Below are positions 1-64,000 of a stretch of 64,000 nucleotides of DNA, in pieces. This stretch comes from Kineosporia babensis (GTDB taxonomy: Bacteria; Actinomycetota; Actinomycetes; Actinomycetales; Kineosporiaceae). Below the pieces are notes generated by a model. That model was not told where the DNA came from. It saw nothing but the letters and a program-made list of their open reading frames with translations, and did no database searches. The translations under genes were made by a program, and so were the position numbers. The stretch covers positions 124,001 through 188,000 of the forward strand of contig NZ_JAJOMB010000006.1 of assembly GCF_021129305.1 (NCBI RefSeq). Reading direction: 5' to 3'. Each line of letters starts with the position of its first letter. The first letter of the stretch is position 1.

Positions 1-579
1 GTCGGCCTTCAGTGCCAGCGTGACGGCGACCAGGAAGAACAGGCCCACCGCGACGATCTTGACGATGAGCAGGCGTTCCATCAGCGTGTAGACCACCGGC
101 GCCAGGGTGAGCATCGCGCCGATCGCCAGGAGCATGATCACCGCGACCACCGTGGCGTTGCCGCCGAAGAGGTAGGTGAACATGGTGGCGGCCGCGGTGG
201 CCCAGCCCGGCCAGAGGTTCTGGAACACGGCCAGGACCACGAAGAACAGGCCCCAGTGCTTCCAGTACCGGTTGAAGCCGCTGAGCGCGGTCTCGCCGGT
301 GGCCAGGGTGTAGCGCTCGATCTCCATGTTCAGGAACCACTGGATGGTCAGGCCGAGCGCGGCGCCCCAGAGGAAGACCAGGCCGACCTGGCTGGTGATG
401 TACGGCCAGAGGATGAACTCGCCGGAGGCCAGGCCCACACCCGAGGCCACGATGCCGGGCCCGATCAGGCGCCACATCCTTCTGGGCGGGTCGGGCAGTT
501 CTCGCACCTGCGGTTCGGGCAGGTTGCCGGTCTTGAGCGCGAAGACGCCGGCGTCGGTGGCGGCGGGTTGATGAGTCAT
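1..579 (-). CDS. NRAMP-related membrane transporter (5' part, runs off the left edge)
   Basis: This is the N-terminal 193 codons of a polytopic membrane protein; the rest lies outside the window. A soluble N-terminus of about 38 residues is followed by hydrophobic helices. The first helix starts with GPGIVASGVGLASGE (residues 40-54), and the next segments include ITSQVGLVFLWGAALGL and a loop with MEIERYTLATGE. This layout matches the NRAMP-like divalent-metal/proton transporter superfamily. Canonical NRAMPs carry DPGN in helix 1; that motif is absent here, as in the poorly characterised NRAMP-related branch, so manganese or iron transport should not be assumed. The ATG at 579 is the only start before the upstream gap. 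Confident in the superfamily, not the substrate. Confidence 0.7.
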   Translation of the reverse strand, partial: MTHQPAATDAGVFALKTGNLPEPQVRELPDPPRRMWRLIGPGIVASGVGLASGEFILWPYITSQVGLVFLWGAALGLTIQWFLNMEIERYTLATGETALSGFNRYWKHWGLFFVVLAVFQNLWPGWATAAATMFTYLFGGNATVVAVIMLLAIGAMLTLAPVVYTLMERLLIVKIVAVGLFFLVAVTLALKAD

Positions 580-685
580 ACGCCATCGTCCGCTTTGTCC
601 GGGTTCTTTTCCAGGCGTCGCGAAGAGTGCAGGGTGGGTGCGGCGCGGCCTCCCACCTAAGCCAGCAGATACCTACGGTCGAGGC

Positions 686-1153
686 ATGAGTGCTACCGAG
701 AACGTCTCCGCCATCGTTGCCGATCTGCACAGCCGCTGGGTGTTCGGCTGGGAGCGCAACGAGGGCGACCCGCCCTTCGACTTTCCCGCGACGTTCGGCG
801 ACTTTTACGACTTCGCCGGCTCCGGCGTCCGTCTGTACGACGACTACGACCCGCAGCACCGGGTGGCGACCAGCGCGGCCGGGTACGGGGAGATCTTCAC
901 CCCGGCGTTCAACGCGATGCTCTACGCCCGCCACGCCATCGACAGTGCCCCACAGGTGGTGGCCGGAAGTGAACTGGCCGCGTCCACCCTGGTGTTCGTG
1001 GCCCGGATCGCCACCGCGCAGGCGGTGACCGACATCCGGACCACGTCGTCGCTGGTGTGGCGGCGCACGCCGCAGGGCTGGCGGATCGTCCGCGAGCACA
1101 ACTCCACCCAGGTGCTCGAACCCGGAGCCCTGGACGGCCGTCTTCCGTTGTGA
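686..1153 (+). CDS. SnoaL/NTF2-like small protein
   Basis: The 155-residue product has the size and pattern of the SnoaL/NTF2-like fold (a cone of helices plus curved sheet, also called DUF4440-like). Its C-terminus, VWRRTPQGWRIVREHNS, is the typical last strand pair of that fold (W-R-I-V-x-E/D-H). Such proteins bind small hydrophobic ligands or act as isomerases, lyases or stress-associated binding proteins; no catalytic residues can be assigned here. The ATG at 686 was preferred over an in-frame ATG at 638 because conservation-like sequence begins there. A TACGGT hexamer sits 6 nt upstream of this ATG, suggesting a leaderless transcript. It is convergent with the GNAT gene. The function is unknown. 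Confidence 0.65.
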   Translation: MSATENVSAIVADLHSRWVFGWERNEGDPPFDFPATFGDFYDFAGSGVRLYDDYDPQHRVATSAAGYGEIFTPAFNAMLYARHAIDSAPQVVAGSELAASTLVFVARIATAQAVTDIRTTSSLVWRRTPQGWRIVREHNSTQVLEPGALDGRLPL

Positions 1154-1172
1154 TCGACGGCCGCCCCGGGCG

Positions 1173-1784
1173 TCAGGTCAGGGTGGGGACCTGGGGGCGG
1201 AGCATCACGGAGCAGTCGGTGCCGGGCAGGTCGGCGACCTTACCCACGGTGCGGAAGCCGAACTGCTTGTGCAGCCGGACGCCCGCATGGGTGGTGGTCT
1301 CGGCGATCACCGGGGCGGGGGCCCGGTCGATCCGGTCGAGCCGATGGGTCAGCAGGGCCGACTCGATGCCCAGGCCGCGCAGTTCCGGATCGGCGGCCAC
1401 CTCCAGCAGGGCCCAGTGCGGCTCCTGCGGGCGGTAGCGCTTGACGGCCAGTTCGTGCCCGGCTCCGCAGTCGAACAGCGCCTTGAGTGCATCCCAGACG
1501 CCGGGTTCGCGGCGCAGCGCCGGGTCCTGGTCGTCCGGGTGCGGCTGCGGGGCCTCCCAGCGCAGGGCGCCCACGAGGTGCCCGCTGGCCTGGTGCACGG
1601 CCACGTCGAGGGAGTTGATGCCACCCCGCTCGAGGTCCTTGGTGACGCTGCGGTGGATGAACCTCTGCCGCCGGCTCTCCCGGGGCATCAGCGCGTGCCA
1701 GTAAGGATCGTCCTCAAAGGCCCGCGCGAACAGGTCTGCTACTTCGGCGGCTTCTTCACGTGATGCCGCACGAACGGTGAACAT
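1173..1784 (-). CDS. GNAT-family N-acetyltransferase
   Basis: The 203-residue protein is a GCN5-related acetyltransferase. It begins with an N-terminal strand-helix unit (FTVRAASREEAAEVADLFARAF) and contains the acetyl-CoA-binding segment around residues 130-150 (LEVAADPELRGLGIESALL, the V-x-P-x-R/L-G-x-G-I/L loop). The C-terminus KQFGFRTVGKVADLPG is typical of the last two GNAT strands. The substrate cannot be told from sequence. The start at 1784 was chosen over the upstream in-frame ATG at 1829 because GGAAGGA lies about 6 nt before it. A double inverted-repeat operator lies 50-90 bp upstream, so a TetR-type repressor probably controls the gene. Confidence 0.8.
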   Translation of the reverse strand: MFTVRAASREEAAEVADLFARAFEDDPYWHALMPRESRRQRFIHRSVTKDLERGGINSLDVAVHQASGHLVGALRWEAPQPHPDDQDPALRREPGVWDALKALFDCGAGHELAVKRYRPQEPHWALLEVAADPELRGLGIESALLTHRLDRIDRAPAPVIAETTTHAGVRLHKQFGFRTVGKVADLPGTDCSVMLRPQVPTLT

Positions 1785-1833
1785 CCAGAGTCCTTCCACA
1801 TCTGCATCCCGGGGTACTGAGGCCGCCAACCGT

Positions 1834-1872
1834 ACCGACCATCTGGTCGGAATAGCAAACCAGATGGTCGGT
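1834..1872. promoter_or_regulatory. Double TetR-type operator upstream of the GNAT gene
   Basis: A perfect 14-bp inverted repeat (1834-1847 ACCGACCATCTGGT; 1859-1872 ACCAGATGGTCGGT) is separated by 11 bp. The left copy extends to CCGACCATCTGGTCGG, which is itself almost palindromic, so each arm may be a complete operator. This CCGACC...GGTCGG form resembles sites bound by TetR-family repressors. It lies between the lplA-like 3' end and the GNAT start (1784). No TetR gene is adjacent, so the repressor is encoded elsewhere. Confidence 0.55.
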
Positions 1873-1980
1873 TAAGGTGTCGTCCTCAGGCTCATCGGCC
1901 GCTGAGCATGCCACGGGCAGCTGGGAGAGGACTAACCCGCAGCGGCGACGCGCCGTGCGGAATCGGAGGGTGATGAACGG

Positions 1981-3051
1981 CTACGGAACTCGCCTGAGCC
2001 ATTCGTCACTGCGGTACTTGCCGGCCGCCAGTTCCTCGGCCTCGGCCCGGGTGTCGGCGTCCAGCGAGGCCGGCTCCAGGCCGTAGCTGTCGCGGAAGTG
2101 CCCGAGCATGGCCTCGATCACCTTCTCCCGCGAGAGGCCGGTCTGGCTGCGGATCGGGTCGACCCGCTTGACCGCGCTCTTGATGCCCTTGTCGGAGAGC
2201 TTCTCCCGGCCGATCCGGATGATGTCGAGCATCTTGGCCGCATCGATGTCGTAGGACATGGTCACGTGGTGCAGCACCGCCCCCGAGGCCAGGCGCTTCT
2301 GCGCCGCGCCGCCGATCTTCCCGGCGGGGGAGGCGATGTCGTTCAGGGGCACGTAGCTGGCGTCCACCCCGAGCTCGCGCAGCGCCCGGATCACCCAGGC
2401 ATCCAGGAAGGCGTACGACTCGGCGAAGCTCAGGCCCTCGACCAGGGTGGCCGGCACGTAGAGCGAGTAGGTGATGGTGTTGCCGGGCTCGACGAACATC
2501 GCCCCGCCCCCGGAGATCCGCCGCACCACGGTGGCCTCGTGCCGTTCGGCGGCCGCCAGGTCGACCTCGTTCGACAGCGACTGGAACGAGCCGATGATCA
2601 CCGCGTTGGAGGCCCAGTCCCACACCCGCAGCGTCGGCGGGCGGGTACCGGCGCCCACCTGGCGGGCGATCACCTCGTCCAGGGCCATCTGCATGTGCGG
2701 GTGCTGCCGGCCGGTGTCCAGCAGCTCGAAGGCGTGATCGCGCCAGGCGGTGGAACGGCCCAGCGCCCGCAGCACGGCCAGACCTACCGCCGGCGGGTCG
2801 AAGCCGACCATCACCGCGTCCGCCCGAGCCTCGTCCACGGCCTGCACCAGGGCCGCCAGCGGGGCCTCGGCGGACAGCCCCTCCAGCGCCTGCGAGATGC
2901 GGCCCAGCGCCTCGTCCGGTTCCAGGAAGAAATCGCCGGACAGGACGATGTCGGCCAGCCGGCCGTCCTGGACCGTCAGGTCGGCGACCACGAGCTTGCC
3001 ACCCGGGACCTTGAACTCGCCGTGCCGGCGTTCGGCAGATGTAGAAGTCAC
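1981..3051 (-). CDS. Lipoate--protein ligase family protein with N-terminal accessory domain
   Basis: The 356-residue protein attaches lipoate (or a related acid) to lipoyl domains of 2-oxoacid dehydrogenases or the glycine-cleavage H protein. Residues about 10-100 resemble the small accessory (C-terminal type) domain of lipoate ligases (GEFKVPGGKLVVADL ... DFFLEPDEAL). The catalytic BPL/LplA fold follows, with RRISGGGAMF for substrate binding and KIGGAAQKR carrying the conserved lysine. In E. coli LplA the accessory domain is at the C-terminus, so the order is permuted. The start is GTG (3051). The gene is divergent from the downstream nitrilase gene with about 85 bp between. A transferase (LipM-like) role remains possible. 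Confidence 0.8.
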   Translation of the reverse strand: MTSTSAERRHGEFKVPGGKLVVADLTVQDGRLADIVLSGDFFLEPDEALGRISQALEGLSAEAPLAALVQAVDEARADAVMVGFDPPAVGLAVLRALGRSTAWRDHAFELLDTGRQHPHMQMALDEVIARQVGAGTRPPTLRVWDWASNAVIIGSFQSLSNEVDLAAAERHEATVVRRISGGGAMFVEPGNTITYSLYVPATLVEGLSFAESYAFLDAWVIRALRELGVDASYVPLNDIASPAGKIGGAAQKRLASGAVLHHVTMSYDIDAAKMLDIIRIGREKLSDKGIKSAVKRVDPIRSQTGLSREKVIEAMLGHFRDSYGLEPASLDADTRAEAEELAAGKYRSDEWLRRVP

Positions 3052-3135
3052 CTTCGGGCCAACTGCCGGGCCCCGGGCTTCATGCCGGACCGGCCGGGAG
3101 CGAGGGGCAACTCACAGGCCCTACTCTTCGGGGTT

Positions 3136-3954
3136 GTGCCTGGAACCACCGTGTCGATACGCCTGCTGCAGACCGATCCCACACTGGGCGACGTCGAGGG
3201 GAATCTGCGGCACCTGGACGAGCTGGTGGCGCAGGCGCGAGGGCGGGACCTGGTGGTGGCCACCGAGCTCGCCACCCACGGCTACCACCTCGGCGACCTG
3301 GACGAGCCCGAGCAGCTGGGCGCGGACGATCCCCGCCTGCTCGCGCTGGGCCGGCACGGGCCGACGGTGGTGGCCGGGTTCGCCGAGAGCACCCGGCTGC
3401 ACCGCTACAACAGCGCAGCGATCATCTCCGGCGACCAGGTGCGGGTGCAGCGCAAGCTGTTCCTGCCCAACTACCGGGCCTGGGAGGAACGCAAGCACTT
3501 CCGGCCGGGCTCCGAACTGGAATGCATGGACGTGGTGGGCACCCGGGTCGCCACCCTGATCTGTAACGACGCCTGGCAGCCACCACTGCCCTGGGTGGCC
3601 GCGCACGACGGGGCCGAGGTGCTGCTGGTGCCCGCCAACAGCGTGGTCAGCGAGATCGGGACACCCACGTCGCACGCCTGGGAGCTGCTGCTCCAGCACG
3701 CCGCGGTGACGCTGCAGACCTACGTCGTGTTCGTGAACCGCTCGGGGGTCGAGAGCGGTCAGCGGTTCTGGGGCGGATCGCGGGTGTACGGGCCGACCGG
3801 AGACGTGATCGGTGAACTCGGCGAGGAGCCCGGCGTGCTGGACGTCGACCTCGATCTGACCGAGTTGCGGCGGCTGCGGCGGGCCTGGCCGTTGCTGCAG
3901 GAAACCCGGGCGGACCTGATGGCCCGGCTGGTATCGCGCCTCGGCGATGCGTAG
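3136..3954 (+). CDS. Carbon-nitrogen hydrolase (nitrilase superfamily)
   Basis: The 272-residue cytosolic enzyme hydrolyses an amide or nitrile C-N bond. The nitrilase catalytic triad can be read: Glu in ATELATHG, Lys in QRKLFLPNY and Cys in LICNDAW. The N-terminus (IRLLQTDPTLGDVEGNL) is the classic first strand of the family. The likely start is GTG 3136, with GTG 3151 as an alternative. A TACTCT hexamer 8 nt upstream suggests a leaderless message. The in-frame open region further upstream lies antisense to the lipoate ligase and is not coding. The substrate is not predictable; the gene is followed 14 nt later by a DNA glycosylase and may be co-transcribed with it. Confidence 0.85.
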   Translation: MPGTTVSIRLLQTDPTLGDVEGNLRHLDELVAQARGRDLVVATELATHGYHLGDLDEPEQLGADDPRLLALGRHGPTVVAGFAESTRLHRYNSAAIISGDQVRVQRKLFLPNYRAWEERKHFRPGSELECMDVVGTRVATLICNDAWQPPLPWVAAHDGAEVLLVPANSVVSEIGTPTSHAWELLLQHAAVTLQTYVVFVNRSGVESGQRFWGGSRVYGPTGDVIGELGEEPGVLDVDLDLTELRRLRRAWPLLQETRADLMARLVSRLGDA

Positions 3955-3968
3955 GAAAAGCTTGCCGG

Positions 3969-4787
3969 GTGCCCGAAGGTGACACGGTGTATCTGCTGGC
4001 TCGACGGCTGAATGCCCGGCTGCGTGCTCAGCTGGTGCTGAAATCGGACTTCCGGGTGCCGCAGCACGCCACCGCCGACCTGGGCGGGGCGCGACTGCTG
4101 GGCACCGATACGCACGGCAAGCACCTGCTCACCCGCTTCGACAGTCCGCGCACCGGGCCGTTGACCCTGCACACCCATCTGCGGATGGACGGCTCGTGGA
4201 CCGTGCTCAACCCGGGTAAACACCTGCCGCGCCGGGTGCTGCCGGACCTGCGGGTGCTGCTGCGCTTCGAGAACGGGCTCAGCGCGGCCGGGCTCAAGCT
4301 CCCGGTGGTGGAGCTGCTGAAGACGGCCGATGAGGGACGCGTGACCGCCCACCTCGGTCCCGATCCACTGCGACCGGACTGGGACCGGGACGCAGCACTC
4401 GCCCGGCTCAGTGCAGACGGAGACCGGGCGCTCAGCGCGGCCCTGCTCGATCAGACCCGGATGGCCGGGCTGGGCAACCTCTGGGTCAACGAACTGTGCT
4501 TCCTGCGCGGTGTTTCCCCGTGGACCCCGGTCCGCGAGGTCGACCTGCCCGCGGTGGTCGATCTGGCGGTGCGGCTGCTGCGCTTCTCGGTGAACACCCC
4601 GGGCGCCGCTCAGGTCACGACCGGCGACACCCGCCCGGGCCATACCCACTGGGTAGCTGGGCGTGCTGGTCAGCCCTGCCGCCGCTGCGGTACCCGGGTT
4701 CAGGTGGTGGCCGAGGTCAGCGGTGATCCCGAGCGGCGGCGCACCTGGTGGTGTTCGCATTGCCAGCCCGGCCCACCGCCGCCCTGA
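3969..4787 (+). CDS. Fpg/Nei-family DNA glycosylase/AP lyase (endonuclease VIII-like)
   Basis: The 272-residue base-excision repair enzyme removes oxidised bases and nicks the abasic site by beta/delta elimination. After removal of the initiator residue the chain begins with catalytic Pro-Glu (MPEGDTVYLLARRL), as in Nei rather than Fpg proteins. The helix-two-turn-helix region has LLDQTRMAGLGNLWVNE with the conserved Asn. The C-terminus ends in a zinc finger of the form CRRCG ... CSHC. The start is GTG 3969. The length matches mycobacterial Nei2. It lies 14 nt after the nitrilase gene and is convergent with the DUF3500 lipoprotein gene, with only 6 bp between. Confidence 0.9.
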   Translation: MPEGDTVYLLARRLNARLRAQLVLKSDFRVPQHATADLGGARLLGTDTHGKHLLTRFDSPRTGPLTLHTHLRMDGSWTVLNPGKHLPRRVLPDLRVLLRFENGLSAAGLKLPVVELLKTADEGRVTAHLGPDPLRPDWDRDAALARLSADGDRALSAALLDQTRMAGLGNLWVNELCFLRGVSPWTPVREVDLPAVVDLAVRLLRFSVNTPGAAQVTTGDTRPGHTHWVAGRAGQPCRRCGTRVQVVAEVSGDPERRRTWWCSHCQPGPPPP

Positions 4788-4793
4788 AACCGA

Positions 4794-6041
4794 TCACTCG
4801 CCGGCCGGGGGAGTGCCACCAGCGCCACCGTCGCCGCCCGCCGGGCCACCGTTCATCCCAGACGCTGCCTGCTGGGTGACGCTGCCGGCGTAGTCGTTGC
4901 TGGGGTCGCGGTAGATGGTGTGGATGTGGCCCCAGCCGGCGGTGGTGACGCCGTCGACGTCCGCGCCTGCCGAGCCCTGCTGGCTGGAGAGCTCGATGAA
5001 GACGTCGGGGCCGGAGATCTGGTAGTAGATGCCTTCGCCGATGCTCATGTCGTAGCTGGTGGCGCCGGACCAGTTGATGTACGTCTCGTCGAGGGTGGCC
5101 TCAATCTCGGCGAGCGCGGCGTCGGTGGTCTCCTGGTCGGACAGGCCCACCCAGTTGGCGATCACCTCGAGCAGCAGCTCTTGCTGCTCGTCGGTGAGAT
5201 CGGCGCCGGAGATGCCGGTGCCGGTGGGGTAGTCGCAGGTGTCTCCCGGCGCGCAGGTGAGGTTGGAGACGTCCTCGCTCTGGTAGAGGGTTGCCTGCTG
5301 CTCGGTGGTGAGGCTGTTGTAGAAGGCGAAGGCGTCCTCGTACATGCCGGCCAGGGGCTGGACTTCTTCACCGTCCTCGTTGGTGTAGACCGCGGGCTGC
5401 GAGCCGAGGTGGGTGGGGGCGAAGGTGATCGCGTTACCGGTGCCGTCGAGGGTGGCGTTGATGCCGAGGTGATGACCGCCGAACTGCAGCTCCCAGGCGG
5501 AGGAGTCGGACGGGTCGCCGAACAGGGCGATGTAGTACTGGCCGAGAGAGTCTTCGGTGGTGGTGCTGTTCTCGAGAAGGTATTCGTCGCCGGCGATGAT
5601 GCCGGTGACCGTCTCGTACCCCTCTTCGCTGAGCAGGGCCTGCAGCACCTTCATCGCCGCTGTCTGCTGTTCCTCGGTCAGGTCGGTGAGATTGAGGCCG
5701 GCGCGGTCGACGAAGGTGACCGGGAAGTTCGACCAGGACGTGGTTTTGGTCTCGTCGTCGTAGTCGTACAGCACGCTCTCGCGCTGCTCGTCCGAGAGGG
5801 TCTCCAGGAAAGCCTCGGCAGCGGCGGCGGTCTCGGTGATCGTCTGTGCGGTGGTGGTCGACTCGCTGGTGGTCGAGGCCACCGAAACCGCCGAGATCGA
5901 GGAGCCGGAGCCCGAACTGGCGCTGGAGCTGGAGGTGGAGGTCGCGGAGCCGCAGCCACTCACCGTGAGCAGCGCGGCCAGTCCCACCGAGGCCAGGGAA
6001 AGGTACCGGCGGCGGTGCGTCTTGATCAGTGTCGCGGTCAT
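4794..6041 (-). CDS. DUF3500 lipoprotein
   Basis: The 415-residue product has a positively charged N-terminus, a hydrophobic stretch and the lipobox VSGC at about residues 27-30, so it should be a lipoprotein anchored outside the membrane. A long Ser/Thr-rich linker (about residues 31-70) is followed by a domain resembling DUF3500: FLETLSDEQRESVL, WSNFPV, a TEEQQTAAMKVLQALL block, and GGHHLGINATLDG with paired histidines. The C-terminal tail is Gly/Ala/Pro-rich and disordered. The biochemical role of DUF3500 proteins is unknown. The ATG at 6041 is followed by a normal signal sequence. Confidence 0.75.
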   Translation of the reverse strand: MTATLIKTHRRRYLSLASVGLAALLTVSGCGSATSTSSSSASSGSGSSISAVSVASTTSESTTTAQTITETAAAAEAFLETLSDEQRESVLYDYDDETKTTSWSNFPVTFVDRAGLNLTDLTEEQQTAAMKVLQALLSEEGYETVTGIIAGDEYLLENSTTTEDSLGQYYIALFGDPSDSSAWELQFGGHHLGINATLDGTGNAITFAPTHLGSQPAVYTNEDGEEVQPLAGMYEDAFAFYNSLTTEQQATLYQSEDVSNLTCAPGDTCDYPTGTGISGADLTDEQQELLLEVIANWVGLSDQETTDAALAEIEATLDETYINWSGATSYDMSIGEGIYYQISGPDVFIELSSQQGSAGADVDGVTTAGWGHIHTIYRDPSNDYAGSVTQQAASGMNGGPAGGDGGAGGTPPAGE

Positions 6042-6122
6042 GGGAACAAGGTGTCAGCGCTGCTTGGGGGCTCTCTGGACCTTTGCTGTGCGAAGCCTGT
6101 GCCCAGTGACTAGGCTCGTCCC

Positions 6123-7019
6123 GTGGCTGAGATCACCGCTGACCTGATCACCCACCTGCTGCGCGAACAGCATCCGGATCTGGCTCATCTGCCGGTGACC
6201 TTCGCGGCCAGCGGCTGGGACAACCAGTTGTGGCGCCTCGGCGAGGAACTCGCCGTCCGGGCACCGTGGGCCACCCATCACGCGGGCGCGCTGCTGGTGA
6301 AGGAGTACACCTATCTGCCGGAACTCAGCCGGACACTGCCGCTGAAGACCCCGGTTCCGCAGCGCCTGGGCCGGCCCTCGGAGAGCTTCGATCACCCGTG
6401 GATCGTCACCACCTGGGTCGAGGGCGAGCCGGCCGACCGGGCACCGGTGACCAAGGGCATCGAATCAGCCGACCGCTTGGCGGCGTTCCTCACAGCGCTG
6501 CACCAGCCCGCGCCCAGCGACGCACCGGCGGACGCGGACCGTCGAGGAGTCCCACTGGCCGCTGTGGATCACGGATTCCGGCGTTTCCGGCAGCAGGTAC
6601 CGGCCCAGGCCGAGGCACTGACCGAGATCTGGGAAGACGCGCTCCAGGCACCGGTGTGGGACGGGCCGCCCATGTGGGTGCACGCCGACCTGCACGCTGC
6701 GAACGTGCTGACCGAAGACGGAAACATCTGCGGCATCATCGACTTCGGCGCCCTGTGCGCCGGAGACCCAGCTGTCGACCTGGCCGGCGCCTGGCTGTTG
6801 CTGCCCACCGAAGGCATCGACCACTTCAGCGCCCAGCTCGATGACGCCACCCGCCGCCGCGCTCGCGGCTGGGCCACGCTGAAAGCCCTGGCCTGCCTCA
6901 GCATCGGCACCGATACAGGCCCGGGCGGCAAACCCAGCTGGGCGCCCCCAGCCCGTGCGGCCCTGACCTACTTGGTAGGCCTGTCCTGCGGATCTTTGCC
7001 TACTGCGGGGCACCCGTGA
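6123..7019 (+). CDS. Aminoglycoside phosphotransferase (APH)-family kinase
   Basis: The 298-residue protein belongs to the APH/choline-kinase fold. The Brenner catalytic motif VHADLHAANVL (about residues 182-192) and the metal-binding IIDFGALCAGDPAVDLA are intact. The N-lobe has SGWDNQLWRLGEELAVRAP. These enzymes phosphorylate hydroxyl groups of small molecules; some confer antibiotic resistance, but most chromosomal actinobacterial members have unknown substrates, so resistance is not claimed. The GTG start at 6123 has no Shine-Dalgarno sequence; TAGGCT (6111-6116) lies 6 nt upstream, suggesting leaderless expression. It is divergent from the DUF3500 gene. Confidence 0.8.
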   Translation: MAEITADLITHLLREQHPDLAHLPVTFAASGWDNQLWRLGEELAVRAPWATHHAGALLVKEYTYLPELSRTLPLKTPVPQRLGRPSESFDHPWIVTTWVEGEPADRAPVTKGIESADRLAAFLTALHQPAPSDAPADADRRGVPLAAVDHGFRRFRQQVPAQAEALTEIWEDALQAPVWDGPPMWVHADLHAANVLTEDGNICGIIDFGALCAGDPAVDLAGAWLLLPTEGIDHFSAQLDDATRRRARGWATLKALACLSIGTDTGPGGKPSWAPPARAALTYLVGLSCGSLPTAGHP

Positions 7020-7042
7020 CGCCGTCTGACCGCGTCCGGCGT

Positions 7043-7071
7043 GGCCCCACGCAAAACCATTGCGAGGGGCC
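7043..7071. terminator. Hairpin between convergent genes
   Basis: GGCCCC (7043-7048) pairs with GGGGCC (7066-7071), and an inner GCAA/TTGC pair closes a 5-nt loop, with a 2x2 internal mismatch between. It lies between the convergent APH and ADP-ribosylglycohydrolase genes and probably acts as a bidirectional terminator. No T-run follows, as is common in GC-rich actinomycetes. Confidence 0.45.
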
Positions 7072-7136
7072 CCACCGGCCACGTCAGCCGACGCCCCGGG
7101 CGCCTCCTCGCTACGGCCAGGATCCACAGGACAGGC

Positions 7137-8033
7137 CTAGCCAGTTCCGAACGCCGGTAACGGTTCACGGGCCGTGAGCCAGGCGCGAGGCACCCCGTGG
7201 TCGCCGATTCCGGTGAAGGTGGCGACGATCCCGCCGACGATGGCTGCGGTGGTGTCCACGTCACCACCGGCCTCGATGCAGGCGATGATCGCGCGCGGAT
7301 AGTCGTGCAGATAGGTGGCGGCTGCCCACAGGGTGAACGGAACGGTCGTCTGGGCCAGCGGCCGGGCGCCGTTGCCCAGCTCGTAGCTCGCCTCGGCGAC
7401 ACTGGCACCGAGCAGGCTCCGGGCGCGGGCGATACCGGCGCCGGTCTGGCCGGTCGCGACAACATCGAGCACCGCATCCAGCAGCTGCGCGGGTTCGAGG
7501 CCGGCCCCGCTCAGCCGGGCCCGGCCCACTTCGGCGGCAGCCACCGCCACCGCGATCGCGCCGAGCACGGCCTCGGGGTGAGCATGAGTGACCTCGGCCG
7601 AGCGCATCGCCTCCAGCGCGGCGGTGCGGGTGTCGCCGGCATGGAAGGCGCCGATCGGAGCCACCCGCATCGCGGCCCCGTTGCCCATCGAGCCCTTGCC
7701 GTCGAACGCCGCCGCTGCGGCCTGCTGCCAGGCAGCGCCGTCCCGCACCTGTCTCAGCAGTACGACCGATCCGGCGCCGTACCCGCGGTAGGGCTCGTAC
7801 CGGTGGGCGAAGGCGCTGGCCAGGCGGTCCTGGTCGATCTTCCCGAAATCGCGGAGCTCGGCGAAGACCGAGCAGGCCATCTCGGTGTCGTCGGTCCAGG
7901 GCCACGGCGAGGCCGGCGGCCGCCCGGCCACGAGCTCGCTCACCGAAGTGCCGGGGACGAAGAACTGGGCGCCCAAGGCGTCGCCCACGGAAAGGCCGTC
8001 GAGACTGTCTCGGCACAACTGGAGATGAGTCAT
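7137..8033 (-). CDS. ADP-ribosylglycohydrolase (DraG/ARH) family protein
   Basis: The 298-residue all-helical enzyme belongs to the ADP-ribosylglycohydrolase family, which removes ADP-ribose from proteins or small molecules using a binuclear Mg/Mn centre. Metal-binding motifs can be read: GLSVGDALGAQF near the N-terminus, WTDDTEMA at about residues 46-53, and the C-terminal GGDVDTTAAIVGGIV. All the acidic ligands typical of the family are present, so it is probably active. It lies 29 nt downstream of cbiO on the same strand and could be transcribed with the cobalt transporter operon, though a TACTGT hexamer just before its ATG may be its own promoter. Its substrate is unknown. Confidence 0.85.
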   Translation of the reverse strand: MTHLQLCRDSLDGLSVGDALGAQFFVPGTSVSELVAGRPPASPWPWTDDTEMACSVFAELRDFGKIDQDRLASAFAHRYEPYRGYGAGSVVLLRQVRDGAAWQQAAAAAFDGKGSMGNGAAMRVAPIGAFHAGDTRTAALEAMRSAEVTHAHPEAVLGAIAVAVAAAEVGRARLSGAGLEPAQLLDAVLDVVATGQTGAGIARARSLLGASVAEASYELGNGARPLAQTTVPFTLWAAATYLHDYPRAIIACIEAGGDVDTTAAIVGGIVATFTGIGDHGVPRAWLTAREPLPAFGTG

Positions 8034-8062
8034 GGGTGCCCGACAGTATGCCCTGCCGTGGG

Positions 8063-8884
8063 CTACTCGCGGGCCAGAAGCGCCAGCAGAGAACTCTCGT
8101 CGCGAGGCCGGGACTCCGCCTCGATCACGCCCAGCGCCCGCAACCGGGCCGCGACGGCCAGCACCCAGGGCCGCCGCAGCCGGGCTTCCTCCAGCACCGG
8201 ATCGGAATCGAGCAGTTCAGCCGGAGCACCCTGCCGTACGACGCCCCGGCTCAGCACCACCACCTCGTCCGCCCAGGCCAGAGCCAGGTCCACGTCATGG
8301 GTGGCCATGACCAAGGTGGTGCCCTGCTCATGCAGGCGGGCCAGAGCGTCCACGGCCTCGATGCCGGCGGCCGGGTCCAGACCGGCGGTGGGTTCGTCGA
8401 GCACCAGCACCGCGGGGCGCATGGCCACGGCGCTGGCGATGGCCACCCGCTTGCGCTCGCCGAACGAGAGCTGATGGGTGGGACGATCGGCCAGGTGGGT
8501 GGCGGCCAGCAGGTCTAGGGCCTCCTCGCAGCGGGCGCGGACCTCCTCCTCGCTCAGGCCCTGGTTGACCGGGCCGAACGAGACGTCCTCGCGGACCGAG
8601 GCGGAGAACAGTTGGTCGTCCGGGTCCTGGGTGATCAGCTGCAGCAGGTGCCGGTGCCGGCGCAGACCGGACCGGTTGTGCCGCAGTTCGTGGCCGCCGA
8701 CGCTGATCCGGCCGGAGGTCGGCTTGAGCGCGCCGGAAAGACAGCGCAGCAGGGTGCTTTTACCGGACCCATTGGCGCCGAGCACGGCGATCCGCGAGCC
8801 TGAAGGGATTTTCAGGTCGACCCCGGCCAGAACGGGCGGACCGCCGGTGTAGGCGAACGTCAGGCCGGCAACTTCGGTGTTCAT
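8063..8884 (-). CDS. cbiO: Cobalt ECF/CbiMNQO transporter ATP-binding protein
   Basis: The 273-residue protein is the ATPase of an energy-coupling-factor metal importer. Walker A (GANGSGKST), Q-loop (QLITQDPDDQLF), ABC signature (LSFGERKR) and Walker B (AVLVLDEPTAGLD) are complete, and the H-loop is in MATHDVDLA. QDPDDQLF is characteristic of CbiO/EcfA proteins. The ATG at 8884 overlaps the stop of cbiQ (TAATG) and was preferred over an upstream in-frame start at 8938 inside cbiQ. It is the last gene of cbiM-cbiN-cbiQ-cbiO, under a cobalamin riboswitch. Confidence 0.93.
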   Translation of the reverse strand: MNTEVAGLTFAYTGGPPVLAGVDLKIPSGSRIAVLGANGSGKSTLLRCLSGALKPTSGRISVGGHELRHNRSGLRRHRHLLQLITQDPDDQLFSASVREDVSFGPVNQGLSEEEVRARCEEALDLLAATHLADRPTHQLSFGERKRVAIASAVAMRPAVLVLDEPTAGLDPAAGIEAVDALARLHEQGTTLVMATHDVDLALAWADEVVVLSRGVVRQGAPAELLDSDPVLEEARLRRPWVLAVAARLRALGVIEAESRPRDESSLLALLARE

Positions 8885-9627
8885 TACGCGACCCCGAGCG
8901 ATACTGCGACCACGAGCGCCAGGCTCGCGAACGTCCACAATTCAAAACTGCGTGAGGACGATTGTTGCTCACCGACCGTTCGCATCACCCCCTCGAAACC
9001 CCGCCCGGCCAATCCGGTCTCCAGGCGTCGGGCGCGATCGAAGGCGCGCGTGAGCGTGGCCGCGGCCAGCCCGGAGGCGGAGCGCAGAGTGGCGCGGCGA
9101 GAGGTGTAGCCCAGGCGGGCAGTCTGGGCGGAGCGGACGGCGCTGACCGATTCGAGCAGGACGAACAGCAGGCGATAGGTCAGGCCGGCCACATCCACCA
9201 CGGCCTCGGGGACGCCGCGCCGCCGGGCCCACGACAACAGGTCTGTCATCGGCGTGGTGGCGGCCAGCAACAGCACGGCCGAGGTTCCGGCCACCGCATG
9301 GGACAGGGTCGATGCTGCTGCGGTGAGGCTCTCGGAGGTGACGGTCGGGCCAAAACCTGATGTGCGCCAGGTGATCGCAATAGACACAGTACCGAGAACG
9401 ATGAACGCAGCCGGGCCTCGGGCCGCCCGTAGCAACAGATGAGGGGGCACCCGGCCCGGCCCCAGGATCAGGCCGAGCGCGATCGCGGTCACCAGACCGG
9501 AGGCCGGCCAGGGCGGCAGAACCAGGGCACTGATCACCAGTCCCAGGCTCAGCAGCACCTTGTCACCGGGGGAGTACCGCCGCCAGGGGCTGGCCCAGGC
9601 GGCGGTATCGAGGGCCGGTGCGCTCAC
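8884..9627 (-). CDS. cbiQ: Cobalt ECF transporter transmembrane (T) component
   Basis: The 247-residue CbiQ-type protein couples the CbiO ATPases to the CbiM/CbiN substrate-binding part. It has four to five hydrophobic segments (for example SLGLVISALVLPPW and LASLALVVAVSLGVA) and the cytoplasmic coupling motif with Ala-Arg-Gly character (ARRLETGLAGRGFEG). A GTG start at 9627 overlaps the cbiN stop codon by 4 nt (GTGA), which implies translational coupling. Gene order matches other cobalt transporters regulated by B12. Confidence 0.92.
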   Translation of the reverse strand: MSAPALDTAAWASPWRRYSPGDKVLLSLGLVISALVLPPWPASGLVTAIALGLILGPGRVPPHLLLRAARGPAAFIVLGTVSIAITWRTSGFGPTVTSESLTAAASTLSHAVAGTSAVLLLAATTPMTDLLSWARRRGVPEAVVDVAGLTYRLLFVLLESVSAVRSAQTARLGYTSRRATLRSASGLAAATLTRAFDRARRLETGLAGRGFEGVMRTVGEQQSSSRSFELWTFASLALVVAVSLGVA

Positions 9628-9959
9628 GCCTTCTCGGGAACCTCTGAACGACGGCGTTTTCCGGACAGCCGCCCGATGACGAAGCCAAGGGTTCCGGCGC
9701 CCACCGCGGCCTGCAGGGCGAACAGGCCGGACTCGATCTCGCCGGACGAGGGCTCGAACAGCGGGCTGAACCAGACGTCGTAGTCCGGGTTGATCTCCTC
9801 GACCTTGGTGGCCGCCGAAGAGTCGCTGCCGGCGTAGGACTCGCCCTCCTCCTGGCCGTCGGTGTTCAGCCGCAGGCCCAGCGGGACGGCGAAGATCGCG
9901 ACCACGAGCAGCAGCAGGGCGAAGTCGACGGCGAGCCGACGAGGGGTACGGGAAGCCAT
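9624..9959 (-). CDS. cbiN: Cobalt transport protein, small subunit
   Basis: The 111-residue protein has two transmembrane helices (about residues 13-31 and 80-98) flanking an extracytoplasmic loop with EEINPDYDVWFSPLFEPSSGEIES. That loop is the hallmark of CbiN, which helps CbiM load Co2+. The start is the ATG at 9959 immediately after the cbiM stop, and the 3' end overlaps cbiQ. An upstream in-frame open stretch lies inside cbiM and is not used. Its presence separates this transporter from NikMQO nickel systems, which use NikN or NikL instead. Confidence 0.9.
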   Translation of the reverse strand: MASRTPRRLAVDFALLLLVVAIFAVPLGLRLNTDGQEEGESYAGSDSSAATKVEEINPDYDVWFSPLFEPSSGEIESGLFALQAAVGAGTLGFVIGRLSGKRRRSEVPEKA

Positions 9960-9960
9960 C

Positions 9961-10674
9961 TCAGTCACGCTCCTGAGCCGTTGCGGTGACGGTGTTCTCG
10001 TCGTTCTCGTCCAGAGCCTTGCGCAGGCCGAGGGAACGCAGTTCCTCCGGGGCGATCCGGGCCAGGATCCGGAAGACCAGCACGCCCAGCAGGCCCTCGG
10101 CCACCGCCAGCGGGATCTGGGTGAGGGCGAAGATGCCCAGGAACTCACCGATCGAGCCGAGCACCCCGCCGGTGGGATCCGGGTGGGCCAGACCGAGCTG
10201 GACCGAGGTGACCACGTAGGTGGCCAGGTCGGACAGCGACAGGGCGGCGAACACCCCGACCCAGAACGACAGGCCCACGGCCGAACAGGCCCGGTAGGCC
10301 CCGTACCCGACCCACGGACCGACGATCGCCATCGAGAACGCGTTGGCCCCCAGCGTCGTCAATCCGCCGTGGGCCAGCAGCAACGCCTGGAACAACAGCA
10401 CGATCGTGCCCAGCATCGCCATCACCGGAGGCCGGAACAGCACGGCGCCCAGGCCGGTACCGGTGGGATGGCTGGAACTGCCGGTGACCGAGGGCAGTTT
10501 GATCGCCGAGAGGACGAAGGTGAAAGCACCCGCCGCACCCAGCAACAGCCGGGACTCGGGTCGTTCGCGCACCTCTCGCACCACGCAGCGGGCGCCGTGG
10601 ACGACGAACGGGGCCGCCGCCAAGGTCCAGGCAGCGGCGTGCAGCGGGGGAAGATAGCCCTCAGCGATGTGCAC
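9961..10674 (-). CDS. cbiM: Cobalt transporter substrate-binding (S) component
   Basis: The 237-residue membrane protein starts MHIAEGYLP. The free N-terminus and His2 of this signature form part of the square-planar Co2+ site in CbiM proteins. Further family motifs are [18 protein letters not shown] and [26 protein letters not shown]. The GTG start at 10674 is fixed by the need for His2. It has only a weak ribosome-binding site, while a short upstream ORF (10705-10661) with a strong site overlaps it, suggesting coupled translation. The leader contains a cobalamin riboswitch, so expression should fall when B12 is plentiful. Confidence 0.95.
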
Positions 10675-10705
10675 CGGGCACCTCGCAACGGCAGACGTGT
10701 GTCAT
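10661..10705 (-). CDS. Putative 14-residue leader ORF between the riboswitch and cbiM
   Basis: Downstream of the cobalamin aptamer an ATG at 10705 follows the strong site GAGGAGATCCG and opens a 14-codon frame ([14 protein letters not shown]) that stops with TGA at 10663-10661. The stop lies 11-14 nt inside cbiM in another frame. cbiM itself (GTG 10674) has a weak site, so ribosomes terminating here could re-initiate on cbiM, placing riboswitch control on this ORF. Direct evidence is limited to the sequence layout; the peptide may have no function beyond coupling. Confidence 0.4.
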
Positions 10706-10739
10706 CGGATCTCCTCGGGTCCTCGCCCTGGATCGGATG

Positions 10740-10886
10740 CGACGGCTGAAGTCTCCTGGCTTCCCGGATCGAGGCTCACCCCGGCCTTCCAGCCCGATCG
10801 AGGGCCGTGGCACGGCAAAGGGTCTGCTCCCCGGTGACAGTGGCGGGACCGCGCCGGATTCACACCGGCTTCCTTCACTGCCGTCG
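10740..10886 (-). promoter_or_regulatory. Cobalamin riboswitch controlling cbiMNQO
   Basis: Read on the minus strand, P1 is a perfect 7-bp pair: CGACGGC (10886-10880) with GCCGTCG (10746-10740). Inside are the conserved GCCGGTGTGAATCCGGC arm, the GGTCCCGCCACTGT core and the B12-box-like AAGCCAGGAGACTTCAGCC near the 3' end. These are the landmark elements of the adenosylcobalamin-type aptamer. It precedes cbiM by 65 nt and, by analogy, represses cobalt import when cobalamin is abundant. Confidence 0.9.
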
Positions 10887-11004
10887 CGGTGAATATGTGG
10901 TTATGACGGGCTCGGGCATCATGCCACGCCCCGCTCGCGGTGAATAGAGACAGATGGCGAAGACCGCGGGCGCTGCGGCATCGGGGTGTTCTAGGGTGGT
11001 GTGG

Positions 11005-11189
11005 TTGCTGGTTCCCCCTGCCCGCCAGGCAGGGGGAGGCAAGAGGGAACCCGGTGTGAGTCCGGGACTGCCCCGCAGCGGTGAGCGGGAACGACCGCCG
11101 TCAACAGCACTGGGCGCGAGCCTGGGAAGCGACGGCCAGTAGGTGTGCTTCGTGAGCACGGGCCCGCGAGTCCGAAGACCTGCCAGCAA
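11005..11189 (+). promoter_or_regulatory. Cobalamin riboswitch controlling metE
   Basis: P1 is TTGCTGG (11005-11011) with CCAGCAA (11183-11189). The interior has a GC-rich P2 hairpin, the conserved GGGAACCCGGTGTGAGTCC and GGGACTGCCCCGC core, and the B12 box GCGAGTCCGAAGACCTGCC close to the 3' end. The element lies 134 nt upstream of metE, a normal target because B12-independent methionine synthase is not needed when cobalamin is present. Confidence 0.92.
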
Positions 11190-11323
11190 TGCCGCGGTGC
11201 CACCAGGCGCCCGGCTCTCCGGTGACCACGTGGGCAGGTCAGCGCGCGCAACGGTGGACGCCGTCGCTCGCTCTTTGCTGCCCGGTCGCCGGAACGACCG
11301 AGCTCGCGAGGAGAGAGCACGTG

Positions 11324-13603
11324 ATGAGCAGTTTCAGCGGAAACCCCTTGCCCGCGACCGTCCTGGGGTATCCCCGGATCGGCCGCAACCGGGCGATGAA
11401 GAAGGCGATCGAGGCCTACTGGCGCGGTGAGCTGAGCGCCGCCAACCTGCAGCGGACGGTGGTGGACGAGCGCCGGGCGGTGTTCGAGACGCTGCAGTCG
11501 GCCGGCCTGACCGACGTCCCCTGCAACGACTTCTCGCTCTACGACCAGGTGCTCGACACCCTGGTGATGGTCGGGGCGGTGCCCCCGCGCCACCGTGACC
11601 TCGGCCTGAACGCGCTGGACACCTACTTCGCCATGGCCCGGGGCACCGCCGAGGTGCCCCCGCTGGAGATGACGAAGTGGTTCGACACGAACTACCACTA
11701 CCTGGTGCCGGAACTGGCTCCGGACACCGAGTTCACCCTGGACCTGAGCAAGCCGCTGCAGGAGTACCGGCAGGCCCGAAGCCTCGGCCTGGAGGCCCGG
11801 CCGGTGCTCCTCGGCCCGCTCACCTTCCTGCACCTGGCCAAGGTCGCGCCGGGAGTAGCGGCGGACTTCGACCCGCTGACCCTGCTGGAGCGGTTGCTGC
11901 CGGTCTACGAGCAGGCACTGGCCCAGTTCGCGGCCGAGGGCGTGCACTGGGTCCAGCTGGACGAGCCGGTTCTGGTGTCGGAGCAAGCTCAGGCCGAGCT
12001 CGTCCTGCGGCGCTTGGGCAGTCTGCCGGAACGGCCGAAGTTGCTGATCGCCACCTATTTCGGTTCGGTCCGCGAGGCCCTGCCGATCTTGCGTCAGGCC
12101 CCGGTCGAGGCCGTGGCCCTGGACCTGACCGGCCCGGCCGAGTCCAACCTGCGTGATCTGGCCGGCGCGGGTGGTCTGCCCGGTAAGCGTCTGGTGGCCG
12201 GGGTGATCGACGGCCGCAACGTCTGGGCGGCGGACCTGCGGGCGCAGCTGGCTCGCCTGGCCTCACTGCATGGTCTGGCCGACGAGATCGTTATCGCGCC
12301 GTCCTGCTCGCTTCTGCACGTACCGCTCGACGTGAGCCTGGAGACCGGACTGGACCCCGACGTCCGTTGCTGGTTCGCCTTCGCCCGGCAGAAGCTCGAC
12401 GAGGTCGCGGTCCTGGCCCGGGGGATCTCGGCCGGCCCGCAGGCGATCGAGGCCGAGCTGCAGCGCAACCAGGAAATCCTTGCCCACCGGGCGGCTTCGC
12501 CGATCACCCGCGATCCGGCCGTGCGGGAACGTGTGGCCGCAGTGACCCCGGCCGACGAGCACCGGGCCGTATCGTATCCGCAGCGGGCCCGGCAGCAGGC
12601 CGAACGCCTGAACCTGCCCAGCCTGCCGACCACCACCATCGGATCCTTCCCACAGACCCAGGCCCTGCGCGCGGCCCGGGGCCGTTTCCGGCGTGGGGAA
12701 CTCGGCCCGGACGGCTACGCCGAGCGGATGCGCACCGAGGTCGAGCACGTGATCCGGCTGCAGGAGACGCTGGGCCTGGACGTCCTGGTGCACGGCGAGC
12801 CCGAGCGCAACGACATGGTGCAGTACTTCGCCGAGCAGCTCACCGGTTTCGTCGCCACCCAGCATGGATGGGTGCAGTCGTACGGAACCCGCTACGTGCG
12901 TCCCCCGGTGGTGATCGGTGACGTCTCGCGGCCGCAGCCGATGACGGTCGAATGGACGTCGTTCGCCCAGTCCCTGACCGACAAGCCGGTCAAGGGGATG
13001 CTCACCGGCCCGGTGACGATGCTGTGCTGGTCGTTCGTGCGCGACGACCAGCCGCTGGAGGAGACCGCCCAGCAGGTCGCGCTGGCGCTGCGCGACGAGG
13101 TCGCGGACCTGGAAGCGGCCGGTACCGCAGTGATCCAGGTGGACGAGCCGGCGCTGCGCGAAGGCCTGCCGCTGCGGGCCTCGGACCGGCCCGGCTATCT
13201 GCGCTGGGCCACCGCGGCCTTCCGGCTGGCCACCAGCGGCGTGCGGGACAACACCCAGATCCACACCCACATGTGCTACGCCGAGTTCGGTGAGATCCTC
13301 TCTGCGGTGATCGATCTGGACACCGATGTGATCAGCCTGGAGGGCGCCCGCTCACACATGTCGATCGCGGCGGATCTGTCGGCGGCCGGGTATCCCTCGG
13401 GAGTCGGTCCGGGGGTGTACGACATTCACTCGCCGCGGGTGCCCGGACGCGACGAGGTCACCCGGATGCTGCGCCAGGCTCTGGAACACGTTCCGGCCGA
13501 GCGGCTCTGGGTGAATCCGGACTGTGGGCTGAAGACCCGGGACGAGGCGGAGGTGAAGTCGTCGCTGGCCAACCTGGTGGCCGCGGCGGAAAGCCTGCGC
13601 TGA
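11324..13603 (+). CDS. metE: Cobalamin-independent methionine synthase
   Basis: The 759-residue enzyme transfers a methyl group from 5-methyltetrahydropteroyltri-glutamate to homocysteine. The N-terminal barrel begins TVLGYPRIGRNRAMKKAIEAYW. The C-terminal catalytic barrel has HGEPERNDMVQYF, IHTHMCYAEFG (zinc ligands His and Cys, about residues 646-650) and NPDCGLKTR (zinc ligand Cys, about residue 733). Start ATG 11324 follows GAGGAGAG by 8 nt; an earlier in-frame ATG at 11189 lies at the end of the riboswitch and is excluded. The length matches the family. The cobalamin riboswitch upstream implies the genome also encodes a B12-dependent MetH. Confidence 0.96.
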   Translation: MSSFSGNPLPATVLGYPRIGRNRAMKKAIEAYWRGELSAANLQRTVVDERRAVFETLQSAGLTDVPCNDFSLYDQVLDTLVMVGAVPPRHRDLGLNALDTYFAMARGTAEVPPLEMTKWFDTNYHYLVPELAPDTEFTLDLSKPLQEYRQARSLGLEARPVLLGPLTFLHLAKVAPGVAADFDPLTLLERLLPVYEQALAQFAAEGVHWVQLDEPVLVSEQAQAELVLRRLGSLPERPKLLIATYFGSVREALPILRQAPVEAVALDLTGPAESNLRDLAGAGGLPGKRLVAGVIDGRNVWAADLRAQLARLASLHGLADEIVIAPSCSLLHVPLDVSLETGLDPDVRCWFAFARQKLDEVAVLARGISAGPQAIEAELQRNQEILAHRAASPITRDPAVRERVAAVTPADEHRAVSYPQRARQQAERLNLPSLPTTTIGSFPQTQALRAARGRFRRGELGPDGYAERMRTEVEHVIRLQETLGLDVLVHGEPERNDMVQYFAEQLTGFVATQHGWVQSYGTRYVRPPVVIGDVSRPQPMTVEWTSFAQSLTDKPVKGMLTGPVTMLCWSFVRDDQPLEETAQQVALALRDEVADLEAAGTAVIQVDEPALREGLPLRASDRPGYLRWATAAFRLATSGVRDNTQIHTHMCYAEFGEILSAVIDLDTDVISLEGARSHMSIAADLSAAGYPSGVGPGVYDIHSPRVPGRDEVTRMLRQALEHVPAERLWVNPDCGLKTRDEAEVKSSLANLVAAAESLR

Positions 13604-13607
13604 TGGT

Positions 13608-14213
13608 TCAGGCCGTTCGCGCGAGGTGACGGTGCAGGACCTGCCTGGCGGCAGGCAGGTCCTGCTGCCGTAGGAGCTCGAGGATCTCGATGTGCTCGGC
13701 GATGCTGCGGGGAAGATGGAGCGGCTCGGGGCCGCTCGGCCGGATCTTCTCCAGGACCGTGACCAGCGCCTCGGTCAGCTGTGGGTTGCCGGCGGCCTGG
13801 GACAGCACGCGGTGGAAGCGGTCGTCCTCCAGCCCGAAGGCCGGGCCGGGATCAGGGGGTTGCCGTTGCCGGGCCTGCCAGTGCTCGAGTTCGTCGTCCA
13901 GCAGGGCCTTGTCGTGCACCCGGTCGGGGGTGTCCAGGCAGCGGGTGATCCCGTGCAGCTCCAGGGTGATCCGCAGCTCGTGCAGGTTCTGCAGCTCGTC
14001 GGGGGAGGGCACGGTGATGGCGTAGCCGAAGTCGGTGCGCTCGATCAGGCCCTCGGACAGCAGCCGGGACAGGGCCTCGCGGACCGGGGTACGGGAAACC
14101 TCGTAGCGCCGGGAAAGTTTGGGTTCGGTGAGCCGGTCGCGCGACGACACCCGGCCGTTCAGGATGTCGTCGCGCAGCGACCGGTAGACCTGTTCGCGCA
14201 GCGGCGTGCTCAC
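13608..14213 (-). CDS. GntR-family (FCD subfamily) transcriptional regulator
   Basis: The 201-residue protein has an N-terminal winged helix-turn-helix (LREQVYRSLRDDILNGRV ... LSRRYEVSRTPVREALSRL, residues about 4-60) and a C-terminal all-helical FCD effector domain with its metal/ligand His residues (ELRITLELHGI, DRFHRVL, EHIEILELL). The GTG start at 14213 lies 7 nt downstream of urtE, so it is probably the last gene of the urt operon and senses a metabolite tied to it. A perfect TGTATACA palindrome overlapping the urtA promoter (19033-19040) is a plausible operator. It is convergent with metE, with 4 bp between. Confidence 0.85.
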   Translation of the reverse strand: MSTPLREQVYRSLRDDILNGRVSSRDRLTEPKLSRRYEVSRTPVREALSRLLSEGLIERTDFGYAITVPSPDELQNLHELRITLELHGITRCLDTPDRVHDKALLDDELEHWQARQRQPPDPGPAFGLEDDRFHRVLSQAAGNPQLTEALVTVLEKIRPSGPEPLHLPRSIAEHIEILELLRQQDLPAARQVLHRHLARTA

Positions 14214-14220
14214 GCAGCGG

Positions 14221-14913
14221 TCACAAGGCCATGGCGGACCGGACGTCGGACTCGTTGGCCGCGCCGCCGGCGCCCTGGGTGCTGACCCGGCCGGACTCCA
14301 GCACGTAGTAGCGGGCGCAGGCATCCAGGGCGAAGCCGATGTGCTGCTCGACCAGCAGGACCGACATCCCGGAGCCGGCCAGCTGGACGATCGCGTCCTC
14401 GATCTCGCCGACCACGGAGGGCTGGATACCCTCGGTGGGCTCGTCCAGCAGCATGATCTTCGGGCCGACGATCAGCGCCCGGGCGATCGCCAGCTGCTGG
14501 CGCTGCCCACCGGAGAGCAGCCCGGCCCGGCGGGTGAGCAGGCTCTTCAGGGCGGGGAACAGGTCCAGCGCCTCGTTCATCCGCGCGGTTCCGGCGGCGC
14601 CGAAGGTGTCGGCCACGAGCTGCAGGTTCTCCCGGGTGGTGAGCTGGCCGAACGACTGCTGGCCCTGCGGCACGTAGGCCAGGCCCAGCCGTACCCGGCG
14701 GTGCGGTTTGGCCCGGGTGACGTCCTCACCACCGAGCCGGATGGTGCCGGTCTCGACCGGGAGCAGGCCGACCGCGGCCCGCAGCAGGGTGGTCTTGCCG
14801 GCCCCGTTGTGGCCCATCACCGCGACGATCTCACCGGTGCCGACCTTCACATCGACACCGTGCACCACCGTCGTGCGACCGTAACCGACCCTCAGGTCAC
14901 TGATCTCGAGCAT
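14221..14913 (-). CDS. urtE: Urea ABC transporter ATP-binding subunit
   Basis: The 230-residue ATPase is the LivF-like partner of UrtD. Walker A (GHNGAGKTT), signature (LLSGGQRQQLAIARAL), Walker B (IMLLDEPTEGIQPSV) and H-loop (LLVEQH) are complete; the phrase TEGIQPSVV is typical of UrtE. Its ATG (14913) overlaps the urtD stop by 1 nt, and the GntR gene follows. The ORF extends upstream in frame inside urtD, but the coupled ATG is the likely start. Confidence 0.9.
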   Translation of the reverse strand: MLEISDLRVGYGRTTVVHGVDVKVGTGEIVAVMGHNGAGKTTLLRAAVGLLPVETGTIRLGGEDVTRAKPHRRVRLGLAYVPQGQQSFGQLTTRENLQLVADTFGAAGTARMNEALDLFPALKSLLTRRAGLLSGGQRQQLAIARALIVGPKIMLLDEPTEGIQPSVVGEIEDAIVQLAGSGMSVLLVEQHIGFALDACARYYVLESGRVSTQGAGGAANESDVRSAMAL

Positions 14914-15749
14914 CACTTCGTCTCCCCGTTCTCGATCACTGCCGTTCCGCGACCGTGCGAGCGGCTGCCGAGATACACCTCGATCACCCGCTCGTCCTCG
15001 GTCACCTCGCTCACCGACCCCTCGGCGAGCACCTTGCCCTGATGCATCACCGTCACCGACGACGCGTAGGTGCGCATGAACTCCATGTCGTGCTCCACCA
15101 CGACGACCGTGCGCTGCTGCCCGATCCGCTGCAGCAGCAGGCCGGTCTGCTCGCGCTCGGCCTGGCTCATCCCGGCCACCGGTTCGTCCAGCAGCAGCAC
15201 GTGGGCGTTCTGCACCAGCAGCATGCCGATCTCCAGCCACTGCTTCTGCCCGTGCGCCAGCACCCCCGCAGGCAAGTGAGCTACTTTACCCAGTCCGATC
15301 GTCTCCAGTGCTGCTTCTACTTCGGTGGGCACCGAGGTGCGGCGGCGAAGAAGCGTTCTGAGTTTCCGTCCGGCCCCGGCCGCGATGTCCAGATTCTGGA
15401 GAACTGTGAGTTCTTCGAACACGCTGGCGGTCTGGAAGGTCCGCCCGACTCCGGAGCGGGCGATCCGGTGCGAGCTGCGGCCGAGAAGTTCTACCCCGCC
15501 GAAGCGGACGGATCCGGCGGCCGGCGCGAGGCCGGTGACGGCGTCCACCAGGGTGGTCTTCCCGGCGCCGTTCGGGCCGATCAGGAAGCGCAGATCGCCG
15601 CTGGTGACGGTCAGGTCCACGCCGTCCACGGCGACGAATCCGTCAAAAACTACTTTCAGATCCCGAATTTCGAGGTAGTCGTGCTTGAATGCGGCCGCCG
15701 GTTCGGTGAGGACGTTCTCCAGGGCCTCGACGTGGATGTCCTCGGTCAC
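14913..15749 (-). CDS. urtD: Urea ABC transporter ATP-binding subunit
   Basis: The 278-residue LivG-like ATPase has an N-terminal extension of about 25 residues, Walker A (GPNGAGKTT), the unusual signature LAHGQKQWLEIGMLL that marks UrtD proteins, and Walker B (VLLLDEPVAGM). It pairs with UrtE to power urea uptake through UrtB/UrtC. The GTG start at 15749 overlaps the urtC stop (GTGA), and the stop overlaps urtE. Branched amino-acid transport is less likely because of the UrtD-type signature and gene order. Confidence 0.9.
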   Translation of the reverse strand: MTEDIHVEALENVLTEPAAAFKHDYLEIRDLKVVFDGFVAVDGVDLTVTSGDLRFLIGPNGAGKTTLVDAVTGLAPAAGSVRFGGVELLGRSSHRIARSGVGRTFQTASVFEELTVLQNLDIAAGAGRKLRTLLRRRTSVPTEVEAALETIGLGKVAHLPAGVLAHGQKQWLEIGMLLVQNAHVLLLDEPVAGMSQAEREQTGLLLQRIGQQRTVVVVEHDMEFMRTYASSVTVMHQGKVLAEGSVSEVTEDERVIEVYLGSRSHGRGTAVIENGETK

Positions 15750-16837
15750 GGGTGCCCTCCCGAAGTAGCGGGCAGATCAACGGACGTCGCCGGCTGGGTC
15801 TGTTTCCCGGTGGCCGGGGAGGGGCGGCGCCGGAAGGTCAGGGAGGCCAGGCCGTTGGGCAGGAAGGCGACCACGACGATGAACAGGCCACCGAGGAAGT
15901 ACGTCCAGATCGACGGGAATCGCTCGGACAGGCCGGTTTCCGCCCAGGAGACGGCGATCGATCCGATCACCGGGCCGAGCAGGGTGGCCCGGCCGCCGAT
16001 GGCCACACCGATCAGCAGCGAGATGGAGGGGACGACGCCGACGTCGGCCGGGGAGATGATGCCGGCCACCGGGGTGAACAGGGCCCCGCCGACGGCTGCG
16101 AAGCAGGCGGCCAGGGCGTAGGCGCCGGCCTTGATCAGGGCCGGGTCGTAGCCGAGGAAACGGACCCGGTTCTCCTGGTCGCGCACGGCCACCAGCAGTT
16201 CGCCGTAGCGGGAGTTCATCAGCAGCCGGACCCCGGCGACCATGGCCAGCAGCACCCCGGCGCAGATGTAGTACAGGGTCTGCTTGTTCAGCGGGTCGGC
16301 CAGGTCGTAGCCGAAGAACGAGCGGAAACCGTTCAGGCCGTTGGTGCCTCCGGTGACGGTCTGCTGGCCGATCAGCAGCAGCGCGAAAGCCGCGGCCAGG
16401 GCCTGGGACAGGATGGCGAAGTAGGCGCCGCGCACTCTGCGGCGGAACACCGCGTAGCCCAGGACCAGGGCCAGGGCGGCGGGCAGGACGAGGATGGCGA
16501 GCACGGTGACGACCGGGCTGCGCATCGGCTCCCACCAGCCGGGCAGCACCCCGTTGCCGTACAGCAGCATGAAGTCCGGCACCCCGCCCGGACCGGCGTC
16601 GGCCAGCTTCATGTGCATGGCCATCAGATAGCCGCCGAGGCCGAAGAACACGCCCTGCCCGAGCACCAGCATGCCGCCGCGGCCCCAGGCGAAGCCGATG
16701 CCGACCGCGACCATGGCCAGGCAGAGGAACTTGGCCAGCAGGTTCAGCCGGAAGTCCGATAGCGCGGCCGGGGCCACCGCGAAGAGCAGGACCGCCGCCC
16801 CGCCGAAACCGGCCCAGGTCTTCAGCGCCGGGTTCAC
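15746..16837 (-). CDS. urtC: Urea ABC transporter permease
   Basis: The 363-residue polytopic membrane protein is a LivM-type permease. Motifs include GRGGMLVLGQGVFFGLGGYLMAMHM near residues 48-72 and the long loop with GGTNGLNGF, both characteristic of UrtC. About ten hydrophobic segments are visible. The start is GTG 16837, overlapping urtB by 4 nt. The C-terminal 30 residues are hydrophilic and poorly conserved (RRRPSPATGKQTQPATSVD). It acts with UrtB as the transmembrane channel. Confidence 0.9.
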   Translation of the reverse strand: MNPALKTWAGFGGAAVLLFAVAPAALSDFRLNLLAKFLCLAMVAVGIGFAWGRGGMLVLGQGVFFGLGGYLMAMHMKLADAGPGGVPDFMLLYGNGVLPGWWEPMRSPVVTVLAILVLPAALALVLGYAVFRRRVRGAYFAILSQALAAAFALLLIGQQTVTGGTNGLNGFRSFFGYDLADPLNKQTLYYICAGVLLAMVAGVRLLMNSRYGELLVAVRDQENRVRFLGYDPALIKAGAYALAACFAAVGGALFTPVAGIISPADVGVVPSISLLIGVAIGGRATLLGPVIGSIAVSWAETGLSERFPSIWTYFLGGLFIVVVAFLPNGLASLTFRRRPSPATGKQTQPATSVDLPATSGGHP

Positions 16838-17712
16838 GCCAGGCTCCTGGTCCGCAGGGCCACCAGGCCCTGGGGGCGTACCTGCAGGAAGGCGATGATC
16901 GCGACCAGCAGCAGCACCTTGGCCAGGCTGGCGGTGGTGGAGTACTCGAAGGTGGCCTGCACCACGCCCAGCGAGAAGGCCGCGATGACGGCGCCCTTGA
17001 GCTGCCCGATCCCACCCACCACGACGACCAGGAACGCGTCCACGATGTAGTTCGTCCCCAGCGTCGGCCCGATCGAGCCCAGCAGCGACAACGCGACTCC
17101 GGCGATCCCGGCCAGGCCGGAGCCGAGGAAGAAGGTGATCCGGTCGGCGGAGGTGGTGGAGATGCCGGAAGCCTCGGCCAGGTCGCGGTTCTGGACGGTG
17201 GCCCGGATCCGGCGGCCCAGCGGGGTGAGCTTCAGGGCCAGGGCCAGCAGCGAGACCGCGACGACGGCCAGGACCAGGATGAACAGCCGGGTCTTGGGGA
17301 TGGTGGTATCGAGCACGGCTCCCTGGAGCCAGGCGGGCGCCCGGACGTCGACGTTGGGTGCGCCGAAGATGTCCCGGGCCAGCTGCTGCAGCACCAGCGC
17401 CACGCCGAAGGTGACGAGCAGGGTGTCGAGCGGGCGGCTGTGCATCCGCCGCAGCAGCGTGGCCTCCAGCAGCAGGCCGAGCAGCCCGCCGGCCAGGAAC
17501 CCCAGCGGCAGCGCGATCAGCAGTGACAGCCCGGCGTTGGAGACCACGTGCTGCACCACGAAAGCGGTGTAGGCGCCGGCCATCATGAACTCGCCGTGAG
17601 CCATGTTGATCACGCCCATCTGGCCGAAGGTCAGGGCCAGGCCGAGCGCGACCAGCAGCAGGACCGAGCCGAGGCTCACCCCGGCGAACAGTTGCGAGAA
17701 CAGTGCGTCCAT
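16834..17712 (-). CDS. urtB: Urea ABC transporter permease
   Basis: The 292-residue LivH-type permease has an N-terminal LFAGVSLGSVLLLVALGL and the family signature FGQMGVINMAHGEFMMAGAY. Seven to eight hydrophobic helices follow, with the cytoplasmic coupling loop containing GRRIRATVQNRDLAEASGI. The ATG at 17712 is 25 nt after the urtA stop. Order urtA-B-C-D-E is conserved among bacteria that take up urea; no urease genes lie in this window. Confidence 0.9.
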   Translation of the reverse strand: MDALFSQLFAGVSLGSVLLLVALGLALTFGQMGVINMAHGEFMMAGAYTAFVVQHVVSNAGLSLLIALPLGFLAGGLLGLLLEATLLRRMHSRPLDTLLVTFGVALVLQQLARDIFGAPNVDVRAPAWLQGAVLDTTIPKTRLFILVLAVVAVSLLALALKLTPLGRRIRATVQNRDLAEASGISTTSADRITFFLGSGLAGIAGVALSLLGSIGPTLGTNYIVDAFLVVVVGGIGQLKGAVIAAFSLGVVQATFEYSTTASLAKVLLLVAIIAFLQVRPQGLVALRTRSLA

Positions 17713-17737
17713 CTTCGTCCTTCCGGCCGCAGGGGTT

Positions 17738-18991
17738 TCAGGAGAGTCCGGCCGCCCAGTCGTAGCCCTTGAGGAACGGGTCGGGCTCGATCGCGCCCTC
17801 GGACTCCCAGACCGGGTAGATCAGGCCGTCCTGGTCGATCTTGCCGATGTACGCGGTCTTGGCGATGTGATGGTTCTCGCCGTTCACCGTGACCGTGCCC
17901 TCCGGGGCGTCGAAAGTCACTCCGTCGGCGGCCGTCTGCACCGCGGCCACGTCGAACGAGTCGGCCTTCTCGACCATCGCCTTCCACAGGTACAGCGAGG
18001 TGTAGGCCGCCTCCATCGGGTCCGAGGTGGGCCGGCCGGCGCCGTACTCCGCCTTGAACGCCTTCACGAACGTCTCGTTCTCGGCCGACTTGACCGTCTG
18101 GTAGTAGTTCCAGGCGGTCAGCTGGCCCTCGATGTTCTCCACCCCGATCCCGCCGACCTCCTCCTCGGCGATCGAGACCGAGACCACCGGCACGGTCTCG
18201 GCCTTCAACCCGACGTTCTTGTACTCCTTGAAGAAGGCCACGTTCGAGTCGCCGTTGAGGGTGTTGAACACCGCGTCGGCACCGGAGGCCTTGAGCTTGT
18301 TGACGATGGTGGCGAAGTCGGTGTGGCCCAGCGGGGCGTACTCCTCACCGACGATCTCGATGCCGTTGGCCTTGGCGTAGGCGTTGATGATCTTGTTGGC
18401 GGTGCGCGGGAAGACGTAGTCCGAACCGACCAGGAACACCTTGCTCTTGCCCTGTTCCTTCAGGTAGTCCATGCCCGGGATGATCTGCTGGTTGGTGGTG
18501 GCGCCGGTGTAGAAGATGTTCTTCGAGGCTTCCAGCCCCTCGTACTGCACCGGGTAGAACAGCAGCGAGTTCTTCGATTCGAAGACCGGCAGCATCGCCT
18601 TGCGGGAGGAGGAGGTCCAGCCCCCGAAAACCGCTGCCACGCAGTCCGAGGAGATCAGCTTGTCGGCCTTCTCGGCGAACACGGTGGGCTCGGAGGCGCC
18701 GTCCTCGGCAACGATCTGCAACTGCTTGCCCAGAACCCCGCCGTCGGCGTTGATCTCGGCCGCGGCCAGGTCCAGCGAGTCGCGCACGGTCTGCTCGGAG
18801 ATCGCCATGGTGCCCGAGAGCGAGTTCAGGAAGCCGATCTTCACCGCGCTGCCGGAGGTGTCCACGCAGCTCTCGGCCGGGGCGGCGGATCCGGATTCCC
18901 CGGCCTTGGCTCCACAGGCGCTGAGCGCGAGAGCCGCGGCCAGGGCGATGGTGACGGCGCTTCGACGGGTCGACTTCGAAGAATGAGGCAA
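17738..18991 (-). CDS. urtA: Urea ABC transporter substrate-binding lipoprotein
   Basis: The 417-residue lipoprotein is a type I periplasmic-binding protein (Peripla_BP/Leu-Ile-Val-like, UrtA group). A signal sequence with lipobox LSAC anchors it to the outer face of the membrane. The mature protein has [35 protein letters not shown] and [12 protein letters not shown], all typical of UrtA. TTG 18991 was chosen as start because GAAAGG lies 7 nt upstream and a normal signal peptide follows; the in-frame ATG at 19081 would add a non-signal-like extension. The promoter overlaps a candidate GntR operator. Confidence 0.92.
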
Positions 18992-19032
18992 GGGAGCGCC
19001 TTTCGTGGAAGCTGTCGGGGGAGGGGCCGGGA

Positions 19033-19060
19033 TGTATACAGCCCTGGATCCAGACAGGAA
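19033..19060 (-). promoter_or_regulatory. urtA promoter with overlapping TGTATACA palindrome
   Basis: On the minus strand, TTCCTG (19060-19055) and TATACA (19038-19033) are separated by 16 bp and fit -35/-10 elements of a vegetative promoter. The -10 is embedded in the perfect 8-bp palindrome TGTATACA (19033-19040), a form favoured by FCD-type GntR repressors. The FCD regulator encoded at the operon end is the obvious candidate ligand-responsive repressor. This is a sequence inference only. Confidence 0.45.
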
Positions 19061-19151
19061 CCTACGAGCGCTCCATTTCACCCGCTGCGCCCGAATGCTG
19101 CCGGTACGTTACGGGTGTCGCGGATTGTTGCTGTGGGATTTCTGCGTGTAG

Positions 19152-20930
19152 TCAGTTTCCGGATGGGCGTGGTGCCATCCAGATGTTCACGCCGCTGTGG
19201 GTCTGCGGGGGCGTGCCGACCAGCTTGGTGACCACCTCCTTCAGTGCCTCGTAGTGGTAGTCCGGCCCCAGGATGATCATCTCGGTCTGCCAGGTCTGCA
19301 GATCCCGGCGGGCCTGGGCCCGGGCGGCCTCGTCGATGAACGGCATCTCGCCGGTGCGCTGCACGTCGGCCAGCAGCTGGGCGGTCGGCAGGGGCGGGCC
19401 GCCGCTGATCCGGGCCTCGCCCTCGGCGTTGGGGCCGAGGAAGTAGCCGCCCGGCATCTCGAAGCGGTAGTCGGCCTGGGACTGCCAATACATGACGTGC
19501 GCGGTGCCGGGCAGCGGGAAGGGGAGCACGAGAGCGTTGGTGCCCTTGGGGAGTTCCTGGGCCTTGCCGGTGAAGTAGGCCGGCACGTCCGGCGCCTCGA
19601 CGGTGGGGATCTTGGCGGGCAGCAGCGGCAGCAGGCACATCACCGCGGCGGTCAGGGCGGCGAAGGGGAAGCGGGCGGTGCTCAGCTGGTGCACGGCCAG
19701 GGCCAGCAACGCGGCGGCGAAAACCGCTACCAGCAGGCCGAACCGGCTGGCTAGCGACGCCTCGGTAACGGGTAGATCGCGCAGGATCCGGTAGGGGCCG
19801 CCGATCGTGGTCTGCACCCCGTCCACCCAGAGCTTGGCCCCGAGCGAGAGCACGGCCGAGACCAGCAGGCCCACCGCGGCGCACTGCACGGCCATCCGTT
19901 TGCGGCCCAGGACCAGGGTGGCCAGACAGAGGATGACCAGGGGCCAGCCCAGGTAGGCCAGGTGTTCCTCGATGCCGCCGGGGAACTGCTCCGAACGCTG
20001 GACGGCCTCCTGCGAGTGCAGCAGCACGCCACGGGTCGCGGTGGTGAAAGCGGTGACGTCGGCGGCGTAGTAGTCGGGCAGGAAGGGGCTGCCGTGATGC
20101 TTCAGCGGGCCGAAGAACTGCAGGAACAGCGGGTAGGCGGCGACCGGCAGGAACACCGCGAAGGCCAGGCCGAGGTGACGGGCCAGGCGGGGCGCCGCCG
20201 AACGGATCAGCCGGGGCCGGCTCACCGCCGCGCTCAGCAGCACCAGAAGAGCGCCAAGCCCGGCCTGGAACAGCACTTCCTCACCGGTGAACACCTGGGC
20301 CAGCGCGACCAGGCCCAGCCAGAGCCCGGTCCGCCCGGCCGGCCGGTCCACCCGCCAGGCCTGGATGCTGAGACCGATCAGCACCGGCAGCGAGCCCGCC
20401 AGCGACATGGTGATGTGCCCGGTCAGCGAGTTCACGACGGCCGGGCTGATCGCGAAGCAGGCCGCCCCCACCGCCGCCGGCCCGGTGGGCAGCTCCAGCG
20501 GGCGGCGCAGGGCCCAGTAGGCACCGGCGAAGCACAGCGGCAGGGCCAGGAAATTGAGCAGGTTCAGGGTGAGCATCGGCCCACCCAGCGCGGTAACCGG
20601 GAAAAGCAGCACCGCCGGCAGCAACAGCGTGGTGTTGTTCATCGCGCTCACACCGGTGGGCCAGTTCATGTCCCGGGTGAAGAACGGGCTCTCACCTTGA
20701 CTGATCGCGTGCGGAGTGTGCCCCAGCCACCAGGTGTAATGGAAGGCGTCCGGGGTGTTCGGCGCGATGATCCGCGCTCCCGGGGCGCTCCACAACCCGG
20801 AGGTAGCAGCGACACCGAAACCCATGGCGACGATCGCGAAGACGACCAGCAGCCGGTTGGTCCAGTCAGGCCCCGCCACGGGGTCGGCCGGTGGGGCTTC
20901 GGCGGTGATGGTCACGTTCGGGTATTCCAT
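19152..20930 (-). CDS. Polytopic membrane protein, GT-C glycosyltransferase-like
   Basis: The 592-residue protein has about a dozen hydrophobic helices followed by a soluble C-terminal domain (roughly the last 150 residues). An acidic first extracytoplasmic loop (NTPDAFHYTWWLGH) and the layout of many helices plus a periplasmic domain resemble GT-C glycosyltransferases or YfhO-like membrane proteins, but no diagnostic motif fixes the reaction. ATG 20930 is used; TTG 20960 would overlap the upstream gene by 4 nt (TTGA) and is an alternative. It ends a four-gene operon led by an ECF sigma factor, so it may remodel the envelope under that regulator. Confidence 0.6.
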   Translation of the reverse strand: MEYPNVTITAEAPPADPVAGPDWTNRLLVVFAIVAMGFGVAATSGLWSAPGARIIAPNTPDAFHYTWWLGHTPHAISQGESPFFTRDMNWPTGVSAMNNTTLLLPAVLLFPVTALGGPMLTLNLLNFLALPLCFAGAYWALRRPLELPTGPAAVGAACFAISPAVVNSLTGHITMSLAGSLPVLIGLSIQAWRVDRPAGRTGLWLGLVALAQVFTGEEVLFQAGLGALLVLLSAAVSRPRLIRSAAPRLARHLGLAFAVFLPVAAYPLFLQFFGPLKHHGSPFLPDYYAADVTAFTTATRGVLLHSQEAVQRSEQFPGGIEEHLAYLGWPLVILCLATLVLGRKRMAVQCAAVGLLVSAVLSLGAKLWVDGVQTTIGGPYRILRDLPVTEASLASRFGLLVAVFAAALLALAVHQLSTARFPFAALTAAVMCLLPLLPAKIPTVEAPDVPAYFTGKAQELPKGTNALVLPFPLPGTAHVMYWQSQADYRFEMPGGYFLGPNAEGEARISGGPPLPTAQLLADVQRTGEMPFIDEAARAQARRDLQTWQTEMIILGPDYHYEALKEVVTKLVGTPPQTHSGVNIWMAPRPSGN

Positions 20931-20956
20931 TTCGCTCAAGGGGTGCCGGGCCGGGT

Positions 20957-21394
20957 TCAAGCATGCCGGTAGACCCGGTAGACCGAGTACCCCGCGCGCC
21001 CTGGTGATCCGACAACCTGCCAGTCCGCCCGGCCGATGGTGCGGGTGAGAGCCGCGTCCTCACGGCTGCCCGACGGTAGGACGACGATGCTCGCGGCCGG
21101 TGCTTGCCGAACCGTACCGGCAACGGCGCCGGGCTCGAGCACGACGATGCCCGCCAGGCTCGGGGCCAGCACCCGGCAGACCTGCTCACCGGCGCAGTAG
21201 ACCGGTACGCCCGGGGAGACCTGATCAAGGACGAGGGCGAGCACCTGTCCTTCCGGCGTCACCAGATCGGGGGCCGGGGTAAACGGCCGGGCGGTACCCG
21301 TCCGGGCGGGCTCGGGAGTGCGGGCCATTTGCATGACGAAGACGGCGCAGGCCAGCGACAGCATCAGACCTGCGGCAGGCGCCAGTTTTCGCAC
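20957..21394 (-). CDS. Hypothetical membrane-anchored or exported protein
   Basis: The 145-residue protein has a single N-terminal hydrophobic segment (LAPAAGLMLSLACAVFVMQMA, residues about 4-24) without a clear signal-peptidase site, then an extracytoplasmic domain with two close cysteines (VYCAGEQVCRVLAP) that could form a disulfide. I do not recognise the family. The GTG start at 21394 lies 3 nt after the preceding gene and the stop touches the following gene, so it is part of the sigma-factor operon. Confidence 0.55.
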   Translation of the reverse strand: MRKLAPAAGLMLSLACAVFVMQMARTPEPARTGTARPFTPAPDLVTPEGQVLALVLDQVSPGVPVYCAGEQVCRVLAPSLAGIVVLEPGAVAGTVRQAPAASIVVLPSGSREDAALTRTIGRADWQVVGSPGRAGYSVYRVYRHA

Positions 21395-21397
21395 GAG

Positions 21398-21880
21398 TTA
21401 CCCGGTGGATCCCGGTGAAACAGCCGTCCCATCCAGTCCGTCCAGCCCGGGGGAGACCGGGATCGACGGCTTGGGAGTCCGGGCGGGCGCTCCGGTGGGC
21501 GTCTGGTCCACAACTGAGGACGGTGTGCTCGCCTCAGTGGGACGGTTCGGCGCGGCGGTCGGTTGCGTGGTGCTGGGCGGCTCGGTGGGCGTGGCCGTGC
21601 TCGCGGCGCTGGGGGACACTGAGTTCGTAGGAGCGACCGCCGGAACCACCTGACCGCTCGGCTGACCGCTGAACAGGAACTGGACCGAGAGCACCAGAGT
21701 CGCGACCACCGCAGCCGCCCCGACCGGAAGCAGGATCACCGGCCGTACCCAGCCGACACGACGTTCGCGGCGCACTCGTCGCACCAACTGATGCCACGCG
21801 CTCGCCGACGTACTCACGAAGGCGAGTTCCCCGTCCATCATTGACCGCAGTTGCCGGCCCAGGACCTCTTCGTCGTTCAC
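21398..21880 (-). CDS. Single-pass membrane protein, putative anti-sigma partner
   Basis: The 160-residue protein has an N-terminal cytoplasmic region of about 46 residues rich in Arg (HQLVRRVRRERRVGW), one transmembrane helix (PVILLPVGAAAVVATLVLSVQF) and a Pro/Ser/Thr-rich extracytoplasmic tail. This topology, and the GTGA overlap with the upstream ECF sigma gene, suggest an anti-sigma or accessory regulator; no zinc-binding HxxxCxxC motif is present, so it is not a ZAS-type anti-sigma factor. The assignment rests on position and topology. Confidence 0.55.
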   Translation of the reverse strand: MNDEEVLGRQLRSMMDGELAFVSTSASAWHQLVRRVRRERRVGWVRPVILLPVGAAAVVATLVLSVQFLFSGQPSGQVVPAVAPTNSVSPSAASTATPTEPPSTTQPTAAPNRPTEASTPSSVVDQTPTGAPARTPKPSIPVSPGLDGLDGTAVSPGSTG

Positions 21881-22449
21881 CGCTGCTCCCCGTCGGTATT
21901 CGCGCCGGACACAACCACGGCGCGCAGTTTCGCCAAACCGCGTGAGGCGTACCCCTTGACCGAACCTGGCTTCAGCCCCATCGCCTCGGCCGCTTCTCGT
22001 TCCGGCAGGTCGAGGTAGTAGCGCAGGACGACGGCCTCCCGTTCGCGCCGCGGCAGCGCGACCATCGCCGCGAACAACGGCGGTGGCAGATCGGCCTTCA
22101 GCGCGGTCTCCTCCGCGCTGGCCTGCTCGTGCTGACGCAGCCGGGCCAGCCGCTCGGCCACCGGGCGTCGCCGCAGATAGGACCGGGAGGCGTTCACCAC
22201 GCTGCGGTGCAGGTAGCCGACCGCGCCGTCCTGGTTCCGGATCTTCGGCCAGTTGGTGTAGACGGCCATGAAGGCGTCCTGGACCACGTCCTGCGCCACC
22301 TGATGATCACGCACCAGCACGGCGGCCACCCGCAGCATCGGGGTGTGGTGCTGGTCGAAGAGCACGCGCAGGGCGCTCTCGGCGTCTGTCGGGAGTGGGC
22401 GGTGGGAAGGGACTTCGGTGCCCTCGCTCCGTTCGGACTTCGTGATCAC
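21877..22449 (-). CDS. SigE-family ECF RNA polymerase sigma factor
   Basis: The 190-residue protein contains sigma region 2 (LRVLFDQHHTPMLRVAAVLVRDHQVAQDVVQDAFMAVY) and region 4 (LPRREREAVVLRYYLDLPEREAAEAMGLKPGSVKGYASRGLAKLR), without region 3, as in ECF factors of the actinobacterial SigE group. GTG 22449 is taken as start; upstream in-frame codons are Arg/Pro-rich and unlike the family. The downstream genes are a single-pass membrane protein, an exported protein and a polytopic membrane protein, so the signal is probably envelope-related. Confidence 0.85.
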   Translation of the reverse strand: MITKSERSEGTEVPSHRPLPTDAESALRVLFDQHHTPMLRVAAVLVRDHQVAQDVVQDAFMAVYTNWPKIRNQDGAVGYLHRSVVNASRSYLRRRPVAERLARLRQHEQASAEETALKADLPPPLFAAMVALPRREREAVVLRYYLDLPEREAAEAMGLKPGSVKGYASRGLAKLRAVVVSGANTDGEQR

Positions 22450-22579
22450 ACAAGAACGACGCCCGAGCCCCGGAAAAGGTTGTGTTTGGTGGGCGCGGTA
22501 AGTGATGGTTTCGGGCTGATTGACCCGCACGGCTAGGATCGCGGGGCAGTACACGCGCCGGGCGACAGATTGACGGGTA

Positions 22580-22945
22580 ATGGATCAGGCTTGGCAGATC
22601 GAGCAGGAGTTCTGGCAGGCCTCGTCCGACGAGGTGGGCCCGCAGCAGTGGTTCGCCAAGTACATGGAGACCGACGGCTTCATCGTCCTGCCCAACCGGG
22701 TGGTCAACCGGGACGACCTGGTGCACGGCTGGCACGACCGCAAGCCCCTGAAGTCCTGGACCCTCGGCGAACCCAGCTTCACCGTGATCGAGGGCGGCAA
22801 CCTGGTGATCCGCTACGAGGCCCATTTCGAGGCCGACTGGCTGCCCAGCTACGACGCCTTCATCACCTCGGTCTACGTCTGGGGCACCGGTCACTGGACC
22901 CTGGTCTGCCGTACCCACACCCCCCGCGGGTCCTTCCCGTTCTGA
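22580..22945 (+). CDS. SnoaL/DUF4440-like protein
   Basis: The 121-residue protein starts MDQAWQIEQEFWQASSD and continues with a cone-shaped NTF2-like pattern: FIVLPNRVVNRDDLVHGWHD, WTLGEPSFTVIEGG, YVWGTGHWTLVCRTHTP. DUF4440 proteins of this size are usually cytosolic, with unknown ligands. A TAGGAT hexamer lies 42 nt upstream of the ATG. Its last 55 bp overlap the convergent sugar-kinase gene on the opposite strand. Confidence 0.7.
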   Translation: MDQAWQIEQEFWQASSDEVGPQQWFAKYMETDGFIVLPNRVVNRDDLVHGWHDRKPLKSWTLGEPSFTVIEGGNLVIRYEAHFEADWLPSYDAFITSVYVWGTGHWTLVCRTHTPRGSFPF

Positions 22946-23877
22946 GCGGCCAGCAACGCGTTCAGGCCGGACAAGGTGGCCGCGCCTTCCATCGGCCCCA
23001 GCTTCGTCACCGCGTGAGCGCCCGCAGCATTGGCGTAACGCAGTGTGGTTTCCGGGTCGGCGCCAGCCAGCCAGAAGCTAACGTAGGCGCCGGCGAAGCA
23101 GTCTCCGGCGCCGGTGGGATCCACCTCGTCCACCGTCAGCGCCGCCGCATCGATGCGGCCGTGCTGATCGAAGCGGCTGGCCCCCTGATTCCCGCGCTTG
23201 ATCACCACCGTGCCGATGCCCCGCTGCAGCAGTTCGGTCACCGCCGCAGCCTCGTCCTTGGACTCGGTGAACAGGAAGATCTCCTCGCCGGAGGGCAGGA
23301 ACACGTCGCACTGGGCCAGAACCTCGTCCAGCGCCTCGGGTAGGCCGGGCGCCTGCAGGATCTCGGGCCGCAGGTTCGGGTCGAAACTCAGGGAGCCGCC
23401 GCGCGCCTTGACCCTGCGGACGGCTTCGCGGGCCAGGTGCGCGATGCCGGGCGCGGACAGGGCGCTGCCCATGATGTGCAGGTGGTCGCACCGCTCGATC
23501 AGGGCCTCGGCCGACGGCGTGAGCGAAAGACGGCCGGTGGCGCTGTGCGCGATGTTGAAGACGAAGGCCCGGGAACCGTCGGGCCGGTAGCGCACGAACG
23601 CCGACCCGGTGGTCTCGCCGGCCGCGACCTCGATGCCGGACACGTCGACCCCGTCGGCGCGCAGACGATTCAGGTTCAGCCGGCCGAAGTCGTCGTCGCC
23701 GACCCGGGAGACGATCGCAGCCGGGGTGCCGAGGCGGCTCACCTGGTCGATGAAGATGGCAGGGGCACCGGAGGGGAACGGGCCGACCAGGGGCTGCGGC
23801 TCGCCGAAGCCCTCGCCCGGGGTGGTGGCCATGATCTCCACCAGAATCTCGCCGATCGTCAGCACTGTGGCGGCCAT
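22891..23877 (-). CDS. PfkB-family sugar kinase, tagatose-kinase-like
   Basis: The 328-residue ribokinase-fold enzyme phosphorylates a sugar with ATP. The N-terminus TIGEILVEIMATTPGEGF and the PFPSGAPAIFIDQVSRLG segment resemble tagatose/sugar kinases of Agrobacterium type. The catalytic DPTGAGDCFAGAY motif near the C-terminus is intact. ATG 23877 has AAGGAG 8 nt upstream. It was originally 17 nt downstream of the aldose epimerase stop and part of the same operon; the TnpB insertion in the epimerase now separates it from the promoter side. The 3' end overlaps the convergent DUF4440 gene by 55 bp. The substrate is inferred by similarity only. Confidence 0.8.
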   Translation of the reverse strand: MAATVLTIGEILVEIMATTPGEGFGEPQPLVGPFPSGAPAIFIDQVSRLGTPAAIVSRVGDDDFGRLNLNRLRADGVDVSGIEVAAGETTGSAFVRYRPDGSRAFVFNIAHSATGRLSLTPSAEALIERCDHLHIMGSALSAPGIAHLAREAVRRVKARGGSLSFDPNLRPEILQAPGLPEALDEVLAQCDVFLPSGEEIFLFTESKDEAAAVTELLQRGIGTVVIKRGNQGASRFDQHGRIDAAALTVDEVDPTGAGDCFAGAYVSFWLAGADPETTLRYANAAGAHAVTKLGPMEGAATLSGLNALLAAQNGKDPRGVWVRQTRVQ

Positions 23878-23894
23878 GCGTATCTCTCCTTCCC

Positions 23895-24008
23895 TCAGTC
23901 TCCGGGCGCCGGCTGCAGATGCACCGACCAGGTCGTGAACCATTCGCCACCTGGCTCGAGCCAGGCCAGATCGGTTCCCGACCGCAAAGCGTCGGGTGGT
24001 GCGGTCAA
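23895..24008 (-). pseudogene. Aldose 1-epimerase 3' fragment, separated by the IS insertion
   Basis: Read on the minus strand from 24008, the sequence encodes LTAPPDALRSGTDLAWLEPG and then a further 17 residues before TGA (23897-23895). This is the normal C-terminus of GalM-type mutarotases and continues exactly in frame from the epimerase 5' fragment ending at 25538. It has no start codon of its own. The fragment lies immediately upstream of the sugar kinase. Confidence 0.9.
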
Positions 24009-24021
24009 CGGATCACCGTCA

Positions 24022-24054
24022 GGGAACCCGGTCCTTCAGGTCCGGGAGGAATGA
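24022..24054 (+). repeat. Left-end subterminal hairpin of the IS element
   Basis: CCCGG (24027-24031) and CCGGG (24042-24046) flank TCCTTCAGGT, forming a small imperfect hairpin of the type recognised by Y1 transposases. The block GGAACCC...TTCAGG...CGGGAGGA closely resembles the right-end block at 25503-25531, so the two ends carry related copies in the same orientation. Confidence 0.6.
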
Positions 24055-24296
24055 CGGTCACGCCTGGGCGTGATGAGTCGGGTGTTTCTTGACGTCGTCG
24101 GCGGCGCTGTGGTCAAGAAGGACGGTATTCAGCTGTGGTCGTGGGGTGGTTGATCCGGCTGGTGTACGCGGCGCGTTGGGTGTTGTGCTGGGATGTCCTT
24201 GAGATCTGTTAGCCGGTTGGTGCAGGGTGAATAGGCCGCCGTTGATAACACTGTGCTAGTTCTTGATAACGAAGGGTTAATGGTAGTTTTGAGTGT

Positions 24297-25496
24297 ATGT
24301 CCCGGTTCCGGCTGTATCCGACTGCGGCGCAGGAGGTGCTGTTGCTGGAGGCGTGTGGGCATGCCCGGTACGTGTGGAACCTGGCCCTGGAGCAGAGGAA
24401 CATGTGGCGGCGGGACCGTCCGCACGCCCCGGGTTATGTGGCGCAGGCCAGGCAGTTGACCGAGGCGCGTCGTGAGTTTGATTGGTTGGCGGCTGGTTCG
24501 GTCACGGTGCAGCAGCAGGCGCTGCGGGATCATGACCAGGCGTGGCAGAACTTCTTCGCTGGTACGCATGGTCGGCCGACCTGGCGTAAACGCGGCCAGA
24601 GCGAGGGGTTCCGGATCGTCGGCGGCGAGGCGCAGCGGGTGCGTCGGGACAATGGTCGCTGGTCGGCGGTGAGCGTGCCGAAGGTGGGCTGGGTGCGGTT
24701 CAAGCGTTCCCGGCATCTGCCGGACTTCAAGTCGTATCGGGTGACGCGGGATCGGGCAGGGCGCTGGCACATCGCGTTCGCTGCGATCCCGGACCCGATC
24801 CCCGCGCCGGGTACTGGTGAGGTGGTCGGTGTGGACCGGGGTGTGAAGGTCGCCGCCGCGTTGTCCACGGGCGAACTGTCGTCCCCGGCTGGCCTGCGTC
24901 CCCAAGAAGCTCAGCGGTTGCTGCGGCTTCAGCGGTGTCTGTCCCGGGCCCGGAAGGGGTCCGGTCGGCGTGAGCGGGTCAAGAGGCAGATCGCCCGCTT
25001 GCGGGCGCGTGAGGCCGACCGGCGCAAGGACTGGGCCGAGAAGGCCAGTACCGGTCTGGCTCGCCGGTTCGACGTGATCGGCGTCGAGGCCCTGAACGTC
25101 AGGGCGATGACCCGCTCGGCGCGCGGCACCGAAGCTACGCCGGGCCGTAACGTCCGGCAGAAAGCGGGGTTGAACCGGGGCATCCTCGCCGCCGGATGGG
25201 GCCTGCTGGTGGCCCGTCTAGAGCAGAAGGCGCCTGAGCGGGTCGTGAGGATCTACCCGGCGTTTACGTCGCAGACCTGTCACGCCTGCGGGCATCGCGC
25301 GCCGGAGAACCGCAAGAGTCAAGCGGTGTTCCGGTGTGTGGCCTGCGGGTATCAGGCGAATGCTGATGTGAACGCTGCTCGTAATATCAGGGATATCGCC
25401 GCAGGGCTTGCGGTGACAGCGCGTGGAGACAGGGTGAAGTCGGCCCGGTCGGTGAAGCGTGAACCTCAACGAAAACGCGTCCCCACGGTCGCGTAA
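24297..25496 (+). CDS. tnpB: TnpB RNA-guided nuclease (IS200/IS605 family)
   Basis: The 399-residue protein has an N-terminal helix-turn-helix (SRFRLYPTAAQEVLLLEACG ...), a WED/REC-like middle, and a split RuvC nuclease. The RuvC acidic residues are Asp180 (VGVDRGVK), Glu264 (IGVEALNVRAM) and Asp357 (NADVNAARNI), and a zinc ribbon CHACG ... CVACG lies between the last two. All catalytic residues are present, so the nuclease should be active. Its guide RNA should derive from the 3' end of the element. Two TTGATAAC direct repeats (24242, 24263) sit in the promoter region. GC content and codon bias are slightly lower than neighbours. Confidence 0.93.
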   Translation: MSRFRLYPTAAQEVLLLEACGHARYVWNLALEQRNMWRRDRPHAPGYVAQARQLTEARREFDWLAAGSVTVQQQALRDHDQAWQNFFAGTHGRPTWRKRGQSEGFRIVGGEAQRVRRDNGRWSAVSVPKVGWVRFKRSRHLPDFKSYRVTRDRAGRWHIAFAAIPDPIPAPGTGEVVGVDRGVKVAAALSTGELSSPAGLRPQEAQRLLRLQRCLSRARKGSGRRERVKRQIARLRAREADRRKDWAEKASTGLARRFDVIGVEALNVRAMTRSARGTEATPGRNVRQKAGLNRGILAAGWGLLVARLEQKAPERVVRIYPAFTSQTCHACGHRAPENRKSQAVFRCVACGYQANADVNAARNIRDIAAGLAVTARGDRVKSARSVKREPQRKRVPTVA

Positions 25497-25537
25497 GTCG
25501 TTGGAATCCCGTCTTTTCAGGGGCGGGAGGATGTCAA
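25400..25537 (+). ncRNA. Predicted omega (reRNA) scaffold and IS right end
   Basis: In TnpB elements the guide RNA scaffold overlaps the tnpB 3' end and ends at the right boundary. Here a terminal hairpin (CCCGTC 25508-25513 with GGCGGG 25522-25527, one G-T pair) is followed by AGGATGTCAA, a right-end form common in actinobacterial TnpB elements. The guide would start at 25538 with GGGTTCCAGAGCAACG, which is epimerase sequence. The 5' boundary given is approximate. Confidence 0.6.
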
Positions 25538-26329
25538 GGGTTCCAGAGCAACGGACGACGACGACGAGGTCAGTTCACCTGCGCGGGGAACGTCCGGGCA
25601 GGTGTAAACCTGCAACCAGCGATACGTTTCGTCGGCCCGCAACTCCACACAACGTCCGTCGGGTGCTCGCAGGCGGTGATGAATCTGTCCGTCGACCACG
25701 TCCAGGCCGCCATAACAATGATTGAGAACGGCACCGCTTAAGGATAAATGGCGGGGCTCGGCCGGACGAGAGCCGTTCGGCAGCAGGCGTTCGTCGAGGT
25801 CCAGAACCTGGCCGGCCGGAACTTCGAGAACCAGGTCGTGCATCGGGACGTCGCCTATACGCAGGTACGGGTGGAAGCCGAGCGCGACCGGGGCACGACG
25901 CGTCCCCAGGTTCTCCACTGCAGTTCGGACATGCAGGCCGTCGTTGAGAGCCCGGTAGATGATGGTCAGATCCACCTCGAACGGATAGCCCGGATCGCCC
26001 GACACGCTGATGCGCAGCCGGGCCAAGTGCGGGGAGACGTGGTTGACGTCGAAGGGACGCGAGCGCACCAGGCCATGATTGGCGTTGTTGCGCTCGGGTT
26101 CGTCGATCGTCAGCTGCTGTTCCTCGCCGTCCAGCCGCCAACGGCCGTCACGCACTCGGTTCGGCCAGGGGAAGAGCACCGCTCCGGCTGCGTGCGGTGC
26201 CGGTTGCCCGGCCGGGTATCCGTCCACGATCGGGCAGCCGTCGACCTCAAGTCCTTGGATGCCGCCACCGTGCGGGTCGATCCAGGCCCGGGTGGCGCCG
26301 TTGCGGGAGACGAGTTCGATCGGGTTCAC
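25517..26329 (-). pseudogene. Aldose 1-epimerase (GalM-like), truncated by the IS insertion
   Basis: From GTG 26329 the frame encodes 264 native residues of a mutarotase that interconverts alpha and beta anomers of aldoses. Recognisable parts are GAVLFPWPNRVRDGRW, ERNNANHGLVRSRPF (catalytic His), ALGFHPYLRIGD (second His) and YGGLDVVDGQ. The catalytic Glu region RSVALEP-like (SVALEP) is the last native sequence; the frame then runs six residues into the IS and stops at 25517. The missing 37 C-terminal residues are found at 23895-24008. The gene lies 20 nt after the phytase-like gene and upstream of a sugar kinase, indicating an interrupted sugar-use operon. Confidence 0.9.
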
Positions 26330-26349
26330 CCGGGCAGCGTAAGACCGAG

Positions 26350-27522
26350 CTAGTTGCGCCCGTAGGTGAGGCCGAGCGCGATGACCTGGGTGACCTCTTT
26401 CTCGTTGAAGTTGTTGTCGGACACCAGCACGACCGTCTGCGTGCCGTCCTTCAGCCTCGGCCCGAACGTGATGCCCTCGACGTTGTCCACCACCGGCAGG
26501 CCCTTGACCGAATCCAGGTCCAGCAGCAGCTTCTTCGACATCGGCCGGACGTCGTCGGTGAGGGTGTCGCGGCTCAGGACGTTGGTGGCGCGCTGGGGTG
26601 AGGCCAGGTAGATGCGCACCTTCCACTCGTTCTCGGCGTACACCGAAGCCCGCTCGATCACCAGGAGGTTGCCGTCGTCCAGGGCCAGAACATCGGTCAG
26701 GCCGTTGGTGTCGGTGGCGGCCCCGGCCTGGAACTGCTTCTCCAGCGGGTAGGCGAACTGCGCCTGGGGCCGCTGGGTCTTCAGGTCGTAGCGGGTGATC
26801 CGGGTCAGCGCACCCTTCGCCACGCTCGGCAGCGCACCGTCCTGGTACAGCGGATCTTCCATGGCGGTGTACAGCGTGCGGCCGTCACGCGTGATCGAGA
26901 GTCCCTCCAGCGCCATGTTGCGCCGCGGGCCCACTTCCTGCGTGTTCACGTGGAACTGCGGCGGCTGCTCCGCCTGGCCCAGGTACGTGCCGCTCGGGCT
27001 GGCCGAGCGCAGCCACGGGTCGGCCAGCGCCGTGCCGTCCGCGCCCACCACCCGCTCGCCTTCGCTGGTCCACCAGAGGTTGCCGCTGCGAGGGTCCACC
27101 GCGATGCCCTCGGCGTCCGGCGCGATGGTGCCCTTGGCCGCGTCGGTGGCTGGGAAGGTGGAGCCGTCCTGGTCCAGCAGCGGCTTGGTCCCGGTCAGCT
27201 GCACCGGGCCGAGCTTGCCGTTCTTCAGGCCGATCTCGGCTGTGTAGAACCGGGTCGGGGCCAGCGCTGATCGGTCGTCGCTGATCAGGTAGTAGGTGCC
27301 GGACCGGGCGTCGTAGCTGATCCCGGAGAGGCCACCGACCGGCGTCGAGGCGTACGTGGTGCCGAACGGGATCTGCTGCTCACCAAGGAAACGCAGGCCG
27401 GTCGGCTGCCTGGCCGGCGCGTCGGCAGCCGAGGCGGCGTTCGGAGCCACCGTGGCAACCGTCAGGAGCGCAAGGGCCGCGAGACAGACCCGGACGGGAC
27501 GGGCGAAAGATGAGATCGTCAC
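26350..27522 (-). CDS. Secreted esterase-like/phytase-like beta-propeller protein
   Basis: The 390-residue exported protein has a signal peptide (ARPVRVCLAALALLTVATVAPNAASA) and a domain of the phytase-like/esterase-like family: GGLSGISYDARSGTYYLISDD, DAEGIAVDPRSGNLWWTSEGE, MALEGLSITRDGRTLYTAMED and VEGITFGPRLKDGT. These repeats form a beta-propeller thought to bind calcium and act on phosphoesters or esters; true phytase activity is not established. GTG 27522 is chosen so that a normal signal peptide starts the protein; TTG 27555 is an alternative. It is the first gene of the interrupted sugar operon. Confidence 0.78.
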   Translation of the reverse strand: MTISSFARPVRVCLAALALLTVATVAPNAASAADAPARQPTGLRFLGEQQIPFGTTYASTPVGGLSGISYDARSGTYYLISDDRSALAPTRFYTAEIGLKNGKLGPVQLTGTKPLLDQDGSTFPATDAAKGTIAPDAEGIAVDPRSGNLWWTSEGERVVGADGTALADPWLRSASPSGTYLGQAEQPPQFHVNTQEVGPRRNMALEGLSITRDGRTLYTAMEDPLYQDGALPSVAKGALTRITRYDLKTQRPQAQFAYPLEKQFQAGAATDTNGLTDVLALDDGNLLVIERASVYAENEWKVRIYLASPQRATNVLSRDTLTDDVRPMSKKLLLDLDSVKGLPVVDNVEGITFGPRLKDGTQTVVLVSDNNFNEKEVTQVIALGLTYGRN

Positions 27523-27821
27523 CCGCCAATGCCAGCTGGGCCCGGTGCCCGGCAATCGTCCGGGACGTGGAGGCCCGGTGAACGGCTGCTGCCGTCATCA
27601 GCAGTTGGAGAAAGCGGTGGGGATGGTGGCGGCGCTCTGGGCACCGGCCACGGCGAGGTCTGCGCGGCGGTCACCGCTTTGGTGAGCGGCCCTCACGCAG
27701 CGAGACCACGCTGATCCGGCGGAGTGACGACCACCGCACCAACTGTCGGGGATGCAACGTCCACCCGGCAACGGACGTCCGTCGGCGGTTGGAGCAAACG
27801 GTTTCCGAGGGGGGAACTTTT

Positions 27822-28634
27822 ATGTCCTGGTCGTCGCCGCAACACCAGCAACCGGGTGGGTGGACCGATGAGAGGCAACCGGGGGCGGGCCAGCAGTACC
27901 GGCGGCCGATGCAGGTAGCGGTCCGGGCCCGGGGCGTACGCAAGATCTACGGCCGGGGCGCCTCCGAGGTGGCGGCGCTGCGGGGGATCGACGTGGACTT
28001 CGAGCAGGGGGCGTTCACCGCGATCATGGGCCCGTCCGGCTCCGGCAAGTCGACGCTCATGCACGTGCTGGCCGGTCTGGACGTGGTCACCGACGGCCAG
28101 GTCTGGCTGGGGGAGACCGAGCTGACCGGGCTGAACGACGCCAGGCTGACCCGGCTGCGCCGCGACCGGATCGGGTTCGTCTTCCAGGCGTTCAACCTGA
28201 TCCCGGCGCTGAGTGCCAAGGCCAACATCGAGCTGCCGCTGACCCTGGCGCGGCGCAAACCGGATCAGGGCTGGTACGACTCGATCGTCCGGCGTCTCGG
28301 TCTGACCGAGCGCCTGCAGCATCGTCCGGCCGAACTGTCCGGCGGCCAGCAGCAGCGGGTGGCGATCGCCCGGGCTCTGCTGCCGCGCCCCGATGTGGTG
28401 TTCGCCGACGAGCCCACCGGCAACCTGGACTCCACCGCCGGCGCTGAGGTGCTGAGCATGCTGCGTTCCAGCGTGCGCGAGGCCGGGCAGACCGTGGTGA
28501 TGGTGACCCACGACCCGGTCGCGGCCACCTACGCCGACCGCGTGGTGCTGCTGGCCGACGGGGCGGTGGCCGGTGAGCTGTTCAGCCCGACCACCGACAG
28601 TGTTCTGGACGCGCTGCGCCGGCTGGGGCGCTGA
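27822..28634 (+). CDS. ABC transporter ATP-binding protein (MacB/LolD type)
   Basis: The 270-residue ATPase has Walker A (GPSGSGKST), Q-loop (FVFQAFNLIPALSA), signature (LSGGQQQRVAIARAL), Walker B (VVFADEPTGNLDS) and H-loop (VMVTHDP). These motifs, especially VFQAFNL and ADEPTGNLD, identify the MacB/LolD/FtsE class, which powers extracellular or envelope processes rather than import. A non-conserved Gln/Pro-rich N-terminus of about 30 residues precedes the domain. ATG 27822 has GAGGGGGG upstream. The permease gene follows after 2 nt. Confidence 0.9.
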   Translation: MSWSSPQHQQPGGWTDERQPGAGQQYRRPMQVAVRARGVRKIYGRGASEVAALRGIDVDFEQGAFTAIMGPSGSGKSTLMHVLAGLDVVTDGQVWLGETELTGLNDARLTRLRRDRIGFVFQAFNLIPALSAKANIELPLTLARRKPDQGWYDSIVRRLGLTERLQHRPAELSGGQQQRVAIARALLPRPDVVFADEPTGNLDSTAGAEVLSMLRSSVREAGQTVVMVTHDPVAATYADRVVLLADGAVAGELFSPTTDSVLDALRRLGR

Positions 28635-28636
28635 CC

Positions 28637-31171
28637 ATGTTTTCACTCAGCCTTGCGCAGTTACGCAGCCAGGCCCACCGGCTGGTCGCCACCGCTGTGG
28701 CCATCGTCATCGCGGTCGGTTTCGTGGTGGCCACCCTGGTGCTGAACGACTCCTCCCGCCAGACCGTCCTCGGGGCCCTGGCCAGCCAGTACCTGCACAC
28801 CGACGTGGTGGTCGCACCGGACGACACCGGCGAGGTCGCGCCCCAGACGCTGGCCAAGGTCGCCAGCGCGATCACCGGTAACCCCGCGGTGGCCGCGCTG
28901 ACCTTCGACAGCAGCACCTACGTCAGCGCCCGCCTACCGGGCCGCGCGGCCTACCAGTTCTCCCAGGTCACCGGGCTGGCCAACGACGAGGTGCTGCGCT
29001 GGCAGAAACTGGAGGAGGGCAGTTGGCCCAGCGAGCCGAACCAGATCGTCACCGCGGTCGGCCGTGACCTCGAGGTCGGCTCGGTCGTGGAGATCCGGAT
29101 CTTCGGCGCCGAGCCCGGCCAGGAGACCGTCCAGGCCACGGTGGTCGGCCTGACCGAACGCTCCTCCGACATCGCCAGCATCGGAACTCCGCTGTTCTGG
29201 GCAGCCTCGGACCAGGCCCGGGCCTGGGGCGCGACGTCCGGGGGTGCCCTGCGAGTGGCCGCGACAGCCGGCACCACGCCGCAAGACCTGGCCCTGACCG
29301 TCCGGCAGACCATCCAGGAGATTCCGGAGACCGAAGGACTGAACGTACGCACCGGCGAGCAGGAAGCCGAGGCGCTGGCCGATGCCCTCACCTCCGACAC
29401 GGCCGTCCTGGCCAACGTACTCCTGGTCTTCGCGGCCATCGCGGTGTTCGTCTGCGCCCTGGTCATCGCCAACACCTTCTCGGTACTCCTGGCCCAGCGG
29501 GTACGAGAACTGGCTCTGCTGCGCGCGGTCGGGGCAGGAGCCGGGCAACTGCGGATCAGCGTGCTGACCGAATCTCTGGCGATCGGGCTGATCGCCTCAC
29601 TGCTCGGCCTGCTGGGCGGGCTCGGCGTCGCGGCCGGGATCTCCGCCCTGGCCGCCCGCTACGAGACCCCCGTCCCGCTGGCCGGGATCACGATCACCTG
29701 GCCACCGCTGGCGATCGGTCTGGCCGTGGGCGTCGTGGTCACGGTGATCGCGGCGTTCATGCCGGTCTGGAAAGCCACCCGAATCTCACCGATGGCCGCG
29801 ATGCGTCCGCTCGACGATGCCCCGGTCCGCAGCGGTGGTGGCCTGATCCGCCGGCTGCTGGGCCTGCTCCTGCTGATCCCAGGGGCCGGAGCGATCTGGT
29901 GGGGCCACCAGGAGTACGCCCTTCACGCCGTGATCGGCGGCGGGATGGCCACGTTCCTGGGCACCCTGCTGCTCGCCCGCTGGCTGGTTCCGCTCCTGGT
30001 CTCCCTGGTCGGCCGGATCGTCGGCCCGGCCGGACAGGTTCCAGGTCGGCTGGCCGCACTGAACGCCACCCGTAACCCTCGCCGCACCGCCGCCACCGCC
30101 ACTGCACTGATCGTCGGAGTCACGCTCAGCACCACGATCGTCTCGGCCGCGGCCACCGTACGCGCCTACGGCGTATCGGAGATCGACGAGACCTACCCGA
30201 CCGACGTGGCAGTCTCGGCGGGCCAAGGTTTCCCGGACGACATGCTGAACACCGTCACCGCTCTGCCCCACGTGCAGGCTGCCTTGACCGTGACCTCGGC
30301 CTACCTGGAGATCGGCCGCGGACGAGGGGAACGGGACAGCCAGAACGTCCAGGCGATCAACCCGCAAGAGGCGAGCCAGGTGATGCGGGCGGTCGGGCAG
30401 GACATGCCCACCGACGGCACGATCGTGTTCCCGAGCTGGGGATCGGACGAAGGTGGCTGGGACTACGCCGACGGCGACAAGATCACCCTGTGGGCCGGTC
30501 AACGCAAGGTCGAGCTGACCGTGCGCCGGGGCAGCGACAACCTCAACGACGTCCGGATGAGCAGGAACGACCTGGCCACCCTGAAGACCGCCGACGCCGA
30601 GGTCTACGAGATCTGGGTCCGGCTGGCCGACGACCTGGGCAAGAGCGAGCGGGCCGATGCGGTCGACGCCATCGCCCGCGCCTCGGCCGACGCGGACCCC
30701 GACAGCACCCTGGGCGGTTCGGCCGAGGCCCGGGTGTCCGCCGACGAGTTCCTCGACACCATGTTGCTGATCGTGCTGAGCCTGCTCGGGGTGGCCGTGA
30801 TCATCGCGGTGATCGGCGTCGGCAACACGATGGCCCTGTCGGTACTGGAACGACGACGCGAATCGGGCGTCCTCCGAGCCCTGGGCCTGACCCGGAGCCA
30901 ACTGCGCTGGATGCTGCTGTGGGAAGCGATGCTGATCGCCGCGGTGGCCTCGGCGATCGGGGTAGCGCTGGGTGCCTTCTACGGAACTGGCGCGGTGACC
31001 AGTCTTTTCCGGCTGCTGAACTCCGACGGCAGCGACGTGCCCGCGGTGATCCCGGTCGGCCAACTGGCAGCGATCCTGATCGGCGCCACCCTCTCCGGTG
31101 CGCTCGCATCGGTGCTGCCGTCCCGGCGGGCGGCCAAGGTCTCACCGGTCGAGGCCATCGCCTCGCTCTGA
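28637..31171 (+). CDS. ABC transporter permease, FtsX/MacB-like with two FtsX domains
   Basis: The 844-residue membrane protein has one N-terminal helix (LVATAVAIVIAVGFVVATLVL), a large extracytoplasmic domain, and then two FtsX cores (roughly residues 250-395 and 690-840) joined by a second extracytoplasmic domain. The FtsX signature RVRELALLRAVGAGAGQLR occurs in the first core and ERRRESGVLRALGLTRSQLR in the second. Such duplicated permeases partner LolD-type ATPases to export lipoproteins, peptides or to sense antimicrobials. No two-component system lies next to it, so the substrate is unknown. Confidence 0.88.
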   Translation: MFSLSLAQLRSQAHRLVATAVAIVIAVGFVVATLVLNDSSRQTVLGALASQYLHTDVVVAPDDTGEVAPQTLAKVASAITGNPAVAALTFDSSTYVSARLPGRAAYQFSQVTGLANDEVLRWQKLEEGSWPSEPNQIVTAVGRDLEVGSVVEIRIFGAEPGQETVQATVVGLTERSSDIASIGTPLFWAASDQARAWGATSGGALRVAATAGTTPQDLALTVRQTIQEIPETEGLNVRTGEQEAEALADALTSDTAVLANVLLVFAAIAVFVCALVIANTFSVLLAQRVRELALLRAVGAGAGQLRISVLTESLAIGLIASLLGLLGGLGVAAGISALAARYETPVPLAGITITWPPLAIGLAVGVVVTVIAAFMPVWKATRISPMAAMRPLDDAPVRSGGGLIRRLLGLLLLIPGAGAIWWGHQEYALHAVIGGGMATFLGTLLLARWLVPLLVSLVGRIVGPAGQVPGRLAALNATRNPRRTAATATALIVGVTLSTTIVSAAATVRAYGVSEIDETYPTDVAVSAGQGFPDDMLNTVTALPHVQAALTVTSAYLEIGRGRGERDSQNVQAINPQEASQVMRAVGQDMPTDGTIVFPSWGSDEGGWDYADGDKITLWAGQRKVELTVRRGSDNLNDVRMSRNDLATLKTADAEVYEIWVRLADDLGKSERADAVDAIARASADADPDSTLGGSAEARVSADEFLDTMLLIVLSLLGVAVIIAVIGVGNTMALSVLERRRESGVLRALGLTRSQLRWMLLWEAMLIAAVASAIGVALGAFYGTGAVTSLFRLLNSDGSDVPAVIPVGQLAAILIGATLSGALASVLPSRRAAKVSPVEAIASL

Positions 31172-31198
31172 GGCCGGTTGCGAACTGTGGACGAGCGG

Positions 31199-31226
31199 GT
31201 CAGGGGACGTTCCCACGTCCCCTGAC
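31199..31226. terminator. Perfect 12-bp hairpin after the ABC operon
   Basis: GTCAGGGGACGT (31199-31210) and ACGTCCCCTGAC (31215-31226) form an uninterrupted 12-bp stem with a TCCC loop, 27 bp after the permease stop. It is probably a terminator although no T-tract follows; because it also lies 38 bp before the next start, an operator role is possible. Confidence 0.5.
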
Positions 31227-31263
31227 GTTCGGGTACCACCAGGTAGTGGTGGACGATGTGCCC

Positions 31264-32034
31264 ATGATCGAGAAAGTGTCGTTCCCGAGTTCACTGGGCC
31301 CCGCGCTCGCCGGCGTGCTGGAGGTGCCGGACGGGCCGGTGCGCGGTTGGGGAGTCTTTGCCCACGGGTTCACCCTGGGCAAAGACTCGCCCGCCGCCAC
31401 CCGCGTCTGCCGGCGCCTGGCCCGCGAAGGCATCGGGATGCTGCGCTACGACAACCTGGGCCTGGGCGACTCCGAAGGCGACTGGGGTGACGGATCGTTC
31501 ACCGTCAAGATCGACGACACCATCCAGGCCGCCCGGTTCATGGCCGAACGGGGAACCCCGGTGGAACTGCTGGTGGGCCATTCCTGGGGCGGCGCCACCG
31601 TGATCGCCGCCGCCCGCCAGACCCCAGGCATCCAGGCCGTGGCCACCGTGGGCGCCCCGGTGGACCCGAGCCGGGTGGAACGCCACTACGACGCGGTGGT
31701 CGAACGAGTCCTGGCCGAGGGCGAGGCCGAGTGGTTCATCGGCGGCAAGGCCCTGACCCTCAAACGCGCCTTCGTGGAGGACGTCCGCGCCGCCGAACTG
31801 CGCGATCGCATCCGTGACCTGCGCCTGCCCCTCCTGGTGATGCACTCACCCACCGACAACACCGTCGGCATCGAGAACGCCAGCGAGATCTTCCAGATCG
31901 CCCGCCACCCGCGCAGCTTCGTCTCCCTGGAAGGCTCCAACCACTTCCTGACCGGCTCCGGTGAGGCTGACCGGGCCGCCCGCCTGATCAGCGCCTGGGC
32001 CGACCCGTACCTGGGGCGTTCCGCGGCCCTGTGA
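31264..32034 (+). CDS. Alpha/beta hydrolase
   Basis: The 256-residue serine hydrolase has the nucleophile elbow GHSWGG (Ser about residue 104), an acid in HSPTDNTVG and the histidine in GSNHFL, giving a full triad. The N-terminus FPSSLGPALAGVLEVPDGPVRGWGVFAHGFTLGKDSPAATRV is typical of the hydrolase part of OsmC-fused proteins, but no OsmC domain follows here. The substrate is unknown. ATG 31264 is used; GTG 31258, two codons earlier, is equally possible. It is convergent with the DUF234 ATPase gene (1 bp gap). Confidence 0.8.
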   Translation: MIEKVSFPSSLGPALAGVLEVPDGPVRGWGVFAHGFTLGKDSPAATRVCRRLAREGIGMLRYDNLGLGDSEGDWGDGSFTVKIDDTIQAARFMAERGTPVELLVGHSWGGATVIAAARQTPGIQAVATVGAPVDPSRVERHYDAVVERVLAEGEAEWFIGGKALTLKRAFVEDVRAAELRDRIRDLRLPLLVMHSPTDNTVGIENASEIFQIARHPRSFVSLEGSNHFLTGSGEADRAARLISAWADPYLGRSAAL

Positions 32035-32035
32035 A

Positions 32036-33514
32036 TCAGTTGGCCCGGTAGAGATCGTCCACGCCCACCAGAACGATCTCAGGATCTCCCTGCGCCGCTT
32101 CCTGCAACTGCTCAGAGAATCCGCCCGCGCCGTAACAGACCAGTTTGGCCGTCTCCGCGCCGTGACGACCTTGGGCCGTGAGCAACTGACGAATATGCCG
32201 CAGTCGCTCCAGGTGCCCCAGCCCCATCGGCTCGGCGTACTTGGCTTCACCGATGGCCATCAGGTAGGGGCGGTCATCGTCGTCCAGTCCGGTGGTGACG
32301 ATGTCGACCTCGTGACTGGTGCGGGCCGCCGGGTCGTTCACGGTGCCACTGGTGACGTCCGAGGGATAGTCGCCGAAGAATTCCGGACCGGCGAAGTGCC
32401 TGGTCCACTGGCGGGCGATGCGTTCGAAGTGTGGGCCCATCACGTTCCCGGTGAAGCGACGCTGACTGCGCTGCCACAACCGGGTTGCGTCCCGGGCCTG
32501 TCCCAGGTCGCTCCAGATCGGGCGCATCACCGCGTGGTAGAAGGTCACGAGCGGTTCGGCGATCCGGAACGTGGTCCGATTGTCCTTGAAGGCGTCCGGC
32601 TCTCGGGTGACCAGACCGCAATCCATCAGCACCGTCAGCGGATGAGCCAGGTCGCCGGACTTACGGCCCAGATAGGAGGCAATACCCCCGCGGTGGGTGT
32701 TGCCGGCCGCAATGGCTCCCAGAACCGAATGATAGAGGCCGGTATCGTGCAGTTCCGCTTCGACCGCGAGCAGGTACCGGGCCTCACGGAAGAGCGGAGT
32801 GGTGGGGGACAGCACCGTTCGCACGACCCACGCGTCGAAGTCTTCGGGGCCGGCCGGGGCGTCGTCACGAGCGAACTCCCGGCGGTAGGCGGGAGTCCCA
32901 CCGACAACGGCGTTGACCTTCAGCGCGGTGAGCGGGTCGGTGATGCCCCAGAACTGCGCGGCGAGGAGGTGATCGAGGGTCGGAACGACGAGCTCGAGTC
33001 CGGCCCGGCCCCGAAGCGGGGCGTTACCGCTGAGCAGACGCCCCATGAAGGACATGGCAGATCCGCACAACAACAGACTGACCTGACTGTTGTCGCGCTC
33101 GGGGCGCAACGGCGCCAGAGCGTTCTGAATGATCGAGGGCAGCTGCGGGTTGGCCTTGACCAGGTAGGGAAATTCGTCGATGACGACCGGGATCCGACGC
33201 TCGCGCCCCAGCGCCAGCAGGGCGTCGACCGCAGCGTGCCAGGTTTCGAAGGTCAGCGGGGCCGGGGCATCGAGGTGGTCGGCCAACGCTGAGCCCAGCC
33301 GGGTCAAGGACTCGCGGTCGGTCGCCTCGTCGGCAGCGAAGAAGAAACCGCCGGTCGCCTGGCAGAGCGCGCGCAGCAGGAACGTCTTGCCCTGACGCCT
33401 GCGGCCGGACACCACTCCCAGCCGAGCGCCCGAAGGTGAGGGATCTGTCGCGAAGGAGGTCAGGGCCTCCCATTCACGATGGCGGTCGAACATCTCAGCG
33501 GGGCGTTCCAGCAC
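32036..33514 (-). CDS. AAA ATPase with DUF234 nuclease-like C-terminus
   Basis: The 492-residue protein is an ATPase_2/archaeal-type STAND-related ATPase. Walker A is GRRRQGKT (residues about 37-44) and Walker B is VVIDEFPYL. The middle contains a winged-helix (GIASYLGRKSGDLAHPLTVLMDCGLV). The C-terminal DUF234 region keeps a PD-(D/E)xK-like arrangement (EVDIVTTGL ... AIGEAKYAEPMG). The family is mobile-like and scattered in bacteria and archaea; function is unknown, with nuclease activity an inference. GTG 33514 follows AAGGAGG by 4 nt. The upstream 40 bp are unusually AT-rich for this genome. Confidence 0.78.
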   Translation of the reverse strand: MLERPAEMFDRHREWEALTSFATDPSPSGARLGVVSGRRRQGKTFLLRALCQATGGFFFAADEATDRESLTRLGSALADHLDAPAPLTFETWHAAVDALLALGRERRIPVVIDEFPYLVKANPQLPSIIQNALAPLRPERDNSQVSLLLCGSAMSFMGRLLSGNAPLRGRAGLELVVPTLDHLLAAQFWGITDPLTALKVNAVVGGTPAYRREFARDDAPAGPEDFDAWVVRTVLSPTTPLFREARYLLAVEAELHDTGLYHSVLGAIAAGNTHRGGIASYLGRKSGDLAHPLTVLMDCGLVTREPDAFKDNRTTFRIAEPLVTFYHAVMRPIWSDLGQARDATRLWQRSQRRFTGNVMGPHFERIARQWTRHFAGPEFFGDYPSDVTSGTVNDPAARTSHEVDIVTTGLDDDDRPYLMAIGEAKYAEPMGLGHLERLRHIRQLLTAQGRHGAETAKLVCYGAGGFSEQLQEAAQGDPEIVLVGVDDLYRAN

Positions 33515-33628
33515 GCAGCCTCCTTCGTAACTCCATCTATCATAACTTAACCTATGAGAGGTGCCTCACTCTCCTGCGGCAAGGGCGGCCGATGGTGCAG
33601 CAGACAGTTGTCAGGCAATGCTGGTCCC

Positions 33629-35698
33629 GTGACGAAGGAGTTGCCGGTGCCGCCTGTCGACCCACTGCCCGAGGCCGTCTGGGAACAGTTGACCGCCCTG
33701 ATGGACTACGTCGTCCCGGCCGACGACTACCCCTCGGCCTCGCAGGCAGGCGGGGCGCACTTCCTGGCCACGTTGCTGGAGGAACGCCCGGACTGGCGCG
33801 CAAGGCTGGACGCGGTGGCGCGTGACGGGGAAGCGAGCGAGCACTGGGACTGGTTCGCCGAGATCGTCTCCGGCGGCTACTACGCCGATCCGGCCAACGG
33901 CGGCAATACCGATGCGGCCTCGTGGCGGATGGTGGACTGGCAGCCGGAACCGCTGGGTGGCTGGCCGGAGAAGGTGCCAGCCGAAGAAGCCGCGCCCGCG
34001 ATCGTCCATCCGCGGGATCTGGAAAGTCGCTACGACGCGATCGTGATCGGCTCGGGGGCCGGCGGCGGGGTTGCCGCCTGTGGTCTGGCCGAGGCCGGCC
34101 GCCAGGTTCTGGTGGTGGAAGCGGGGGAGTGGCCGTCCATCGAGAGCCTGCATCGCGATCACCTGCGGAACCCGCGTTCGGACTGGGGACTTGCGCCGCT
34201 GAGCGGGCCGGTGGACGAGCGGCAGGTGCGGGTTCTCGAGAACGGGCGCATCGTGCGTCCGTTCGAGGGTGCCTGGAACAACAACGCTTTCACGGCGGGT
34301 GGTGGTACCCGGGTTTACGGTGCTCAAGCGTGGCGGTTCGGCCCGCTCGACTTCCGGATGGCCAGCACGTACGGGGTTCCCGACGGCAGTGCGCTGAGCG
34401 ATTGGCCGATTTCGTACCAGGATCTGGAGCCGTACTACGAACGGGCCGAATGGGAGATCGGGGTCAGCGGCGGCCCCGAGGACGGGCCCTGGGCTGGGCC
34501 ACGCACTCGCGAGTTCCCCATGCCGGCGCTGAGATCCGGCCCCAAGCGCGACCGCCTGGCCACAGCCGCGGCATCGCTCGGGTTCTCGACCGTGCATGTG
34601 CCGATGCTGATCAATTCACAGCCCTACCTGGGCCGGCGGGCCTGCTCGAGCTGCAACCTCTGCATCGGGTTCGCCTGCCCCGACGATGCCAAGAACGGCT
34701 CGCAGAACACCATGCTCACCCGCGCTTTCGCGACCAAACGGGCGCACATCGTCCTCAATTCCAGAGCCTCACAACTACGAACGGACGTCTCCGGTCGCGT
34801 TGTCGGGGTAACTCTCGTCGGCGAGACGGGCGGGGTGATGTGGAGTCGGGAGATCGACGCCGCGGAGATCGTGGTCGCGGCAGGCGCGGTGGAATCGGCT
34901 CGGCTGCTGCTGAACAGCCGCAGCACCCGTGAACCGCACGGCATCGGCAACAACAACGACCAGGTCGGACGTCATCTGCAGGGTCACGTCTACGGTGGTG
35001 CTTTCGGTCTGTTCGAGGACGTGGTGGAGGACTTGGTCGGTCCCGGCCCGTCGATCGCGACCACCGACTACCGGCACCGCAACGGCGATCTCGTGGGCGG
35101 CGGCATCATCGCCGACGAGTTCGTGGCCCTGCCTGCCAACACCTACTGGTACCTGGTCAGCAGCGGCTTTATTCCCCGCGCCGGGCTGGCCGGCAAACAG
35201 GGCATGCGGCGCTACCTTCGGCGCAGCCTGCGGTTGATGGGCCCGGTCCAGGAAGTGACGTCGGCCGAATCTCGGGTGCGCGTGGACGACGGCGTCGTGG
35301 ACCAGTACGGCCTTCCGGTGGTGCGTTTCAGTGGAAGCGTTCACGCCGAAGACCTTCGCGCGCGCGATTTCACCAGCCGGATGAGCGGCGAATGGCTACG
35401 GGCGGCCGGGGCGGTGGACACTTTCGAGTTCGGCGGCAAGCGCGCCGGACCCTCGGGCGGCCAGCATCAGGCGGGCACATTGCGGATGGGCTCTGACCCG
35501 TCGAACTCGGTGGTGGACGAGTACGGGCGGGTGTGGGGGCACGAGAACGTCCGGGTCATGGACGGTTCCGTGCACGTGACGAACGGCGGCGTGAACCCGG
35601 TGCTGACCATTTTCGCCACGGCCCTGCGCAGCGTTGAGCACATGACCGGCAGTTGGAACGGCCTGCGGAAGGCTGGAAGCGGCGGCACCGACTCGTAG
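33629..35698 (+). CDS. GMC-family FAD oxidoreductase fused to a gluconate dehydrogenase subunit-3-like domain
   Basis: The 689-residue protein has an N-terminal region (about residues 5-100, WEQLTALMDYVVPADDYPSA) resembling gluconate 2-dehydrogenase subunit 3, then a GMC oxidoreductase. The FAD site is VIGSGAGGGVAACGLAEAG (about residues 127-145), a cysteine cluster CSSCNLCIGFACP lies in the middle, and the GMC C-terminal signature GGQHQAGTLRMGSDPSN with NGGVNPVLTIFA gives the active-site His and Asn. Such enzymes oxidise sugar or alcohol hydroxyls and pass electrons to a membrane chain. GTG 33629 was chosen; the frame upstream is unlike the family. Confidence 0.82.
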   Translation: MTKELPVPPVDPLPEAVWEQLTALMDYVVPADDYPSASQAGGAHFLATLLEERPDWRARLDAVARDGEASEHWDWFAEIVSGGYYADPANGGNTDAASWRMVDWQPEPLGGWPEKVPAEEAAPAIVHPRDLESRYDAIVIGSGAGGGVAACGLAEAGRQVLVVEAGEWPSIESLHRDHLRNPRSDWGLAPLSGPVDERQVRVLENGRIVRPFEGAWNNNAFTAGGGTRVYGAQAWRFGPLDFRMASTYGVPDGSALSDWPISYQDLEPYYERAEWEIGVSGGPEDGPWAGPRTREFPMPALRSGPKRDRLATAAASLGFSTVHVPMLINSQPYLGRRACSSCNLCIGFACPDDAKNGSQNTMLTRAFATKRAHIVLNSRASQLRTDVSGRVVGVTLVGETGGVMWSREIDAAEIVVAAGAVESARLLLNSRSTREPHGIGNNNDQVGRHLQGHVYGGAFGLFEDVVEDLVGPGPSIATTDYRHRNGDLVGGGIIADEFVALPANTYWYLVSSGFIPRAGLAGKQGMRRYLRRSLRLMGPVQEVTSAESRVRVDDGVVDQYGLPVVRFSGSVHAEDLRARDFTSRMSGEWLRAAGAVDTFEFGGKRAGPSGGQHQAGTLRMGSDPSNSVVDEYGRVWGHENVRVMDGSVHVTNGGVNPVLTIFATALRSVEHMTGSWNGLRKAGSGGTDS

Positions 35699-35714
35699 CT
35701 CCAGTGGCAGCAAC

Positions 35715-36110
35715 CTACTGAGCCGCGGCCAGCACGCGCTGACGTCGCAAGAGAGGGCCTGCGAGGGCCAGCACGGCCAGTTCAGGGAGGAGTGGCACCA
35801 GCACTGCCGGCGAGTCTCCGTGCGAATGAACGTCAACCGCCGCAACGCCGTGATGGGAAGCTGTGGCCCCGAAAGGCTGGGCGACAGTGAAGGCGTAGCC
35901 CAGGTGCAGCACGATCATCGTCCCGGCCATCAGGGCCGTGAGAGCCAGGCCCTCGGCCCGCACCCAAAGATGAACGGCGCAGGCCAGGCAGGCCAGTGAC
36001 ATGGTGCCGAACAGCCATGCATGGGCCGAGAGCGCCAGGTGGGGCAGCAGCATGCTCAGATGTGCTGCCCCACCTACGGCTGCCAGGGCAGCGACGGTCC
36101 GGTGGCTCAT
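35715..36110 (-). CDS. Small polytopic membrane protein
   Basis: The 131-residue protein has four hydrophobic segments and a His-rich loop (SHHGVAAVDVHSHGD). I do not recognise the family. Its ATG (36110) overlaps the permease stop by 4 nt (ATGA), so it is translated with the amino-acid permease of the amine cluster. The histidines could bind a metal such as copper for the neighbouring amine oxidase, but this is speculative. Confidence 0.6.
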   Translation of the reverse strand: MSHRTVAALAAVGGAAHLSMLLPHLALSAHAWLFGTMSLACLACAVHLWVRAEGLALTALMAGTMIVLHLGYAFTVAQPFGATASHHGVAAVDVHSHGDSPAVLVPLLPELAVLALAGPLLRRQRVLAAAQ

Positions 36111-37525
36111 TCGGTGTTTTCGAGCAGGGCCGTGCTGGCGGAAGGCTTGAGCGCGGCCAGGAGGATGCCGGCGACGACCGAAAGCACCAGCAGCGCATCG
36201 ATGGTCAGGGCCAGGGTCTGGGATCCGCCGACCAGCAGGGGCATGTTCTGCAGGGTGATGATCAGGCTGAGCGCCAGGCCGATCAGGCCGAGGCCGGGTG
36301 CGAGACGGGTCTGCCAGAAGCGGTTGTCGGCCCTGGAGCGTTGGAACCAGACCAGGATGGCGATGCTGGTCAGCAGCATCAGCATGAGGATGCCGAGGGT
36401 GGCGGCGCCGGAGAGCCAGGCGAAGACCTCGGTCACCGGGTCCAGTCCGGTCGCGGCGAACAGCAGGAGAAGGGCAGCGGCGCAGGCGGTCTGGGTGAGG
36501 GAGCTGAGGTGCGGGGAGTGGTGGCGGGGGTGGCTGCGGCCGAGGCGCGAGGGTAGGACGTTGGCGTTGCCGAGGGCGAAGAAGTAGCGGGAGAGCACGT
36601 TGTGGAAGGACAGGACGCAGGCGAAGAGGCTGGAGACGAGCAGGACCTGGACGACGTGGCCGGCGGCTGAGCCCAGGTAGTTCTCGGTGGTGGTGGCGAC
36701 CATTGTGCCCGGGTTGGCGTTGGCTTCGGCGACGGCGGCGTTCTCGCCCCAGCCGCTGATCACGGCCCAGGCCGAGACCGAGTAGAAGGTGCCGATGACG
36801 GCGAGGGCGGCGTAGGTGGCGCGGGGGATGGTGCGGTCGGGGTCACGGGCCTCGTCGCGGAAGACGGCGGTGGCCTCGAAGCCGATGAATCCGGCGATGG
36901 CGAACATCAGGCCGATGCCGGGTGCGCCTGCGGTGATGGTGTCGAGCTGAAAGACGCCGGTGGAGAAGCCTTCGGTGTCGCTGCCGCCCTTGAGGATCAC
37001 GGCGAGGTCGAGCAGGAGGACGATCGCGATCTCGGCGATCAGGAGCACGCCGAGTACCTTGCCGGACAGGTCGATGTGCCGGAAACCGAGTAGACCGGCG
37101 ATCGCGATGGCCACCAGCGTCCACAGCCACCAGGGCAGCGACGGGGCGCCGTAGGAGACGAACAGTTCGTTGGCGGCGAAGCCGAGGTAGCCGTAGACCG
37201 CGCCCTGCACAGCGGTGTAGGTGGCGAGGGCGAGGAAGGCCGCTCCCAGTCCGGGGCCGCGTCCCAGGCCCTGTTCAACGTAGGAGTAGAAGGCTCCGGC
37301 GTTGGGGACGTGGCGGGTCATGGCCACGAAACCGACGGCGAAGAGGGCGAGGATGACGGCGGCGGAGGCGTACATGGCGGGGTATCCGGCGCCGTTACCC
37401 AGGGCCATGCCCAGCGGGACGCTGCCGGCCACGACGGTGAGGGGTGCTGCGGCGGCGACCACCATGAAGACGATCGCGCCGGGTCCGAGGGTGCCGGTGA
37501 GTCTTTGGTCAGTCGTTTCAGTCAT
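36107..37525 (-). CDS. APC-family amino acid/amine permease
   Basis: The 472-residue transporter has about 12 transmembrane helices and the APC signature [21 protein letters not shown] near the N-terminus and [24 protein letters not shown] in the middle. It lies directly downstream of a copper amine oxidase with an 8-nt overlap, so import of an amine such as tyramine or phenylethylamine is likely. ATG 37525 was chosen over 37561, which lies inside the oxidase. The C-terminus is followed by a translationally coupled small membrane protein. Confidence 0.82.
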
Positions 37526-39464
37526 GGCAACCACCAGTGGACGTTGTGGCACAGTGGCCACTCTCGGATGGGGGAACGTCGAGGGTCGGGTTGCGGTCGA
37601 AGAAGCCGACCGGCTTCAGCGTGAATCCGGTGTAGTCGACCGGCATGATCGGCCAGTCCTCCGGGCGTGGGGTGTGGGTGAGGCCGAAGGTGTGCCAGAG
37701 CACCAGGTCCTGGTTGTCGAGGTCGCGGTCGTGCGCGGTGTAGGTGGGCAGGCCGGCCTGGCCCGGGTGCTGGTTGACGAAATCTCCGGCGGCATAACGT
37801 TCTGAGGCGTCGTACTGGGTGACCCACAGGTGCTTCGTGGCGAAGGCGGCCCGGGCGGCAACGGACGAGCCGGGGTCGGCCAGCAGGGTCGGCAGGCCTT
37901 CGGGGATGAGGGCGTAGGTGACGGGGCGGCCCAGCCGGTTGAGGCGGCCGGGGTTGCTGATGTGCCAGACGCGGTTCTTGGAAGGGTCGGCGTCGCGGCG
38001 GGCCTCGGATTCGCGGGCGAGAACGGTGGCCGACGTGGTGAAAGCGTTGCCGCGGGGGTTGTCCGGGCCCATCGGTACCCGGGCGACGTCAATTTCGGAA
38101 ACGCGGTTGCTCACTCCGTCGACGGCCATGTCCAGGCGGGCGCTGAACAGGTGCTGGTGGAAAGGCGCGCCGAGGCCGGGTGCGATCTCGGAGGCGTACG
38201 GGTACTCGCCGCCGGGGTGGGCACTGGTGAAGACGATGCCGGTGGCCTTGGCCTCGAACTCGATCGTGCCGTCCAGGTACAGGTACCAGTAGAAGCCGTA
38301 GTCGTAGTTGCCGATGGTGGTGAAGAACGAGACCACCAGACGGCGCTGGCGGCGGACGTGGCGCGAGCCGGCCCACAGGTCGGAGTGTTTCCAGAGGATC
38401 CCGAAGTCTTCCTCGTGGATGCAGATGGCGTTGGGAAGGCGCTGGGGCTGACCCTTCTCGTCGGCGATCACCGCATCGAGGTAGGTGATCTCGCCCAGGC
38501 AGTCGCAGCCCAGCTCGAGCGCGTTGGCGTAGCGCCCGACCAGGTATTCGCCGGTGTCGAAGTAGTTCTGCCAGGAGCGCACCGGGGCCGGATCGGCGTA
38601 GGGCACGACCATCTCGCTGATCGAGGCCCGGTGAATGATCGAGCGAACGCCCTGGCCCTCGTCAAAACCGACCTGGTGCAGGATCAGCCCTTCGCGCGCG
38701 TCGAAGCCCACCCGCAGTGACCATTTCTCCCAGGTCAGCAGGTTGCTCTGGTCGATCGTGAGGCTCGAACCCTCGGGTTGGGTGATGTGCAGCGGCTTCT
38801 GGGTGGTGCGCGGCGGCCCGCTGACCGCCGGATCGTCGTAGTTGCCCGACTCCGGCGGCAGGGCCACCACACCGAAATCGATGACCTGGTCGACCACCTG
38901 GTTCATGGTGTCCACGTAGGCCAGCAGGTTGTCGATCGGATGGGCCCAGGCCGAGTCACTCGGGTGCTCCTGGTAGAAGGCCAGTCCGCGCAGCACGCGA
39001 CGCCCGGCCTCCTCCGGATACTCGTCGGCGTAGAAGCCGGCCGAAAGCGGTGCTACCCGGACCTTCTCGATGTCCAGGTGGCGGGCCGCAATCGCCGCCA
39101 GCCAGCGTTCGTCCTTGCGCAGGAGCTGTTCGACGAGCTCGAACTCCTCGTCCAGGACGGGCAGCTGGCCGGTGCTCACCGGATCGAGCACAGCGTCCGA
39201 AAGTACTGTGCCGGAGGTGATGTCGACCAGCACGTCACGCGAGATCTGAGCCTGCACATCGAGCAGGAGAGCGCGAAAGCAACGGACGACGGGCTCGCCG
39301 GGCGTCCAGGCCAGGGTTTGTGTCTTGGTCGGCTCTTCCAGGCCGACATAGACGAAGCGGGTGCTTTCGGTGAGCAGGCCGTGCTGGTCGAGGAGGCTAC
39401 GGACAGCGTGGATCTCCGCCTCTGCGACGGGGCCGAGCGGGTGGGATGAAGATGGTTCTGCCAC
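37518..39464 (-). CDS. Copper-containing primary-amine oxidase
   Basis: The 648-residue enzyme oxidises primary amines to aldehydes, H2O2 and ammonia. The topaquinone motif NYDY is present with the precursor Tyr at residue 387. The catalytic base region is [23 protein letters not shown]. The Cu ligands are in [11 protein letters not shown] and the C-terminal [22 protein letters not shown] 39464 has GGGAAG 5 nt upstream and was preferred to an upstream extension with signal-like but uncharged sequence. There is no Sec signal, so it is probably cytoplasmic as in Arthrobacter-type oxidases. With the nearby aldehyde dehydrogenase and hpa genes, tyramine or dopamine is the likely substrate. Confidence 0.93.
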
Positions 39465-39576
39465 AGTGACTTCCCTTGTGAGCGGGCCGGGGGCTGCTAC
39501 CTGAGAAAGTAAAATCAACAGATGTACAAAATAAAGACCCTGGGTGGTTACGTCGAGGTAAAACTGACACTTGTAG

Positions 39577-39589
39577 CCCGACGGTCGGG
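39577..39589. promoter_or_regulatory. Palindrome in the amine oxidase/TetR intergenic region
   Basis: CCCGAC (39577-39582), G, GTCGGG (39584-39589) form a perfect 13-bp palindrome in the 182-bp region between divergent amine oxidase and tetR genes. TetR regulators commonly bind such sites between themselves and their target operon. A TAGGCT hexamer lies downstream toward tetR. It is a candidate operator. Confidence 0.45.
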
Positions 39590-39646
39590 GCCCGGGGGCT
39601 CTGGCTAGGCTGACCGGGACAGCGGGCAAGGGAAAGGCCGGGCACA

Positions 39647-40240
39647 GTGCCGAAGATCGTGGACCACGACGAGCGACGCAGGCAGATCGTCGAGGTGGTG
39701 TGGCGGCTGATCGCCCGCGAGGGGATCCAGGCGGTCACCACGCGGCGGATCGCCGAGGTCTCCGGCACCTCCAACGGCAGCCTGCGTTACTACTTCCCGA
39801 ACAAGGAGGCCGCCCTCACCGCTGCCTTCGAGTACGTCGTGGACGCCACCAACCGCCGGGCCGACGAGGCGGACTCGCACCGGCACGGCCTGGGCGGGCT
39901 GCGCACCCTGTGCCTGGAGATCATGCCGCTGGACGAGCAGCGCCTGACCGAGGCCCGGCTGGTGATCAACTTCTGGCAGCAGGCCCTGAACTCACCGGAC
40001 AAGGCCGCGCTGCACGCCGCGGTCCAGCAGCGCTGGCGCACCGAGATGGCGGCCCGGCTGGGCGAGGCGGAGGCCGACGGTGAGGTGATCCCGGCCGCAG
40101 CCGGGCCCGCCACCGTCGACGCCCTCGCCTCGTTCCTGCTCGGCCTGCAGATCGAGGCCGTGATGGCTCCGGACTACACCACCGCGCCACGACAGTTGGC
40201 CCAACTGGACGCCTTCCTGGCCCGCCTGAAGGTCAGTTGA
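39647..40240 (+). CDS. TetR-family transcriptional regulator (BetI-like)
   Basis: The 197-residue regulator has a typical N-terminal TetR helix-turn-helix ([47 protein letters not shown], residues about 11-57) of the BetI/GbsR-like style, and a helical C-terminal ligand domain ([19 protein letters not shown]). GTG 39647 is preceded by a GGGAAAGG. It is divergent from the amine oxidase operon and convergent (8-bp overlap) with the aldehyde dehydrogenase, so it probably represses amine catabolism until substrate is present. Confidence 0.85.
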
Positions 40241-41642
40241 CCTTCCGGGTGACGACCTTCGGGACCGCGACTGCCTTCAGGCCCTCGACACCGAACTCCA
40301 GCCCGTAGCCCGAGGCCTTCACCCCGCCGAAGGGGACCATCGGATGCACACCGCCGTGCCCGTTGATCCAGACCGAGCCGGCCTCGAGCCGATTGGCCAC
40401 GGCCTGTGCCTGGTCGGGGTCACTGCTCCACACCGAAGCACCGAGGCCGACGTCGAGACGGTTGGCGCTGGCGATCGCGTCCTCCACGTCGGCGTAGCTG
40501 ATGATCGGCAGAGCCGGGCCGAACTGTTCCTCGTCCACCAGTCGGTCGCCGTCGTGCAGGCCGGTGACCAGGGTGATCGGGTAGAACAGCGGTCCGAGCT
40601 CAGTGGCCGGGGCACCGCCGGTGACCATCGTGCCGCCCCGCGCCCGAGCGTCCTCAATCAGGTCTGAGACGATCTTGAACTGCATGGCGTTCTGCACCGG
40701 CCCCAGTACGCTCTCCTCGGACAGCGACGGGCCCAGCGGCATCTTGGCAGCCACCCCGGCCAGCGCCTCGACCACCCGGTCGTGGATGGACTCGTGCACG
40801 TACAGGCGCTTGAGCGCGGCACAGGTCTGGCCGGTGTTGATGAACGCGCCCCAGAACAGGTCCTGGGCGATCGCCTCGGGATCGGCGTCGGGCAGGACGA
40901 TCCCGGCGTCGTTGCCGCCCAGCTCCAGGGTCAGCCGGGCCAGGTTCGCCCCGGACGCCTCGACGACCTTGCGCCCGGTCGCGGTCGAGCCGGTGAACAT
41001 GATCTTGCGGACGTCGGGGTGGGCCACCAGCGCGGCCCCCACCTCCCGGTCACCGGACAACGCGGTCAGAACACCCTCTGGCAGCTCCTCGTTCAGGATG
41101 GAGATCAGCGCCAGCACGCTCAGCGGCGTGTACTCGGACGGCTTGACCACCACGGTGTTGCCCATCCGCAGCGAGGGTGCGATCTGCCAGATCCCGATCA
41201 TCAGCGGCCAGTTCCACGGTCCGATCGCCGCGACCAGCCCGATCGGCCGGTAGGTCAGCGTCGAGACCTGCTTCCCGTCGTCCACCACGACCTGGTCCTC
41301 CAGCACCGTCGCCGCAGTGGCCCGAAGCCAGGCCGAGCAGGCGCCCACCTCGAACCGGGCGTTCGGCCCGTTCAGCGGTTTGCCCTGCTCACGGGCCAGC
41401 AACCGGGCCAGCGACTCGGCCTCGGCGTCGATCCGGTCGGCCATCCGGACCAGGCGGGCACTGCGCTCCTCGTGCCCGAGTGCCGCCCAGGCCGGCTGCG
41501 CCGCCCGGGCTGCCGCAACCGCCCGTTCCAGATCCTCCTTCGTGTCCTGCGGGGCATGGCCGAGCAGGTCGCCGGTGGCGGGTTCGAAGATTTCCCGCCC
41601 GCCCGGGACGCTCACCCGGGCCAGCAGATCGTTCTCAGACAT
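40233..41642 (-). CDS. NAD(P)-dependent aldehyde dehydrogenase, probably (hydroxy)phenylacetaldehyde dehydrogenase
   Basis: The 469-residue ALDH has the NAD-binding VVKPSEYTP and FTGSTATGRKV, catalytic Glu in LELGGNDAG and catalytic Cys in NTGQTCAALKR. It is the last gene of the hpa operon and next to a TetR gene shared with the amine oxidase. Context suggests oxidation of the arylacetaldehyde made by the oxidase, giving phenylacetate or 4-hydroxyphenylacetate. Succinate-semialdehyde oxidation (the aldol product of HpaI) is an alternative role. ATG 41642 follows hpaD by 10 nt. Confidence 0.85.
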   Translation of the reverse strand: MSENDLLARVSVPGGREIFEPATGDLLGHAPQDTKEDLERAVAAARAAQPAWAALGHEERSARLVRMADRIDAEAESLARLLAREQGKPLNGPNARFEVGACSAWLRATAATVLEDQVVVDDGKQVSTLTYRPIGLVAAIGPWNWPLMIGIWQIAPSLRMGNTVVVKPSEYTPLSVLALISILNEELPEGVLTALSGDREVGAALVAHPDVRKIMFTGSTATGRKVVEASGANLARLTLELGGNDAGIVLPDADPEAIAQDLFWGAFINTGQTCAALKRLYVHESIHDRVVEALAGVAAKMPLGPSLSEESVLGPVQNAMQFKIVSDLIEDARARGGTMVTGGAPATELGPLFYPITLVTGLHDGDRLVDEEQFGPALPIISYADVEDAIASANRLDVGLGASVWSSDPDQAQAVANRLEAGSVWINGHGGVHPMVPFGGVKASGYGLEFGVEGLKAVAVPKVVTRKVN

Positions 41643-41652
41643 CGTCGTCCCC

Positions 41653-42726
41653 TCAGAGTTGGTGACCGAGCTTGAAACCCTTTTCTACATCGCCTTCCCG
41701 GGTGTAGGAGAACCCGTCGGCGCCGATCGTCACCGCCATCTCGCTGTCGTCGGTACGCGTGACCAGGGACACCGGGTTGCCGTCCAGGTCCAGAACGGCG
41801 GACGCCTCGGTGTACCAACTGGGGACGACCGGGTTGCCCCACCAGTCCCGCCGCTGGTTGTCGTGGACGTCCCAGGTCACCAGCGGGTTGTCCGGGTCAC
41901 CGGTCCAGTAGTCCTGGGTGTAGACCTCCACCCGGTGGCCGTCGGGGTCGAGAATGTACAAGTAGAAAGCATTTGAGACGCCGTGCCGGCCCGGTCCACG
42001 CTCGATCCGGTCCGAGATCCGCAGCGCCCCCATCGTGTCGCAGATCGCCAGGATGTTGTGCTTCTCATGGGTAGCGAACGCCACGTGGTGCATCCGCGGC
42101 CCGTCGCCGCCGGTCATCGCGGTGTCGTGCACCGTCGGCTTGCGCCGCATCCAGGCCGCGTACACCGTCCCCTCGCCGTCCTCGATGTCCTCGGTCACCC
42201 GGAACCCCAGATCGACCAGATGGGCCGCCGCTTTAGGGACGTCCGGGGTCACCTGGTTGAAGTGGTCGAGCCGGACCAGGGCGCCCGGGTTGTGCAGGTG
42301 GTAGGCCCAGGCCAGCCGCTCGACGTGCTCGACCTCGTAGAAGAACTCGATCGGGAAGCCGATCGGGTCCTGCACCCGCACCGCGTCGCCGATCCCCTTG
42401 ACGAAACCGTTCTTGCGGCGTTCGACCCGGCAGCCCAGTTCGGTGTAGAAGTCCACCGCCCGGTCCAGTTCCTCGGGGGAACGCACGCGGTAGGCGAACG
42501 CTGCCACCGCCGCGACCGGGCCCTGGCGCAGCACCAGATTGTGGTGAATGAACTCGTCGAACGTCCTGAGGTAGATGGCCTCGTCGGACTCTTCGGTGAC
42601 CACCAGACCCAGCAGGTCCACGTAGAAATCCCGGGACCGGGCCAGATCGGTGACCACCAGGTCCAGGTAGGCACAACGGACGATGTCCGGCGCGGGGGAC
42701 TGCGGGGTGGGGATTCTCTCGGACAT
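41653..42726 (-). CDS. hpaD: 3,4-dihydroxyphenylacetate 2,3-dioxygenase (type I extradiol)
   Basis: The 357-residue enzyme cleaves homoprotocatechuate at the 2,3 bond. It is a two-domain vicinal-oxygen-chelate protein: residues about 15-130 and 150-285 are VOC modules. Metal ligands are in RLDHFNQV (His), MHHVAFATH (His) and RVEVYTQDYWT (Glu). The sequence resembles MndD/HpaD of Arthrobacter and Brevibacterium, which use Mn or Fe. The ATG at 42726 has GAGGG 5 nt upstream; GTG 42738, overlapping the hpaE stop, is an alternative. It sits between hpaE and the aldehyde dehydrogenase. Confidence 0.93.
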   Translation of the reverse strand: MSERIPTPQSPAPDIVRCAYLDLVVTDLARSRDFYVDLLGLVVTEESDEAIYLRTFDEFIHHNLVLRQGPVAAVAAFAYRVRSPEELDRAVDFYTELGCRVERRKNGFVKGIGDAVRVQDPIGFPIEFFYEVEHVERLAWAYHLHNPGALVRLDHFNQVTPDVPKAAAHLVDLGFRVTEDIEDGEGTVYAAWMRRKPTVHDTAMTGGDGPRMHHVAFATHEKHNILAICDTMGALRISDRIERGPGRHGVSNAFYLYILDPDGHRVEVYTQDYWTGDPDNPLVTWDVHDNQRRDWWGNPVVPSWYTEASAVLDLDGNPVSLVTRTDDSEMAVTIGADGFSYTREGDVEKGFKLGHQL

Positions 42727-42734
42727 CGGTGCCC

Positions 42735-44246
42735 TCACTTCTGGGTCGTGAACGAGGTGGCGGACTCCGGGCCGGCCCCGAAACGCGGCGAATGGGAGTC
42801 ACTCAGGGAGATGTGCACCGCCTGCTGGTCGGTGTAGAAGTCGATCGAGCGATACCCGCCCTCATGGCCCAGCCCCGAGGCCTTCACCCCACCGAACGGG
42901 GTGCGCAGATCCCGGACGTTGTTCGAGTTCAGCCAGACCATCCCGGCCTCGAGATTCTGGGCGAAGGCATGAGCCCGCTTGAGGTCGTTGGTCCAGACAT
43001 AGCCGGCCAGACCGTACTTCACGCCGTTGGCCAGCTCCAGAGCCTCTTCGTCGCTGTCGAACGGGGTGATCGCCACCACCGGCCCGAAGATCTCCTCCTG
43101 GAAGATCCGGGCCTCGGGCTTCACATCCGCGAACACGGTCGGGGCGACGTAATTGCCCGGCAGGGTCTCGCCCCCGGCCACGAGACGCGCCTCGCTCTTA
43201 CCGATCTCGATGTAGCTGACGACCTTCTTGAAGTGCTCCGGATGCACCAGCGCACCCACCTCGGTCGCCGGGTCGGACGGGTCGCCGACCTTGATCGCAG
43301 AAGCCCTTCGAGCGTAAGCAGCCACGAACTCGTCGTACACCGACCGCTCCACCAGCACCCGGCTACCGGCGGTGCAGCGCTCGCCGTTCAGTGAGAACAC
43401 CCCGAAGACCGTCGCGTCCAGGGCTGATTCGAGGTCGGCGTCGGCGAAGACCACAGCCGGTGACTTGCCGCCGAGCTCCATGGACAAGCCCTTGAGATAG
43501 GGCGCGGCGTTACTGAAGATCAGCTGACCGGTACTGCTTTCGCCGGTGAACGAGATCAGCGGCACGTCCGGATGCTTGACCAGGGCGTCGCCGGCGGTCT
43601 CACCGAAGCCGTTGACCAGGTTGAACACCCCGTCCGGCACGCCCGCGGCGCGGAAGATCCCAGCCCACAGCGAGGCCGACAGCGGCGTGAACTCGGCCGG
43701 TTTGAGCACGACGGTGTTGCCGGTGGCCAGAGCCGGAGCCAGTTTCCAGGACTCCAGCATGAACGGCGTGTTCCAGGGGGTGATCAGGCCGGCCACACCC
43801 TTGGGCTTGCGGTTGACGTAGTTCACCTGCCGCCCGGGCACCTTGTAGGTGTCGTCGCGCTGGGCCACGATCAGGTCGGCGAAGAACCGGAAGTTCTCGG
43901 CGGCGCGCCGGGCCTGGCCCAGGGCCTGGGTGATCGGCAGGCCGGTGTCCCAGGTCTCCAGTTCGGCCAGGCGCTGGTCCTGCTCTTCGATCAGGTCGGC
44001 GATCTTGTGCAGGATGCGGGAGCGGGCGCGGGGGAGCAGCCTTGACCAGGGTCCGTCGAAGGCCCGCCGGGCGGCGGCGACGGCCAGATCGATGTCGGCC
44101 TGCTGGCCGGAGGCGGCCTGGATGTAGACCTCGTTGGTGGACGGGTTGATCACGTCGAACGTCTCGGCGTCCACGCTGTCGACGAACTCGCCGTCGATGA
44201 AGTGCTGGATGCGCTCGGGCAGATCGTCCGGGATGCGCTGGGGCAT
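42735..44246 (-). CDS. hpaE: 5-carboxymethyl-2-hydroxymuconate semialdehyde dehydrogenase
   Basis: The 503-residue ALDH oxidises the ring-cleavage product of HpaD. Its motifs include PWNTPFMLESWKLAP, FTGESSTGQLI, MELGGKSPAVVFADAD and the catalytic NGERCTAGSR. The pattern GESSTGQ and PAVVF, plus its place before hpaD, distinguish it as HpaE rather than the generic ALDH at 40233. ATG 44246 has AGGAG upstream. It is 49 nt downstream of the FAH-RraA fusion gene. Confidence 0.9.
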   Translation of the reverse strand: MPQRIPDDLPERIQHFIDGEFVDSVDAETFDVINPSTNEVYIQAASGQQADIDLAVAAARRAFDGPWSRLLPRARSRILHKIADLIEEQDQRLAELETWDTGLPITQALGQARRAAENFRFFADLIVAQRDDTYKVPGRQVNYVNRKPKGVAGLITPWNTPFMLESWKLAPALATGNTVVLKPAEFTPLSASLWAGIFRAAGVPDGVFNLVNGFGETAGDALVKHPDVPLISFTGESSTGQLIFSNAAPYLKGLSMELGGKSPAVVFADADLESALDATVFGVFSLNGERCTAGSRVLVERSVYDEFVAAYARRASAIKVGDPSDPATEVGALVHPEHFKKVVSYIEIGKSEARLVAGGETLPGNYVAPTVFADVKPEARIFQEEIFGPVVAITPFDSDEEALELANGVKYGLAGYVWTNDLKRAHAFAQNLEAGMVWLNSNNVRDLRTPFGGVKASGLGHEGGYRSIDFYTDQQAVHISLSDSHSPRFGAGPESATSFTTQK

Positions 44247-44295
44247 GTCACTCCTTGCACAGAAAATGGGGGACGGGGTAGGTCCGGTCGGAAAA

Positions 44296-45708
44296 TCAGC
44301 TCTGGTTGCGCTTCTCGGACTGATACCGGGCCAGCCATGCGGCGTTGGGCGGGAACAGGCCGTCGACCGGATTGCCCTCGGCGACGCGGGCGGCTACCCA
44401 GGCGTCCTGAGCTTCTTGTTCGGCGGCGGCGCGGGCTACCTCGTCGAGCAGGTGCGGTGGGATCACCACCACGCCGTCGTCGTCGCCGACCAGGATGTCG
44501 CCGGGCTGAACGGTTGCTCCGCCGCAGGTGATCGTGGCGTCGACTTCCCAGGGCACATGCCTACGGCCGAGGACCGAGGGATGCGTGCCCTGCGCGAAGA
44601 CTGGCAGACCGATGTCGGCGACGGCGGCGCTGTCACGCACAGCGCCATCGGTGATCACCCCGGCCGCGCCGAGAGTATGCGCCCGCAGGGCAAGGACGTC
44701 GCCGACGGTACCCGCAGTGGCGTCGCCGCGGGCCTCGATCACCAGCACCTCGCCGGTCTTCAGCGAGTCGAAAGCCTTCTTCTGGGCGTTGTATCCGCCG
44801 CCGTGGCTGGTGAACAGGTCGGGCCGGTGAGCGACGAAACGCAGAGTCCGCGCGATGCCGATCATCCGCGTGCCAGGGGTGAGCGGGTGCACTCCGTCGA
44901 TGCTGGAGTGCGGGTAGCCGCGCTTGCGTAGCTCGGAACTGAGGGTGGCCACCGCGACCTCGTTCAGCAGAGCCCGCAGCTCGTCGCTCAGAACCGGTTG
45001 CAGCCCAGCAGCTTCAGCCGACCCCCACGCCTCGGCCCGCTGGAGATCGTCCACTGCTGGTTGGGCCCCGAAGCCCGCGAACGGAATCTGGCCTTCGACG
45101 ACGTGGGTGACCAATCGTCCACTGCTGGGGCCGTCCGGAACATCGACCTCGACTTCGACGGTGTCACCCGGCCCCGCGACCGACGAGCCGGCCGGGGTTC
45201 CGGTGAGCACAACGTCTCCAGGTTCGAGGGTGATCAGCTGGGACAGATCAGCGATCAGGACGCCGAACGGGAACAGCAGGTCAGCGGTGGTGTCGTCCTG
45301 AGTGATCCGGCCGTTGACCCAGGTACGCACGCGCAGGCCGGCCGGATCCAGACCCTCGGTCGGGATGATCGTGGAGCCGAGCGGGGTGAAGCCGTCACCG
45401 CCCTTGTTACGCAGGTTGGAACCCTTGTCGACTGAGCGCAGATCGTAGACACCCCAGTCGTTCGCAGCTGTGACCCCGGAGACCGCGGCCCAGCCTGCTT
45501 CGGGAGAAACCCGGCGGACCTGACGCCCGATGATCAGGGCCACTTCACCTTCGTAGGCGAGAAGTTCGGTTCCGAGCGGGCGTTCGATCGTGTCACCGGA
45601 TGCCGCGATCGACGACGGGGGTTTGAGGAAGTACGAGGGAAAGGCCGGTTTGCGGCCGCGCTGGGCGACCCGGGAAGGGTAGTTCAGGTGCACGGCAATG
45701 ATCTTCAT
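44296..45708 (-). CDS. FAH-family isomerase/decarboxylase fused to an RraA-like domain (HpaG position)
   Basis: The 470-residue protein joins two different folds. Residues about 1-205 are fumarylacetoacetase-like (HpaG half), with metal ligands in YEGEVALIIGR and AANDWGVYDLR and the GVLTGTP-like VVLTGTPAGS. Residues about 240-440 are RraA/HMG-aldolase-like, including GDVLALRAHTLGAAGVITDGAVRD with the conserved Arg-Asp pair. E. coli HpaG instead has two FAH halves. The RraA half may supply the decarboxylase or aldolase activity; no separate hpaF isomerase is seen in the cluster. The ATG overlaps the hpaI stop (ATGA). Confidence 0.85.
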   Translation of the reverse strand: MKIIAVHLNYPSRVAQRGRKPAFPSYFLKPPSSIAASGDTIERPLGTELLAYEGEVALIIGRQVRRVSPEAGWAAVSGVTAANDWGVYDLRSVDKGSNLRNKGGDGFTPLGSTIIPTEGLDPAGLRVRTWVNGRITQDDTTADLLFPFGVLIADLSQLITLEPGDVVLTGTPAGSSVAGPGDTVEVEVDVPDGPSSGRLVTHVVEGQIPFAGFGAQPAVDDLQRAEAWGSAEAAGLQPVLSDELRALLNEVAVATLSSELRKRGYPHSSIDGVHPLTPGTRMIGIARTLRFVAHRPDLFTSHGGGYNAQKKAFDSLKTGEVLVIEARGDATAGTVGDVLALRAHTLGAAGVITDGAVRDSAAVADIGLPVFAQGTHPSVLGRRHVPWEVDATITCGGATVQPGDILVGDDDGVVVIPPHLLDEVARAAAEQEAQDAWVAARVAEGNPVDGLFPPNAAWLARYQSEKRNQS

Positions 45709-46481
45709 CGAGCCTCCCCGAGGTACGTGGCCGCCAGCTTGTCGCTGCCCTGGGCGAGCAACTGCACGTCAGCGCCGACCAGGATGAAGTTCACGCCGGC
45801 GGCCAGATAACGCTGGGCCAAGGCCGGGGCGAAGGCATTGACGCCGAGCTTGGTGCCCTGCTTCGAGGCCGCTGCTATGCAGGTTTCGATCGCCGCGATC
45901 ACGTCCGGATGGTCCTGCTGACCCAGGAGCCCGAGTGAGGCGGCGAGGTCGGACGGGCCGATGAAAATGCCGTCGATACCGGGGGTTGCCGCGATCTGCT
46001 CGACGTTGCGGACGGCTTCGGCACTCTCGATCTGGACGAACAGTGAGATGGTTTCGCGTGCCCGTGAAAGGTAGTCCTCCACCCGGTTCCAGCGGGAAGC
46101 CCGGGCCAGAGCGCCGCCCACGCCGCGGATTCCGTCGGGTGGGTAGGCCACGGCCTGAGCAACGGCCAGAGCCTGCTCGGGGGTGTCGATCATCGGGATC
46201 AGCAGGTTCTGCACCCCGAGGTCGAGGTACTGCTTCAGCAGCACCGGGTCACCCGACGGCGGCCGGACCAGAGCGGGTTTCGGGCCGATGGCGTGCAGTT
46301 GCGCCAGGATCGACTCCAGACCGTTGGGGCTGTGCTCGGCGTCGATCAGCAGCCAGTCCAGATCGCTGCCTGCGCAGATCTCCGCCACCAGGGGGCTGGT
46401 GCTGCAGACCCACATCCCGACCAGAGCGCGATCGGTCTGGCCGAGCAGCTGGGCGAACGTCGGTTCTACTCGAAACGGCAC
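45705..46481 (-). CDS. hpaI: 4-hydroxy-2-oxoheptanedioate aldolase
   Basis: The 258-residue class II aldolase (HpcH/HpaI family) cleaves 4-hydroxy-2-oxoheptanedioate to pyruvate and succinate semialdehyde. Motifs are VGMWVCSTSPLVAEICAGSDLDWLLIDAEHSPNG (catalytic His in DAEH), ALVRPPSGDP (Arg) and IESAEAVRNVEQIAATPGIDGIFIGPSDLAASLG (metal ligands Glu and Asp). The GTG start at 46481 overlaps the end of hpaH by 16 nt. Position between hpaH and the FAH-RraA gene fits the meta-cleavage pathway. Confidence 0.93.
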   Translation of the reverse strand: MPFRVEPTFAQLLGQTDRALVGMWVCSTSPLVAEICAGSDLDWLLIDAEHSPNGLESILAQLHAIGPKPALVRPPSGDPVLLKQYLDLGVQNLLIPMIDTPEQALAVAQAVAYPPDGIRGVGGALARASRWNRVEDYLSRARETISLFVQIESAEAVRNVEQIAATPGIDGIFIGPSDLAASLGLLGQQDHPDVIAAIETCIAAASKQGTKLGVNAFAPALAQRYLAAGVNFILVGADVQLLAQGSDKLAATYLGEAR

Positions 46482-47251
46482 GTGATGGCTCCCAAGGTTC
46501 CGTAGTCCGCGTGCACGGTGTCACCGCGTTCCACCCACATCGGCCGGGTGAACGAGCCGGCCAGGACGATCTCGCCGGCCTCCAGTCCGCTGTCGTGCTG
46601 GTCGAGCTTGTTGGCCAGCCAAGCCACGCCGGTGGCGGGATGATTGAGAACGCCTGCAGCAACGCCGGTTTCCTCGACGGTTTGATTGCGGTACAGCAGG
46701 GCGCTGACCCAGCGCAGATCCACGGCGTCCACCGCGACCGGCCGCCCGCCCAGCACCATCGCCCCCAGCGCCGCGTTGTCGCTGATCGTGTCCACGACGG
46801 TGCGGTTGGCCATCTCGATGTGGGAGTTCAGGATCTCCAGCGCGGGCACCACGTACTTCGTGGCGTCCAGCACGTCGAACAGAGTGACCTGGCCGCCCTT
46901 GAGCGGCTGCTCGAGCACGAACGCCAACTCCACCTCGATCCGCACGTTCGAGTAGTGGTCGAACGGCACCACCGCGCCGTTCTCGTACACCTGGTCCTCG
47001 AAGATCACGCCGTAGTCGGGTTCGGTGATGCCGGTCGCGGACTGCATGGCCCTGGAGGTCAGCCCGATCTTGTGGCCGATCACCCGGTGCCCGGCCTCGC
47101 TGCGGCGGCGGGCCCACCGGGCCTGGACTGCGTAGGCGTCCTCGATGCTCATGCCCGGATAGCGGGCGGTGAGCCGGGGAACGGTCGTGCGGTCACGATC
47201 GGCCTGCACCAGTTCCTCGGCGATCGCCTCGATGTGCTGAGGGTCTAGCAC
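46466..47251 (-). CDS. hpaH: 2-oxo-hept-4-ene-1,7-dioate hydratase
   Basis: The 261-residue enzyme hydrates the HpaG product before aldol cleavage. It is an FAH/hydratase-fold protein similar to MhpD and HpcG: PRLTARYPGMSIEDAYAVQ, GHKIGLTSRAMQ, EPDYGVIFEDQVYENGA, IEVELAFVLEQPL and NHPATGVAWLANKL. GTG 47251 has AAAGGGAG upstream. It follows the flavoprotein monooxygenase gene by 41 nt, where a small tandem repeat lies, and overlaps hpaI. Confidence 0.92.
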   Translation of the reverse strand: MLDPQHIEAIAEELVQADRDRTTVPRLTARYPGMSIEDAYAVQARWARRRSEAGHRVIGHKIGLTSRAMQSATGITEPDYGVIFEDQVYENGAVVPFDHYSNVRIEVELAFVLEQPLKGGQVTLFDVLDATKYVVPALEILNSHIEMANRTVVDTISDNAALGAMVLGGRPVAVDAVDLRWVSALLYRNQTVEETGVAAGVLNHPATGVAWLANKLDQHDSGLEAGEIVLAGSFTRPMWVERGDTVHADYGTLGAITCRFE

Positions 47252-47263
47252 TCTGGCTCCCTT

Positions 47264-47298
47264 TCAGACGTATTCAGACGTGTCAGACCTGTTCAGAC
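47264..47298 (-). repeat. Four short direct repeats after the monooxygenase stop
   Basis: TCAGAC occurs at 47264, 47274, 47283 and 47293 (GTCTGA on the minus strand), with a period of 9-10 bp. The first minus-strand copy contains the stop codon of the flavoprotein gene, and each further copy adds another TGA. This looks like slippage duplication of the gene end. Confidence 0.5.
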
Positions 47299-49068
47299 CT
47301 GGATGCCGGCGAAGAAGCTGGTCAGCTCGTCCCCGGCGGTCAACGGCAGGACGTTCGCCACGTACTGGTCGGGCCGGACCACCACGATCGCGCCGTCCCG
47401 GCTGATCCCGCGCTCGGCGAAGATGTCGTGACCGTCGCCGGTGGCGTAGATCCTTTCCCAGTCCGTGACCTGCAGTCGTCCCTGCTTGGGCCGGAAGACG
47501 GCGGGTACCTTCTGGATCTGCACTTCTGCGAACGGTTGCTGGTAGATGATTTTCAGGTCGAACCAGGCTTCCTGCACCGTGAGCTCTGCGGCCAGCCCGT
47601 GGGCCTTCTCGCCATTGTCCGCGAAGACATAGATGCGCCAGCGACCGTCCGCCCGGGCGTGGTGGCCCAGGTGGACCGGAGTGGTGTCGCTGACCCGGTG
47701 CACCAGCGCGGACTTGAAGCGTTTGCCGATCGGGAAGCCGGTGGCCAGATGCTGGTGCGTAGGCTGGGCGGTCAGCATCGAGGGCTGGTACTGGGTCATG
47801 AAACCGGCCGGGAACTCGAAGGTCTTCACGTAGAAGTCCTCCAGGTGGGCCGGGTCGGGCATCTGGTCGGCGGGCATCGCCATCAGCGCCGACCATTCCT
47901 TGTCGAAGGCGATCAGGTTCTGGGCGACCACCTGCCGCTCGGCCGAGTAGGTCTCCAGCAGTTCTGGCCGGGCCCGGCCGTCCAGGACGTGCCCCAGCTT
48001 CCAGGCGATGTTCCAGCCGTCCTGGATCGAGACATTCATTCCTTGACCGGCTTTCGCGCTGTGCGTGTGGCAGGCGTCGCCGGTGATGAAGACCTTCGGG
48101 CTTTCGTCGGCGTCATGGAACTTGTCGGTGAGCCGGTGCCCGACCTCGTACACGCTCCACCACGGCACGTCTTGCACCTCGATGCGGTACGGGTGCAGGA
48201 TCCTGTTCGCCTGTTCCACAATGCTGACCAGAGGTGTCCTGCGAACCGAGCCCGCATCGTCCTTAGGTACTTCACCCAGGTCCACATAGAAACGGGTGAG
48301 GTAACCGCCCTCGCGGGGGATCAGCAGGATGTTGCGGCCGTCGTGCGACTGGATCGCGCACTTGGTCCGGAAATCGGGAAAGTCGGTGTTGGCCAGCACA
48401 TCCATCACTCCCCAGGCGTGCATGGCGGCCTGGCCCACCAGCTTGCGGCCGATTGCCTCCCGGACCTGGCTCCGGGCTCCGTCGCAGCCCAGCACGTACT
48501 TCGCGCGGATGACCCGTTCCTGGTCGTTCTGGCGAACGGTGACCAGCACGGCATCGCCGGTGACCTCGAGTCCGACGAACTCGACGCCGTAGTCGGGGAC
48601 GGCCCGGGCCGGGGAGTTGAACGCGAACTCGGCGAAATAGTCCAGTACCCGGGCCTGATTGAGGATCAGGTGCGGGAATTCACTGATCCCCGAAGGGTCG
48701 TCGGGCACCAGCCTGGTGCGGACGATCTCGGTGGGCCGCTCCGGATCGGGCCGCCAGAACGCCATCGAGTAGATCCGATAGGACTCCTCGATCACCCGCT
48801 GCGCAAACCCGAACGCCTGGAACGACTCGATGCTACGGGCCTGCAGACCGTCGGCCTGACCGATCTCCAACCGCCCGGCGCGCCGCTCGATCAAGCGGGT
48901 GCTGATCCCGGGGAACTGCGCGAGCTGAGCGAAGGCGGCCAGCCCGGCCGGACCGGCGCCGACGATCAGCACGTCAACCTCGTCAGGCAGGTGCTGCGGA
49001 CGTTCCGGGTCTGCAGCCGGCTCCACGCGGGGATCACCAGACACGTAGCCGCTGTGATGAAACTGCAT
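47293..49068 (-). CDS. FAD-dependent aromatic hydroxylase (phenol 2-monooxygenase family)
   Basis: The 591-residue flavoprotein has an N-terminal FAD motif DVLIVGAGPAGLAAFAQLA, the second NADPH/FAD motif VLGCDGARSQVREAIG, and the FAD ribityl-binding GDACHTHSAKAGQGMNVSIQD, followed by a thioredoxin-fold-like C-terminal domain typical of phenol hydroxylases and 3-hydroxybenzoate 4-monooxygenase. In this operon it probably ortho-hydroxylates 4-hydroxyphenylacetate or a related phenol to the catechol cleaved by HpaD, a step done by two-component HpaBC in E. coli. ATG 49068 was chosen over the distant upstream start that overlaps the IclR gene. It is the promoter-proximal gene of the hpa operon. 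Confidence 0.87.
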   Translation of the reverse strand: MQFHHSGYVSGDPRVEPAADPERPQHLPDEVDVLIVGAGPAGLAAFAQLAQFPGISTRLIERRAGRLEIGQADGLQARSIESFQAFGFAQRVIEESYRIYSMAFWRPDPERPTEIVRTRLVPDDPSGISEFPHLILNQARVLDYFAEFAFNSPARAVPDYGVEFVGLEVTGDAVLVTVRQNDQERVIRAKYVLGCDGARSQVREAIGRKLVGQAAMHAWGVMDVLANTDFPDFRTKCAIQSHDGRNILLIPREGGYLTRFYVDLGEVPKDDAGSVRRTPLVSIVEQANRILHPYRIEVQDVPWWSVYEVGHRLTDKFHDADESPKVFITGDACHTHSAKAGQGMNVSIQDGWNIAWKLGHVLDGRARPELLETYSAERQVVAQNLIAFDKEWSALMAMPADQMPDPAHLEDFYVKTFEFPAGFMTQYQPSMLTAQPTHQHLATGFPIGKRFKSALVHRVSDTTPVHLGHHARADGRWRIYVFADNGEKAHGLAAELTVQEAWFDLKIIYQQPFAEVQIQKVPAVFRPKQGRLQVTDWERIYATGDGHDIFAERGISRDGAIVVVRPDQYVANVLPLTAGDELTSFFAGIQV

Positions 49069-49099
49069 CTCTGAGTACTCGCCGCCTTTGGCTAGTTCT

Positions 49100-49124
49100 A
49101 TAATCGAACACTGAGACCGATTAT
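49100..49124. promoter_or_regulatory. Candidate IclR operator between the hpa operon and iclR
   Basis: ATAATCG (49100-49106) and CGATTAT (49118-49124) form a perfect 7-bp inverted repeat with an 11-bp spacer, in the 118-bp region between the divergent hydroxylase gene and iclR. It overlaps TATAAT-like sequence and is the only AT-rich patch here, so it is a good candidate for the IclR binding site. Confidence 0.5.
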
Positions 49125-49186
49125 TGAGACGTTGTGGAGACGGTATGTTTCCGCGAGATCGCGCGCAAGGGTTCGGAGGAGTTTTG

Positions 49187-49846
49187 GTGACCGACGGCAG
49201 GCCGGAAGCCCCTTTACAGACGCTGTCGCGGGGGATCACCGCGCTGGAGGTGCTGGCCGCAGCCGACGAAGCGCTGTCCATCGGCGAACTGGCCACCCGC
49301 CTCGGGCTGCACCGCTCGATCACCTACCGGATCGTGCGCACCCTCGAAGGGCACGGCCTGGTGGCCCGGGATGCGGCCGGGGACCTGGTGCTCGGCGCCG
49401 GGCTGGCCACGCTGGCCCGCAACGTCTCGCGCGACCTGCAGACCGCGGCGCTGCCCGAGCTCACCGTCATCGCCAACGAGCTGGGCATGACCGCGTTCGT
49501 CACGGTCCTCGATGCGCAGGAGATCGTCACCCTGGTCAGCGTCGAACCCCGCGCCGCTGTGGCCACCGTCGCCCAGCGTCCGGGTACCCGCCACGCCCTG
49601 GAGCGGGGAGCCCCGGGCCGGGCCATTCAGCGACTGGTCAAGCGCGAGGCCGGCGAACTGCCGTACGAGACCAGCCACGACGAGGTGACCCCGGGCCTGT
49701 CCTCGGTCGCCGTTCCTCTCGACATCCCCGGCCACCCGGCCGCCGCTCTGGCCGTGGTCTACCTGACCGGGAACGCCGTTGACGTTGCGAGCATCGGCAC
49801 CCGCCTGTTCGAGGCGGCCGAACTGATCCGCAAGGACTTCCGCTAG
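49187..49846 (+). CDS. IclR-family transcriptional regulator
   Basis: The 219-residue protein has an N-terminal winged helix-turn-helix (LQTLSRGITALEVLAAADEALSIGELATRLGLHRSITYRIVRTLEGHGLV) and a shortened IclR effector domain (LARNVSRDLQTAALPELTVIANELG, FVTVLDAQEIVTLVSVEP). GTG 49187 has GGAGGAG 6 nt upstream, which settles the start over upstream in-frame codons. It is divergent from the hpa operon and is probably its activator or repressor, responding to 4-hydroxyphenylacetate or homoprotocatechuate. At about 220 residues it is shorter than most family members. Confidence 0.85.
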   Translation: MTDGRPEAPLQTLSRGITALEVLAAADEALSIGELATRLGLHRSITYRIVRTLEGHGLVARDAAGDLVLGAGLATLARNVSRDLQTAALPELTVIANELGMTAFVTVLDAQEIVTLVSVEPRAAVATVAQRPGTRHALERGAPGRAIQRLVKREAGELPYETSHDEVTPGLSSVAVPLDIPGHPAAALAVVYLTGNAVDVASIGTRLFEAAELIRKDFR

Positions 49847-49921
49847 AGCCTGTCAGCGCAGGTGTTCCTCGGCGAACCGTGATTTCATCCGTACACGCTT
49901 TACCGAACCAAGGAGATCACC

Positions 49922-50332
49922 ATGCCCAAGGGTCAGCTACCGCCCGAGGTCGCCCAGATGTTCGCCCGCCCGAATCACGCCGTGATGGGCACGATCCATC
50001 CCGACGGATACCCGGTCACGGTAGCCACCTGGTATCTCCTCGAGGACGACGGCCGGGTGCTGCTGAACTTCGACGCCGCCCGCGCCCGGCTCAAGCACAT
50101 CCAGGCCAACCCGCAGGTCTCCCTGACCGCGCTGGACCCGGACAACTGGTACACCCACGTCAGCGTGCAGGGCACGATCACCGAGTTCCGCGACGACGAG
50201 GGCCTGGCCGACATCGACCGCCTCTCCCAGCTCTACCAGGGTCAGCCCTACGGTGCGCGGGACCGGCCGCGGGTCAGCGCCTGGCTCACCGTTGACCGCT
50301 GGCACGGCTGGGGTGCCGCCGCTCGTAGCTGA
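49922..50332 (+). CDS. PPOX-class (F420/FMN split-barrel) family protein
   Basis: The 136-residue protein is a flavin/F420-binding split barrel: ARPNHAVMGTIHPDGYPVTVATWYLLEDDGRVLLNF, RLKHIQANPQVSLTALDPDNWYTHVSVQGTITEF and the C-terminal PRVSAWLTVDRWHGWG. Actinobacterial members often use F420 as a reductase cofactor. ATG 49922 follows AAGGAG by 8 nt. It stands alone between iclR and a hairpin terminator and may not belong to the catabolic cluster. Confidence 0.85.
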   Translation: MPKGQLPPEVAQMFARPNHAVMGTIHPDGYPVTVATWYLLEDDGRVLLNFDAARARLKHIQANPQVSLTALDPDNWYTHVSVQGTITEFRDDEGLADIDRLSQLYQGQPYGARDRPRVSAWLTVDRWHGWGAAARS

Positions 50333-50350
50333 AAGCTGAAAGCTGAAAGC
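50327..50350 (+). repeat. AGCTGAA triplet repeat at the PPOX stop codon
   Basis: The 7-bp unit AGCTGAA is repeated three times plus AGC (50327-50350). The TGA stop of the PPOX gene lies in the first unit, and later units repeat it, giving a row of in-phase-shifted stops. It resembles the stop-containing repeat at 47264-47298. Confidence 0.6.
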
Positions 50351-50352
50351 GC

Positions 50353-50389
50353 ACGAGGACGAACGCCTCGGTAGGGGGTTCGTCCTCGT
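50353..50389 (+). terminator. Rho-independent-type hairpin after the PPOX gene
   Basis: ACGAGGACGAAC (50353-50364) pairs perfectly with GTTCGTCCTCGT (50378-50389), a 12-bp stem with a 13-nt loop, followed by TGTTG. It lies 20 bp after the stop codon and before the convergent SDR gene, so it probably ends both transcripts. Confidence 0.7.
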
Positions 50390-50448
50390 TGTTGCCACCC
50401 GGCGGTCGTAGCAGTCCGCAGGTCGGATGCTCAGGTACCCGACTGCCG

Positions 50449-51204
50449 TCAGTGGCCCAGCGAGGCGCCGCCGTTCACCTGAATGATCTGCCCGGTGACG
50501 TGACGCGCGCCCGCAGAGGTCAGCCAGCGCACGGTCTCGGAAACATCGTCCGGCATGCCGGCCCGTCCTATCAGGGTCTGCCCGACCAGCGTCTCGTGCC
50601 GTTGCTCGGACATCTGGCCCTGGAAGAAGTTCGTCTCGGCGATGTATCCGGGCGCCACGACATTCACCCGGATTCCCTGAGGCCCGAGCGCGGCCGCCAG
50701 GTCGTAGGCGTACGGATGCAGCGCAGCCTTGCTGCCTCCGTACGATCCACTACCGGAACCGCGATACGCGGCAATGGAACTCAGCAGCACGATGCTCGCG
50801 CCCTCGGCCAGGGCGTCCAGTTCGCGCAGCCCTTCCAGCAGGGTGACTGCGCTCAGCACATTGGCCCGGAAGTTGGCCTCCCAGTGCCAGGCCGCCCACG
50901 CCATTCCTTTCAGATGGGTCTGGGCGTCCGCCGCCAGCGCCGCATTGGCCCCGGCCGCGGCCACGACGACGTCAAAGCGACCAGCCTGCTCGAGCACCGG
51001 CCGAACCTGCTCCGGCACCGTCAGGTCCACCGCCAGTGGTGTGACCGAGGTGGCACCGGCCGCCCGCGCCTGCTCGGCGACCTCGTCCAGCAGATTCTGG
51101 CGCCGGGCCAGAAGAGTCAGGTGATGACCTTCCCGCGCCAGGTCCACGGCGATCCGTGCGCCGATACCGCTGCTGGCGCCGGAAATGCAGATCCGCCGGG
51201 TCAT
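50449..51204 (-). CDS. Short-chain dehydrogenase/reductase
   Basis: The 251-residue SDR has the NAD(P) motif GASSGIG at residues 8-14, the NAAG-like AAAGAN, a catalytic Ser in SSIAAYRG and the YGGSK (Tyr-Lys) pair. The C-terminal GQIIQVNGGASLG is typical of classical SDRs. ATG 51204 has GGAG 8 nt upstream, so the longer in-frame extension is not used. Three 23-bp-spaced direct repeats lie 100-170 bp upstream and may regulate it. The substrate is unknown. Confidence 0.85.
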   Translation of the reverse strand: MTRRICISGASSGIGARIAVDLAREGHHLTLLARRQNLLDEVAEQARAAGATSVTPLAVDLTVPEQVRPVLEQAGRFDVVVAAAGANAALAADAQTHLKGMAWAAWHWEANFRANVLSAVTLLEGLRELDALAEGASIVLLSSIAAYRGSGSGSYGGSKAALHPYAYDLAAALGPQGIRVNVVAPGYIAETNFFQGQMSEQRHETLVGQTLIGRAGMPDDVSETVRWLTSAGARHVTGQIIQVNGGASLGH

Positions 51205-51316
51205 GTGAGGTGCTCCGTTCGCGAGGTCAAACCTGCTGGTGTCTGTGGGTGGAAGAACGCGAACATTCTGCCGTATGCCCCACCGGACGAGTCGGTCCAC
51301 GCTCCTGCTGAGTCTT

Positions 51317-51375
51317 CGCAGATCGTTCATGGAACGTCCCGCAGATCGGTCACGCTGTGGTTCGCAGATCGTTCA
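51317..51375 (-). repeat. Three direct repeats with exact 23-bp period upstream of the SDR gene
   Basis: CGCAGATCGnTCA occurs at 51317, 51340 and 51363 (TGAnCGATCTGCG on the minus strand), always in the same orientation and spaced exactly 23 bp, about two helical turns. The array lies between the quinone oxidoreductase 3' end and the SDR start. It could be an operator array for a regulator of the SDR gene, or a short tandem duplication. Confidence 0.5.
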
Positions 51376-51391
51376 CCTCCAAGTGCGCCGG

Positions 51392-52285
51392 TCAGGGCAA
51401 CAGCAGGGATTTTCCGACGGCTGTTCGCTGCTCGATGGCGGCGTGCGCCCGGGCCGCCTCGTCGAGTGGATAGATCTGGCCGATCAGTGGTTGCAGCCTT
51501 CCCTCGGCCGCCCGGGCCAGGGCCCGCTCGGTCAGGTCGAAGCTGTCGCCGAGCTGGTCCAGCCCGATCACCTCGATCCGCCGACGCCGGGCCTGATCGG
51601 CGTCGATCTGGCCGAAGCGGCCGCCGGCGGCGCCGTGCTGCAGGTAGCGGCCGTGGTCGTTGACCCGGTCGAAAAGCTGGGGTGCGAGGTCGGCCCCGAT
51701 GCCGTCGAAGACGACGTCGGCCTTCCATCCACCCTCTGAATAGGTCATTTTCGACTCGGCCTGCACGTGGCGAAGCTTGGCCGGGCTGCCGACCAGTCCA
51801 ATCACCTGGGCCCCGGCCTCCTGCGCCAATTGCACCAGCAGGCTGCCCACGCCCCCAGCCGCTGCGGTGACCACGACCACCTCTGCGGGCTGGATCTGGG
51901 CCGCCTCGAACAGTCCCAGAGCCGTTCTCCCGTCGGCCAGGAGCGCAGCCGCAGTCTGAGAATCGACGTTGTCGGGGATCTCGTGCAGATCGGTGCGGTT
52001 GGCCAAGGCCATACTGGCGTAGCCGCCAGAACCACCGGTGCTGGTGACAACCCGCTTTCTGCCGGTGGCCAGGTTCACCAGGCCGGCAACTCCGTTGCCC
52101 AGAACCAGGGGAAACTGTGCCGGTGGCGCAATCGGGCTGCCGGAACGCCGCATGACGTCCATGAAGGTGATGGCGGCCACCTCGACCTGCACCAGCACCT
52201 GGCCTTCGCCGGGCCGCGGATCAGGAAGGTCGACCGGCTTCAGAACATCCGGACCGCCGGTGCTTTCGGCGACAACTGCGCGCAT
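51392..52285 (-). CDS. Zinc-type alcohol dehydrogenase/quinone oxidoreductase family protein (QOR-like MDR)
   Basis: The 297-residue medium-chain reductase has an N-terminal GroES-like domain (MRAVVAESTGGPDVLKPVDLPDP ...) and a Rossmann domain with VTAAAGGVGSLLVQLAQEAGAQVIG. No zinc-ligand cysteines are visible, which fits NADPH:quinone oxidoreductases. The C-terminus IYPLDEAARAHAAIEQRTAVGKSLLLP is typical. It is 3 bp from the MFS gene stop and probably in the same operon, so it may detoxify compounds alongside the exporter. Confidence 0.85.
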   Translation of the reverse strand: MRAVVAESTGGPDVLKPVDLPDPRPGEGQVLVQVEVAAITFMDVMRRSGSPIAPPAQFPLVLGNGVAGLVNLATGRKRVVTSTGGSGGYASMALANRTDLHEIPDNVDSQTAAALLADGRTALGLFEAAQIQPAEVVVVTAAAGGVGSLLVQLAQEAGAQVIGLVGSPAKLRHVQAESKMTYSEGGWKADVVFDGIGADLAPQLFDRVNDHGRYLQHGAAGGRFGQIDADQARRRRIEVIGLDQLGDSFDLTERALARAAEGRLQPLIGQIYPLDEAARAHAAIEQRTAVGKSLLLP

Positions 52286-52288
52286 TGG

Positions 52289-53641
52289 CTATTCCCTTTT
52301 CTCGACCGGACTGGAAGGCAAAAAGCGGGTGACGACGAGAACAGCGACAGTGAGGACCAGGATCGCGGTGAATGCGGGGCCGAAAGTGGTTCCGGTTGCT
52401 CCGAGAATCAGCGCCGCCACCACCGTTCCCAACGATGCCCCGATGCGTTGTACCACGCTCAGCAGACTGGCTGCTCGGGGAATTCTGTCCTTCGCCACGT
52501 CACGGTAGCTCGCCGTCGAGGTCCCCGCCCCGATACCGCCGAACCCGGCTCCCATGACGAAGAGCGCACAACCAAGGACGCCGGTGGGCGCCTCATCGAA
52601 CCAGGCGAACAGGGCCAGCCCGCCCACCAGGGCGGCAGCGCCGAGCGTGGCCACGATCCGCGGACCCGAACGATCGGCCCAACGTCCGGCGAACCACAAC
52701 GCGAGCATCAGGCCAAGACCTTGCGGGGCCAGGAGCCAGCCCACCTGATCGACCTCGAACCCTCGAGCGCGCTGAAAGAAGAGCGGCATCAGCAGCATCG
52801 GGCCGTAAAGGCAGGCTCCGCTGAGGAAGACCAGCAGCGCGGCGATCGCGAACGACCCCTTCCGCAGCAAAGTCAGATCCACCAGCGCCTTTTCGCCCTG
52901 TGCCCGGGCGTGCCCGATGAAGGCGACCACCAGCACCGCCCCGATCGCCGCGAGACCCGCTGACATCGTCCATTGCTGGTCCGCGATCGAAAGCCCGGCC
53001 ATCAGAAGGATCACGGCCGGTATGAGCAGAGCCAGCCCTCGCCGATCCAGCCGGGTGTCTGTCCTGGTGCTGTTCGGATGTAGGTGCCGATGGGCGAGCA
53101 GGATCGCGGTGACGCCGATGGGCACATTGACCAGGAAGATCCACCGCCAGCCCAGCGACGCCACGATGACCCCGCCGGCCACGGGCCCCAGCATCGGCGC
53201 CAGTTGCCCCGGTATCCCGACCAGCCCCATCGCCCGCCCGACCCGCCGCGGCCCAGCCTCGGCAGCCAGGATCGCCAGCACCAGAGGAAGAATCAGCCCG
53301 GCTCCCAGTCCCTGGACCACCCGGAACGCGATCAGGCTCTCGATCGACCAGGCCATCGAGCACAGGACGGATCCGGTCAGGAAAAGGCTCAGGGTCGCCA
53401 GCCAGAGCCGTCGCGTCCCGAAACGCTCGCTGAGATAGCCCATGGCCGGAATCACCGCGACCATGGCCAGCAGGTAGGCCGTGCCGACCCACTGTACCTG
53501 CGAGACTCCGGCCCGGAACGCCCGCGTCAGATCGTCGTAGGCGATGCTGACGATCGTGGTGTCGAGCAGCGCCGCCATCGCCCCGAGCAGCAGCACCCCG
53601 ACCAGTCGGAGCAACTCGCGCTCCGAGGCTTCCGTTGGCAT
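52289..53641 (-). CDS. MFS transporter, DHA2-type drug/metabolite exporter
   Basis: The 450-residue protein has about 14 hydrophobic segments. The DHA2 motifs LDTTIVSIAYDDLTRAF, WVGTAYLLAMVAVIPAMGYLSERFGTRRLW and GLGAGLILPLVLAILAAEAGPRRVGRAMGLVG are present. ATG 53641 lies within a 14-bp palindrome, and the promoter elements TTGGCA and TAGCTT (17-bp spacer) end 7 nt before it, so the transcript is nearly leaderless. The divergent MarR regulator at 53700 probably represses it; the substrate is unknown. Confidence 0.87.
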   Translation of the reverse strand: MPTEASERELLRLVGVLLLGAMAALLDTTIVSIAYDDLTRAFRAGVSQVQWVGTAYLLAMVAVIPAMGYLSERFGTRRLWLATLSLFLTGSVLCSMAWSIESLIAFRVVQGLGAGLILPLVLAILAAEAGPRRVGRAMGLVGIPGQLAPMLGPVAGGVIVASLGWRWIFLVNVPIGVTAILLAHRHLHPNSTRTDTRLDRRGLALLIPAVILLMAGLSIADQQWTMSAGLAAIGAVLVVAFIGHARAQGEKALVDLTLLRKGSFAIAALLVFLSGACLYGPMLLMPLFFQRARGFEVDQVGWLLAPQGLGLMLALWFAGRWADRSGPRIVATLGAAALVGGLALFAWFDEAPTGVLGCALFVMGAGFGGIGAGTSTASYRDVAKDRIPRAASLLSVVQRIGASLGTVVAALILGATGTTFGPAFTAILVLTVAVLVVTRFLPSSPVEKRE

Positions 53642-53676
53642 GCCAACAAAGCTAGCGACTTTTTGGTGGCATGCCA
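53634..53676. promoter_or_regulatory. Twin MarR-type palindromes over the MFS promoter
   Basis: GTTGGCATGCCAAC (53634-53647) is a perfect 14-bp palindrome overlapping the MFS start codon, and TGGCATGCCA (53667-53676) is a second copy. The shared GGCATGCCAACAAA starts at 53637 and 53669, 32 bp apart, on the same helix face. The MFS -35 TTGGCA (53677-53672) and -10 TAGCTT (53654-53649) lie between and over them. MarR encoded at 53700 is the likely ligand. Confidence 0.65.
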
Positions 53677-53699
53677 ACAAACATTGCTAGCCTGACCAG

Positions 53700-54197
53700 G
53701 TGACCAGCTCAGAGGCGTCTTCCCGCCACGTCGGCACCTCCATCGCCGGCGCCCCGATCGGCTCCGCCTTGCTCCAGGCCCTGCGTGCCCACGCCCGCGT
53801 CGGAACCGAACTCCTGACCGCCGCCGGCGTCACGCCACCCCACGAGATCGTCCTCCTGTACCTGGCCGAGCACGGCCCCGTGCCGCAGACCGAATTGGTG
53901 CACTACCTGGCCCGCGACCGCTCCACGGTGACCGCCACCCTGCAGGCCATGGAACGCTCCGGCCTGGTCACCCGCAGTCCGTCGCCGACCGACAAACGCG
54001 CCATGATCGTCTCGATGACGGCCGCCGGGGCTGCGGCTGCACCCCAGGCCCAGGCCGCGTGGGAAGAACTGGAGCAGCGGACGATCGCCGGCTTGAGTTC
54101 CGCTGAGCAGCAGGAACTTCTGCGGCTGCTCAACCTCGTTCGCGATGCCCTGAACGCTCCGGCGACGGCCCCAGCGGCTCGATCTGTCCCTCGGTGA
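53700..54197 (+). CDS. MarR-family transcriptional regulator
   Basis: The 165-residue winged-helix protein has the MarR core: VTPPHEIVLLYLAEHGPVPQTELVHYLARDRSTVTATLQAMERSGLVTR (recognition helix) and the wing SPTDKRAMIVSMTAAGAAAA. GTG 53700 lacks a Shine-Dalgarno sequence; TAGCCT (53688-53693) lies 6 nt upstream. It is divergent from the MFS exporter and should bind the twin palindromes at 53634-53676, repressing the exporter and itself. Confidence 0.88.
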   Translation: MTSSEASSRHVGTSIAGAPIGSALLQALRAHARVGTELLTAAGVTPPHEIVLLYLAEHGPVPQTELVHYLARDRSTVTATLQAMERSGLVTRSPSPTDKRAMIVSMTAAGAAAAPQAQAAWEELEQRTIAGLSSAEQQELLRLLNLVRDALNAPATAPAARSVPR

Positions 54198-54220
54198 TTG
54201 CCTGCGCCTGGCGTCGTGAG

Positions 54221-54931
54221 TCAGTCGGCTGCAGCACGGGGAGTTGGCAGGGCCCGTTGGCGCTGGACTGCCAGGCGCCGGCTCCGATCCGGGTCCTTGC
54301 CGTGCATCCAGGTCACGACGTCGATCGCGCGCAGCGGTGAGACCCGATGCGCAAGCCTGCCTTCGCTCACCAAGCCCAGCGCCCGACGCCACAGCTCCCC
54401 GTCGTTCGCGGTCAGTTGGTCGCGCAGTCCCCGCCAGTAGCCCTGGCTGCTGCGCAGACCGTATTCCTGCGCGACCACGGAATCCCAGATCGGTACCAAG
54501 GAGGGACGTTTGCGGGCCAGGAGTTTGCTGGCGAGGGTGCGGCCGACGCCGGGATAGTCCCGCAGGGTTTGCCAGATGCCGACCAGGGGTGAGCGCTGCC
54601 CTTCGAGTAACTCGTCGTCGGCATCGGGCAGGGCCAGGCTGTTGTCGATCTGGATCAGGTAGGAGCCGAGCAGATGGGCGTCGGTCTGGAGAATGGTGAT
54701 GGCGGTCGGGGGTGGCACGGTGACCGAGAGCAGGCTGACGGCGACCAGGTCGAGGGCGGTGAACCGGAACGGGTCGGGGTCGGGCCCGCCCAGAGTCTGG
54801 AACAGGGCGCCGCTGTAGGGCGGGACACCTCCTGCGTCTGCTGGGCCGAAGTACGCCGTGAGCAGGGCGGCGGCGATCCTCTCGTTTCCTGCGTGCAGGG
54901 GCCAGGGCACGGTCAGCGCAGCGGTCCGCAT
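54221..54931 (-). CDS. DUF6308-like protein
   Basis: The 236-residue cytoplasmic protein has a conserved-looking helical region YPGVGRTLASKLLARKRPSLVPIWDSVV resembling the DUF6308 family of actinobacteria; the PGVG-x-x-x-A-S-K pattern looks like a helix-hairpin-helix nucleic-acid-binding motif. No catalytic motif is evident and the role is unknown. ATG 54931 was taken as start. It is convergent with the MarR gene (23 bp between). Confidence 0.65.
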   Translation of the reverse strand: MRTAALTVPWPLHAGNERIAAALLTAYFGPADAGGVPPYSGALFQTLGGPDPDPFRFTALDLVAVSLLSVTVPPPTAITILQTDAHLLGSYLIQIDNSLALPDADDELLEGQRSPLVGIWQTLRDYPGVGRTLASKLLARKRPSLVPIWDSVVAQEYGLRSSQGYWRGLRDQLTANDGELWRRALGLVSEGRLAHRVSPLRAIDVVTWMHGKDPDRSRRLAVQRQRALPTPRAAAD

Positions 54932-55145
54932 ACCTGCTGATGTCGACCTGGTACCGGCCCGGCTGAAGGTCCTTCACTTTCGGCGGGATCGAGAACGGAC
55001 TGATGCTGGGGCGGTGTGGCGCTGGATCCGGAACTGGTCTACCCAATGGCTCTCCGGCTCGAGGGTCTGCGCTTGCTGAGGTACCGGGTGTGTCGAAGCG
55101 AGCCCAGTGGTCCCTGAAGCGGTCGGATGCACGCTGGATCGTCCT
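54932..55145. other. Intergenic region, no feature seen
   Basis: Between the DUF6308 start and the inverted repeat at 55146 no conserved protein, RNA or repeat was recognised. An in-frame open extension of the downstream gene from 55003 exists, but its sequence is not family-like and is not used. Confidence 0.4.
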
Positions 55146-55181
55146 AGACTTTCAATTGGATGGTGCTTCAATTGAAAGTCT
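55146..55181. promoter_or_regulatory. Perfect 13-bp inverted repeat before the AlbA_2 gene
   Basis: AGACTTTCAATTG (55146-55158) and CAATTGAAAGTCT (55169-55181) are exact reverse complements with a 10-bp spacer. The AT-rich dyad ends 10 nt before the GTG start and directly before its ribosome-binding site. It may be an operator bound by the regulator itself, or a hairpin in the mRNA leader. Confidence 0.55.
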
Positions 55182-55191
55182 GGGAGTGGAT

Positions 55192-56985
55192 GTGACCCTG
55201 CAGTCAGATGAGGAAGTCGTCGAGGATCGACGCCGACTTGTCGAGGCAGTCGAGCGAACTCTCGCGATCCTCAGCGCTGGGGCAGCGGCCGACAGTCTCG
55301 AGATCGAAGGACTCAACTTCAAGGAGGAGGCGGGCCGGCGCGGGCGTGGTGGTGTGCTCTTGCCCGGGCAGGAGCGGAGCGAGGCGGTTGCCACTCAGTT
55401 GGCCAACGAAGTCGCCTGTCTGGCCAACACTCCGTCCGGTGGCGCTCTCATAGTCGGCGTGGCCGACGACGGTACGGCGGTTGGTGCTACCTCCGATCGT
55501 GACTGGTTGCGCCAGCGAATTCATGAACGTGTCGACATCGCCCCAGCGATGGAAGAACGGTGGCTGCCTGATCGCACGCGCCTGCTGGTGCTCCTGGTGG
55601 CTGCGGCCCGCGAGCCCGTCGAGAACGTGTCCGGCAACCTCCGATGGCGGGTAGGAGCACGGTGTGCGCCGGTGGACCGGTCGGAATGGTGGCAGGAACG
55701 CTTGCGTCGGCAGGGTGCTGACCCACTGGCCAGCCGTAGCGACCGACGGGCTGGTGATGTCTCCAGCGATGCTTTTGCAGCTCTGCGGCGGCTGATCCGG
55801 GCCACGGAGGGCGCTGGGGGAGACTTGCTGGATCTGCCGCAGCGCGAATTCCTCACTCGCGTCGGGGTGCTGTTGCCCGATGGCCACCTGACGGCCGCTG
55901 GTGTTCATCTCCTGCTGCCCGCACCGAGGACCGTCATCGAGTTGGTAGCGCTGGACGTTCCGGGCGGGGACGTCACTGTGACCATGCCGGACCTGAGCGG
56001 ACTCAGCCTGGTTGAGCAACTCGCCGACGTGGAAGCCCGATTGGAGTCGCTGGACCGCTCGGTGACTTTGGCACGGGGGTTGCGCCTGGGGACGGTACGT
56101 CAGATTCCCTGGCTCGCGGTTCGTGAGGCCGTACTGAACGCGGTGGTCCATCGTGACTGGCTGCCACGTGAACCGATCCATGTCTCGTGGGTGGAGGAAG
56201 ACGCCAGCCTGGATGTCGTCTCGCCCGGGGGGTTCGCCGGCGGAGTCACTGATGCCACCGTTCTGTCGGCCCGGTACTCCCGCAATCCGGCGCTGGCTGA
56301 CTTCGCCAGAGCACTTGGTCTGGTCGAGCGTCAGGGAGTGGGCGTTGACCGGATGTATCGCGAGATGGTGGCCCTGGGCCACCGCGCGCCCGTCATTCGG
56401 CAGGAACCGGGACCCCAGGTGCGTACCCGCTTGGTGGGAGGCCGTCCCCTGGACGCGATCCTGGCCGTGACCGGCGCCGTTGAGCCAGCCTCGCGCCGTC
56501 GTGATGTGAGGGTGTCACTGGCCGTGCATGCCTTGCTGCGTGATGGTTTCGTCGGCCCGAACAGCTTGGGTGAACTCCTGCAAGTGCCCGCGACGGAGGC
56601 CGCCGAAGCGCTGGACGTCGCCCTGGAGAGTTCGATCGACGGGGAGACACTCATGGTCAGCGGTAGCGGGGCAACCTTGCTGCCGGCAACCGTGGTCAGT
56701 CGCCGAGCTACCTCCGATCCCACAGCCCTGGCCCTCGCCCAGCGGCGGGGGCTCTTGCGGTGGTACCGCCCTGGCCCGGAAGACGCTCAGCGGCTGGTTC
56801 TGGCGTTCCTGGCCGAGGCGGCGCGGATCTCCAGCAGCGATCTCGCTCAGATCACCGGTCTGACCCAGCAAGGGGCCCTGCAGATGCTGACCCGCATGGC
56901 CAATGACGGTTTGCTGGAACGGGGCTCGGCCGCTCGCGGGCGGCACGCGCACTTCGTGCTCAGCTCGTCTGGGGACCGGTCCTGA
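55192..56985 (+). CDS. Schlafen AlbA_2-domain protein with GHKL-type ATP-binding C-terminal region
   Basis: The 597-residue protein has an AlbA_2 (Schlafen) domain near the N-terminus (LEIEGLNFKEEAGRRG ... LANEVACLANTPSGGALIVGVADDGTAVG, residues about 36-105), a middle domain, then HATPase_c_4-like motifs (REAVLNAVVHRDW, DVVSPGGFAGGVT, RNPALADFARALGLVERQGVGVDRMY), and a C-terminal winged helix (SSSDLAQITGLTQQGALQMLTRMANDGLLER). This ATP-dependent transcriptional-regulator family is common in defence and mobile islands, though its action is poorly defined. GTG 55192 was chosen because GGGAG lies 5 nt upstream. A perfect dyad overlaps the leader. Confidence 0.82.
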   Translation: MTLQSDEEVVEDRRRLVEAVERTLAILSAGAAADSLEIEGLNFKEEAGRRGRGGVLLPGQERSEAVATQLANEVACLANTPSGGALIVGVADDGTAVGATSDRDWLRQRIHERVDIAPAMEERWLPDRTRLLVLLVAAAREPVENVSGNLRWRVGARCAPVDRSEWWQERLRRQGADPLASRSDRRAGDVSSDAFAALRRLIRATEGAGGDLLDLPQREFLTRVGVLLPDGHLTAAGVHLLLPAPRTVIELVALDVPGGDVTVTMPDLSGLSLVEQLADVEARLESLDRSVTLARGLRLGTVRQIPWLAVREAVLNAVVHRDWLPREPIHVSWVEEDASLDVVSPGGFAGGVTDATVLSARYSRNPALADFARALGLVERQGVGVDRMYREMVALGHRAPVIRQEPGPQVRTRLVGGRPLDAILAVTGAVEPASRRRDVRVSLAVHALLRDGFVGPNSLGELLQVPATEAAEALDVALESSIDGETLMVSGSGATLLPATVVSRRATSDPTALALAQRRGLLRWYRPGPEDAQRLVLAFLAEAARISSSDLAQITGLTQQGALQMLTRMANDGLLERGSAARGRHAHFVLSSSGDRS

Positions 56986-57015
56986 GCAGGTAACGGGTTG
57001 GCTGTCGCAGGGTGC

Positions 57016-57882
57016 CTAGCCGGTGAAGAAGTCTTTCAGCTGGGACGCGACGCGCTCTGGTCCGTCACCTCGGGCCGAGTTCCAGGATCCCGCGTGGTCG
57101 AGGCCTTCGAGTTCGACAAGCGTTGCCTGGGGGAGGGTCTCGGCCAGGTCCCGGATCGCCTGTCGCAGGAATGCTGGGCTCTTGGTGCCGCCCAGCAGCA
57201 GCATCGGCGCCTCGATCGATGCGAAGGTGGACATTCGGCCGTCCTGACCGGCGACCGCGTTGAAGTCGTAGCGGATCCCGGGCAGAAGGTCCTGCAAACG
57301 CTGTTCTGAAGGTGCTTTCCGGGCATCCACGGCTAGGACGAGAGCCGCCAGTGTTCGTGCGGCAGGTCGAGGTAGCAGGCGCAATGGGGCCGGGGCGGTG
57401 CCCGAGGTCAGCAGTGAGGTGACGAGGGCGGCGGGCAGATCGCCCCGCTCGATCTCGGCGTTGAGTCGGCGGACCCCCTCCAGGGAGATTCCGTCTCGGT
57501 AGAAGGGCGGTTCGTAGACCGCGGCCCGGGTGATGCGTGGCAGTGTGCGCGTGGCCTCGAGTGTGATGACCGCCCCGGAACTGAGGCCGTAGACGAAGCT
57601 CGAGCCGGTGTGCTCGAGAAAGACGTCGATGTCTTCGACGTCCCGGGCGATGGTGTGCTGCTGTTCGTAGGGCCTCGGGCTGAGACCGCGACCTCGGCGA
57701 TCGAGCGCATAGACCGTGAAGTGCGACGAGAGGGCCTGTGAAAGTTGGTCATACGTGTGGGCGGTACCCATGGCCCCCTGAACCAGCAGAATCCCGGGCC
57801 CTTGTCCTCGGCGCAACGCGCCGATCCGGGTGCCGTCCCGCGAGGTGACGTACACATCGTCCGCTGCTGTGGGCGTTCTCAC
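57016..57882 (-). CDS. Alpha/beta hydrolase
   Basis: The 288-residue hydrolase has an oxyanion-hole region PGILLVQGAMGTAHTYDQLSQAL, a nucleophile elbow YGLSSGA (Ser about residue 101) and a His in LEGLDHAGSW. The acid is likely the Asp in the ALDRRGRGLSP or later strand. GTG 57882 overlaps the preceding MarR gene stop (GTGA), so it is translated with it; the MarR probably controls both it and the divergent VOC gene. The substrate is unknown. Confidence 0.82.
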   Translation of the reverse strand: MRTPTAADDVYVTSRDGTRIGALRRGQGPGILLVQGAMGTAHTYDQLSQALSSHFTVYALDRRGRGLSPRPYEQQHTIARDVEDIDVFLEHTGSSFVYGLSSGAVITLEATRTLPRITRAAVYEPPFYRDGISLEGVRRLNAEIERGDLPAALVTSLLTSGTAPAPLRLLPRPAARTLAALVLAVDARKAPSEQRLQDLLPGIRYDFNAVAGQDGRMSTFASIEAPMLLLGGTKSPAFLRQAIRDLAETLPQATLVELEGLDHAGSWNSARGDGPERVASQLKDFFTG

Positions 57883-58337
57883 TGAGGATCCTCTTCCCGC
57901 ACGTACGTCTCGGTGGCGTCGCGAAACTGCTCAAGGACGTCTTCAAGCAGGTCGAGTTGCTCGGCGGTGCAGTTCTGGAGGATCGCGTTGAGTTGCTCGG
58001 CCAGCGGCGAGAAGAACGCGTTGGCATCGGTGTGCACAGCGGGTGCCGAGCGCAGCGTCACCAGGCGACGGTCGGCATGCCCACGTTCCCGGGTGATGTG
58101 CCCGGCACTCTCCAAACGGTTCAGCAGAATCGACGTCGCGCCGCTGGTCAGGCCGATGCGCTCGCCCAGGCGCGCAGGGGTGAGCGGGGCGCCGCGTTCC
58201 TCGGCGCGCAGGATCTCCACCACCGCCGCCGAGTCGGTCAGATGCATACCCATGCGGCGGGCGAACACGCGTCCGAGTTCGCTCTGGGCAGCCCCGTAGG
58301 CGCTGAGCCCTGCCACGATCCGTTCAGCCTGTTCCAC
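57879..58337 (-). CDS. MarR-family transcriptional regulator
   Basis: The 152-residue MarR-like protein has the DNA-binding region LTPARLGERIGLTSGATSILLNRLESAGHITRERGHADRRLVTLRSAP and flanking dimerisation helices. GTG 58337 is 6 nt after GGAGG and is preferred to GTG 58340. It is divergent from a VOC protein and heads an operon with an alpha/beta hydrolase. The palindrome at 58376-58390 lies in the 69-bp divergent promoter region. Confidence 0.85.
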   Translation of the reverse strand: MEQAERIVAGLSAYGAAQSELGRVFARRMGMHLTDSAAVVEILRAEERGAPLTPARLGERIGLTSGATSILLNRLESAGHITRERGHADRRLVTLRSAPAVHTDANAFFSPLAEQLNAILQNCTAEQLDLLEDVLEQFRDATETYVREEDPQ

Positions 58338-58375
58338 CACGTACCTCCGCCATCTGCATGACAAGAGACTATGTC

Positions 58376-58390
58376 ACAAAGTGTCTTTGT
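58376..58390. promoter_or_regulatory. Palindrome in the MarR/VOC divergent promoter
   Basis: ACAAAG (58376-58381), TGT, CTTTGT (58385-58390) form a 15-bp palindrome with perfect 6-bp arms. It lies between the marR start (58337) and the VOC start (58407), the expected location of a MarR operator. Confidence 0.45.
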
Positions 58391-58406
58391 CGCATAGGCT
58401 TATGGC

Positions 58407-58829
58407 GTGAAGCTCAACCACGTGAATCTCTGTACCAGCGACGTCATCGCCCTGACTCGCACGCTCGTAGAGCATTTCGGCTATCGGCTCGTGGATTCGG
58501 GCATCGTTCACGGCTCGGACGACGCAAGCCGATTCGCTGCGGTCCTTGGCCCCGACGGCTCAGAACTGGTGATCACCCAGATCGCTCCCACTCCGGACGG
58601 TAGCCCGGCGTACCCGAAGGGCTTTCATTTTGGCCTGATGCAAGAGTCCCGGGAGGAGGTCCTGGCCAAGCACCGCGATCTCGACGCTGCCGGGTATGCC
58701 CCGGGGCCGATCAGTGACGGTTTCGAGGTCTGGGGTGCGACGTGGACGGCCTTCTACTGTCCTCTCGGTGACGGCTTGGAAGTTGAGGTCAACTACCGTA
58801 CGCATTCCGTGCTGCTGGACGGAGAGTGA
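58407..58829 (+). CDS. VOC (glyoxalase/bleomycin-resistance) family protein
   Basis: The 140-residue protein is a vicinal-oxygen-chelate fold member: MKLNHVNLCTSDVIALTRTLVEHFGYRLV at the start and FYCPLGDGLEVEVNYRTH at the end place a His and a Glu as possible metal ligands. VOC proteins act as glyoxalases, dioxygenases or antibiotic-binding proteins; which applies is not clear. GTG 58407 has TAGGCT (58395-58400) 6 nt upstream and no Shine-Dalgarno site, suggesting a leaderless transcript. Confidence 0.8.
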   Translation: MKLNHVNLCTSDVIALTRTLVEHFGYRLVDSGIVHGSDDASRFAAVLGPDGSELVITQIAPTPDGSPAYPKGFHFGLMQESREEVLAKHRDLDAAGYAPGPISDGFEVWGATWTAFYCPLGDGLEVEVNYRTHSVLLDGE

Positions 58830-58864
58830 AGCGGGTCAGAGTCTTTCCAAACATCCGAGTGAGA

Positions 58865-58906
58865 GCCTTGATTCGCGTTCTGCGGCTGCCGAGCGCGAAT
58901 CAAGGC
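58865..58906. terminator. Perfect 13-bp bidirectional hairpin
   Basis: GCCTTGATTCGCG (58865-58877) and CGCGAATCAAGGC (58894-58906) pair perfectly around a 16-nt loop, 35 bp after the VOC stop and 12 bp before the end of the convergent flavoprotein gene. It is probably a shared terminator. Confidence 0.65.
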
Positions 58907-58918
58907 CCATCGTCCATT

Positions 58919-60067
58919 TCAGAGGGCGAGCGAGACGGTGGGGGTCACGTCGAACGTGAGCCGACCGTAGTCCTCGGCCAGGATGTAGGGCGTGAAGAAC
59001 GGGTGCCGGGTGCCAACGGCGATATCCCGCCAGAAGCGCTGCAAGGGATTGTCTTCCGCGAACCCGCTGGCCCCGTGCAGGTCGAGTAGTAGTTCCATGG
59101 CTTCGCGGCATTCCCGGGCGGCCGTCGTCAGCTCGATGCGCAACTGCGCCCGTTCCGTGACGGACATTTCGTCACCCTGAGGCAGGGCGTCGAGGACGTC
59201 GGCGACCCAGAGCGTGCGCCGCATCGCCGAATCAGTGCGTTGCAGGGCCTCGGTGAACCAGTACCGCCCGAGTGGGGAGTCAGCGATTCGGGTGTAGGTG
59301 GTCATGTACGGTGCCCGGCCGCCGGCGATCGCGTCCGCCACCAGGTCGCGTGCTCCGTGGGCGGCTCCGATCATCGGGGCGAGTGTTGCGAGGCCGCCCA
59401 CGAACATCGCTTCCGGAGAGAGCGTTTGAGCCGGGCCATCAGCGTCTGGGTAGGCCACGAAGTGGTTGGGTACGAAAACGTCCTTGGCCACCAAGGTATG
59501 GCTACTCGTACCGGCAAGGCCGGCAGCTCGCCAGGTTCGTTCCACCGTGAGGTCGGAAGCCGGAACCAAGACCATGGCCACCGCCGACGTCGTGTCGGTC
59601 GGCAGGGGCACGGGGACCATGGCCAAGGACGCCACCTCGGAACCGGACGCCATCGCCCACCGCCCAGAGATCCGCACGCCACCCGGAACGCGGACCGCGT
59701 TGCTGTCCCGTGACATCACGTTGGAAGCGCAGAACACCGCGTCTGGATCGGCCAGAACAGCGTCTTGGGCTGCGGGGGAGAGCATCAGTCGGGCGCCACT
59801 CTTGTTGGCCGCGTTCAGGCCGACTACCCAGGCGGTTGACGGGCATCCCTTGCCGAGTTCGGCCAGAATCGCTACCAGCGTGTGCAGATTGGCTTCCTGC
59901 CCACCTGCGGCGCGGGGCACCGTGAGCGCGAACAACTGGGCGGCCCGCACTGCCGCCACACTCTCCGGTGCGGGCGTCAGGTCGCGTTCGGTACGTGCCG
60001 CGTTCGCCGCCAGCGTTGAGACCGTCTTGCGGGCAGCATCGAGCAACGCGTCGTTCATGCCGGTCAT
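58919..60067 (-). CDS. Acyl-CoA dehydrogenase-like flavoprotein (group D monooxygenase type)
   Basis: The 382-residue protein has the acyl-CoA dehydrogenase fold: an N-terminal helical domain, a beta domain (ISGRWAMASGSEVASLAMVPVPL, VERTWRAAGLAGTSSHTLVAKDVFVP) and a C-terminal helical domain (LLLDLHGASGFAEDNPLQRFWRDI). It lacks the usual catalytic Glu of fatty acyl-CoA dehydrogenases and resembles flavin-dependent monooxygenases such as HsaA. ATG 60067 follows AAGGA by 4 nt. It is 24 nt downstream of an XRE/MmyB regulator on the same strand. Confidence 0.78.
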   Translation of the reverse strand: MTGMNDALLDAARKTVSTLAANAARTERDLTPAPESVAAVRAAQLFALTVPRAAGGQEANLHTLVAILAELGKGCPSTAWVVGLNAANKSGARLMLSPAAQDAVLADPDAVFCASNVMSRDSNAVRVPGGVRISGRWAMASGSEVASLAMVPVPLPTDTTSAVAMVLVPASDLTVERTWRAAGLAGTSSHTLVAKDVFVPNHFVAYPDADGPAQTLSPEAMFVGGLATLAPMIGAAHGARDLVADAIAGGRAPYMTTYTRIADSPLGRYWFTEALQRTDSAMRRTLWVADVLDALPQGDEMSVTERAQLRIELTTAARECREAMELLLDLHGASGFAEDNPLQRFWRDIAVGTRHPFFTPYILAEDYGRLTFDVTPTVSLAL

Positions 60068-60091
60068 TTCGTCCTTCGTTGAGAGGAGAAT

Positions 60092-60925
60092 TCAGCCCAA
60101 TTGGCTGGGCTGAGTCAGGGTGGCGGCCAGGCGGATGGCATCGATCGAGCCGGGTTCCGCGGTGTAGACGATGGCGCGCAGGTCGCCTTCGGGGATGGTC
60201 AGGACGTCGCAGTCGACGGTGAACTCGCCGACGAGCGGATGGTTGGTGGTGGCCCGGTGGCGCCGATCGGGGTATTCCACCCGGGATTCCCACATGGCAG
60301 CGAACGTTTCGCTCACTGCCTGCAGATCAGCGACCAGGTCGGCCAGCCATTCGTCCTTCGGGTACCGCAAGGCCGTAGCCCGAAGGTCAGCGACGATGGC
60401 CTGTTCGAAACGCTTTTCGGTCAGGGCGGTGGGCCGGTTGTGCGCTGTATCGGCGGTGAAGGTCTGCCAGGCCAGATTGCGTTCGCGCCCGTCGGCTCTC
60501 ATGGCGACCCCGCACATGGCCTCGCAGGCTGCGTTCCAGGCGAGCAGTGTCCAGGCGGCGTCCAGCACACAGATAGGCACGTCGCCGAGCCGGTCGAGCA
60601 GATGACGGGCGCCGTGGCCGATTTCGTGGGGTACCCGGCCTTCCCGGGTGGGCACGTGGCCGGCGAGTGAGCAGAGATACTCGTATTCGGTGCCGGACAG
60701 GCGCAGACTTCTGGCCAGGGCATGCAGTACCTGCGGCGAGGGCCGGCCCTGCCCTTGCTCGATGCGCTTGACGTATTCGGCGGAGACGCCGGCCTCGGCG
60801 GCCAGTTCGTCGCGACGCATCCCGGGGGTACGCCGGGGAGTGGTTGAGCCGATTTTGCCGGGCGGCGGTGTGGCCCGCTCACGCCAGCGCCGGAGCGCGG
60901 CTCCGAGTTCCTTGCCTGGTGTCAC
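60092..60925 (-). CDS. XRE-family regulator with MmyB-like ligand-binding domain
   Basis: The 277-residue protein has an N-terminal helix-turn-helix (ELAAEAGVSAEYVKRIEQGQGRPSPQVLHALARSLRLS, residues about 40-77) and a C-terminal MmyB-like PAS-fold domain (CVLDAAWTLLAWNAACEAMCG, LRATALRYPKDEWLADLVADL, TNHPLVGEFTVDCDVLTIP) that may bind fatty acid-like ligands. The start is GTG 60925. It probably regulates the flavoprotein gene downstream. Confidence 0.85.
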   Translation of the reverse strand: MTPGKELGAALRRWRERATPPPGKIGSTTPRRTPGMRRDELAAEAGVSAEYVKRIEQGQGRPSPQVLHALARSLRLSGTEYEYLCSLAGHVPTREGRVPHEIGHGARHLLDRLGDVPICVLDAAWTLLAWNAACEAMCGVAMRADGRERNLAWQTFTADTAHNRPTALTEKRFEQAIVADLRATALRYPKDEWLADLVADLQAVSETFAAMWESRVEYPDRRHRATTNHPLVGEFTVDCDVLTIPEGDLRAIVYTAEPGSIDAIRLAATLTQPSQLG

Positions 60926-61147
60926 CCAAGAAGGATGACCGATGTCCGCATTTCCCGCCTGCCCCTAAAAGTACCAGCCTGGCTGGTCCGGGAGGCGTGG
61001 GTGGGCGGAAGTCTCAGCGTGAACGTGGCTGCGTCGCTGAGTTCGGCGCTGGTCGAAAGTCTTTGCCGGGCGGCCGGCGCCTCGGTGGCCTGGTCCTCGG
61101 AGACTGCCCTGGCCGCAACCGTCCGTTATTGAGAGCGACTCCCAGTT
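60926..61147. other. Intergenic region without a supported gene
   Basis: Together with the operator and leader to 61268 this is a 343-bp non-coding stretch. A 65-codon frame at 60935-61132 has no homology that I recognise and no ribosome-binding site. Nothing else was seen apart from the palindrome at 61148-61175. Confidence 0.4.
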
Positions 61148-61175
61148 GCATGTTCATATTGCAATATCGACATGC
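61148..61175. promoter_or_regulatory. 28-bp near-perfect palindrome before the His-rich gene
   Basis: GCATGT-TC-ATATTG (61148-61161) and CAATAT-CG-ACATGC (61162-61175) match in 12 of 14 positions, with a perfect ATATTGCAATAT core. The AT-rich dyad 94 bp before the His-rich protein start resembles operators of metal-responsive ArsR/SmtB or MerR proteins. The ATTGCAA core also occurs near the arsR start (63885-63891 on the opposite strand, TTGCAATG). Confidence 0.5.
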
Positions 61176-61268
61176 GTCTGGTGAACTGTTGCCTCGCGCC
61201 GCGCATCGAGTCGGCGTCCGCCCCGGTTGTCCGGGGTGAAAAGCCGTACGACGAGAGGAAACGGTCCG

Positions 61269-61565
61269 ATGAGCGTCACCGAGACCCACGCCGAGCACAG
61301 CATCGCCGAGCACCAGCACGGCGGCGACTGCGGCCACGAAGCCGTCCAGCACGGTGACCACGTGGACTACCTGCACGGCACGCACCGTCACGCCGAGCAC
61401 GGCGACCACTACGACGAGCACGAGTCCGTGGCCGAGCACAGCACCGCCGAGCACACGCACGGTGGTGACTGCGGGCATGAGGCCGTCCAGCACGGTGACC
61501 ACACCGACTACGTGCACGAAGGCCACCGCCACGCGGTGCACGAGGACCACTACGACGAGCACTAA
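61269..61565 (+). CDS. His-rich metal-binding protein with duplicated 38-residue unit
   Basis: The 98-residue protein contains 25 histidines and 2 cysteines. Residues about 15-52 and 61-98 are near-identical copies of a unit with HGGDCGHEAVQHGDH, a variable tyrosine, HRHA and HYDEH. Similar small His-rich proteins occur in actinobacteria next to zinc transporters, usually with one unit, and are thought to buffer zinc or nickel. ATG 61269 has GAGAGGAAA upstream. A metal-type palindrome lies in its promoter region, and a metal-sensing ArsR and permease genes lie 2 kb downstream. Confidence 0.8.
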   Translation: MSVTETHAEHSIAEHQHGGDCGHEAVQHGDHVDYLHGTHRHAEHGDHYDEHESVAEHSTAEHTHGGDCGHEAVQHGDHTDYVHEGHRHAVHEDHYDEH

Positions 61566-61581
61566 GAAGCTCGCTCGGAGA

Positions 61582-61651
61582 GGATCCGGGATGGCGGCGC
61601 CGGCTGGACCATCGAGGCCTCGAGTTGAGGCGGGGCCGCCGTCCCGGATCC
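61582..61651. terminator. Long hairpin after the His-rich gene
   Basis: A 17-bp arm starting GGATCCGGGA (61582-61598) pairs with 61635-61651, with one G-T wobble, around a 36-nt loop that holds another palindrome. It starts 16 bp after the stop codon and probably terminates transcription. Confidence 0.6.
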
Positions 61652-61811
61652 AGGCACCTCCGCCGTCCATTGATCGGGCGTAGTGCGGCCTTTAGCTCGC
61701 AGCTGCATCAGCGGCAAAGACATCGCCGCGGGGCACAAGCGACGTGACGTCTGGGATATTTACATCGGGTTCATGCGGCCTCGGTGGTGTCTGCGAGCCG
61801 GTCCGGTCGGC

Positions 61812-62519
61812 TCACTCGTAACCGTTGCGGGGAGCGGGGATCGCGGTCACGCGGGTGGCCGCCAAGGTGGGCGGCTGGCTCCCCGGATCGATCGAGGCGT
61901 CGTCCGGTTGCCACACGCCTTCGACCTCAACCCACTGGTCCCTCGCCGGCGAGGCCTGCCCGGTGACGGTGACGAGAATGGCGGCCGCATCGGCCGCGCA
62001 GCACTGCATCATCATCCGGGCCAGTTCCCAGTCCTGCTCTCCGGACCGGGACACGAAACCCACCAGCCGCACCGTGCGGCCCTCCAGGGACTTCGACTCG
62101 TCCCAGTAGGCCCGTTCGTTGAATTCGGCCAGGGTGAGTTCCAGGACATCGTCCTGGGCCAGTGCCTCGAACCCGGCCTCGATCTCTTCGTCGCTGCGGT
62201 TGTCCACCGCCGACACGTCGACCGCCCGCTGAGCCGAGTACGAGCCCAGCGCTGGTGGGGTGAGCGCCCCGATGCACAGCACGGGCAACAGCAGCAGCCA
62301 CGTCGTCCGGGGCGCCGCCCCGTGCCCCTGCTCGTGGTGACCGCGGCGCAGGGCCATCAGCAGATCGGCCAGCCCGAGCAGCACGAGAACTGCTCCAGTG
62401 ACGATCAGGGCCGGGCGCATGAACGGCTGCACGTAGCGTAGGTGCAGATCGGTCAGGCCCACGTGCGCAACCACGCACCCGAGCGTGACCAGGACCAGCC
62501 ACTGCAGTTGCCGCCTCAC
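61812..62519 (-). CDS. TIGR03943-family putative permease subunit
   Basis: The 235-residue protein has two to three N-terminal transmembrane segments (LVLVTLGCVVAHVGL, PALIVTGAVLVLLGLADLLMA, LLLLPVLCIGALTPPALGSYSA) and an extracytoplasmic C-terminal domain (TVRLVGFVSRSGEQDWELARMMMQCCAADAAA) with a conserved Cys-Cys pair typical of the family. GTG 62519 overlaps the stop of the UPF0718 permease gene (GTGA), and the two are a conserved pair thought to move metals or sulfur compounds. Role inferred. Confidence 0.87.
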   Translation of the reverse strand: MRRQLQWLVLVTLGCVVAHVGLTDLHLRYVQPFMRPALIVTGAVLVLLGLADLLMALRRGHHEQGHGAAPRTTWLLLLPVLCIGALTPPALGSYSAQRAVDVSAVDNRSDEEIEAGFEALAQDDVLELTLAEFNERAYWDESKSLEGRTVRLVGFVSRSGEQDWELARMMMQCCAADAAAILVTVTGQASPARDQWVEVEGVWQPDDASIDPGSQPPTLAATRVTAIPAPRNGYE

Positions 62520-63526
62520 AGCAGCACCGTACCGATGGCGACGGCGCAGGCCACGGCGACCACGAAGGTGGCCGGCGCGAACCGGGCCGCGAAAGCCCGT
62601 CCGAACGTCCCGGCCTGCATCGAGGCGAGTTTCACGTCGACCATCGGGCCGACCACCATGAAGGCCAGCATGGCGGTGGGCGAGAACTGGGTGAACGAGG
62701 CGGCCACGAAGGCATCGGCCTCGGAGCAGATGGCGACCGCCACGGCCAGCAGCGACAGCACGATCACCGACACCACCACCTGCCCGCCCAGGGTGGCCAG
62801 CCAGTCGGTCGGCACCAGCACGTTCACGGTGGCGGCGAGCATCGCGCCGAGCACCAGGAACCCACCGGCGTGGAGCAGATCGTGCTGCATCGCCTGCGCG
62901 AACGCCGAGGCCCGACCGTGCTGGTGGGCATCCTGGTTCAGCGAGGGCAGCCGTAACCATTCCGGGCGCCCGAACCGCAGCCACAGCCAGCCCATCGCGG
63001 TGGCGGCCAGCAGTGAGGCCACCAGTCGGGCCACCATCATCTCCGGTCGCCCGGGAAAGGCCACTGCCGTCGCCACCAGCACGATCGGGTTCACGGCGGG
63101 AGCCGCCAGCAGGAAGGCCAGGGCCGGGGCGGCCGGCAGGCCCTGGCGCATCAGAGCACCGGCCACCGGCACAGAGGCACATTCGCAGCCGGGCAGGACC
63201 ACCCCGGCGGCGCCGGCGACCGGTACAGCCAGAGCCTGACGGCGGGGCAGGGCCGCCTGCAGCCATCGGGCCGGGACCAGCACGCTGATCACCGCGCCGA
63301 GCGTGACGCCCAGCAGCAGGAACGGCAGCGACTGCAGGGTGATCGAGACGAACACGGTGACCCAGGCCTGCGCGGCCGGGTGGTGCTGCCCCCAGTCCGC
63401 CAGCCAGAAGCGCCCCAGGGCGAGGGCGGCGAAACCGGCCACGACCAGGAGAGCGAGTAGGCCGGCCGGCTCACGGTACGGGGGCGCCGGAGCGGGACGG
63501 ACCTGGGCCGGGTGCTGCTGGGGCAT
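62516..63526 (-). CDS. UPF0718 family permease
   Basis: The 336-residue membrane protein has about 8-10 helices. The conserved cysteine loop VVLPGCECASVPVAGALMRQG and the block AICSEADAFVAASFTQFSPTAMLAFMVVGPMVDVK mark the UPF0718 family. These transporters are linked to metal or metalloid resistance when beside ArsR regulators. It lies 36 nt after the arsR stop on the same strand and before TIGR03943, forming an arsR-permease-TIGR03943 operon. Confidence 0.88.
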   Translation of the reverse strand: MPQQHPAQVRPAPAPPYREPAGLLALLVVAGFAALALGRFWLADWGQHHPAAQAWVTVFVSITLQSLPFLLLGVTLGAVISVLVPARWLQAALPRRQALAVPVAGAAGVVLPGCECASVPVAGALMRQGLPAAPALAFLLAAPAVNPIVLVATAVAFPGRPEMMVARLVASLLAATAMGWLWLRFGRPEWLRLPSLNQDAHQHGRASAFAQAMQHDLLHAGGFLVLGAMLAATVNVLVPTDWLATLGGQVVVSVIVLSLLAVAVAICSEADAFVAASFTQFSPTAMLAFMVVGPMVDVKLASMQAGTFGRAFAARFAPATFVVAVACAVAIGTVLL

Positions 63527-63562
63527 GAAGAATCCTGACGGGCGGTTCGACGGTCAAAGGGC

Positions 63563-63901
63563 CTACGGTTTGCTGCCTTCCAGGACGTGGGCGACGGCAT
63601 CGGCGACCACATGGGTGACGTGGGTGTCGGCGATCTCGTAGGTGACCTCCTTGCCGCTGCGCACGGCGGTGACCAGGCCGCCCTGGCGCAGGGTGCGCAG
63701 GTGCTGCGAGACCAGCGGCTGGGACATGGCGGTCCGCTCGGCCAGTTCGCCCACGGTGCTTGGTTGCGCGCTGATCAGCCGCAGCAGCCACAGCCGGGAC
63801 TCGTGGCCGAGGATCTTGAACAGCTGGGCGGCCTCCGCCAGTCCGGGTTCCGCCTGCACCGCAGTCACTCCATCGCATAAGCAGTTTGCAATGTGTCGCA
63901 C
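63563..63901 (-). CDS. ArsR/SmtB-family metal-responsive repressor
   Basis: The 112-residue winged helix has HESRLWLLRLISAQPSTVGELAERTAMSQPLVSQHLRTLRQGGLVTAVRSGKEVTYEIADTHVTHVVADAVAHVLEG. The His/Asp pair DTHVTHV in the last helix fits the alpha5 metal site of SmtB-type zinc sensors. A CLCDG motif near the N-terminus depends on the GTG start at 63901; GTG 63868, which would exclude it, is an alternative. It heads the permease operon and may also control the His-rich gene. Confidence 0.88.
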   Translation of the reverse strand: MRHIANCLCDGVTAVQAEPGLAEAAQLFKILGHESRLWLLRLISAQPSTVGELAERTAMSQPLVSQHLRTLRQGGLVTAVRSGKEVTYEIADTHVTHVVADAVAHVLEGSKP

Positions 63902-63946
63902 TCTACCGGCCCGGCGACGCCGTGGGGAGAATGATAACGGTTCCCG

Positions 63947-64000
63947 ATGGGATGCTGTGGAGAAGACGGGAAGTCCGCCGTGGTCGCTCGTCTGCTGGTG
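63947..64000 (+). CDS. Possible start of a divergent gene (runs off the right edge)
   Basis: An ATG at 63947 opens 18 codons (MGCCGEDGKSAVVARLLV) to the window end. A GATAAC hexamer lies 9 nt upstream. It is divergent from arsR. With so few codons no family can be named, and other frames are also open. Confidence 0.25.
   Translation, partial: MGCCGEDGKSAVVARLLV

What the first reader, a model, noticed from the sequence alone, without database searches (positions are those of the whole stretch)
23895..26329. Sugar operon split by a TnpB element; precise removal restores the epimerase
The epimerase 5' part ends with SVALEP at 25538, exactly where IS right-end sequence begins, and the missing C-terminus (LTAPPDALRSGTDLAWLEPG...) is encoded at 24008-23895 on the same strand. 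Joining 25538 to 24008 keeps the frame and gives a 301-residue GalM with a 17-nt gap to the sugar kinase. The insertion therefore inactivated a phytase-like/galM/kinase operon recently, with no decay of either half.
Basis: partly seen in the sequence, partly recalled or inferred. Interest (0 to 1): 0.85.

Follow-up and report, generated by a model that had tools for sequence, protein, structure and literature searches.

The report
TnpB element splitting a sugar-epimerase gene
A small jumping element carrying an RNA-guided DNA-cutting enzyme has landed inside a bacterial sugar-processing gene and cut off about its last eighth; this is an ordinary event, though one altered base beside the element hints that it may no longer be able to leave cleanly.

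Summary
A 1,529-bp IS200/IS605-type, tnpB-only (IS1341-like) element, window 24009-25537 (+), interrupts an aldose 1-epimerase gene (-). Without it a 906-nt, 301-codon frame remains, which aligns across the junction with homologues in 93 of 93 loci examined; the nearest, in a congener, is 56% identical. The downstream kinase passes NCBIfam's tagatose-kinase cut-off. The ends are IS608-like.

Three corrections.
1. "Recently" is unproven: the other own-genome copies are 80-90% identical to this one, the one Y1 transposase gene found is broken, and no empty site was seen.
2. The "operon" was not seen elsewhere.
3. Precise removal would leave an unusual residue. In 92 of 93 homologues codon 265 is ATG (target TCAT); the window has TTG (TCAA). 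In 40 distinct left ends the flank is TCAC or TCAT and tracks the element's guide base; here that base predicts TCAT. So base 24008 probably changed after insertion, which may hinder excision and TnpB re-targeting (inference).

It is a new member of a known kind.

The parts
24009..25537 (+). tnpB-only IS200/IS605-type (IS1341-like) element, 1529 bp
   Evidence: Joined flanks give an intact epimerase frame; ends match the IS608 layout; three further copies of the tnpB region in the genome at 80-90% identity
24005..24008 (+). Left-flank target tetranucleotide, now TCAA, expected TCAT
   Evidence: 40 distinct element left ends from other genomes: 22 TCAC, 18 TCAT, 0 TCAA; own copy on C19 has TCAT
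24023..24046 (+). Left-end guide (GGAA, last base A at 24026) and subterminal hairpin CCCGGTCCTTCAGGTCCGGG (24027-24046)
   Evidence: folds as single-stranded DNA, 8 of 200 shuffles fold as well
24059..24296 (+). Leader with no tnpA remnant found
   Evidence: Longest exact match of the stretch 24009-24296 to the decayed tnpA of copy D is 11 bp
24297..25496 (+). tnpB, 399 aa, RNA-guided endonuclease family; RuvC residues in GVDRG, GVEAL and ADVNAA (roles recalled) plus zinc ribbon present
   Evidence: Pfam OrfB_IS605, Cas12f1-like_TNB, HTH_OrfB_IS605; NCBIfam guided_TnpB 247 bits against cut-off 100; alignment to a PDB TnpB-like chain
25504..25537 (+). Right end: GAAT guide (25504-25507), hairpin (25508-25527), AGGATG, terminal TCAA; presumed 3' end of the omega RNA scaffold
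   Evidence: Motif (up to 4 mismatches) found in 26 of 28 related loci; GAAT in 24 and TCAA in 25 of these 26. The 5' hairpin arm of this copy differs from the copies on C19 and C23; as DNA, 22 of 200 shuffles fold as well
25538..25557 (+). Presumed guide of the omega RNA (flanking DNA right after the element)
   Evidence: Inferred from the TnpB mechanism (passages of PMC8612924)
25538..26329 (-). 5' part of the aldose 1-epimerase gene, residues 1-264, GTG start
   Evidence: PF01263, 112 bits
23895..24008 (-). 3' part of the aldose 1-epimerase gene, residues 265-301 and stop
22891..23877 (-). PfkB kinase, 328 aa, named tagatose kinase by NCBIfam NF049991
   Evidence: 451 bits against cut-off 420; PF00294
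26350..27555 (-). Phytase-like (PF13449) protein gene, 20 nt upstream of the epimerase gene
   Evidence: in 12 other genomes of the family only weak partial matches, in 4

Best explanation
An IS200/IS605-type element that carries only tnpB (IS1341-like) was inserted, presumably by a Y1 transposase supplied in trans, next to a TCAN tetranucleotide inside an aldose 1-epimerase gene, without target duplication. It removed the last 37 codons from the reading frame, so the gene now encodes a 270-residue product that lacks its C-terminal strands and is probably inactive (inferred). The tnpB gene and right end look complete enough to encode a nuclease and its omega RNA, whose guide would be the epimerase sequence after the right end (inferred). 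The original target was most likely TCAT (codon ATG, Met265), and base 24008 changed from T to A after insertion (inferred; this step alone about 0.65), so the copy is probably poorly excisable and an empty site made from it may not be recognised by TnpB (inferred). The confidence given is for the insertion into one epimerase gene.
For: Joined frame of 906 nt. Alignment across the junction in 93 of 93 homologous loci examined. TnpB domains. Own-genome copies share the right-end motif (the C23 copy ends CCAA); the copy on C19 also shares the left-end hairpin. Right-end motif in 26 of 28 related loci, 25 of them ending TCAA. Left flank TCAC or TCAT in 40 distinct left ends, the fourth base following the guide base before the hairpin: guide A 15 of 15 TCAT; guide G 22 TCAC and 2 TCAT; guide T 1 TCAT. 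In IS608 the target is read by base pairing with the guide, is kept in the left flank and is needed for excision; its CR TCAA and GR GAAT are the same letters as here (passages of PMC5934647). Codon 265 is ATG in 92 of 93 homologues, so the reverse strand reads TCAT. In a model of the congener protein the lost part holds a helix and two strands, one 12 residues long.
Against: No empty site or orthologous locus was found: 5 congeners and 7 other family genomes lack close relatives of the kinase and phytase-like genes, and a scan of named genomes with the 5' part found none, though that collection may leave out genomes very near the window's own. Leu occurs at position 265 in one intact homologue (L109), so a natural Leu is possible. 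TnpB activity, an omega RNA and excision were not tested. The 40 left ends are not independent (46 pairs differ at 4 or fewer of 42 bases) and come mostly from one other family; 16 of 76 loci gave no left end by that definition. The GTCAA at both junctions could by itself be read as a 5-bp duplication; the conserved right end of relatives speaks against that. The chain keeps the invariant Glu263, so residual activity is not excluded.
Confidence: 0.87

Rival explanations
1. The ancestral gene already had Leu265 (target TCAA), and the element inserted there despite a mismatch with its own guide; nothing changed afterwards and precise excision would fully restore the old gene.
For: One of 93 intact homologues has Leu265 (codon CTG); a guide/target mismatch occurs (guide T with TCAT, 1 of 40).
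Against: 0 of 40 left ends have TCAA; it needs both a rare residue and a rare target.
Confidence: 0.22
2. The insertion is old and the locus has been kept because the truncated 270-residue epimerase still works or its loss is harmless.
For: Glu263, invariant in 93 of 93, is retained; the other own-genome copies are only 80-90% identical to this one; two other Aldose_epim genes exist in the genome; the right-end hairpin of this copy is imperfect.
Against: The lost part holds invariant and near-invariant residues and a long strand; neither part shows more deviation than the intact congener gene.
Confidence: 0.3
3. The element is a recent arrival from another strain or plasmid, moved by a transposase from there, as the first reader implies for its age.
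For: Both halves of the gene are in frame and no more diverged at conserved positions than an intact congener gene.
Against: No identical copy in the genome; apparent post-insertion change at 24008; the one Y1 gene found is broken.
Confidence: 0.3

Closest known systems
IS608 (Helicobacter pylori, IS200/IS605 family)
   Same: Right guide GAAT and right cleavage site TCAA are the same letters; insertion 3' of a tetranucleotide kept in the left flank; the target is read by pairing with the left guide; C preferred as first base after the target, as here (passages of PMC5934647)
   Different: Target TCAC/TCAT in the relatives instead of TTAC; no tnpA in the element
IS1341 group (tnpB-only elements)
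   Same: Single tnpB between the two ends; no Y1-derived stretch of more than 20 bp in the leader (criterion in passages of PMC9956272; tested against two tnpA genes)
   Different: None found; whether such elements move on their own is called open in that paper
ISDra2 TnpB (Deinococcus radiodurans)
   Same: RNA-guided nuclease family with RuvC and zinc ribbon; there the TAM equals the left-flank target (passages of PMC8612924)
   Different: TAM TTGAT there; TCAC/TCAT expected here, untested
Sulfolobus islandicus TnpB7
   Same: Right end of the element carries a motif different from the TAM, which is not cut (passages of PMC11043419)
   Different: Motifs TTTAA (TAM) and TTCAC (end) there; TCAY and TCAA here, TAM untested

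Membership tests
IS200/IS605 family, IS1341 group | TnpB (OrfB_IS605) as the only gene | tested here: met
   no tnpA match over 11 bp against two tnpA genes
IS200/IS605 family, IS1341 group | Subterminal hairpins on the same strand at both ends | tested here: met
   the right-end hairpin of this copy is imperfect and not stronger than many shuffles (22 of 200)
IS200/IS605 family, IS1341 group | No target-site duplication; short target kept at the left flank | tested here: met
   GTCAA stands at both junctions, but the right copy belongs to the conserved right end of relatives
IS200/IS605 family, IS1341 group | Mobilised by a Y1 transposase | not testable with these tools
   One Y1 match in the own genome, with altered HUH residues and a frame break
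TCAY-targeting relatives (not a named family) | Left flank TCAC or TCAT | tested here: not met
   TCAA here against 40 of 40 TCAC/TCAT; read as a later point change. This is a preference of the relatives, not a defining feature of the IS200/IS605 family
TnpB RNA-guided nuclease | TnpB domains with RuvC residues and zinc ribbon | tested here: met
   (residue roles recalled)
TnpB RNA-guided nuclease | Guide-RNA-directed cleavage next to a TAM | not testable with these tools
   needs experiment
Aldose 1-epimerase (PF01263) | Homology over the full length when the flanks are joined | tested here: met
   fold of the congener homologue matches GalM structures
Aldose 1-epimerase (PF01263) | Mutarotase activity | not testable with these tools
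   needs experiment
Tagatose kinase (NF049991) | Score above the curated cut-off | tested here: met
   451 against 420 bits

The most novel reading that the evidence does not exclude
The copy is locked: after insertion the target base at 24008 changed so that the left flank now equals the element's own right-end motif TCAA. It no longer pairs with the left guide (hindering excision), and an empty site made from it would carry the motif that TnpB is expected to ignore as 'self', so the copy-and-keep cycle is broken at this locus.
Probability: 0.45. Interest if true: 0.45.

Novelty: new member of a known kind. Interest (0 to 1): 0.33.

Why it matters
It is a clean natural case of a TnpB element inside a protein-coding gene in which a nearly invariant protein residue at the junction and the element's own guide base independently predict the pre-insertion base. 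Both predictions disagree with the sequence in the same way, which makes a testable prediction about excision and TnpB re-targeting. Otherwise it is ordinary gene disruption by a known kind of element.

Tried and rejected
Different epimerase families for the two fragments: rejected, since the joined protein aligns through the junction in 93 of 93 loci examined. IS607-type element: rejected as the best fit, because the ends are IS605-like and the TnpB scores 188 bits on IS200_TnpB against 80 on IS607_TnpB, both below their cut-offs. Decayed tnpA in the leader: none found. Conserved phytase/epimerase/kinase operon: not found in the flanks held of 93 loci, and no close relatives of kinase or phytase-like gene in family genomes. 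Rfam: one sub-threshold microRNA hit, taken as chance. Scan of genome contigs with the 5' part: 26 pattern hits, none a relative. A first left-end count with a shifted hairpin pattern was faulty (wrong guide column, one chance row) and was replaced. There 2 of 42 rows were dropped as chance hits: they lack TCA at the expected distance, and they lie on the strand opposite to the left end of the same element (L182 at 3518, L195 at 2023).

Conserved-position test: against all 93 homologues the window protein looks divergent (13 of 68 positions in the 5' part, 1 of 93 homologues with as high a share; 3 of 14 in the 3' part, 7 of 93). With the congener as a control it has the same load (15 against 14 of 71, one of the 14 being a gap; 11 positions shared), so I read this as lineage divergence rather than decay.

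Full report
What is there. The window is part of a 9.4-Mb, 89-contig genome. On the minus strand lie a phytase-like gene (26350-27555), an aldose 1-epimerase gene in two pieces (26329-25538 and 24008-23895) and a PfkB kinase gene (23877-22891). On the plus strand, between the two pieces, is a tnpB gene (24297-25496). Joining 24008 to 25538 yields 906 nt, 301 codons and no internal stop. As it stands, the epimerase frame runs six codons into the element (LTSSRP) and stops, giving 270 residues.

One gene, not two. The joined protein aligns from residue 40 or before to residue 285 or after in 93 of 93 loci examined. 87 spans are stop-free; of the other 6, five have one stop at positions 297-298 and one (L116) has a stop in a stretch absent from the query. 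The nearest relative is a 302-residue protein of a congener, 56% identical, in a different gene neighbourhood; the 3' fragment is 69% and the 5' fragment 56% identical to it. At positions conserved in at least 80% of the other 92 homologues the window protein deviates at 15 of 71 (5' part) and 3 of 14 (3' part); the intact congener protein deviates at 14 of 71 (one a gap) and 3 of 14, 11 and 2 of these positions being shared. So neither half shows decay beyond its lineage. At the 90% level the loads are 4 and 4 of 46, and 2 against 1 of 9; the extra one is residue 265, at the junction itself.

The element. It has the anatomy of an IS200/IS605 element without a transposase gene. The left end has a hairpin CCCGGTCCTTCAGGTCCGGG 18 nt after the flanking tetranucleotide; the right end has GAAT, a hairpin, AGGATG and TCAA. 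The own genome has three further copies of the tnpB region at 90, 89 and 80% identity to this one, and a fifth, more distant gene with the TnpB zinc-ribbon domain on C17. The C19 copy shares the left hairpin; no left hairpin was found in the 7-kb stretches around the C8 and C23 copies. In the 28 related loci fetched the right-end motif was found in 26; 24 of these have GAAT, 25 end TCAA and one CCAA. The C23 copy of the own genome also ends CCAA. GAAT and TCAA are the letters given for IS608 (passages of PMC5934647). As single-stranded DNA the left end folds better than most shuffles (8 of 200 as good), the right end less clearly (22 of 200). TnpB keeps the RuvC and zinc-ribbon residues (residue roles recalled). 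The leader holds no trace of tnpA longer than 11 bp, which fits the IS1341 group as used in PMC9956272 (passages). The only Y1 transposase match in the own genome lies beside the C23 copy, covers 86 of 121 profile positions, reads DVY where HUH enzymes have two histidines (motif recalled; compare DHVHLQV in L200), and its C-terminal part lies in another frame. Assembly gaps could hide another.

The odd base. In 76 related loci (from, with overlaps) a left end was recognised by hairpin shape in 60, giving 42 distinct rows, of which 2 were dropped as chance hits on the opposite strand. In the remaining 40 the flank is TCAC (22) or TCAT (18), never TCAA. The fourth base follows the guide base just before the hairpin: guide G with TCAC 22 and TCAT 2, guide A with TCAT 15 of 15, guide T with TCAT 1; Fisher p = 5e-9 for the A/G table. 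The copies are related (46 pairs differ at 4 or fewer of 42 bases), so this figure overstates independence. This is the kind of base-pairing code described for IS608. The window's guide base is A (24026), so TCAT is expected, as at the C19 copy (TCAT, guide A). The window instead has TCAA. Independently, the codon that contains this tetranucleotide is ATG in 92 of 93 homologues (so the plus strand reads TCAT) and CTG in one, while in the window it is TTG. The two expectations agree on the same missing base. The simplest reading is insertion at TCAT followed by T to A at 24008; the rival is an ancestral Leu265 with a mismatched insertion.

Consequences (inferred). The left-flank tetranucleotide is needed for excision in IS608 and serves as the TAM in ISDra2 (passages of PMC8612924). 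In a Sulfolobus TnpB the right-end motif does not work as a TAM, so the native target beside it is not cut (passages of PMC11043419). If this holds here, TCAA is the 'self' motif, and a left flank of TCAA would both hinder excision and make the resulting empty site invisible to TnpB. Precise removal would still give a full-length frame, but with Leu265.

Effect on the gene. In a confident model of the congener protein (mean pLDDT 92; fold matches to GalM structures) the part after the junction holds a helix, a short strand and a 12-residue strand. The invariant Glu just before the junction (263, in 93 of 93) is retained; its catalytic role is recalled from Lactococcus GalM. Loss of function is likely but not shown. 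Two other Aldose_epim genes lie in the genome, so mutarotation need not be lost. The kinase passes the NCBIfam tagatose-kinase cut-off (451 against 420 bits).

What was not found. No empty site: none of 5 congeners or 7 further family genomes holds a close relative of the kinase (leading matches 28-35% identical) or of the phytase-like protein (weak partial matches in 4 of 12), and the scan with the 5' part returned no relative, with the caveat that near genomes may be left out of that collection. In the flanks held of 93 loci there is no phytase-like neighbour and no tnpB of this kind; 14 hold a distant PfkB kinase 2-4 kb away. Hence 'recent' and 'operon' remain unproven. Six searches of the open library (listings, and passages of four papers) did not list this case; the general mechanism is described in those papers.

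Noticed in passing
L037:3164-3167 and 4724-4727 (own genome C19): The 90% copy sits exactly between two minus-strand ORFs: its left flank TCAT holds the ATG of one ORF (2343-3167) and its terminal TCAA supplies the TGA of the other (4724-6220). This looks like insertion into an ATGA stop/start overlap that spared both ORFs.
   Followed up: partly
L038:2428-3012 (own genome C8): The 89% copy cuts another ORF, which like the epimerase ends in the element-encoded tail LTSSRP; by eye, no continuation of that ORF was seen in 470 bases beyond the tnpB gene, and no left-end hairpin was found.
   Followed up: partly
L039:2040-2430 (own genome C23): Remnant of a Y1 transposase gene divergent to the tnpB of the 80% copy, with altered HUH residues and a frame break; the only Y1 match found in the genome.
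   Followed up: partly
L080 and L081 (congeners G005, G003): Short stretches of 140-177 bp, about 80% identical to the 3' end of the element, remain in two congeners, as old remnants or short derivatives.
   Followed up: no
window:25508-25527: The right-end hairpin of this copy has G-T pairs where the C19 and C23 copies have G-C, which would weaken a DNA hairpin more than the omega RNA (inference).
   Followed up: partly
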